From a virus, in the IMG/VR virus record IMGVR_UViG_3300008117_000561, positions 1 to 25,439 of that record: a DNA stretch of 25,439 bases, one strand, 5' to 3'. A program made the translations under genes and the position numbers. The notes under the pieces were generated by a model that had not been told where the DNA came from, did not search any database, and worked only from the letters and a program-made list of their open reading frames with translations. Positions 1 to 25,439 of the stretch are shown here, piece after piece (positions within the stretch are counted from its first letter, which is position 1; the number at the start of each line of letters is the position of its first letter).

Positions 1-11
1 AGGGAGGAAGG

Positions 12-149
12 ATGGTTGAAATAAAATACAAACTTCAGTATTGCTGGAGTTGTGATTCAGAAATTATGGTGAAAGTAACAGACCTTTCATCCAGAAACTA
101 TTGTTCAGCCTGCGCTTGGGCAAAGATAGGGGCAGTTCCTTATGAGTGA
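12..149 (+). CDS. Small zinc-knuckle protein, 45 aa
   Basis: A short reading frame opens with ATG two bases after the strong Shine-Dalgarno AGGGAGGA (positions 1-8). The 45-residue product carries two Cys pairs, C11-W-S-C14 and C31-S-A-C34, separated by 16 residues, the spacing of a small zinc ribbon. Its stop overlaps the next start (ATG at 142 lies upstream of the TGA at 147-149), as is normal in this compact operon. I do not recognise a named family. Zinc binding is inferred from the cysteine pattern, and the function is unknown. Confidence 0.6.
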   Translation: MVEIKYKLQYCWSCDSEIMVKVTDLSSRNYCSACAWAKIGAVPYE

Positions 150-279
150 ACCAAGGTTAGAAGATGATGTCGCATACTACGGCGCAGAGATGTGCCCAGA
201 CTGCGAGTATAGACATAGTGCCGATGAAGAATGCGTAACTAATGACGAGCCAGACAGAATGTGGGGAAACGAGGACTAG
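142..279 (+). CDS. Small acidic Cys-containing protein, 45 aa
   Basis: This gene overlaps the preceding one by eight bases. The product is acidic (about a quarter Asp/Glu) and has a C18-P-D-C21 pair plus C31, so a zinc knuckle is possible but incomplete. It ends with TAG at 277-279, directly before the ATG of the next gene at 281. Short cysteine-pair proteins of this kind are common as unnamed early phage genes. The overlap and tight spacing are the main evidence that it is translated. Confidence 0.5.
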   Translation: MSEPRLEDDVAYYGAEMCPDCEYRHSADEECVTNDEPDRMWGNED

Positions 280-280
280 T

Positions 281-448
281 ATGAGAGACGAACAACTGCT
301 ACTAAACCTAGCCGAGATAGCAACTTGGCTAGACAATCTTGCCTTAGAAGTAAACAAGATTAAAGAGATGGTTCAAGAAACAATAGTTGGAGCACCAGTA
401 TCACTAGATGCTTGGGACAAAGTAGGAGAACAGATATGGAGCAACTAA
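281..448 (+). CDS. Hypothetical helical protein, 55 aa
   Basis: The start at 281 is preferred to the longer frame from 242. It sits one base after the previous stop, has GAGG upstream, and avoids a long overlap. The product is predicted by eye to be mostly helical, with hydrophobic residues at i, i+3 and i+4 in the first 40 residues and a Trp near each end. No catalytic motif is visible. The 3' end overlaps the start of the small membrane protein at 436. Confidence 0.55.
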   Translation: MRDEQLLLNLAEIATWLDNLALEVNKIKEMVQETIVGAPVSLDAWDKVGEQIWSN

Positions 449-543
449 ATGCAGTCGCTCAAGTTCCACACATCTCACCGCTCATCTCCTGGGCATACCT
501 CATTGCTATTGGATATTTCCTATACAGAGGGATTATTAAATGA
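436..543 (+). CDS. Single-pass membrane miniprotein, 35 aa
   Basis: The ATG at 436 follows AGGAGA (424-429). The product has one hydrophobic segment, about residues 13-29, followed by a short basic tail (YRGIIK). Its TGA overlaps the ATG of the transglycosylase gene in an ATGA junction at 540-543, implying translational coupling. A short membrane protein coupled to a peptidoglycan hydrolase is the usual layout of a holin or lysis accessory gene, but 35 residues is very short and this role is inference. A different frame over the same bases (449-730) is a shadow. Confidence 0.55.
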   Translation: MEQLNAVAQVPHISPLISWAYLIAIGYFLYRGIIK

Positions 544-965
544 AGAAACTATACGCAGTGTTATTCAGTTGGCTGTTGACAATACCATCAATAGTATTTC
601 CGAATCTTTCTTGGGGTATAACAGCCAAGATAGACGACAAAGAACCAGTAAAGAATGTTCAGAAGGAAATCAGATGGACCAAATCCTTGAGCAAATACTA
701 TGCGAAAGTTTTGATAGCAGCACAGTATGAGGAATGGGACAAGTCTGAATACAAAGCACTACTAAAACTTTGGGGCAAAGAATCTGCGTGGGACCACACG
801 GCAGATAACCCCAAGTCTTCAGCATTTGGCATACCACAATTGCTGAATATGAAACCAACAACGCCTGCGCCCGAGCAGATTGCTCGTGGCTTGGCGTATA
901 TCAAACACAGGTATGACAAACCATCAGTTGCTTGGGCTCATTGGCGCAAGCACAACTGGTACTAA
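540..965 (+). CDS. Exported lytic transglycosylase-like lysozyme
   Basis: The 141-residue protein opens with a basic, hydrophobic N-terminus (residues 1-26, MKKLYAVLFS onward, ending in a SWGITA region) that reads as a signal peptide or signal anchor. The C-terminal 70 residues match the lysozyme-like domain of actinobacterial resuscitation/aggregation-promoting proteins. They have LWGKESAW with the probable catalytic Glu81, then SSAFGIPQ (residues 93-100), QIARGLAYIKHRY and a closing AWAHWRKHNWY. The predicted activity is cleavage of the glycan backbone of peptidoglycan outside the membrane. It is unusual in lying with early genes on the strand opposite the main lysis cassette at 9520-10278. 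It could act in lysis, in release of wall fragments, or in a virion. Confidence 0.8.
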   Translation: MKKLYAVLFSWLLTIPSIVFPNLSWGITAKIDDKEPVKNVQKEIRWTKSLSKYYAKVLIAAQYEEWDKSEYKALLKLWGKESAWDHTADNPKSSAFGIPQLLNMKPTTPAPEQIARGLAYIKHRYDKPSVAWAHWRKHNWY

Positions 966-974
966 CAACAAAGA

Positions 975-986
975 AAAGGAGACTAA
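975..986 (+). promoter_or_regulatory. Phage consensus Shine-Dalgarno element, copy 1
   Basis: AAAGGAGACTAA lies just upstream of the ATG at 989. The core AAGGAGACTA recurs exactly at 1416-1425 and 2931-2940. The 12 bases here are a perfect reverse complement of the loop at 3232-3243. Confidence 0.7.
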
Positions 987-988
987 CA

Positions 989-1417
989 ATGGCAAGAGGT
1001 AATAACAAAACAATCAATGTTAAGATACCCACAGCAAAGGTTATCAAAGCATTAGAAGATAGATTGACAGTTATAAATACTGAATATAAAGAACAACAAA
1101 AAAAAGAAAAAGAATTTCAACAAACTTTAATTCAGTGGAATAAAGATGTATTTGCATACGCATTAAAAAATGCAGATAAAACTACTAACTTAAGAATAAA
1201 TACTCGTGGTTGGAATGGAACAATCAATATAGATTTTGATATTCCAAATTCTATAGAAGGTTTACCAAAAGAACCAGAAAGAAATTTCAAAACTACAGCA
1301 GAACATCATCACGATACTGTTGTAGAAGAAATAGAGAATGCTCTTCGCATTCTTAAACTTACAAGCGAAGAAGAAGTATCCACTTCTACCTACAGTTCAA
1401 TAGCACAATACCTATAA
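989..1417 (+). CDS. Hypothetical Lys/Glu-rich protein, 142 aa
   Basis: The start at 989 is chosen because AAGGAGAC sits at the right distance upstream. A longer frame from 932 would run into the transglycosylase gene. Residues 20-50 are strongly charged and probably coiled-coil (EYKEQQKKEKEFQQ). The middle contains NLRINTRGWNGTINIDFDI, likely beta strands. No enzymatic motif or family is recognised. It lies in the same operon as the DUF4192-like and DUF932 genes. Confidence 0.65.
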   Translation: MARGNNKTINVKIPTAKVIKALEDRLTVINTEYKEQQKKEKEFQQTLIQWNKDVFAYALKNADKTTNLRINTRGWNGTINIDFDIPNSIEGLPKEPERNFKTTAEHHHDTVVEEIENALRILKLTSEEEVSTSTYSSIAQYL

Positions 1418-1425
1418 GGAGACTA
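1416..1425 (+). promoter_or_regulatory. Phage consensus Shine-Dalgarno element, copy 2
   Basis: AAGGAGACTA begins inside the TAA stop of the preceding gene and serves the GTG start at 1428. The 13-base context TATAAGGAGACTA (1413-1425) is identical at 2928-2940. Confidence 0.7.
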
Positions 1426-1427
1426 TC

Positions 1428-1949
1428 GTGTCACTAATACAAGACCTCAGAGCAGAAGTAGATGTAGAACTACTTACACAAACTGGTCTATACAGAGCAG
1501 AAGATACACAAACAAATATCCGCATTGTGGAGGATATCCGCAAGGCAATTGAAAATATGCACAAGAAAGAACCAACACCTAAGCATATAGCAGAGGTTGC
1601 CATAGCAACCAATGAAAATGTACAAATCCGTGACTTCTTAATGGGCATACGCTCAGAGAAGTTTGCTGTTCATAACATATTTGATTACTTACTACTACTA
1701 AGTAGTGCAGTAAACAAAGATGTAGCAATACCACTTACCACTGTATTCTCTACTTATCTTTATGAAGCAAGTAAAGATGAGGCTAAGAGTATTATTGAAG
1801 AAGTCCTTAAGATTAATCCAGATTATAGTCTGGCAAAATTACTTAAGAGAGTATATGAAATAGATGTAGATAGTAGTTTTATCACAAGTATGGGAGAAGA
1901 ACTACATTCTAAAGTTGTAGATGTTATCTATGATAGGGAGGAAAAATGA
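1428..1949 (+). CDS. DUF4192-like protein
   Basis: The GTG start is placed by AAGGAGAC at 1416-1423. The 173-residue product resembles the C-terminal part of actinobacterial DUF4192 proteins: an RDFLMG segment (around residue 68), then a PLTTVFSTYLYEASK helix, then the hallmark EVLKINPDYSLAKLL (about residues 125-140). DUF4192 has no assigned biochemical function. It is a mainly actinobacterial family, so it supports host assignment. Full-length cellular members are longer, and the N-terminal portion here is short and diverged. Its stop overlaps the next start as ATGA at 1946-1949, so it is probably coupled to the DUF932 gene. Confidence 0.6.
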   Translation: MSLIQDLRAEVDVELLTQTGLYRAEDTQTNIRIVEDIRKAIENMHKKEPTPKHIAEVAIATNENVQIRDFLMGIRSEKFAVHNIFDYLLLLSSAVNKDVAIPLTTVFSTYLYEASKDEAKSIIEEVLKINPDYSLAKLLKRVYEIDVDSSFITSMGEELHSKVVDVIYDREEK

Positions 1950-2932
1950 CAACAACTACAGTACCAATAAAAAACTTATCCAATTGGGTTAAGTCAGGCA
2001 CAGCAGTAACAGCAACCTCAGCCAGAGATGTAGCCAGACAAGCAGGTCTTGACTGGTCAGTATCATTGCATCCAATGACAGCCTCATACACAATCCCAGG
2101 CGCAGGTGAACCACTACAGATAGCAGTAAGAAACAAACAAGCCGTAGTTAAAACAACACCTTTTGGTGATGTCAGTAACATCGGTGTTGTTGGTAATCGC
2201 TATCAAGTATTTCAAAACGGTGAATTGTTTAGTGCGTTAGATACACTAATTGATTCAGGCGAAGCCCGTTATGCAGCAGCAGGTGAGTATGATGGCGGTG
2301 CAAAGGTATGGATGTTATTACAATTACCAATTGAAATGACAGTAGCCAATGACCCACACGCTGCGTTTATCCTGGCTAGAACCAGCCACGATGGCAGCAG
2401 TTCAGTCATCATCAAGCCAATCATTGAGCGTTTGTTTTGTGCCAATCAGATAAACAAAATCTATCGGAACAATAACAAATATACATACACATTAAAGCAT
2501 ACGACAAACAGCAAACTTAATATAGAAGAAGTAAAATATATTATGCAGATGTCTTACGACAGTGTGAATGAATATCAAACACTGGCTAATGATTTGATTA
2601 CTAAATCAGTTAGTAGAGAAAATGCTTTGAGATATTTCAAAAGAGTATTTCCATTGCCATCTACTATTGAGGACACACCTCATCATCTGCTCAGCCAGGG
2701 CGAAAAGAATCAGTTAAGTCGTGCACTTACAGCACGGAACATCGCCCAGAATATCTATGAAAATTCTCCCACACAGGAGAATATCCGTGACACGGAGTTT
2801 GGATTGTGGCAATCCATTATTGAGTATGCTGACCACGGCAAACAAGATAAGGGTACAGTCACAGGTGTAAGGGCTATGTCAGGTGGCTCTGATAGCCTAA
2901 AGATTAGAGCACTAGAACTACTAACAGTATAA
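1946..2932 (+). CDS. DUF932 (phage/plasmid-like TIGR03299) protein
   Basis: The 328-residue protein starts four bases inside the previous gene after AGGGAGGAAAA. Features typical of DUF932 are the YTIPGAG / AVVKTTPFGDVSNIGVVGNRYQVFQN segment (about residues 50-95), a FILARTSHDGSSSV strand pair in the middle and FCANQI (about 164-169). The family is common in phages and plasmids, next to replication genes. Its activity is not established. The C-terminus (WQSIIEYADH ... SLKIRALELL) is the conserved end of the family. Family membership is confident; function is unknown. Confidence 0.8.
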   Translation: MTTTTVPIKNLSNWVKSGTAVTATSARDVARQAGLDWSVSLHPMTASYTIPGAGEPLQIAVRNKQAVVKTTPFGDVSNIGVVGNRYQVFQNGELFSALDTLIDSGEARYAAAGEYDGGAKVWMLLQLPIEMTVANDPHAAFILARTSHDGSSSVIIKPIIERLFCANQINKIYRNNNKYTYTLKHTTNSKLNIEEVKYIMQMSYDSVNEYQTLANDLITKSVSRENALRYFKRVFPLPSTIEDTPHHLLSQGEKNQLSRALTARNIAQNIYENSPTQENIRDTEFGLWQSIIEYADHGKQDKGTVTGVRAMSGGSDSLKIRALELLTV

Positions 2933-2941
2933 GGAGACTAA
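2931..2941 (+). promoter_or_regulatory. Phage consensus Shine-Dalgarno element, copy 3
   Basis: AAGGAGACTAA begins inside the TAA stop at 2930-2932 and serves the GTG at 2943. It is an exact reverse complement of 11 bases of the leader loop at 3232-3242. Confidence 0.7.
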
Positions 2942-2942
2942 A

Positions 2943-3095
2943 GTGGAATATCTATACACAGATACAGACGGTAATCAAATAGCAGAGTCAGAAGACGATG
3001 CTTACCAAATAGTTGAAAACGGAATTCAATTAGAACTAGATGGTGGTTCCGTTGATGATTGGTCGTTAGATATTACAAGCACTGACGAACAATAG
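2943..3095 (+). CDS. Small acidic protein, 50 aa
   Basis: The GTG start lies one base after the AAGGAGACTAA element, so the Shine-Dalgarno core is about five bases away. The product is very acidic (about 16 of 50 residues Asp/Glu) and has a repeated look (TDTDGN, ESEDDAYQ, LDGGSVDDW). It is the last gene before the structured leader. Small acidic early phage proteins sometimes mimic DNA or inhibit host factors, but nothing here identifies a target. Confidence 0.6.
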   Translation: MEYLYTDTDGNQIAESEDDAYQIVENGIQLELDGGSVDDWSLDITSTDEQ

Positions 3096-3279
3096 TATTG
3101 GCAGGCTGTTATGTGGGTGGTCTAGTCAGCCACTAAGGGGACCACATAATTACCAATGCCACGCCAAAAAGAATGGTGTCATATACCCTTCCGTCTGATA
3201 CCATTCTCTAAAGAGAACGGGTTAGTTCTGATTAGTCTCCTTTCTAATCCGTTCTCTCTTAGAAGGAGACAAGGACCCA
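3096..3279 (+). promoter_or_regulatory. Structured leader of the nuclease gene
   Basis: This is the longest gap in the left operon. It holds three consecutive hairpins: A, 3109-3116 with 3142-3149, enclosing GTGG (3117-3120) with CCAC (3130-3133); B, 3170-3181 with 3196-3207, 12 pairs with one G-U; and C, 3212-3225 with 3244-3257, 14 pairs with one G-U. The 18-base loop of C contains TTAGTCTCCTTT, complementary to the Shine-Dalgarno of the gene that follows. No promoter boxes are obvious and no reading frame of note is present. Confidence 0.7.
3235..3270 (+). promoter_or_regulatory. Alternative hairpin sequestering the nuclease Shine-Dalgarno
   Basis: GTCTCCTT (3235-3242) pairs perfectly with AAGGAGAC (3263-3270), the ribosome-binding site of the gene at 3280. 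After a single bulged T3243 the pairing continues with CTAA (3244-3247) and TTAG (3259-3262), 12 pairs in all with an 11-base loop. This helix shares bases 3244-3247 with hairpin C, so the full forms exclude each other. The pattern is that of a translational on/off switch or a pseudoknot. Confidence 0.6.
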
Positions 3280-4050
3280 ATGGGACAATTACAAATTGAA
3301 CGTGATAGATACGGAAGACCGCTAGTTAAACCACCCAAAGGTGGTAAACCAATTGCATACACAAGGGCTACAACAATAGCCAACAGTCTTGATGACCCAT
3401 CAGCATTGACCGCTTGGAAGATGCGTATGGCAGCAATAGGTTTAACAATACGCAGTGATTTATTATTAGCAATTAACGCGTCGCAAGATGACAAGATGGC
3501 TATTAATAAATACATAGAAGATGCAATGGAAGTAGCAGGTGCTAGTCGTGCAGCCACGATAGGTACAGCACTACACGCATTTACAGAAAAGTTAGATTTA
3601 GGACAAGAACTAGGTCTTATACCAGATGAGTGGGCAGGGGACATTCGTGCCTACGAAGAAGCAACAAAGCAACTAGATAAAATCTTTATAGAACAATTCT
3701 GTGTGTTAGATAAATATAAAATTGCTGGCACACCAGACAGACTTGTTGAATATAAAGGAGAAAGATTCATTGCAGATATAAAGACAGGTCGCATAGACCA
3801 TCCAAACAACATAGCAATTCAATTAGCAATCTATGCTAACGGGTTGCCTTATGATGTGACAACGGCAACCCGAGGTAAATGGGGTGAAGTTAACAAGGAT
3901 AAAGCAATCATCATACATCTTCCTGCAGGTACAGGCTTGTGTAAATTAGTCTGGATTGATATTGCAGAAGGATGGAAAGGTGTACAATTTGCAATGAAGG
4001 TAAGACAATGGCGAGACAAAAAAGGTCTTGTCGTTCCATTCACAGAGTAA
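3280..4050 (+). CDS. Cas4/RecB-like PD-(D/E)XK nuclease
   Basis: The 256-residue product has the RecB-nuclease motifs in order: GTALHAF with His99, then GTPDRL with Asp153, then FIADIKTGR with Asp166 and Lys168, then QLAIYANG with Gln181 and Tyr185. This set defines the Cas4/RecB/AddB-type fold, a metal-dependent exonuclease or endonuclease acting on DNA ends. Actinophages commonly carry such a gene near replication genes, where a role in recombination or replication-fork processing is presumed. I see no Cys cluster like that of iron-sulphur Cas4 enzymes. Translation is probably controlled by the preceding structured leader. Confidence 0.8.
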   Translation: MGQLQIERDRYGRPLVKPPKGGKPIAYTRATTIANSLDDPSALTAWKMRMAAIGLTIRSDLLLAINASQDDKMAINKYIEDAMEVAGASRAATIGTALHAFTEKLDLGQELGLIPDEWAGDIRAYEEATKQLDKIFIEQFCVLDKYKIAGTPDRLVEYKGERFIADIKTGRIDHPNNIAIQLAIYANGLPYDVTTATRGKWGEVNKDKAIIIHLPAGTGLCKLVWIDIAEGWKGVQFAMKVRQWRDKKGLVVPFTE

Positions 4051-4060
4051 GGAGAAGGTA

Positions 4061-4525
4061 GTGTCTTCAACCGAAGCACCAATCAGTATCACAGTAAAGT
4101 CAGCAGCAGGCAGTTTGATTACAGTCCGTGCCGAAACAGGAAACCAATTAGATAACCTAGTAGCAGAAGCACTGGAAGCAATCAAGGCTGCAGTAACAGA
4201 ACTAGAGGCAGCATCAAAAAACCAATCTAGCCCAGCACCTATGTCAACCGCACAAGTGGCAGCAAGTCTGGGCGCATCTATTGTTGAGACAGGTTCAACA
4301 TATCCTGCTCAGGAATATAACTTTCCACCAACAGCAACCATCGGTGGTGGTAAGAACTGTCCTCACGGAAAGATGACAGCCATTCAAGGAACAGGTAAAG
4401 ACGGTAAAATGTACCGTGGTTATTTCTGTCCAGCACAAAAAGGCGCATTAGATAAATGCAAAAATGTTTATGCAAGAGTAGGTACACCAGACTGGAATAC
4501 TTTCGTAGCAGACCAGGTAAAGTAA
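4061..4525 (+). CDS. Zinc-ribbon protein of the replication module
   Basis: The GTG at 4061 is preferred because GGAGAAGG lies just upstream. A frame opening at 4028 would run into the nuclease gene. Of 154 residues, the first 60 are beta then helical (ISITVKSAAGSLITV, then an Ala/Glu-rich helix) and a low-complexity linker follows. The C-terminal 60 contain CPHGKM, GYFCP, and DKCKNVY, a probable zinc-binding module. Proteins with a CxHG ... GYFCP tail recur in actinophage replication regions without known function. The gene is directly followed by the ATPase, whose TTG start abuts this stop. Confidence 0.6.
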   Translation: MSSTEAPISITVKSAAGSLITVRAETGNQLDNLVAEALEAIKAAVTELEAASKNQSSPAPMSTAQVAASLGASIVETGSTYPAQEYNFPPTATIGGGKNCPHGKMTAIQGTGKDGKMYRGYFCPAQKGALDKCKNVYARVGTPDWNTFVADQVK

Positions 4526-5344
4526 TTGCGTACATTAAGACGTAGCATCAGCAAAGCAGAGGTGGGTGGCGAACCATTGCCACCTGCTTTTGCGGCATTT
4601 GAACGAGCAGGAATTATTCTGCGCCGTGCAGAAATTACAATGATTGCAGGCACTCCAGGTGCAGGCAAGTCATCAATCGCTTTAGCAATTGCAGCCAGAG
4701 CCAAAGTTCCTACGCTGTACTTCAGCGCAGATACCAACGCTCATACTATGGCTATGAGATTAGTTGCAATGTCAAGCAAGATATCACAAACAGCAGCAGA
4801 GCAATTATTAAAGCGAGACCCAAAGCAAGCAGAAGAAGTATTGGTTATGAACAATCACTTGTTCTGGTCATTTGAGTCAACACCTACATTAAAAGATTTA
4901 GATGATGAAGTATCTGCATTTGAAACTGTATGGGGCAGAAGCCCAACACTTATAGTTGTAGATAACTTAATGGATATAGCAATGGATGGACACGAAGAAT
5001 TCCAAGGTATGAGAGCAGCAATGAAAGAGTTAAAATATCTTGCAAGAGATACAAACTCAGCAGTGCTTGTTCTTCACCATACCAAAGAAGGTTTTGACGG
5101 CTATCCTTGCCAGCCACGCAATGCTATTCAGGGTCTAGTCAATCAGATTCCTGCAATGGTATTGACAATAGGACAAATGAAACAGGGTGATGATACCTTC
5201 TTGTGTGTAGCCCCAGTCAAGAATAGATATGGACGAGCAGACCAGACAGGTAATAACTATGTCAGCCTTTCATTTAATCCAGACAATATGTATTTAGACG
5301 ATGTTCAAATCAAGTATATGCAGGAGACCGTATATGGAAATTAA
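4526..5344 (+). CDS. DnaB/RecA-type replicative helicase ATPase
   Basis: The start is a TTG immediately after the preceding TAA. The 272-residue protein has a Walker A motif GTPGAGKS (residues 42-49), a Walker B strand TLIVVD (141-146), an LVLHHT strand near 181-186 typical of RecA-like ATPases, and a late KNRYG (232-236) that fits the DnaB-family arginine-finger region. This is the C-terminal ATPase half of DnaB-like helicases without the N-terminal primase-binding domain, a common actinophage arrangement. It should unwind DNA at the phage replication fork, perhaps with the split primase downstream. Confidence 0.75.
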   Translation: MRTLRRSISKAEVGGEPLPPAFAAFERAGIILRRAEITMIAGTPGAGKSSIALAIAARAKVPTLYFSADTNAHTMAMRLVAMSSKISQTAAEQLLKRDPKQAEEVLVMNNHLFWSFESTPTLKDLDDEVSAFETVWGRSPTLIVVDNLMDIAMDGHEEFQGMRAAMKELKYLARDTNSAVLVLHHTKEGFDGYPCQPRNAIQGLVNQIPAMVLTIGQMKQGDDTFLCVAPVKNRYGRADQTGNNYVSLSFNPDNMYLDDVQIKYMQETVYGN

Positions 5345-5516
5345 AGTTTGGGATAGTTCATTTACTAAAGAAGATATAGAAGTATTAATAGGAAGAGTAC
5401 TTACTGAAGTTGAATGGGATATAGTTGCCGATGAGTTATACAACAATGATGAACTATATGATTTAATTAATCGTAAAGTTTATGAAATAGTCAGAGATTC
5501 GGTAGGACTTGAGTAG
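5334..5516 (+). CDS. Small acidic helical protein, 60 aa
   Basis: The ATG at 5334 overlaps the end of the helicase gene and follows CAGGAGACC. The 60-residue product is acidic and mostly helical (TKEDIEVLIGRVLTEVEWDIVADEL). The pattern resembles small actinophage proteins that sit next to helicases, but I cannot name a family. The end overlaps the TTG start of the nuclease gene at 5509. Confidence 0.6.
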   Translation: MEIKVWDSSFTKEDIEVLIGRVLTEVEWDIVADELYNNDELYDLINRKVYEIVRDSVGLE

Positions 5517-5859
5517 CGCAGCAAAACGTAAAGGTAGTCAAGCAGAACGAGATGTTGTTGCTTGGCTTAAGACCAATGGCTACAAGTATGCAGACCGCAG
5601 GTTAGCAGGAGCAACCCTAGACAAAGGCGATATCAGCGGTGTGCCAGGTGTAACCATTGAGATTAAGAACCACGCCAAATTAGATTTAGCAGGATGGACA
5701 GCAGAGTTAGAAATAGAGATGAAGAACGATAGTGCTTGGACTGGTGTGGTCCTACATAAACGCAAGGGCAAAGGTAATGTAGATGACTGGTATGCAACTA
5801 TGCCAGCAAAAATATGGATAGAACTCATAAGGGAAATAACCAATGCAAAAAGAAATTAA
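5509..5859 (+). CDS. Holliday-junction-resolvase-like endonuclease
   Basis: The 116-residue protein begins at a TTG overlapping the previous gene by eight bases. The motif order KRKGSQAERDV (Glu13), then a GDISGVPG turn (Asp41), then VTIEIKNH (Glu51, Lys53) is that of small archaeal-type Hjc/PD-(D/E)XK junction resolvases. Length (about 115 residues) also fits. The expected role is cutting branched intermediates during replication, recombination or packaging. It could equally be another small nuclease of the same fold. Confidence 0.7.
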   Translation: MSSAAKRKGSQAERDVVAWLKTNGYKYADRRLAGATLDKGDISGVPGVTIEIKNHAKLDLAGWTAELEIEMKNDSAWTGVVLHKRKGKGNVDDWYATMPAKIWIELIREITNAKRN

Positions 5860-6043
5860 AAATATTATTAATGAATTAGAAGAAAAAGTTATGACTCATA
5901 ATAGATTAGCCCTTATGTATGAAGGACAAGAAGATAAAGCAGGCGAACAATTACATTTGGCTGCTGCATTTTCTTATGAGATGGCACTACAAATTGTAAG
6001 AAAACATACTAATGAAGAAAGGATGTTGAAACTTGTTAAATGA
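5843..6043 (+). CDS. Hypothetical helical protein, 66 aa
   Basis: The ATG lies within the end of the resolvase-like gene, preceded by AAGGGAAA. The product reads as two long amphipathic helices (residues 3-24 and 32-56) and has no cysteines or catalytic motif. Composition (Lys/Glu-rich, AT-rich codons) matches its neighbours. No function can be assigned. Confidence 0.55.
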   Translation: MQKEIKNIINELEEKVMTHNRLALMYEGQEDKAGEQLHLAAAFSYEMALQIVRKHTNEERMLKLVK

Positions 6044-6125
6044 ATTAATGTTTTTGTTTGCCTTACTTCAGCAAGAATTGTTAGGATTATTACTATGGAT
6101 AAGCACAGCATTGCTGCTTACTTAG
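6033..6125 (+). CDS. Possible leucine-rich hydrophobic peptide, 30 aa
   Basis: A frame from TTG at 6033 (or ATG at 6048) encodes a peptide with eleven Leu in its last 21 residues, enough for one membrane segment. AAAGGATG lies about nine bases before the TTG. It fills the only gap (6044-6094) between two genes and overlaps the primase start. It is weakly supported and may be a chance frame. Confidence 0.25.
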   Translation: MLNELMFLFALLQQELLGLLLWISTALLLT

Positions 6126-6487
6126 AGCATATCGGCGCCAGCCTGCCTGCTGTGGGCAGTGGCTGGCGAAAGATACGCTGTCCATTTCATCCAGATAAAC
6201 ACGCATCAGCAGGTGTAAATTTTGATGAAGAAAGATTCAAGTGCCACGGATGCGGTGTCGGTGGTGATGTTTACGATTTAATTATGCAAAGAGAAGGAGG
6301 TAACTATCGTGAGGCTGTCAAATTCGCAGAGACAATTTCTCCTACAGGCAACACAAGAATACGCCCAGCACATACATCAAGCAGAAGATTATCTGGCAAC
6401 TCGGAATCTGTCGGTAGAAGAAGCAAAGAGATTTCATTTAGGAGTAGTGGACAATCCATTACCAGGTCACGAAGGATACAAGGGTAA
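6095..6487 (+). CDS. Primase, CHC2 zinc-finger part
   Basis: Residues 20-70 carry the DnaG-type CHC2 zinc motif: Cys29-Pro-Phe-His32, then Cys50-His-Gly-Cys53, followed by GVGGDVYDLIM and REGGNYREAVKFAE. This domain recognises template DNA in phage primases. After about residue 80 the sequence turns Ser/Arg-rich and loses any resemblance to primases, while the +1 frame becomes primase-like from about 6330. The tail to 6487 is therefore probably out-of-frame readthrough. The gene is either one part of a two-gene primase, the upstream half of a +1 frameshift, or a product of a sequence error. Confidence 0.7.
   Translation: MDKHSIAAYLEHIGASLPAVGSGWRKIRCPFHPDKHASAGVNFDEERFKCHGCGVGGDVYDLIMQREGGNYREAVKFAETISPTGNTRIRPAHTSSRRLSGNSESVGRRSKEISFRSSGQSITRSRRIQG
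6294..6300 (+). promoter_or_regulatory. Internal Shine-Dalgarno for the TOPRIM gene
   Basis: AAGGAGG lies eight bases before a GTG at 6309, inside the CHC2 gene. It is one of the strongest ribosome sites in the window. It also encodes the conserved REGG of the CHC2 domain, so it may be partly fortuitous. It decides the start given to the downstream primase half. Confidence 0.5.
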
Positions 6488-6938
6488 GTTAGTTATTCCT
6501 TACATAACACCATCAGGTGTTGTTGACTTAAGGTTCCGTAGTATCCACGGCGAAGACCCTAAATACATAGGTCTGCCAGGTGCAAAGACAACAATGTTTA
6601 ATGCTCAGGCAGTGCTAACAGCAGAACAATACATATGCGTAACAGAGGGTGAGATAGACTGCGTAACAGTATCAGTCAAAACAAATCACCCATCAGTAGG
6701 TATTCCAGGCGCTAACAATTGGAAGCCCTACTATACAAAAATATTAGATGACTTTGAAGTAGTTATAGTCTTAGCAGACGGTGATACTCCAGGGCTAGAG
6801 TTCGGCAAAAAGATTAGCCGAGAACTAAACAATGTAAATATAGTTCAGATGCCAGAAGGACACGATGTAAACAGCATTGTGATACAGGAAGGAGTACAGT
6901 TTTTAGATGACAAAATCAGAAAATGTTTGGGAGAGTAA
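6309..6938 (+). CDS. Primase, TOPRIM part
   Basis: The 209-residue frame contains a primase linker (HIHQAEDYLATRNLSVEEAK, residues 21-40) and a TOPRIM fold: VTEGEIDCVTV with Glu113, then VIVLADGDTPG with Asp157 and Asp159, then a GHDVNSI segment. TOPRIM domains of this class synthesise RNA primers. Normally CHC2 and TOPRIM are one chain. Here they lie in frames that differ by +1 and overlap by 179 bases. The GTG at 6309 has its own ribosome site, so independent translation is possible. The first 15 residues (RLSNSQRQFLL) are not clearly primase-like, which would also fit a frame switch around 6330-6360. Confidence 0.7.
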   Translation: MRLSNSQRQFLLQATQEYAQHIHQAEDYLATRNLSVEEAKRFHLGVVDNPLPGHEGYKGKLVIPYITPSGVVDLRFRSIHGEDPKYIGLPGAKTTMFNAQAVLTAEQYICVTEGEIDCVTVSVKTNHPSVGIPGANNWKPYYTKILDDFEVVIVLADGDTPGLEFGKKISRELNNVNIVQMPEGHDVNSIVIQEGVQFLDDKIRKCLGE

Positions 6939-7227
6939 AGGAGATATGGATAAAGTCTGGGATTATATAAAAGAAAACCCACGACTTATCGGGCTACCTC
7001 TCTCAGAGCGCAGAGGCATAGATTTACTATCAGCACTTAAAGACATATATGAAACCAATAAGATTAATACAGATGCTGCTCAGGTATTATTAACACTACT
7101 AGCAAATGTTCTAGTCGCAGCATCACAAGGTGATGGCGAAGAAGTTATAGAAGAAGTCTTAGTCCAAGATGCTATGCTTCAGTTTGAATCCAAGATGAAG
7201 GAGATATTAAATGAAGGACATCAATAA
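6907..7227 (+). CDS. Hypothetical acidic helical protein, 106 aa
   Basis: The 106-residue product is predicted helical and acidic and ends FESKMKEILNEGHQ. The start at 6907 has AAGGAG twelve bases upstream. An alternative ATG at 6946 has AAGGAG only two bases upstream, which is too close for normal use, so 6907 is kept. It overlaps the primase by 32 bases and the next gene by 17. No family recognised. Confidence 0.55.
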   Translation: MTKSENVWESKGDMDKVWDYIKENPRLIGLPLSERRGIDLLSALKDIYETNKINTDAAQVLLTLLANVLVAASQGDGEEVIEEVLVQDAMLQFESKMKEILNEGHQ

Positions 7228-7525
7228 TCTAGATGAAATACTTACAGACCTAAAGATAGTTATGGTTCAGAAGCATCAAGACTACGGTCCATACAACATA
7301 GCCCACGCTCCAGGCGGTGCTATGAATGGACTATTAGTTCGTATGCACGACAAAATGGAACGCTTACAAAATTTGTTTTATAAAAGAAACAACACGCCGA
7401 ACTATGAACCTATAGAGGATACGCTGAAAGACTTAGCAAACTATGCCATAATAGGACTATTGGTACAAAGAGGTCAGTGGAAGGGCGTTAACGAAAACCG
7501 TGATAGTTCACCTAACGAAGGATGA
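7211..7525 (+). CDS. DUF1599/MazG-like nucleotide-associated protein
   Basis: The ATG follows AAGGAGATATTAA. The 104-residue protein has KHQDYGPYNIAHA (residues 21-33), RMHDKMERLQNLF and IEDTLKDLANYAIIGLLVQRG (68-87). This is the signature of the DUF1599 / 'nucleotide modification associated domain 1' family. It resembles all-alpha MazG-type pyrophosphohydrolases: acidic helix pairs with Glu/Asp that would bind Mg-nucleotide. A role in cleaning or modifying the nucleotide pool during phage replication is the usual proposal. No DNA-modification partner enzyme is visible in the window. Confidence 0.65.
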   Translation: MKDINNLDEILTDLKIVMVQKHQDYGPYNIAHAPGGAMNGLLVRMHDKMERLQNLFYKRNNTPNYEPIEDTLKDLANYAIIGLLVQRGQWKGVNENRDSSPNEG

Positions 7526-7973
7526 AGTTAGGGTCTGCACTTTATTAGCCGTAGAAAGATGGCTAACTAAGTTTGGCTCAGTTGATAGACCTAACTATGC
7601 AATGGGTAAAAAAACTGGTGCACTTGAGCCAGAAATAAATGCAAACATCAGAGCCAATGTAGCCGAATGGGCAGTGGCAAAGGCATACAACCTTCAATGG
7701 TCTGTGCCTTGGTATCCTAATGAATTACACAAGGATAGAAAAGATATACCTGATGTTGGCAATGTTGAGATTAGAACTGTTAGAACTCGTGACTCTATAC
7801 CTTTCTGGAAAAAAGATATAAACAAAACAATCTTTGGTGTTAAAGTTTTAGATGAAGAATATTATTCATCTGTCCAGATTTATGGCAGTTTCAATGCTAA
7901 TGATTATATGAGGGCTGAATATACTGATACTCAAATAGATGGCTGGAGGGTTCCTGTTTCGGAAATAAAATGA
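7500..7973 (+). CDS. PD-(D/E)XK-like nuclease-fold protein
   Basis: A GTG start overlaps the previous gene by 26 bases. The 157-residue protein has ANVAEWAVAKAYNL (Glu56), then IPDVGNVEIRTVRT with Asp85, Glu90 and Arg92. The order E ... D ... E-x-R resembles phage proteins with a 'DVG ... E-x-R' PD-(D/E)XK-like core in which Arg replaces the usual catalytic Lys. It might be a structure-specific nuclease or an inactive binding protein. The family name is unknown to me. The gene ends in an ATGA overlap with the next. Confidence 0.5.
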   Translation: MIVHLTKDEVRVCTLLAVERWLTKFGSVDRPNYAMGKKTGALEPEINANIRANVAEWAVAKAYNLQWSVPWYPNELHKDRKDIPDVGNVEIRTVRTRDSIPFWKKDINKTIFGVKVLDEEYYSSVQIYGSFNANDYMRAEYTDTQIDGWRVPVSEIK

Positions 7974-8272
7974 ACGATTACATAGACAAGTATGATTTAT
8001 TAGTTGCATCCCTAGCAACTGAATACCATAGAAAATATCCTATGGTTGAGACGCTAGATATCCAACAGATACTATGGCTATGGTTTGTTACCCATCCATT
8101 AAAGTATAAAGAATGGTCTGAGTTAGACCAAAAAGATAGAGACAAATTAATAGCAAAGTCTTTAAGAAATGCAGCAATCAAGTATTGTGAAAAAGAAAAA
8201 GCCAAGACTGTTGGCTATGAACTGATAGATATTTATTATTATGATGCCTCTGTGATAGAGGTCAGAGGCTAA
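7970..8272 (+). CDS. HTH/sigma-like protein, N-terminal part
   Basis: The 100-residue frame has a DIQQILWLWFVTHP segment (residues 30-43) and a helical LRNAAIKYCEKEKAKTVGYE stretch, then DIYYYDASVIE. This resembles the N-terminal half of actinophage sigma-factor-like or HTH DNA-binding proteins. The frame then stops after VRG, while the typical C-terminal helix-turn-helix of such proteins continues in the +1 frame (8259-8462) with no start codon of its own. The gene is therefore read as one protein interrupted by a +1 frame change, and perhaps also a deletion, since the segment normally joining the two halves looks short. Confidence 0.6.
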   Translation: MNDYIDKYDLLVASLATEYHRKYPMVETLDIQQILWLWFVTHPLKYKEWSELDQKDRDKLIAKSLRNAAIKYCEKEKAKTVGYELIDIYYYDASVIEVRG

Positions 8273-8462
8273 ACAAAACATTCTCAGAACCAGATTTAGC
8301 ACAGACAACAGCGAATGGAATCTCATAGCAAAGGACCTAAACACCACAGTTGATGGTGCAAGAATGAAAGTTCAACGGGCTATTAATTCTTTAATAAGAA
8401 ATTTAGGCGGATGGAAACCTTACTTTGATGAAGATGTACAGCAGGCTAAAGAAGATGAGTGA
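8259..8462 (+). CDS. HTH/sigma-like protein, C-terminal part in +1 frame
   Basis: This open frame follows an in-frame TAG at 8256-8258 and lacks an early start codon; the first ATG is at about 8365. It encodes a helix-turn-helix of sigma region 4 type: WNLIAKDLNTTVDGARMKV, then QRAINSLIRNLGGWKPYF. It overlaps the upstream half by 14 bases (8259-8272), the only window in which a ribosome could switch frames. Its TGA overlaps the next start (ATGAGTGA at 8455-8462), showing that the frame is maintained to its proper end. It is either a product of +1 frameshifting or evidence of a disrupted gene. Confidence 0.6.
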   Translation, partial: RSEAKQNILRTRFSTDNSEWNLIAKDLNTTVDGARMKVQRAINSLIRNLGGWKPYFDEDVQQAKEDE

Positions 8463-8691
8463 GGAAAGCAAAGACATTCGGGAATTGTTTAGCCGAATTG
8501 ATTACAGCAAAGCAATGGATTTAAGAGAGACTCCCATTGGTGATATCTGTGTGTGTGGCTGTGAAGTTTTTGTAATGCTGGGTGGATTTGTAGATGGAGA
8601 AGTTGCTTTCTATTTTCTGGATGGAGAGTGTGCTAGTTGTGGCAGTATGGTTACCCTACCTACACCAAAGGATTATGATGCCGACTTATGA
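8455..8691 (+). CDS. Zinc-ribbon protein, 78 aa
   Basis: The ATG at 8455 overlaps the end of the HTH frame and is preferred to the in-frame 8425, which lacks spacing. The 78-residue product has ICVCGCEVF (Cys at about 42, 44 and 46) and GECASCGSM (Cys about 65 and 68), a two-knuckle zinc ribbon flanking beta strands. Similar small zinc ribbons often sit beside FmdB-like genes in actinophages. Function unknown. Confidence 0.65.
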   Translation: MSEESKDIRELFSRIDYSKAMDLRETPIGDICVCGCEVFVMLGGFVDGEVAFYFLDGECASCGSMVTLPTPKDYDADL

Positions 8692-8839
8692 ATTTAAATG
8701 CAATCAATGTGCTACACTTATAGAAACAAATACTAGGGATTTACCAACCTGTAATCTTTGTGGAGAGATAATGATTAGGTTGTACTCATCAACACCAGTA
8801 CATTTTAAAGGAACTGGTTTCTACAAGACGGGTGGTTAA
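8678..8839 (+). CDS. FmdB-like zinc-ribbon protein
   Basis: The second of two adjacent ATGs is chosen because the protein then begins MPTYEFKC, the canonical FmdB start. The 53 residues hold C8-N-Q-C11 and C25-N-L-C28, and end FKGTGFYKTGG, the family's conserved tail. FmdB-type ribbons are proposed regulatory or nucleic-acid-binding proteins, with no proven function. It overlaps the previous gene by 14 bases and directly abuts the next. Confidence 0.75.
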   Translation: MPTYEFKCNQCATLIETNTRDLPTCNLCGEIMIRLYSSTPVHFKGTGFYKTGG

Positions 8840-9298
8840 ATGCTAGAACCTATACGCCAGGTAAATGCTGACGGTAAACGGGAAAAAATAGCAGCAGGTG
8901 CTTTAGAAAGTTATTTTCAAGGTTGGAAGTTATATCCAACTCCACGCTTTTACTTTTCAGATTTTCATATCTGCTTACAATGGGGCAATGGTAGAGAGAA
9001 TTACATAGGCGACTTAGAAGTTAAGTGGCTTAAAACAGATAGTAGCAAGCCAGCCATCTTTCCATTTAATAAATTACAACAGATGATGATAGCCCCACCA
9101 TATACAGATAACGAACATTCATATCATCGCATTTGTTTTAGATATTCAGATGGTATCAGTGTCATACCAGCCAGATTATTAGCAGGAACAGAACCAGTAT
9201 TTCATACAAGATGGGATACTAAAGAAAGAGATTTAGTAGTATATTATAATGCTCACGATTATCCAGAGTATTGGCACAATCTACTAATAAATGAATAG
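8840..9298 (+). CDS. Hypothetical protein, possible nuclease fold
   Basis: The ATG follows the FmdB-like stop without a gap. Of 152 residues, the segment YFSDFHICLQWGNGRENYIG is followed by DLEVKWLK, in which Asp58, Glu60 and Lys62, and perhaps Asp41, could form a D ... E-x-K nuclease centre; NKLQQMM follows. Aromatic content is high (many Trp, Tyr and Phe), and the rest looks beta-rich. It could be a restriction-type nuclease, but the match is to a motif only. It is the last gene of the left operon. Confidence 0.5.
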   Translation: MLEPIRQVNADGKREKIAAGALESYFQGWKLYPTPRFYFSDFHICLQWGNGRENYIGDLEVKWLKTDSSKPAIFPFNKLQQMMIAPPYTDNEHSYHRICFRYSDGISVIPARLLAGTEPVFHTRWDTKERDLVVYYNAHDYPEYWHNLLINE

Positions 9299-9352
9299 TC
9301 TGTTGGTCAGGGAAAACTAACAGATATCTATTAGCAGGGGAAACTAATAGAT
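9299..9352 (+). promoter_or_regulatory. Tandem covarying hairpins with CAGGG(G)AAA loops
   Basis: Two adjacent hairpins start one base after the last stop codon of the left operon. The first pairs 9299-9307 with 9316-9324 (nine pairs, one G-U) around loop CAGGGAAA. The second pairs 9326-9334 with 9344-9352 (nine perfect pairs) around loop CAGGGGAAA. The two copies are alike in sequence but differ by compensating changes (G9302-C9321 versus A9330-T9348; G9305-T9318 versus A9333-T9345), which argues for selected RNA structure. Confidence 0.65.
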
Positions 9353-9399
9353 GGGGTAGAGGTAAATCAAAAGTTTGCTTCTACCCCTTAAAATTTTTA
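9353..9399 (+). terminator. Rho-independent terminator of the left operon
   Basis: GGGGTAGAGGTAAAT (9353-9367) pairs over 15 positions, three of them G-U, with 9373-9387 around a CAAAA loop. It is followed by TTAAAATTTTTA. The strong GC base and T-rich tail fit intrinsic termination of plus-strand transcripts. It directly abuts the tandem hairpins. Confidence 0.8.
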
Positions 9400-9431
9400 T
9401 ACTGTGGGTCTATATTTGGAAGTGCACAAGC

Positions 9432-9479
9432 AATAAAAAAGAACCCCCATCCCTAGTATTACTACTAGTTCAGGGGGTT
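9432..9479 (-). terminator. Rho-independent terminator of the late operon
   Basis: AACCCCC (9442-9448) pairs with GGGGGTT (9473-9479), with an inner CTAGT/ACTAG stem (9453-9457 with 9464-9468). Read on the minus strand, the hairpin is followed by TTCTTTTTTATT, a proper T-tract, so it ends the late transcript. The plus strand shows only a short TTT after the stem, so it may also be a weak backup there. A further small palindrome, TGGGC/GCCCA at 9492-9508, lies between it and the last late gene. Confidence 0.8.
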
Positions 9480-9519
9480 TAAGGTCTGTAATGGGCGTTT
9501 AAAGCCCAATTAGGGGCAT

Positions 9520-9732
9520 CTACTTAGAGCCTAGACCATATTCTTTTTCAGTCTTATCAGCCCATTTAGCCAATGGTGCCGCTAAAGAGCCAATCAAAAT
9601 TGCTTGTTCAGGTGCTAGGTCAGCAGCAAGTGCCAATCCCATAGTGATTGCTGAGGCTAGTACTGCACGAAGATAAGACTTAAATGCTGCCTTAGTCTTC
9701 TTGCTCTTTAATCTTGCGATTAAATCTTTCAT
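9520..9732 (-). CDS. Holin-like small membrane protein, 70 aa
   Basis: The start at 9732 is set by AAGAAGGAGAAGTA directly upstream on the minus strand; a longer frame to 9813 overlaps the endolysin needlessly. The N-terminus is basic (residues 1-20), followed by hydrophobic segments at about 21-41 and 44-56, and a charged C-terminus (KWADKTEKEYG). Size, topology and place as last late gene after an endolysin fit a holin or lysis accessory protein. The exact membrane topology cannot be settled by eye. Confidence 0.6.
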   Translation of the reverse strand: MKDLIARLKSKKTKAAFKSYLRAVLASAITMGLALAADLAPEQAILIGSLAAPLAKWADKTEKEYGLGSK

Positions 9733-10136
9733 TACTTCTCCTTCTTTGGTAGTGGCTTTACTGATGCTACCACCTTGTTGAGTGTTTTTGCTTTTCCCAT
9801 CCAGCCAAACCACGGTGATGTGTCATCACCGCAATTATCTTTGATGGAAATATGTAGATGTTTATTATGCTGGTTGACTCCAGTGTATTTAGTTTCGCCA
9901 TTTTTGGCTGACCAAATCTTGCCAGTAAATATTAAATACTTAACTCGTTTATCTTCTTTTAATTTCTCATAGATTTCAAAACAATCTATACCATTCTTAG
10001 GGTCGTGAGTTAAATCGGCTGCGTATCCCGTGTTATGGTCTGAGGTCGGACTCTGTTTTAGGTGGGCAGCAGATGGTAGTAGACCATCGCTTGCTTTCTT
10101 CCGCTTCGGTCTTAATGCCGTCGCTTGACGGAGCAC
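9732..10136 (-). CDS. M15-type peptidase endolysin
   Basis: The product has the zinc peptidase motif SDHNTGYAADLTHDP (His34 and Asp41) and a later NKHLHISIK (His93/His95), the metal ligands of VanY/endolysin M15 enzymes, which cut peptidoglycan cross-bridges. The GTG at 10136 has no visible ribosome site. In the same frame, homologous-looking sequence (KKATPAAIAVLRQATALRP) continues upstream, open to about 10196, where it lies inside the holin gene in the +1 frame. The true N-terminus is therefore uncertain: start codon inside the holin gene, +1 frameshift from the holin, or a sequence error. Confidence 0.75.
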   Translation of the reverse strand: MLRQATALRPKRKKASDGLLPSAAHLKQSPTSDHNTGYAADLTHDPKNGIDCFEIYEKLKEDKRVKYLIFTGKIWSAKNGETKYTGVNQHNKHLHISIKDNCGDDTSPWFGWMGKAKTLNKVVASVKPLPKKEK

Positions 10137-10278
10137 AGCAATTGCAGCAGGTGTGGCTTTCTTGGCAACAACGGAGTTCAGACAAATAATGTTTAACTAA
10201 ATGTCTTACTCCCATAGCAATTGCGCCTAGTAGTGTTGTTATTGATACGGCTAAAGCAGCCCAGTCAGCAGGTGTCAT
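10033..10278 (-). CDS. Holin-like membrane protein
   Basis: AAGGACC precedes the ATG at 10278. Residues 3-24 (PADWAALAVSITTLLGAIAMG) form one hydrophobic helix, followed by VRHLVKHYLSEL, a pattern I recognise from actinophage holins. After residue 36 the protein becomes a strange Cys-rich tail (CCQESHTCCNCC) while the +1 frame carries the endolysin-like sequence, so the tail is probably not the natural C-terminus. The gene is the first of the lysis cassette in transcription order. Confidence 0.65.
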   Translation of the reverse strand: MTPADWAALAVSITTLLGAIAMGVRHLVKHYLSELRCCQESHTCCNCCAPSSDGIKTEAEESKRWSTTICCPPKTESDLRP

Positions 10279-10279
10279 T

Positions 10280-12484
10280 TTATACGGTCCTTATTATTAT
10301 ATCCAGTATTCCACCATAGCCAGAAAATCCTCTGTCTGGTGGAGTTTGACGAGTAAAAGTTATTTGTTCAATTACAACCTGTCGTGATTCTCCAGTTTGT
10401 AAATCCTGCCAAGTTACTATGTCACCATTTTGTTCAATGGTTTCTAGTTGTGCAATACGGTCTTTTGCCCGACCATCATAGCCAACCATTACATTGTACT
10501 TGTCTGTCTCAACATCATAACAAAAGACAGGAAACTTAATTACTCGCTGACGCGGGGTGGCAATAGTAGCCTTTGCTTGATAACCTTTAAATGTAGGACC
10601 TAAAGTATTTGTAGTTCCATCTCTATAAAGAATAAATTTATACCCAAGATACTCTTGACTACCAGTTGGTTGGCTAGTTGTTACTTCAACTGGACCAACA
10701 GTAGCATCGTATGTAACTAGGTCATACTCTGTACCCTCTGCATCTACAGTTTCTAATGTCATAGAACCGTAGGTAAATTCACCTCTACCTATAAGGCGTT
10801 TAAAGTTTTTAGGCTCAAGAGTATTGTATCTAATGTAACCAGTTTGAATATATCCATCCGTCATTAACGTACTATTTGACTCAATATTAATTGTACCAGT
10901 TTCATTTACTAATGCTGTGGCTGATGATACTGCCGTAGATGCTACGTTAGTTGCTACTTTAGCATAACTAAATGTTGTAGTTGTTGCTGATGTAACTGTG
11001 TATTTACCATTAAATGTAGCATCAACGCCTTCTACCCAGATGCTATCTCCAGTAGTTAATCCGTGGGCTGTAGCAGTAGTTAATGTTGCAACATCAGATG
11101 TTAATTGTTTGTTTGTAATTGTGCCACGGTTTACTGCTGTTGTAGCAAATACTAATCTGTCTGTTTCTCCAGCAAAAGCACAGGCTGTTGTATTATATCC
11201 AGTAACACCATTGTCTAGCCATAAATCATTTGCATAAGCAAATCTTAAACCACCTAAATCATTACCTAAATCTATACGGATAACTCCTGCTTCACCTGCT
11301 ACACCAGTAGCACACCAAGCAAATCTATCTCTAAATGCAAAGTCATAACAAGGTTGGTCAGTTTCAACCATAAGTGGTCCATAAAGAATAGAACCATTAT
11401 CATCTACAGTAGCAACACGAATACCCTTGCTAGTGCCTATTAGCATATAACCAAGATAATAAGCAATCTTATATATTTTTTCTCCTGCTGGCATTTCTGC
11501 TGCTGTAATAGCAGTAGTTAGCGATGGCATTGAACCTGTGCTGGCAGTTAAAACAAACTTATAAATACTAGATTGTATACCAGAAAAACCTGATACATAT
11601 ATAGCAGTACCAGATGCAGTAATACTTGTAAATATGTGGTCAGCATCACTATGAGTATATACAGCAGTAGGTGTAGTACTAGCACTAGTTGAAAACTCAT
11701 ATATCTTATTATTAGCGCCCATAACAATACGGTCTTTAATGTATTCCATAGTCGCATTAGTTACTGTAACACCATTAACAGTAAACATAGGCGTAGCAGT
11801 AGTAGAACTAGTACCTGTTAATGCTTTTTTATTTACTTCTAATTTACCAGATGGACCAGTATCATTGGTTACCCAAAAAGCAGTAGTTCCATCATCGCAA
11901 ATAGCAAATACTTTATCATCAGTACCAGCGTTATAATCAATAAAATCAGTTAATGTTCCATCAGCAGCAATTTTATCTACATCATAACCATCTAATAATA
12001 AAACACCATCAGTGTTAGACCACTTTATACTACGAGCACTTTGAAATGCTCTACCATTATCATCAAGAGGATGAGTTGTATAGTGTGCATTACTAGTATT
12101 TTTTAATAAAGTTACTTCACCTTTGTTCCATACATTAACGCCACGACTATCTTTAAACTGATAAGTACTTTCACCAGTAATTAAAGCAGGGTCATAAAAA
12201 GTAATGCCAGCCCCATCGTGAAATGAGGACTGGCTTCTTATCCACCACCCAGTTAGAGACTGTTCACCAGGTTCAGTTTGGTTATCAAACTGTTCCTTTC
12301 TATACGGAGCAGTCTGGCGAATATATGGTCGTTGGTCAGAAATAGAATATATAAACGGCATACCACCAAGAGCGGTATCATAAGCAATGTCAGTATTCTG
12401 CCAAATAGATTGGGTTGCAACAACACCTACATCTACGGCTATGGCTCGGGTTGCACGACCTTCGGTAATATCACGACCAGCCAC
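10280..12484 (-). CDS. Large tail protein (minor tail / adhesin)
   Basis: The GTG start follows AAGGAGAATAA and directly abuts the preceding stop. This 734-residue protein has no catalytic motif. Its first 120 residues include GWWIRSQSSFHDGAGITFYD, seen in phage tail proteins. The middle shows repeated beta-strand units with Thr/Ala/Gly-rich composition that could be a propeller or beta-helix. Around residues 450-510 there is a HGLTTGDSIWVEGVDATFNGKYTV element, a widespread phage virion beta domain. The C-terminus is a compact beta region. It is likely part of the tail tip or side fibre. Confidence 0.65.
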   Translation of the reverse strand: MAGRDITEGRATRAIAVDVGVVATQSIWQNTDIAYDTALGGMPFIYSISDQRPYIRQTAPYRKEQFDNQTEPGEQSLTGWWIRSQSSFHDGAGITFYDPALITGESTYQFKDSRGVNVWNKGEVTLLKNTSNAHYTTHPLDDNGRAFQSARSIKWSNTDGVLLLDGYDVDKIAADGTLTDFIDYNAGTDDKVFAICDDGTTAFWVTNDTGPSGKLEVNKKALTGTSSTTATPMFTVNGVTVTNATMEYIKDRIVMGANNKIYEFSTSASTTPTAVYTHSDADHIFTSITASGTAIYVSGFSGIQSSIYKFVLTASTGSMPSLTTAITAAEMPAGEKIYKIAYYLGYMLIGTSKGIRVATVDDNGSILYGPLMVETDQPCYDFAFRDRFAWCATGVAGEAGVIRIDLGNDLGGLRFAYANDLWLDNGVTGYNTTACAFAGETDRLVFATTAVNRGTITNKQLTSDVATLTTATAHGLTTGDSIWVEGVDATFNGKYTVTSATTTTFSYAKVATNVASTAVSSATALVNETGTINIESNSTLMTDGYIQTGYIRYNTLEPKNFKRLIGRGEFTYGSMTLETVDAEGTEYDLVTYDATVGPVEVTTSQPTGSQEYLGYKFILYRDGTTNTLGPTFKGYQAKATIATPRQRVIKFPVFCYDVETDKYNVMVGYDGRAKDRIAQLETIEQNGDIVTWQDLQTGESRQVVIEQITFTRQTPPDRGFSGYGGILDIIIRTV

Positions 12485-13216
12485 TTATTCTCCTTGCTGT
12501 TGTTGTTCCTTTAGTTTTTCTTTTAAATGTTCATTAGCCCAGTACAGTGCGTAATAGTCATAGTCAAGACTAAACCGCTTTATATGTTTAACTAACGCTC
12601 CTGTATGAGCGTGTAATGGTATGCCAGCCTTTTCCATTCTACGGAAAAATATAATATCTTCGCCAATAAAATGGTCATCTTGACCATCACCAGTTTCCAT
12701 AAACATACCCTTGCCAGGATGTGCTTCACGCATTTTTGGCACGATAGATTTGTGCATTAATACAAAACCAAAGCCAGCACAATCAACTTTAAGTACTTGA
12801 TTTTCTGGCAATGGATGGTGATATTTAATTTGAAACTCAGTTATATTGTCAAACAAAACAGGAAATGGGCGCATCAATGTGCCTTCATTTTCCTTAGATA
12901 TAAAGTAAACACCGCTAACAACAGGACGATTAATTTTATCTGCTGTCTGCCATAGTAACTTCATAGCATCTAGGTTTAATACTATGTCTGAATCAACCCA
13001 TAGTAACCAGTCTGTTTTAATTTTATCAGCCCAATGGTCAAACAATACTTGGCGTTGTCTACCAATTTGATTACCTTGAACTCTGATACTGGTATTAATT
13101 ACCATACCATTAGGTGCTCCAGCAATAATTGCTGTTGTTAATCCTTCTGTAAATTTGCCATCAGTTGTGCCATTGTCACACCAACCAAGGGCTACTGTGT
13201 CATTTTTTCCTATCAT
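12485..13216 (-). CDS. GT-A fold glycosyltransferase
   Basis: The 243-residue protein has NQIGRQRQVLFD, then LLWVDSDIVL with the DxD motif (Asp75, Asp77) for metal and nucleotide-sugar binding, then AGFGFVLMHKS, then GEDIIFFRRMEKAGIPLHAH (residues 185-204) with the acidic ED pair, and KHIKRF with His211. This is the layout of family-2-like GT-A transferases. Its location between tail genes suggests it decorates a phage structural protein or alters host surface sugars. No acceptor is identifiable. Confidence 0.75.
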   Translation of the reverse strand: MIGKNDTVALGWCDNGTTDGKFTEGLTTAIIAGAPNGMVINTSIRVQGNQIGRQRQVLFDHWADKIKTDWLLWVDSDIVLNLDAMKLLWQTADKINRPVVSGVYFISKENEGTLMRPFPVLFDNITEFQIKYHHPLPENQVLKVDCAGFGFVLMHKSIVPKMREAHPGKGMFMETGDGQDDHFIGEDIIFFRRMEKAGIPLHAHTGALVKHIKRFSLDYDYYALYWANEHLKEKLKEQQQQGE

Positions 13217-13232
13217 TGTGTCCCCTAACTAG

Positions 13233-13511
13233 TTATTCTTCTGTTACTACTGGTTCTTCTACTACTGGTTCTGATGTAGTAGCAGGTGTCTGTTGTGCTG
13301 CCAATGCTGCAGCAACTGCTGCTGCTACGGCATCATTAAATGCTTGTTGCTTTGCTGCTTCTTCTGCTGCCTTGGCTTCTGCTTCGGCTATAAGACGGGC
13401 AGCCTCGGCTGCTTGGTCTGCTTCATACTGAGCAAACTCTTCATCAGTCATTTCACGGTCTATGATTGTGTCTGTTGATATATCGTGTATACGAATTATT
13501 GGATTAGTCAT
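13233..13511 (-). CDS. Acidic Ala/Glu-rich tail-assembly-like protein
   Basis: The 92-residue product starts MTNPIIRIHD and continues with REMTDEEFAQYEADQAAEA, a pattern common in small proteins beside tail fibres that act as assembly chaperones or spacers. Residues 25-75 form one long Ala/Glu/Lys helix and the C-terminus is Pro/Val/Glu-rich (SEPVVEEPVVTEE). Its start overlaps the stop of the fibre gene upstream by one base. The chaperone role is inferred from context. Confidence 0.55.
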   Translation of the reverse strand: MTNPIIRIHDISTDTIIDREMTDEEFAQYEADQAAEAARLIAEAEAKAAEEAAKQQAFNDAVAAAVAAALAAQQTPATTSEPVVEEPVVTEE

Positions 13512-14023
13512 TAATTAACTCCATAAAGTAAAAGTGTTCCAGATGTTAAATTTCCCGAACTCATTAATAATTGTAATGAACTTATAGCGGTTGTTTGATT
13601 CCAAATACCGTGTTGAAATCTAAAATTTAAATTAGTAGTTGTAGTTTGATTATTTGTAACAAAAGAAGATTTCATTAATTTCCAATGAGTGGTATTTGCA
13701 TAATCAAAAATTTCAAATACCCCAAATCCCGCAGTAGCAACTGCATTATCTGAAGCAGGAGATGCTGTCCATCTATTAACATTTACTGTTTGAGCATCTG
13801 CTGATGCTGCTGGTAAAAGATAATTAGTTCCAGAATCACTATTTGCTCTTATATATAAGAAAGTAGCATCATCTGCGGGCAATAAATTATTTACATATCC
13901 AATTAATGATTTATATATAGGTGGTATATTACTTATAGTTACTGATGCGCCAGATAAAGTAGTAGTAGATAATAAAGTCATACCACTTTGAACTGGGTTA
14001 GGAACTAAAAATCTGTTTCCCAT
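13511..14023 (-). CDS. Beta-rich tail fibre protein, 170 aa
   Basis: The protein is Thr/Ser/Asn-rich and ends SLQLLMSSGNLTSGTLLLYGVN, a jelly-roll-like ending found in many aquatic phage fibre proteins. The centre has ISNIPPIYKSLIGYVNNLLPA and strands separated by polar turns. No enzyme motif. Its position in a series of end-to-end overlapping fibre genes suggests a receptor-binding or decoration subunit. Confidence 0.6.
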   Translation of the reverse strand: MGNRFLVPNPVQSGMTLLSTTTLSGASVTISNIPPIYKSLIGYVNNLLPADDATFLYIRANSDSGTNYLLPAASADAQTVNVNRWTASPASDNAVATAGFGVFEIFDYANTTHWKLMKSSFVTNNQTTTTNLNFRFQHGIWNQTTAISSLQLLMSSGNLTSGTLLLYGVN

Positions 14024-14325
14024 TAGTAGACCTCGTAACCTGCAATATGGAAGTCAACTGCAGTTGTAGATGCAGAGCCAGTAATAGTTTCACCATTGTA
14101 AATAATCTGCTCTAAGTCAATAAATTGAGTAGAGTTTGCTGGAATAGATATACTTGATACCAATGGTACGGTAGCCAAGTTAATCGTTGCAGTAGCAGCA
14201 GATGTAGTATCGTTAACAATAGCAATGTTAGTTACGGCTACGGCTATGCTTGATGGTGATGTGTATAGCGTTGTATTAGAGGTTGCTGCTGCACCTCTGT
14301 ACAGGGTTATGGATGTGTCTGCCAC
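14023..14325 (-). CDS. Beta-sandwich virion protein, 100 aa
   Basis: The 100-residue sequence alternates polar and hydrophobic positions throughout (SITLYRGAAATSNTTLY, then IAVAVTNIAIVNDTT). It looks like a single beta sandwich with no Cys or catalytic residues. It resembles the 109-residue protein at 16175-16504 in layout and may be a paralogous fibre or decoration module. It shares one base with each neighbouring gene. Confidence 0.6.
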   Translation of the reverse strand: MADTSITLYRGAAATSNTTLYTSPSSIAVAVTNIAIVNDTTSAATATINLATVPLVSSISIPANSTQFIDLEQIIYNGETITGSASTTAVDFHIAGYEVY

Positions 14326-15011
14326 TATTTATATTCCTTTCGTGACCAGAATTGTCGTTTATAAGAATTAAAGAATAAAGTTTTTAATTTTGAACTTACT
14401 AAACTTTGCTCTCTACGCTCTTTATCAGAGCCTATTTTGTGTTCCCAGGACTCTCGTTTAAATGGTATTACCTGAGCCATAGGAGTTCCTGCGGGTATTA
14501 TCCCTTCCCATTTAACATCATTAAGTACAAATGGAAAATTAACTGGGGCTTTATATGTATCTGTATCTACTATGCCATCAAGGATAGTAAACACAGATTG
14601 CCTGTGCATTGGTGCAGTAAATAAAACTGAGTATCCAGGTGGGGTAGTAATCGCATAAGGATTATTCCACTTAGGATATGGCGCTTCATTTCTTGCTGGA
14701 TGCAAAGGTGCTTGTTCTATTGGATGAAAAGATATAGCACCTTGGTCGGACCAAGTGTAGTAAGGTAAATCATCCTCTACTGATACTTGTATATCTACCT
14801 GAGTATAAAGAATATATCCAGCAGTTATAGCATCAAATACGGGTATACATTTTTTAATTGTATGTGGTGTATTACCGTTATTAACAACTTTTTTGCCTTG
14901 TTCACCAACATATTCTGGTGTATTTCTATACCAGTCTGGTACCTCTTTTACTGCTGGCTTGGGCGGAAAAAAATCCAACCCAAGCACATTAGTAAATATT
15001 ATCTTTTTCAT
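14325..15011 (-). CDS. Conserved phage protein, DUF6065-like
   Basis: AAGGGGGC precedes the ATG. The 228-residue protein has PDWYRNTPEYVG, TIKKCIPVFDAITAGYILY (about residues 51-69), a Pro/Trp-rich middle and a PFVLNDVKWEGIIPAGTPM segment. I recognise this pattern from uncharacterised proteins of T4-like and aquatic phages (possibly DUF6065). No function is established. Unlike its neighbours it is not low-complexity and has a globular, possibly enzymatic or cupin-like look. It is inserted between fibre genes. Confidence 0.6.
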   Translation of the reverse strand: MKKIIFTNVLGLDFFPPKPAVKEVPDWYRNTPEYVGEQGKKVVNNGNTPHTIKKCIPVFDAITAGYILYTQVDIQVSVEDDLPYYTWSDQGAISFHPIEQAPLHPARNEAPYPKWNNPYAITTPPGYSVLFTAPMHRQSVFTILDGIVDTDTYKAPVNFPFVLNDVKWEGIIPAGTPMAQVIPFKRESWEHKIGSDKERREQSLVSSKLKTLFFNSYKRQFWSRKEYK

Positions 15012-15029
15012 ATTGCCCCCTTATTTTTA

Positions 15030-16175
15030 TTACGGTGCTATGTAAAGTAATACTACGCCAGCGCCACCTGCGCCACCTTGTCCACCTACGGTTAAGGTTG
15101 GATTAAATCCACCACCACCACCGCCACCGCCTGCACCTGCTCCAGTTGCAGGATTTCCAATACTGCCAGCAACCGCGGTATTAATTATAGCACCACCGCT
15201 ACCACCACCGCCTGCACCTGCTCCACCATCATTTCTACCGCCACCACCACCGCCAGAACCATAAGCAGTATTAGAAGGAAGTATTGCAGTTATATTATTT
15301 GTACCAGTTATATTTGATGTAGAGGCTTGAGTAGCCCCACTTCCACCTGCAGTACTAAATGCACCAACACCACCTGTTACACCATTAATAGTTATAGCAC
15401 CAGCAACATTTGAAGAAGCATTACCTCCCCCGCCACCATTTCCTGCGTTACCACTTACAAGATTTGTTTCAGGGGCTTGCGCACCATTGCCACCTGTTCC
15501 ACCATTAGCAGTAGCAATACTTGTATTGGTAACAGTAATATTAGAAGCATTACCGCTACCGCCACCAAAAGAAAAATTCCTAGTATTGCTTGTAGTAGTA
15601 TCTCCAAGACCACCATTGCCAGGAGTACCTACAGTAATAGTTACAGTTTGTGCAGCACTAACGGTATAATCTTTAAATCCAACAATAGCACCGCTGCCGC
15701 CGCCACCTCCACCGCAAGATATTCCATTACCATTACCACCTTTACCACCACCAGCACCACCACCGCCAGGGCCAATTACATAAGCGGCAATTTTAGTAAT
15801 ACCTGAAGGTATAGTGTAAGTACCACTAGTATTAAATGTTTGTGCTAATTGATAAGTACTTGGAATAACTAAACCAGTTGCTGCTGCAAAAGCAGCACCT
15901 AAACCATTATAGTTTTGACCAGCAATATTAACTGTATAGGTTGCACCAGTTTGTAATACAACAGTTGTTGGAGAAGTAGTTAATGTATAAGAAGTTGTTG
16001 GAGCAGTTGTAGATGTGGCAGTTACTAAATAAGAAGTTGCTGCAGGACCTAGTGTACTAGGTGTAAAACTAACTGATACATTTGTAGTATCTGCTGCGGT
16101 AGTAGCAGTTGATGTACTTGGCGCAGTAGGTCTTGCGTAGTTTCTTTTACCGCCTCTAATATTTCCTGTAGCCAT
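15030..16175 (-). CDS. Glycine-rich tail fibre with N-terminal FN3-like domain
   Basis: Residues 20-110 look like a fibronectin-type beta domain (SVSFTPSTLGPAATSYLV, then ending TVNIAGQNYNGLGAA). Residues about 113-135 (TFNTSGTYTIPSGITKIAAY) introduce the glycine-rich domain, and the following 240 residues are dominated by Gly-rich blocks of up to eight glycines separated by short beta strands. This layout is like adhesins with polyglycine-II sandwiches such as the T-even gp38 tip of phage S16. It is a probable receptor-binding tip. Confidence 0.7.
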   Translation of the reverse strand: MATGNIRGGKRNYARPTAPSTSTATTAADTTNVSVSFTPSTLGPAATSYLVTATSTTAPTTSYTLTTSPTTVVLQTGATYTVNIAGQNYNGLGAAFAAATGLVIPSTYQLAQTFNTSGTYTIPSGITKIAAYVIGPGGGGAGGGKGGNGNGISCGGGGGGSGAIVGFKDYTVSAAQTVTITVGTPGNGGLGDTTTSNTRNFSFGGGSGNASNITVTNTSIATANGGTGGNGAQAPETNLVSGNAGNGGGGGNASSNVAGAITINGVTGGVGAFSTAGGSGATQASTSNITGTNNITAILPSNTAYGSGGGGGGRNDGGAGAGGGGSGGAIINTAVAGSIGNPATGAGAGGGGGGGGFNPTLTVGGQGGAGGAGVVLLYIAP

Positions 16176-16504
16176 TATGCAATCTCGCTTCCAAATAGAT
16201 TAAATGCCATTGTTGCTGAACTAGAATATACAGTTACAACATCACTAGCATCTAAGGTTATTCCTAAAGTTAAAGTATCTGTGCTTTGTGGAGCCACACT
16301 TGAGTCATAAACTATATAATGTTCATTAGCCAAAGTTGCTCCATTTGGTCTGACCGCTATTCTATATGTAGCAGGTGCAGGTCCTATGTTAGCCACCGTA
16401 ATAGTTGATATTACAGTTTCTGTAGCAGACGGTACAGTATATGCAGTCGTTGCTGTTGTTGCGCTGGGATTAACCTGACCCAGCACTTTATATGTTGCAG
16501 CCAA
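16175..16504 (-). CDS. Beta-rich fibre or decoration protein, 109 aa
   Basis: The start is a TTG next to the preceding stop with GGGAGCC upstream. The protein is a single beta-rich unit: TAYTVPSATETVISTITVAN, then ATYRIAVRPNG, ending STATMAFNLFG-like. It overlaps the glycine-rich fibre start by one base. It is similar in style to the protein at 14023-14325. Likely a virion surface protein. Confidence 0.6.
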   Translation of the reverse strand: MAATYKVLGQVNPSATTATTAYTVPSATETVISTITVANIGPAPATYRIAVRPNGATLANEHYIVYDSSVAPQSTDTLTLGITLDASDVVTVYSSSATMAFNLFGSEIA

Positions 16505-16505
16505 G

Positions 16506-18479
16506 TTAGGCTCCCATCAGTAGTAGTGGATTAAATGTTTCACCCTGCGCTGTTCCTGTAGAAGCAGAGGTAATTCTACCATAGGCATCTACAGTAATAG
16601 TTGAAAGGGTATAAGTAGCAGCAGTTACTCCACTGGTACTTAAATCTATTGTCGGGGCAGTAGCCGTACCGCCAACAGAAATTCTTGTTGTGCTTGCTGA
16701 AGTAACAGAAGTTACTGGAGCAGTTCCGCTTGATGCTGCAGTTATACGACCTTGAGCATCAACAGTTAAACTTGTATAAGTATATGAAGCAGGAGTTACT
16801 GCAGTATCAGCAAGATTTAAAGTTACGTCACCAGATGTACCACCACCTGATAAACCAGTGCCAGCAGTTACACCAGTTATATCGCCTGGGTTAGGTGCAA
16901 CCCATTTTAATCCTGTTGCTTCAGCGCTATCAACTGAAAGAATATATCCGTTAGTTGAGGCTACAGTTAAAGCCGTTGGAGTAGATGCAGTTGTAGCAGA
17001 AACAATTGCTCCCTTAGCAGACCATAATGCTTTATCTACGAAGTTAGATGTATCAGGTGCTACTACTTGCCAAGCACTACCTGTATAAGCCTTCATACCT
17101 GGAAGCACTGTGTTGTAATACAAAGTACCAGCAACTAAAGGATTGCCGTCATTATCTACAGTTGGGTCAGATGACTTAGGTCCTAGGTATTCATCATCAA
17201 AGGCATCAAAAGATGCTGCTGCACTAGCAGCACTTGTGGCTGCTGAGTTGGCAGATGTTAATGCAGATGATGCAGATGTACTAGCACTTGAAGCAGATGT
17301 ACTAGCAGCAGTTGCACTTGCTGCTGCAGATGTAGCCGAAGTGGCTGCTGCGGTTGCAGATGCTGCTGCGCTTGTTGCGCTAGTGGCTGCAGCAGTAGCA
17401 GATGTAGATGCACTATTGGCAGAAGTTAAAGCAGAAGATGCTGAAGTGCTAGCCGAAGATGCACTTGTTGCTGCAGCAGTGGCTGATGTTTCAGCACTAG
17501 TTGCTGAAGTTGCAGCAGCAGTAGCACTAGCAGCAGCAGAAGTTGCTGAAGTCTGGGCAGCAGCAACGCTGGCTGCCATAGTAGATGCAGATGTTGCAGC
17601 AGAGTTAGCCGATGTTAATGCACTAGATGCTGAAGTAGATGCGCTATTAGCACTTGTAAGAGCGCTAGAAGCACTAGTAGCAGCCGATGAAGCACTAGTA
17701 GCAGCAGATGCTGCAGATGTGGCTGCTGCTGCTACCTGAGCATCAGCAAAATCTTTACGCACAGCATCGCTAGCATCTGTTGGTGTAGCAAGATTTGTAA
17801 TCTTAAACCCACCAGCATTAAGGGCATCGCCCATTGTTTTGTTAGTTAAAGTCTGAACAGCGTTAGCAATAACTACAGTACCAGTTGTATTAGGTAATGT
17901 AATTGTATTATCTTGTGTTGGGTCAGTTACTGTAAGAGTAGTCTCATAAGCATCTGCAGTTGTACCTTCAAAAATTATACTTGCTTCAGCAGATGGTGTT
18001 CCTGTAAATGTTGGGTTAGAAATTGTTGGGCTAGTAAGAATTTTATTTGTAAGTGTTTGTGCCTTAAGTGTACCTACTACAACACCTTCACCAGCAGCAA
18101 TGCCGTGCATATCGTGAGCAACACCAGCACCATCATTATAAGAACCAGTAGCCTCGGCGTGTAAGTTAGCATCACGATAGTCTCTACCAATTGCCATATG
18201 ACGAACTACTGCACCAGCAGAGTGGTCTTGCGCTCCACCAACAGTATCTACGCTTCGGGTAATTGTAAATGTATTAGTACTCGGGTTGGCTGTGGCATCT
18301 ACAATTTCTTCAAGCGCTGTATCTGGGTCAATTACTAAAGTAAAGGTTCTTCCTGCTGGAATAGTTACACCACCAAGTAAACCAGAACCTGATACTACTG
18401 ATATTGAACTAGCACCAGAAGTAATTGCTGATGTTAATGTAGTCTGTTGAGAGCGGGATGAGTATTGTCGTGTTGTCAT
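16506..18479 (-). CDS. Long tail fibre with Ala/Ser/Thr heptad shaft
   Basis: The 657-residue protein has four parts: an N-terminal beta domain (1-100) with RTFTLVIDPDTALEEI and HMAIGRDYRDANLH; LTNKILTSPTISNPTF and LTNKTMGDALNAGG repeats (about 142-225), typical of fibre attachment regions; a shaft of about 24 seven-residue repeats of the form AATSASS (252-423); and a C-terminal part starting EYLGPKSSDPTVDNDGN, a common phage fibre motif, followed by repeated GRIT and beta strands. A trimeric coiled-coil shaft is expected. Confidence 0.75.
   Translation of the reverse strand: MTTRQYSSRSQQTTLTSAITSGASSISVVSGSGLLGGVTIPAGRTFTLVIDPDTALEEIVDATANPSTNTFTITRSVDTVGGAQDHSAGAVVRHMAIGRDYRDANLHAEATGSYNDGAGVAHDMHGIAAGEGVVVGTLKAQTLTNKILTSPTISNPTFTGTPSAEASIIFEGTTADAYETTLTVTDPTQDNTITLPNTTGTVVIANAVQTLTNKTMGDALNAGGFKITNLATPTDASDAVRKDFADAQVAAAATSAASAATSASSAATSASSALTSANSASTSASSALTSANSAATSASTMAASVAAAQTSATSAAASATAAATSATSAETSATAAATSASSASTSASSALTSANSASTSATAAATSATSAAASATAAATSATSAAASATAASTSASSASTSASSALTSANSAATSAASAAASFDAFDDEYLGPKSSDPTVDNDGNPLVAGTLYYNTVLPGMKAYTGSAWQVVAPDTSNFVDKALWSAKGAIVSATTASTPTALTVASTNGYILSVDSAEATGLKWVAPNPGDITGVTAGTGLSGGGTSGDVTLNLADTAVTPASYTYTSLTVDAQGRITAASSGTAPVTSVTSASTTRISVGGTATAPTIDLSTSGVTAATYTLSTITVDAYGRITSASTGTAQGETFNPLLLMGA
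17211..17726 (-). repeat. 21-bp tandem repeats coding the fibre heptads
   Basis: About 24 degenerate 21-base units encode Ala/Ser/Thr heptads (AATSASS, ALTSANS, ASTSASS and AAASATA types). The units ALTSANS and ASTSASS recur in the same order several times, pointing to expansion by unequal recombination or slippage. Confidence 0.7.
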
Positions 18480-18487
18480 TTATCTTC

Positions 18488-19411
18488 CTATCGGGCGCTA
18501 TAGTGAAGTCGGGGTGGATATTGATTTTGTTGCTTAGAGCGTTCCTCGTTAAGGCGCTGGGTATACAAACCAAATAGTTGTCGGACTGCATTATTACTTG
18601 CACCGAACGGACGCTTAGCGTCAATCTCATCAGCCTGTGGGCTGTATTGAGCAGCACGTGCTGGGTCTAGATATTGTAATAATCTATAAGCAGCACCAAG
18701 AATTACTACATCTTTAGTACTTTCTGGCAAGCCAGTTTGTGTAGCAAAGTCTTGATTAGTAGCAGTAAAAACAGATGGGCTAGTAGCATACATAACCTTT
18801 ACTGTTCTACCTGCGATAATTACATCCCCAATAGTTATAGTTTGACTACCACTACCCCAAGTAGTTACATCAGCAAATGGGTCAAAGTCCCATCTTCTAA
18901 CTCTTATCCATTCTTTACTAGGACCAATGTCCTGCCAAGATACAGATAAGATATTTTCAATACTTAAATCTTGAAATTCATATGTTGTAATTGCTGCATT
19001 GTAAGTAAATGTAGTTTGTTTAGTAGCATAGATAGAACCACCAACTGCGTGGACTGTATCATTAATAGCCTTCTTAATACTTTCTCTAGGAAAGATTGGG
19101 CTAACAGTTACTTTAGCATCTACTGCGTGAGTACTGGCAGTAGTGCCTAGATAGCCACGACCATAAGGAGATACAGTTGCTGTATTAGCAACACGGTCTA
19201 CGTTATCTACCCATATTAATTCATCATCAATTTCAACAATACCTTTACCTAAATCTTGAGTAGAAGCAAGGCTTAAAATTAATGGTGAAGAACTAGGTGA
19301 TGTTAATGTAGTTACTGCGGTTGTTAAATATGTAGAACGGTCTTGTTGATAGGTATATCCAGATAGATTAATCTGAACTTCATCCATCATTTGAGCCAAG
19401 GTATATGTCAT
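18488..19411 (-). CDS. Neck / head-tail connector protein
   Basis: The 307-residue protein combines MTYTLAQMMDEVQ, a beta barrel-like middle (DDELIWVDNVDR, then SPYGRGYLGTTASTHA), FPRESIKKAINDTVHAVGG, and a helical end DVVILGAAYRLLQYLDPARAAQYS. Helical DxVxxGAAxRLL segments of this kind occur in collar or adaptor proteins between portal and tail. Position between head and fibre genes fits. The precise subclass is not determinable by eye. Confidence 0.6.
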   Translation of the reverse strand: MTYTLAQMMDEVQINLSGYTYQQDRSTYLTTAVTTLTSPSSSPLILSLASTQDLGKGIVEIDDELIWVDNVDRVANTATVSPYGRGYLGTTASTHAVDAKVTVSPIFPRESIKKAINDTVHAVGGSIYATKQTTFTYNAAITTYEFQDLSIENILSVSWQDIGPSKEWIRVRRWDFDPFADVTTWGSGSQTITIGDVIIAGRTVKVMYATSPSVFTATNQDFATQTGLPESTKDVVILGAAYRLLQYLDPARAAQYSPQADEIDAKRPFGASNNAVRQLFGLYTQRLNEERSKQQNQYPPRLHYSAR

Positions 19412-19683
19412 AGATTTATGCTCCTTAGAGCGTCAGTAGGGGAAAGTCCTGTTGTCCCAGCAAGTTCATTACAAATTCCACCTAGTGCTTTATAGTCATT
19501 AGGTTGACGGTTAGTATCTGCTTTTTTATTTAACGCAGCAATTAGGGCTAACCCAGTTGTTTCTGCATAAGCATTGGCTGCAGCAGTTGGGGCTTTATAT
19601 GCTGATATTGCTGGATATGTTCCGCCATTAGCCAAGCGATTAAGTTCGCTAGTAAATGAACTACCTGCTGTGCCTGTTGCCAT
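19408..19683 (-). CDS. Small conserved virion-associated protein, 91 aa
   Basis: The 91-residue Ala-rich protein has repeated TTGL motifs (ETTGLALIAALNKKA and AGTTGLSPTDALRSI), suggesting a duplicated helical unit. Similar small proteins lie next to connector genes in freshwater phages. It overlaps its downstream neighbour by four bases. Function unknown. Confidence 0.6.
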   Translation of the reverse strand: MATGTAGSSFTSELNRLANGGTYPAISAYKAPTAAANAYAETTGLALIAALNKKADTNRQPNDYKALGGICNELAGTTGLSPTDALRSINL

Positions 19684-19919
19684 TATCTATACCTTGCCGT
19701 TTTCTTTGCTATGGATTTTGGTTGTTTAACAAACTGCTTACCTTTTTTGTTACCTTCAGCCTTAGCCTTATTAGTTGCAGCCTTTTCTGCTGCACTTAAA
19801 TTAGCCCAGGCTTTTTTAGGCAAATATCTTTTTTTACCCTTAGATGGTTTACCATCTGAAGTTGTCCACTTTTGTTTAGTCCAGTCTTTTAAAGACTTCT
19901 GAGATTTAGCCAGTGCCAT
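19683..19919 (-). CDS. DUF5872 basic protein
   Basis: The 78-residue protein is strongly basic, with the DUF5872 pattern: SLKDWTKQKWTTSDGKPSKG, RYLPKKAWANLSAAEKAAT, then GKQFVKQPKSIAKKTARYR. The family is found in phages and large algal viruses. No function is established; such basic proteins may be virion or DNA-binding components. It is first (nearest the connector) of a run of tiny basic proteins. Confidence 0.75.
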   Translation of the reverse strand: MALAKSQKSLKDWTKQKWTTSDGKPSKGKKRYLPKKAWANLSAAEKAATNKAKAEGNKKGKQFVKQPKSIAKKTARYR

Positions 19920-20119
19920 TACTTGTAGCCACCGCCTCGCTTTTTATATTCAACAGCAAGTAGTTGAGCCTTACGGGCTGACCATTCTCCTGGGTCTCCA
20001 CCTTTAGAACCTGCTTTAATCTTTTCAAATAATGCTTTACGCATACCAGGCTTAGTGTAATTACCAGCCTCATTTACTTTAGATTTAGTTTTAGGTTTAG
20101 ACTTTTTTTTCTTTACCAT
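19919..20119 (-). CDS. Small basic conserved protein, 66 aa
   Basis: A Lys-rich N-terminus (residues 1-15) is followed by KVNEAGNYTKPGMRKALFEK, KAGSKGGDPGEWSARKAQLL and a GGGYK end. This sequence pattern recurs in aquatic phages and algal viruses; I do not give a family name with certainty. It shares one base with the DUF5872 start and overlaps the upstream gene by seven bases. Probable DNA-associated virion protein. Confidence 0.65.
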   Translation of the reverse strand: MVKKKKSKPKTKSKVNEAGNYTKPGMRKALFEKIKAGSKGGDPGEWSARKAQLLAVEYKKRGGGYK

Positions 20120-20400
20120 TTTACTTTATCTGCCCAGTATGCTGCAGACATTTTACCTTTGGCTATATTCTTACTATGTCTAGCCTTAAAAGATTCTCTG
20201 CGCTTACGATATGAAGCAGACTCTCCTTGTTTTTTAGGACTACCAGATACGCCTTGTTGTCCAAAACGAATAGTCTTAACCTGACTACCTTCTTTAGCCA
20301 CAACAACGTGTGATTTAGTAGGATGATTAGGAGTGCGTTTAGGTTTATTAAATCCAGACACGCCCGCTCTAGCGAGTCTTGGGTCTTTCTTGTTTGCCAT
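20113..20400 (-). CDS. Small basic conserved protein, 95 aa
   Basis: The start at 20400 (MANKKDPRL) is preferred; an in-frame ATG at 20409 would add three residues. The product is very basic, with GVSGFNKPKRTPNHPTKSHVV, VKTIRFGQQGVSG and ARHSKNIAKGKMSAAYWADKVKW. The last segment is strongly conserved in marine and freshwater phages as I recall it. No enzymatic motif. It overlaps the next small gene by about 32 bases in another frame. Confidence 0.65.
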   Translation of the reverse strand: MANKKDPRLARAGVSGFNKPKRTPNHPTKSHVVVAKEGSQVKTIRFGQQGVSGSPKKQGESASYRKRRESFKARHSKNIAKGKMSAAYWADKVKW

Positions 20401-20521
20401 ATTCCCCATACTTTCCTAGAACTTCTTTTACAGTTCCATCTTTACGGAGTCTTACAACTAGTCCGTTTTTAATTTGTGTGTTATTAAAACCATCGTGTCT
20501 TTTAAGTTGACCTGATGACAT
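20369..20521 (-). CDS. Tiny basic protein, 50 aa
   Basis: The frame encodes KRHDGFNNTQIKNGLVVRL and KDGTVKEVLGKYG, a short beta-strand pattern seen beside similar basic genes in other phages. The ATG at 20521 overlaps the stop of the upstream gene as TAATG. The 3' end overlaps the gene at 20113-20400. The overlap and recurring sequence argue that it is real despite its size. Confidence 0.55.
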   Translation of the reverse strand: MSSGQLKRHDGFNNTQIKNGLVVRLRKDGTVKEVLGKYGEYGKQERPKTR

Positions 20522-20700
20522 TATTTTTTCTTTGCTTTACCTTTAACCTTTTTCAGGTTAGGATTTTTTTTCTTTGCAGCAGCAGAGGCTTTACGTGCAC
20601 CACTGGCTAGAATTGCACCAGCAGATTCCATACTAATACCTTGCTTTTTAGCAATAGACTTTTGGGCTGCTTTAAAACCCATACCTTTTTTAGTCTTCAT
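20521..20700 (-). CDS. Tiny basic protein, 59 aa
   Basis: The 59-residue product is nearly one-third Lys. It contains GFKAAQKSIAKKQGISMES, then AGAILASGARKASAAAKKKN and ends KKVKGKAKKK. This resembles histone-tail-like or nucleoid proteins; the N-terminal part may be a small helical fold. Start overlaps the upstream stop (ATGA at 20697-20700). It is likely a DNA-binding protein, by composition only. Confidence 0.65.
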   Translation of the reverse strand: MKTKKGMGFKAAQKSIAKKQGISMESAGAILASGARKASAAAKKKNPNLKKVKGKAKKK

Positions 20701-20876
20701 CTCTGACGACCTTTTTGGTCATAACGGCGTCCTTGTAGAACAGCACCCCAAAATTGTCCAGCCTCAGAATCTGTTCTGCCACGTTCATTCCATTCAGCAT
20801 ATTCTTTGGCTGCATTTTCAATATAGCGAGCAATAGTTGATTTGCTTTCGCCTATACGAGTTTTGCCAGGCTTCAC
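20697..20876 (-). CDS. Small conserved phage protein, 59 aa
   Basis: A GTG start overlaps the upstream stop (GTGA). The product has KPGKTRIGESKSTIARYIEN, EAGQFWGAVLQGRRYD and a KGRQR end. I recognise this as a recurring small protein of freshwater phages; no function is known. It is basic but less extreme than its neighbours and looks folded. Confidence 0.65.
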   Translation of the reverse strand: MKPGKTRIGESKSTIARYIENAAKEYAEWNERGRTDSEAGQFWGAVLQGRRYDQKGRQR

Positions 20877-21049
20877 TTCTTTTTGCCCATTTTCTTCATA
20901 GACTTTTTAGGGGCTGACTTCTTCATACCCTTTTTCATTTCCATTCTTTTTTCAGCCTTAGATTCCATCTTTTCGCCCATTGCATAAGCCTTTGCTGCTT
21001 TCTTTCCTTTGGCTGTATATGGGAATTTCTTTCCGTTTACCATTGGCAT
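20873..21049 (-). CDS. Tiny Lys/Met-rich protein, 58 aa
   Basis: AGGAGCATAAA precedes the ATG at 21049. The product begins MPMVNGKKFPYTAKGKKAAKAY and continues as a Lys/Met-rich chain ending KKMGKKK (about 22 Lys and nine Met in 58). MPxVNGKKFPYTxKG starts recur in phage small proteins. Strong positive charge suggests DNA or RNA binding. Confidence 0.65.
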   Translation of the reverse strand: MPMVNGKKFPYTAKGKKAAKAYAMGEKMESKAEKRMEMKKGMKKSAPKKSMKKMGKKK

Positions 21050-21050
21050 T

Positions 21051-21362
21051 TTATGCTCCTATTTCTTTCATTACTGTCGCTGTTTGTTTGTTGATATTTT
21101 TTGCTGGTGGCATTTTATTACCATCATAAGGCTTGCCTAGTACTTCGCTAGCCTTAATTGCCTCTTGAATCTTCGCCATAGAAGTTCCATTTGGCTGAAT
21201 ACCTTGAGCCCTAGCGGCTTGATAGGCATTCAATTCTTGGTTAAATGCTTTATTAGGCATAGTCCTACGACTATCTGCATCACCTGTATTCATCTGTAAA
21301 GAAAGTGCTTTACATCCAAAACAATCATCTACTGGTTCTGGATGATATTCCCAATGTTTCAT
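21051..21362 (-). CDS. Conserved small phage protein with CxxC, 103 aa
   Basis: The 103-residue product has HPEPVDDCFGCKALSLQM (Cys14 and Cys17), TGDADSRRTM, AYQAARAQGIQPNGTSM, and KASEVLGKPYDGN. I recognise this pattern from freshwater phage genomes. No known fold or activity can be assigned from sequence; the Cys pair may hold zinc. The start overlaps the next gene's end (21359) by four bases. Confidence 0.65.
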   Translation of the reverse strand: MKHWEYHPEPVDDCFGCKALSLQMNTGDADSRRTMPNKAFNQELNAYQAARAQGIQPNGTSMAKIQEAIKASEVLGKPYDGNKMPPAKNINKQTATVMKEIGA

Positions 21363-21631
21363 ATAGCAGTAAAGTTGCTTTCTGTTATACCTACATCGCC
21401 AGCAATTAATGATGCTTTAGTAGCATCATCTACTGTGTAGTTATATCCACCACGATATACAACTGGATAGTTTAATAAATCACTATCTTGTGGATATCTA
21501 ATCTGTGCATATTGACCATTGTCATTTCTGACAATAGTTATACCACGGTCTATTTTATAAAAGTAAAATAACCTATGACCACCAGCAGGACCTTCTTCTA
21601 CTGTTGGTGTTTTAAATAACCATTCGGTCAT
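21359..21631 (-). CDS. Small conserved beta-rich phage protein, 90 aa
   Basis: The ATG at 21631 has CTAGGAGGAATT upstream and is preferred to the longer frame to 21667. The protein has GHRLFYFYKIDRGITIVRND, YPVVYRGGYNYTVDDATK and ends GITESNFTAI. The YxGGxxYxVDDA segment is common in small proteins beside phage capsid genes (head completion or decoration). Function inferred from place only. Confidence 0.65.
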   Translation of the reverse strand: MTEWLFKTPTVEEGPAGGHRLFYFYKIDRGITIVRNDNGQYAQIRYPQDSDLLNYPVVYRGGYNYTVDDATKASLIAGDVGITESNFTAI

Positions 21632-21705
21632 AATTCCTCCTAGTGAATTTACTGTAAGACACTGCAACGTATTTGCCGTATAAACAGTGTCTTACCGTCA
21701 ATCAA

Positions 21706-22908
21706 CTATTTAGCAGCGATTGATGAACCAGTCTCAATGCGATACAAAGCCTCGTCACGATAAATTGCAAAGCCGAGTACGCCGTACCAGCCCATTGGGC
21801 GGAAGCGCATCAACTTATCAGTTACGTTACCGATAACAATGTGTGGTTCTTCTGCAACGGCTTCTGCCATTGCTTGTGAACCGCAAAGGATTGTGTCAAA
21901 TACACGGGTTACTGGAGTTACAGTTACAGTTGCATCAACAGCAACAGCGCCAGTATTGGCAACAGTTACAGTGATGGTTGTAGTATTTCCAGATGTGCTG
22001 ATAGAGGCAATTTTTGCTGTTGAAGCAATACCTGTAGCAGCAATCTTATCGCCAACTTCTGCACGAGAAGCAATGACGGAAGATGAAGCAACTCCGATTG
22101 TAAAGCCTGCTGAAGTACCAGCAACAGTTACTGCTGTTGTGGTTAGAGCAGTCTGGTCAGCACCTGACTTAGAGTTAGCAAGACGTGAAGACTCTACGAA
22201 AAATGCTCCTTCGTAATCTCCAATTTCTCCTGCCCAAATCTTGTCAACGTTGCCAGGTGTTTGTGCGTGAACAAAGTTCCAGCCCAAGTTACCTGACTCG
22301 GCACGAAGGTCGTGTGAAACTTCTGGGTGGATACCACACCAGTAGTAAGAACCACGGCGAGCCTTAGCCTTGTTGGCACGTAACTTAGCAACAGCCTTGC
22401 GGATGTCTGCTGAGTCAATTGTGTCAGAAGCAGTAAGAGTTGCTGTTGAAGTACGGCTTCCACCGTATAGAACGTTTGAACCTGCGCCAAGAGTATTCAT
22501 TGCAACAGTGTCAATAGAATCAGCAAGGTTGTATGCAATGATATTTGCAATTGCTGGGTCTACGTCTGCCAATGAGAATAACTCAAGAGCACGGGTTACT
22601 AGTACTGCATTACCATACTCATTAAGAGTAATTGTTACAGATGTTGGTGTTGAAAGAGATACTGCATCTGGGTCAGTTGTCTCAGTTAGTGCGGTAGTTG
22701 CTTGGTCTAAATCTACATACTTTTGTAGTACGACTGTTGCTCCTGGGAAAGCCTGCTTAGCAGGACGCTTATCTGCGACTGAACGAATTAATGGTTCAGA
22801 GCGAAGCGCAAATTCCAGAAGGCGGTCATACGCCTTTTGTACTAGACCAGCACCACCAACGGAACCTCCAAGAGAGGTACTTGCGGTTGATGTATAGGCA
22901 TTAGCCAT
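21706..22908 (-). CDS. Major capsid protein, N4-gp56 family
   Basis: A strong site CACTGGAGGTGA precedes the ATG. The 400-residue chain fits the N4-gp56 family of HK97-fold capsids: FPGATVVLQKYVDLDQATTA with LTETTDPDAV, then LNEYGNAVLVTRALELFSLADVDP and ADSIDTVAMNTL. Capsid-like sequence resumes at 335-400 (FDTILCGSQAM, GWYGVLGFAIYRDEALYR). Residues about 250-334 form an extra Thr/Ala/Val-rich beta domain, likely exposed on the shell. No cleaved N-terminal region is visible. Confidence 0.8.
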   Translation of the reverse strand: MANAYTSTASTSLGGSVGGAGLVQKAYDRLLEFALRSEPLIRSVADKRPAKQAFPGATVVLQKYVDLDQATTALTETTDPDAVSLSTPTSVTITLNEYGNAVLVTRALELFSLADVDPAIANIIAYNLADSIDTVAMNTLGAGSNVLYGGSRTSTATLTASDTIDSADIRKAVAKLRANKAKARRGSYYWCGIHPEVSHDLRAESGNLGWNFVHAQTPGNVDKIWAGEIGDYEGAFFVESSRLANSKSGADQTALTTTAVTVAGTSAGFTIGVASSSVIASRAEVGDKIAATGIASTAKIASISTSGNTTTITVTVANTGAVAVDATVTVTPVTRVFDTILCGSQAMAEAVAEEPHIVIGNVTDKLMRFRPMGWYGVLGFAIYRDEALYRIETGSSIAAK

Positions 22909-22937
22909 TTTGCGTCACCTCCAGTGACTATGAACTG

Positions 22938-23408
22938 TTAGGAATTGCGTAGAAGATTTAATAAATCATCCATTGAATCCACAGAATCAATCTGTCGTTC
23001 AATGTCTACGGCTTTGTCTGGAGCAATTCCGCCTTGAGTTACAATATCTTGCTGACGTAATGCAGCAAGGTCTTTCTGCTTTTCTTCAACCTCTGATTGT
23101 GGATTGTAGCCAATTAAATCTCCGTTATCACGAAGCCAAGAATCAATAGATTCTTCAGTAGCATCATTCACATCTTTAAGTATTAGACGAGCAGCCTTAG
23201 CGTTTACTCCCTTTTTTGCTAGGACTTCCGTGACGGTTCTTTCCTTACGCTCCTTGAGGAATCCTTCAAGTTGTTCGGATAGTTCTTTGATACGCTTTTC
23301 GTCAGCACGTTTGGCTTTTCTTAGTTTCTTAACTAAATCATCGCCAGTTAATTGCTGCTCTTGTGTATCTTGTTCGTCTTCGTCTTCATCCCAGTAGTTG
23401 TTGCTCAT
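22938..23408 (-). CDS. Capsid scaffolding-like protein
   Basis: The ATG at 23408 (MSNNYWDEDEDE) is favoured by AGGGTGG upstream; an in-frame GTG at 23417 is possible. The 156-residue product has a very acidic N-terminus (residues 5-20), a long charged coiled-coil (DLVKKLRKAKRADEKRIKEL...) and a LRQQDIVTQGGIAPDKAVD segment. Acidic coiled-coil proteins directly before the capsid gene are typical scaffolds. Confidence 0.7.
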   Translation of the reverse strand: MSNNYWDEDEDEQDTQEQQLTGDDLVKKLRKAKRADEKRIKELSEQLEGFLKERKERTVTEVLAKKGVNAKAARLILKDVNDATEESIDSWLRDNGDLIGYNPQSEVEEKQKDLAALRQQDIVTQGGIAPDKAVDIERQIDSVDSMDDLLNLLRNS

Positions 23409-23529
23409 AGCAACCACCCTTTCTATTCGTTGTTAGTCGCAAGCCTCAGTTCTATCCAGGGGTAGATAGGCTGGCTCTTGCTACCAGTCTTATACACCGT
23501 GTGGGGCTGGTCGGTCCACATCGGGATTC
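23409..23529 (-). other. Short intergenic spacer in the head operon
   Basis: This is the longest gap within the late operon. It contains GC-rich patches and possible short stems (ACCAG/CTGGT around 23483-23514; CTATC/GATAG at 23452-23469). A TATAAG box with a weak GTGGAC 17-18 bases upstream on the minus strand is a possible capsid promoter but is unconvincing. No gene is seen. Confidence 0.35.
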
Positions 23530-24978
23530 TTATATTGTTCCGCCTATATTTCTTGTAAGCGAAGTTCTACCTAACCCTGAAGCACCGCTAAATGCAGCGG
23601 TCTCAAGTTGAGATAGTTGATTACGGGCACGTCTTGCAGATGCAAGTCCCTTAAATTCTTCTTGCTCGGCTGTTGTTTGATTGTAATTAATACCAGCCTG
23701 CTTATATATATTGCTTAGTAATTCAGTTCTAGGCAATATGTTTGCTATGTTTTCATAACCTTGACGGGCTCTTGCTAAATCTACGCCGTATCTTTGTAGT
23801 TCAGAAATTCTAGAAAGGTCAGATTGTAAACCATATTGTGCAGCAGTTGCACCAATTTCTGCAGTTGCTACTTTAGTTTCTAGTTCTGGTAATGTTTCTG
23901 TTGGAGATAAGAAATAAGCAACAATATCTGAATTAGTAATTGTTGGATAATATGTTCTTAATTGACCCAAAACTGCTGGATTAGTATTAGATAAACGATT
24001 AACGGCTATACCAACACGACTACCTAATTCAGTATTAGATATGTCATTACCAATCAATGTAGCAAACTGTGCACGATTAGCCAGTCTTTGCTGACCATAT
24101 CTTCTTAAAGTTTCTGAATAATCTTTTTCTTGTGCTAGATATTCTGCTTCAGATAAAACATTTAAACCTGCTTTTCTACGGGTTTCATTACCAGCAAATC
24201 TTGCTTTATATGATGGTAGATTGCGTAATTCAATTACTAATTGATTAGCACCCATTCTTGGGTTAACTAAACCAGTTTTAATATAGTTTAATATTTCAGT
24301 TAATTCTGCTTCACTAAAACCATAACTACGCATTGTTTGCTCAACAAGAGCATATGCATCACGTTTTTCTTGAGATACATTATCTGCTGCAGTACCTGTG
24401 CTAGCAGTAGAAGTACCTACAAATTTACCAGTGGCATCATATTGTCCACCTTCAACTTTATTACCTTGTGCATCAAATCCACCAACTGCAGGTGTATAAG
24501 AAATACCATATTGACCATATTGACTTGTTATTTTTTTATAAGCATCTGCTTCTGAAATGCCTTGTGCAACAAGTTCAGCAATTTGTTTTTTCTGTAAAAT
24601 TTCTGCCATAGCAGCAGTATTAACACTGCCATCTGGTTTAGTAACTTGTTTTTGTTCAGCAGCAGATAATTGCCCAGACAAAGGTGTGTCATTAAAATAA
24701 CCTTGTGCATTAATGCCACCACGAGAAGCAATATATTCTGGAGTCATACCCATTGCTCTAGCCTCTGCTTCTTTAGCAGCATTGCGTTCTGTACCAGTAA
24801 TAGTTAATCCAGAAGATGGAGATACCATACCAATGCTAGTTGCAGCAGGTGGTCTACCAGTTGAAGGGTCTACGCCAGTATAAGTTTTTCCATCAATAGT
24901 TACTGTTTTAGTTTGCGCTCCATATTGATTGGCTGCATTGTAGTTTCTTTCCCAGTTTTGATTATCTAAATAACCCAT
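23530..24978 (-). CDS. Internal virion / ejection-like protein
   Basis: The 482-residue product lies directly between a partial larger protein and the scaffold. It begins MGYLDNQNWERNYN with a small beta part (KTVTIDGKTYTGVDPSTG). Disordered Gly/Thr/Ala-rich stretches (to about residue 200) follow, and the C-terminal half is helical with several heptad-like regions (QEKDYSETLRRYGQQRLANR and ARQGYENIANILPRTELL). No catalytic motif is seen. Its position and features suit an internal or ejected virion protein. Confidence 0.5.
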   Translation of the reverse strand: MGYLDNQNWERNYNAANQYGAQTKTVTIDGKTYTGVDPSTGRPPAATSIGMVSPSSGLTITGTERNAAKEAEARAMGMTPEYIASRGGINAQGYFNDTPLSGQLSAAEQKQVTKPDGSVNTAAMAEILQKKQIAELVAQGISEADAYKKITSQYGQYGISYTPAVGGFDAQGNKVEGGQYDATGKFVGTSTASTGTAADNVSQEKRDAYALVEQTMRSYGFSEAELTEILNYIKTGLVNPRMGANQLVIELRNLPSYKARFAGNETRRKAGLNVLSEAEYLAQEKDYSETLRRYGQQRLANRAQFATLIGNDISNTELGSRVGIAVNRLSNTNPAVLGQLRTYYPTITNSDIVAYFLSPTETLPELETKVATAEIGATAAQYGLQSDLSRISELQRYGVDLARARQGYENIANILPRTELLSNIYKQAGINYNQTTAEQEEFKGLASARRARNQLSQLETAAFSGASGLGRTSLTRNIGGTI

Positions 24979-25439
24979 TTAAGCAGCCCCCCAAGTTTTA
25001 AGAATTGTATCTACAAGACCAGCCGCTGATTCATTGGCTTTCTTTGTAAACTTCCAATTTGGATTTTGTCTTAACATACCAGTATAAGTAATTGGGTCTA
25101 TTAATTTATCAGCAGTCAAAGCAGATTGAACATCTGCATCAAATATATCTACAGCACCTTCTGCTAGTTCTAGTTCGCTAGTTTTAAGTTTTCTATATTG
25201 GTCTGCAATATCAGATACTTTTAAACCACCCTGAATATAAGAATCTAAACCTTTATATAAAGCCCTAGAAGCCATTTGAATACTTCTCTTTTGCTCATCT
25301 ATAGAACCACCTGGCAATAAAGCCTCGGCTGCTTTTTCTTTTATTTGAGCATCTGATAACTTAACACCATAATCATAGGCATAACTTTTTAACTTAGTAT
25401 AGTTATCACCAATAGTACCGCCAGCATCTTGTAGTTCTA
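24979..25439 (-). CDS. Large internal virion protein, C-terminal part
   Basis: The frame is open to the window edge, so only the last 152 residues are seen; the true start lies beyond 25439. The visible part is helical, with SYAYDYGVKLSDAQIKEK, then KVSDIADQYRKLKTSELELA, and ends LRQNPNWKFTKKANESAAGL..TILKTWG. The LRQxPxW ... T ... A ending resembles C-termini of large phage internal proteins (ejection or tape-measure-like). It is followed without gap by the next gene. Confidence 0.55.
   Translation of the reverse strand, partial: ELQDAGGTIGDNYTKLKSYAYDYGVKLSDAQIKEKAAEALLPGGSIDEQKRSIQMASRALYKGLDSYIQGGLKVSDIADQYRKLKTSELELAEGAVDIFDADVQSALTADKLIDPITYTGMLRQNPNWKFTKKANESAAGLVDTILKTWGAA

Follow-up and report, generated by a model that had tools for sequence, protein, structure and literature searches.

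Pseudoknots that hide a ribosome-binding site are known both from riboswitches and from the operators of ribosomal-protein genes. The SAM-II fold is a small H-type pseudoknot which sequesters the Shine-Dalgarno (SD) sequence, and the rpsO leader serves autoregulation of a ribosomal protein, S15. In the class I type III preQ1 riboswitch, an AAGG Shine-Dalgarno motif was described as occluded inside an H-type pseudoknot of the leader (PMC11625349), and the SAM/SAH riboswitch was described as a small H-type pseudoknot in mRNA leaders (PMC7367207). A pseudoknot was also reported in the translational operator of the E. coli rpsO leader (PMC3014915). Phage examples of pseudoknots in translational control are few according to the same account, which in 2010 regarded T4 gene 32 as possibly the only viral pseudoknot engaged in translational autoregulation. 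In gene 32, the knot precedes a ribosome-binding site that is itself unstructured, and it nucleates gp32 (PMC3014915, PMC535899). Riboswitches were called rare in phages in a report on the glutamine riboswitch of phage Melnitz (PMC9004378).

The predicted pseudoknot considered here, PK1, lies in the leader of a nuclease gene in the window, i.e. the whole analysed stretch of DNA, a virus record of 25,439 bases. It has the same SD-occluding H-type layout as that described for the class I type III preQ1 riboswitch, but differs from the preQ1 family in having no Rfam match, in a stem 1 (S1) whose sequence is not conserved, and in its position before a phage nuclease instead of queuosine genes. SAM-II and SAM/SAH are small H-type leader pseudoknots like PK1, which differs from them in the genes that it precedes and in having no sequence match in Rfam. 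With gene 32 of T4, T2 and RB69, as portrayed in the accounts cited above, it would share the phage mRNA, the 5' location of the knot in the operator and the translational control of a recombination or replication gene. However, PK1 contains the SD sequence within the knot, contrary to the open-SD layout of gene 32, to which a second pseudoknot found in related phages, PK2, is closer. Both PK1 and the rpsO knot lie in (putative, in the case of PK1) translational operators, that of rpsO serving ribosomal-protein autoregulation; their sequence relation was compared through Rfam. The Melnitz riboswitch, as reported, is likewise an RNA switch carried by a phage, but its ligand class is known and it controls ssrA rather than a nuclease. 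The leader analysed here was not found described in the titles and abstract openings listed by the literature searches.

Materials and methods

Loci were collected by three protein searches of IMG/VR, from which the best 80 of 227, of 348 and of 566 relatives were taken, as well as from one pattern search, three annotated phages and the window's own locus. The sample comprised 260 loci with the nuclease and 94 distinct leaders, or 89 without the loci known only from the pattern search. The detector of the pseudoknot arrangement called for stem 2 (S2) including the SD core, and for an S1 of at least 6 pairs with its 3' arm starting at most 3 nt from S2.

Compensatory changes in S1 were counted on an alignment of 54 leaders (nuclease identity at least 74%) that was not fitted to the structure, using a tree of the nuclease gene; leaders devoid of the motifs had been removed beforehand. 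Alignment A4 has the same identity limit, and both this test and A4 omit L120, L264, L273-L275, L313 and L336, with L088 added, and the 54-leader test is also without L158, whose gene is short. Alignment A5 omits L313, L268, L270 and L324.

Results

The product of the gene downstream of the leader (Table 1) matches the exonuclease profile phrog_466 with E = 1.3e-62, as expected of a Cas4-like phage exonuclease, and Pfam PDDEXK_1 with E = 7e-4 only, below the gathering score. It is followed in the window by a gp49-like gene and a DnaB-like helicase. Its annotated relatives, 514 records all below 60% identity (the best listed at 43.5%), come mostly from phages of Mycobacterium, Streptomyces, Gordonia and other Actinobacteria, and the phage lineage carrying these leaders is probably actinobacterial. 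A glycosyltransferase is also encoded in the window; two isolates from freshwater 'Ca. Nanopelagicales' were reported to encode glycosyltransferases (PMC10202952), a likeness that is only suggestive. Comparison of a 2.2-kb region with the phage collection revealed no DNA similarity, and no relative was present among the 111 pattern stretches obtained when genome contigs were scanned with alignment A1.

Table 1. Leader elements and neighbouring genes in the window
Feature	Positions	Strand	Remarks
DUF932 gene	1946-2932		phrog_1221; upstream of the leader element
50-aa frame	ends at 3095		upstream of the leader element
Inverted repeat B	3170-3207	+	AGAATGGTGTCA (3170-3181) with TGATACCATTCT (3196-3207); 12-bp stem
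Proposed extended -10 promoter, TGATACCAT	3196-3204	+	TGnTAnnnT; +1 presumably near 3211
S1 5' strand (left arm of C)	3212-3225	+	inverted repeat, pairing check, covariation
L1 loop, TTCTGATTA	3226-3234	+	3.1 changes per column vs 6.7 in the S1 5' strand
S2 5' strand, anti-SD GTCTCCTT(T)	3235-3243	+	pairs with 3262-3270; slowest-changing segment
Hairpin D as first drawn	3235-3270	+	final four pairs incompatible with the top of C; window's group only
S1 3' strand (right arm of C)	3244-3257	+	inverted repeat, covariation
L3 linker, S1 to SD	3258-3262	+	3262 able to add a ninth S2 pair (G-U)
S2 3' strand, SD AAGGAGAC	3263-3270	+	pairing check
Cas4-like PD-(D/E)XK exonuclease, 256 aa	3280-4050	+	own SD covered by the leader fold

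Two hairpins had been drawn in the preliminary description of this leader: C (3212-3225 with 3244-3257, 14 pairs) and D (3235-3247 with 3259-3270, 12 pairs and one bulge), sharing bases 3244-3247. A pair-by-pair check reproduced both of them, with 13 Watson-Crick pairs and one G-U pair in C and a T as the bulged base in D, and the clash between them is exact in the window. The calculated energies are -19.7 kcal/mol for C as a hairpin and -13.5 kcal/mol for D; C is the sole inverted repeat of at least 12 nt reported in 3000-3400, and the fold of the 205-nt leader has z = -3.5, with none of 200 shuffles equally stable. The loop of C carries the anti-Shine-Dalgarno GTCTCCTT, complementary to the nuclease's own AAGGAGAC, which is located within D and S2, 9 nt 5' of the ATG at 3280. 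The proposal that the SD of the nuclease is covered by structured RNA is supported, and this covering is kept by many relatives.

As the core of D (3235-3243 with 3262-3270, 8-9 pairs) is free of overlap with C, the two can coexist as a pseudoknot. Judged from the relatives, C and D are not rivals but would form a single H-type pseudoknot, with C as its stem S1 and D as its stem S2; this was the option named last in the preliminary description, and it is the form favoured by the comparative data. We consider it very probable that the pseudoknot forms. If C were fully paired over its 14 pairs, no more than 5 nt (3258-3262) would be left to cross it, and for this reason the outer pairs of C probably fray in the pseudoknot, in agreement with what had been guessed previously; a full pseudoknot would be strained by the combination of a short L3 and a long S1. 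The calculated energy of the S2 duplex is -12.1 kcal/mol, as compared with -9.7 kcal/mol for the SD paired with an assumed 16S tail.

The S1 fold is supported by covariation in the alignments. In the 54-leader test, 29 compensatory events fell in six stacked columns (37-42/78-73), spread over five pairs, while no window of 200 simulated alignments gave a sum above 8; the number of pairs affected also reached 5 in the simulations, hence it is the event count that stands out. When pairs were tested one by one under stricter conditions, S1 supplied five of the six best-ranked pairs, with individual values of E = 0.06-1, none of them significant. In A4, which has 55 leaders in 48 distinct rows, each of the 12 S1 pairs had changed in both strands, and the covariation score was 0.373 vs 0.060-0.208 when the structure was slid. 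In A5 (20 leaders, the 62-65% group) this was true of 7 of 15 pairs; two of the five measures were within the range of shuffles there (118 and 405 of 500), and the structure score of 0.210 was nearly equal to the 0.208 obtained on sliding by +1, which we ascribe to poor alignment of the outer stem. Moreover, S1 is wholly rewritten, and the anti-SD kept, in L200, L247, L260, L309 and the L312 group, the arms being, for example, GTTGCCCAG/CTGGGCAAC (L200), GTGCGGGCTAGTT/AACTAGCCCGCAC (L309) and AGCCCCTGG/TCAGGGGCT (L260).

Covariation, which had been suggested as a check of C and D, was found for S1 only; compensatory changes were present in none of the S2 pairs (0 of 8 in A4, 0 of 7 in A5). Covariation could hardly be expected in S2, both partners of which are bound by function. 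The pairing between the stem-1 loop and the SD of the next gene is nevertheless conserved: 99.3% of S2 cells are paired in A5 and 94.1% in A4, the latter being slightly low because the loop of L030/L033 is misaligned in A3 and A4, as is the SD in L200, in L309 and in the L247 group. The anti-SD changes most slowly of all segments (0.8 changes per column), followed by L1 and the SD (3.1 each), S1 (6.7-6.9) and L3 (7.7); the family consensus of L1, read by eye, is about UUU[UC]GRYU. S2 is the weak link of the model, for which conservation, position and near absence at other genes speak rather than covariation. On contigs of the 74-100% identity group, AAGGAGAC accounts for 154 of the 284 AAGGAG sites that belong to other genes and is thus the commonest SD form, and consequently the SD itself is not adapted to the PK1 loop; the idea of such a special adaptation was rejected. 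As a separate observation, the PK1 loop is an exact complement of this phage-wide SD.

The detector found the pseudoknot arrangement in 71 of all 94 leaders; one obtained from the pattern search, L120, was missed owing to the start chosen. Whether related phages keep the pairing, on which the preliminary description had made its claim depend, received a divided answer: among leaders from protein searches it is kept in 67 of 89, but 5 of 16 at 70-80% nuclease identity and 9 of 9 below 50% are without it. The remaining classes gave 39 of 40 (at least 80%), 15 of 19 (62-70%) and 2 of 5 (50-62%), both positives in the last one, L328 and L329, being at 61.9%. Given 0 of 9 below 50% and the five absences at 70-80%, the nuclease does not need PK1; four of these five leaders carry PK2 instead. 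The arrangement, with a bulge or longer junction, was also seen by eye in L033, L301, L291, L316, L268 and L270, which are not in the counts. By comparison, other genes of these contigs had 772 leaders with an SD, and the detector was positive in 3 of them, one of which (L270) is itself a nuclease leader with another start chosen, and in 11 of 1880 leaders whose upstream part had been shuffled.

Twenty contigs were searched along their full length with R1, a covariance model combining S1 with sequence. One strong copy was found in 14 of them (E at most 5e-9), a weak copy only, at the nuclease leader, in G013, G014, G015 and G017 (E = 0.016-0.08), and no copy in G016 and G018; a second copy of the pseudoknot was found in none of the 20. 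The second R1 match in G011 (E = 4e-6) is to another hairpin, which lacks the anti-SD and has TACCTGC as its loop. The view of PK1 as a general phage element was rejected, given one strong copy in 14 of 20 contigs and other matches that represent the loop-TACCTGC hairpin. The latter is GC-rich and lies directly 5' of an SD; further matches to it (E = 1e-4 to 0.02) occur 3.2-4 kb upstream of the nuclease in other loci, and its sites include L070:1173-1235, L050:1271-1332, L063:1043-1104, L065:1153-1214, L068:977-1039 and L120:343-403.

In a pattern scan with L1 and the anti-SD fixed and S1 left free (TTTTGGCTNTCTCCTT..AAGGAG), 112 of the 117 matches read precede the nuclease. Four more stand before another PD-(D/E)XK nuclease, and the last one is truncated where its contig ends. 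TTTCGGCTNTCTCCTT occurs in 118 places among the matches listed: 67 have an S1 of at least 6 bp, and 61 of these precede the nuclease, as compared with 0 of the 51 places without S1. The pattern GTCTCCTT..AAGGAGAC without S1 was discarded as mostly chance, with 25 of 151 strand-matches in 75 loci before the nuclease, among the matches listed. In L585 and L592, which have PK1 leaders, ATC is present at the expected ATG, followed by an apparent nuclease frame.

Of the 71 pseudoknot leaders, 57 have an extended -10 motif, TGnTAnnnT, in the 24 nt preceding S1; the motif was found in 2.9% of pieces after shuffling and in 114 windows out of 6740 taken at random. Its distance to S1 is 4-15 nt, most commonly 9 nt (26 of 57); in the window, S1 starts at 3212 (motif in Table 1), and in the L312 group TGCTATGAT lies just beyond the 24-nt region scanned. 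The proposed -10 was absent from the output of a generic two-box promoter scan of the window. Judging from the conservation of the -10, the transcript would start at S1. The motif sits inside the 3' arm of inverted repeat B, for which stems of at least 8 bp are present in 36 of 62 distinct leaders vs 7.5% of shuffles. The arms of repeat B vary among relatives yet remain complementary; the repeat may be an operator, an RNA hairpin or a site of processing.

In L481, L496, L538 and L544, PK1 precedes another PD-(D/E)XK nuclease, which is divided between two reading frames. L481, L538 and L544 share with the window the gp49-like gene located next, while L496 ends earlier. When the L544 halves were compared singly with the window nuclease, one aligned with E = 0.096 around DIKTG and the other gave no alignment, which indicates no clear similarity at the sequence level. 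In L313, the pseudoknot (E = 2e-6) stands before an inserted 69-aa gene. Since it is kept before the split nucleases and the L313 gene, the leader is apparently a property of the slot and not of one particular protein. The L313 gene (L313:2706-2986), located between pseudoknot and nuclease, has a signal-like N-terminus, and its SD is the one covered by the knot.

PK2 is a compact 34-nt H-type pseudoknot with the consensus UGGGUKG..CCGC..GCGAACACGG. In leaders of the L337 type, it replaces PK1 behind the same kind of promoter and leaves the SD open. Its carriers include L337 (4870-4906, minus strand), L340, L345, L355 and L359; the form GATGGGTGGTCCCGCCATCTGCGAACACGGGAC is found in the PK1-lacking leaders L336 and L273-L275 of the 70-80% class, farther upstream of the start in L273-L275. 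The 23-nt core occurs in 103 IMG/VR stretches. In 39 variants, the helices S1 (columns 4-9/19-24) and S2 (13-18/33-38) have 99.4% of cells paired, though the variants were gathered with patterns fixing GGGT, CCG, GCGAA and CACGG, so that these letters are constant by construction and constant pairs uninformative, whereas the varying pairs were free. In either helix, three pairs have changed in both strands, which amounts to covariation in both helices; the covariation score was 0.533 vs at most 0.124 when slid, and two of the five measures (pairs changed, pair types) were not above shuffles. Among 81 distinct contexts, 25 precede the nuclease, as recognized by its N-terminal sequence; several additional genes are preceded by PK2 in other contexts, e.g. 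those beginning with MARGNGRTINVK.., MNTI.. and MTTATINVPKKN..; the -10 motif lies 4 nt before the matched core in 29 and a start codon 17-28 nt downstream in 68. No Rfam match to PK2 was found in seven carrier loci, one 37-nt variant was not found in the phage collection, and no PK2 was detected in the window by the patterns tried.

The statement that the leader corresponds to no named RNA family was borne out, as Rfam gave 0 matches at the gathering cut-off over the whole window. At E up to 10, the single match of 3050-3330 was to tp2 (E 4.5) and concerned the opposite strand, and at E up to 0.1 eight relatives yielded one match, to an unrelated miRNA model (L268 230-278). None of the Rfam matches, either in the whole window or in 3050-3330, is to a known family of RNA thermometers, and the assignment to a known Rfam riboswitch (preQ1, SAM-II or other) was rejected because no covariance model matched the leader.

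Discussion

On the basis of the S1 fold, the anti-SD conserved in its loop, the presence of the element at this slot and its near absence elsewhere, we estimate at about 75% the probability that a 5'-terminal pseudoknot acts as a cis-acting translational repressor of the nuclease. Transcription would start from the extended -10 promoter located some 8 nt upstream, as its conservation suggests, and the nuclease mRNA would begin with hairpin C. The U-rich loop of C ends in the anti-SD, and its pairing with the nuclease SD would close the H-type pseudoknot in the cell. The 30S subunit would have to open S2 before initiation, which should lower its frequency, and the nuclease might in consequence be made sparingly or late. 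Repression of this kind needs no ligand, since the loop complements a strong SD. Relief might most likely occur through competition by ribosomes, or through a phage or host protein reading L1, which could alternatively make base triples; we hold repression of translation as the main role to be just as probable as stated above, and grade any named regulator lower.

An alternative would be that the knot, placed at +1, protects the 5' end of mRNA by blocking 5'-to-3' decay, covering of the SD being a side effect. The expected start near the base of S1, with the -10 at 4-15 nt and mostly at 9 nt, would suit such a function, as would the whole clade in which PK2, a different, covarying pseudoknot, occupies the same place and leaves the SD free. 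However, protection alone would not make the anti-SD the best-conserved segment, and we find this explanation rather unlikely. In a more speculative reading, to which we assign a low probability, mRNA of the nuclease slot starts with one of two unrelated knots, PK1 or PK2, and it is this 5' knot, not the gene, that is recognized by a common regulator or step of decay, as PK1 outlasts exchange of the nuclease; abundant phage mRNAs might then open PK1 in trans, because its loop matches the phage-wide AAGGAGAC. The architecture of PK1, with the SD in the second stem of an H-type pseudoknot, is equally that of a ligand-binding translational riboswitch, in which L1 and the deep groove of S2 would form the pocket and a metabolite would stabilise the closed state, as in preQ1 and SAM-II. 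L1 is conserved though S1 is rewritten, and its U-rich sequence beside A-A of S2 would allow U-A-U triples. Metabolite riboswitches sit before several genes of a pathway, while PK1 has one strong copy, at the nuclease, in 14 of 20 whole contigs and a second one in none; the lack of an Rfam match and the nature of the repressed product, a DNA nuclease, also speak against a riboswitch, which we regard as unlikely.

Tight linkage of the leader to its gene might indicate autorepression, with the nuclease binding its own leader, and T4 gp32, as described, provides a phage precedent that acts via a pseudoknot (PMC3014915, PMC535899). Exchange of the gene under the same leader argues against binding by the gene's product in the gene 32 style: the split nuclease in L481, L496, L538 and L544 and the 69-aa protein in L313 suggest that the leader goes with the slot and make autorepression quite unlikely. 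The two-state switch between mutually exclusive hairpins C and D, put forward in the preliminary description, has in its favour the exact clash at 3244-3247 in the window, but relatives keep the non-clashing core and not the clashing pairs. Seventy-one leaders have both the loop motif and the SD motif; a five-pair extension of S2 was found only in that of the window (L081) and in L030; the additional pairs of L030, which alone matches the length of the extension, fall before S1 begins, and the clash is thus confined to the window's group. We therefore abandon the switch as very improbable. Finally, the repeats might be features of DNA only, operator or terminator palindromes resembling RNA stems, and repeat B does overlap the -10. 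Unlike an operator, the S1 arms covary without a common sequence, and the terminator reading was rejected, no intrinsic terminator (a GC-rich hairpin with a T run) being found in 3050-3350; this explanation is the least credible of all.

If repression by PK1 is the correct reading, it raises the question of how phages delay or dose a DNA nuclease able to harm their own replication. The element is an RNA widespread among phages, with strong covariation and no Rfam family match, and it is tied to one nuclease slot.

A separate matter is a small cysteine-rich reading frame noticed by eye in this region. Positions 3096-3198 of the window contain its apparent relic (..QCHAKKNGVIYPSV stop), with no start; L063 and similar relatives have a seemingly longer version, which ends inside repeat B. 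A small cysteine-rich frame was also seen between the nuclease halves in L481, L496 and L538, and not in L544.
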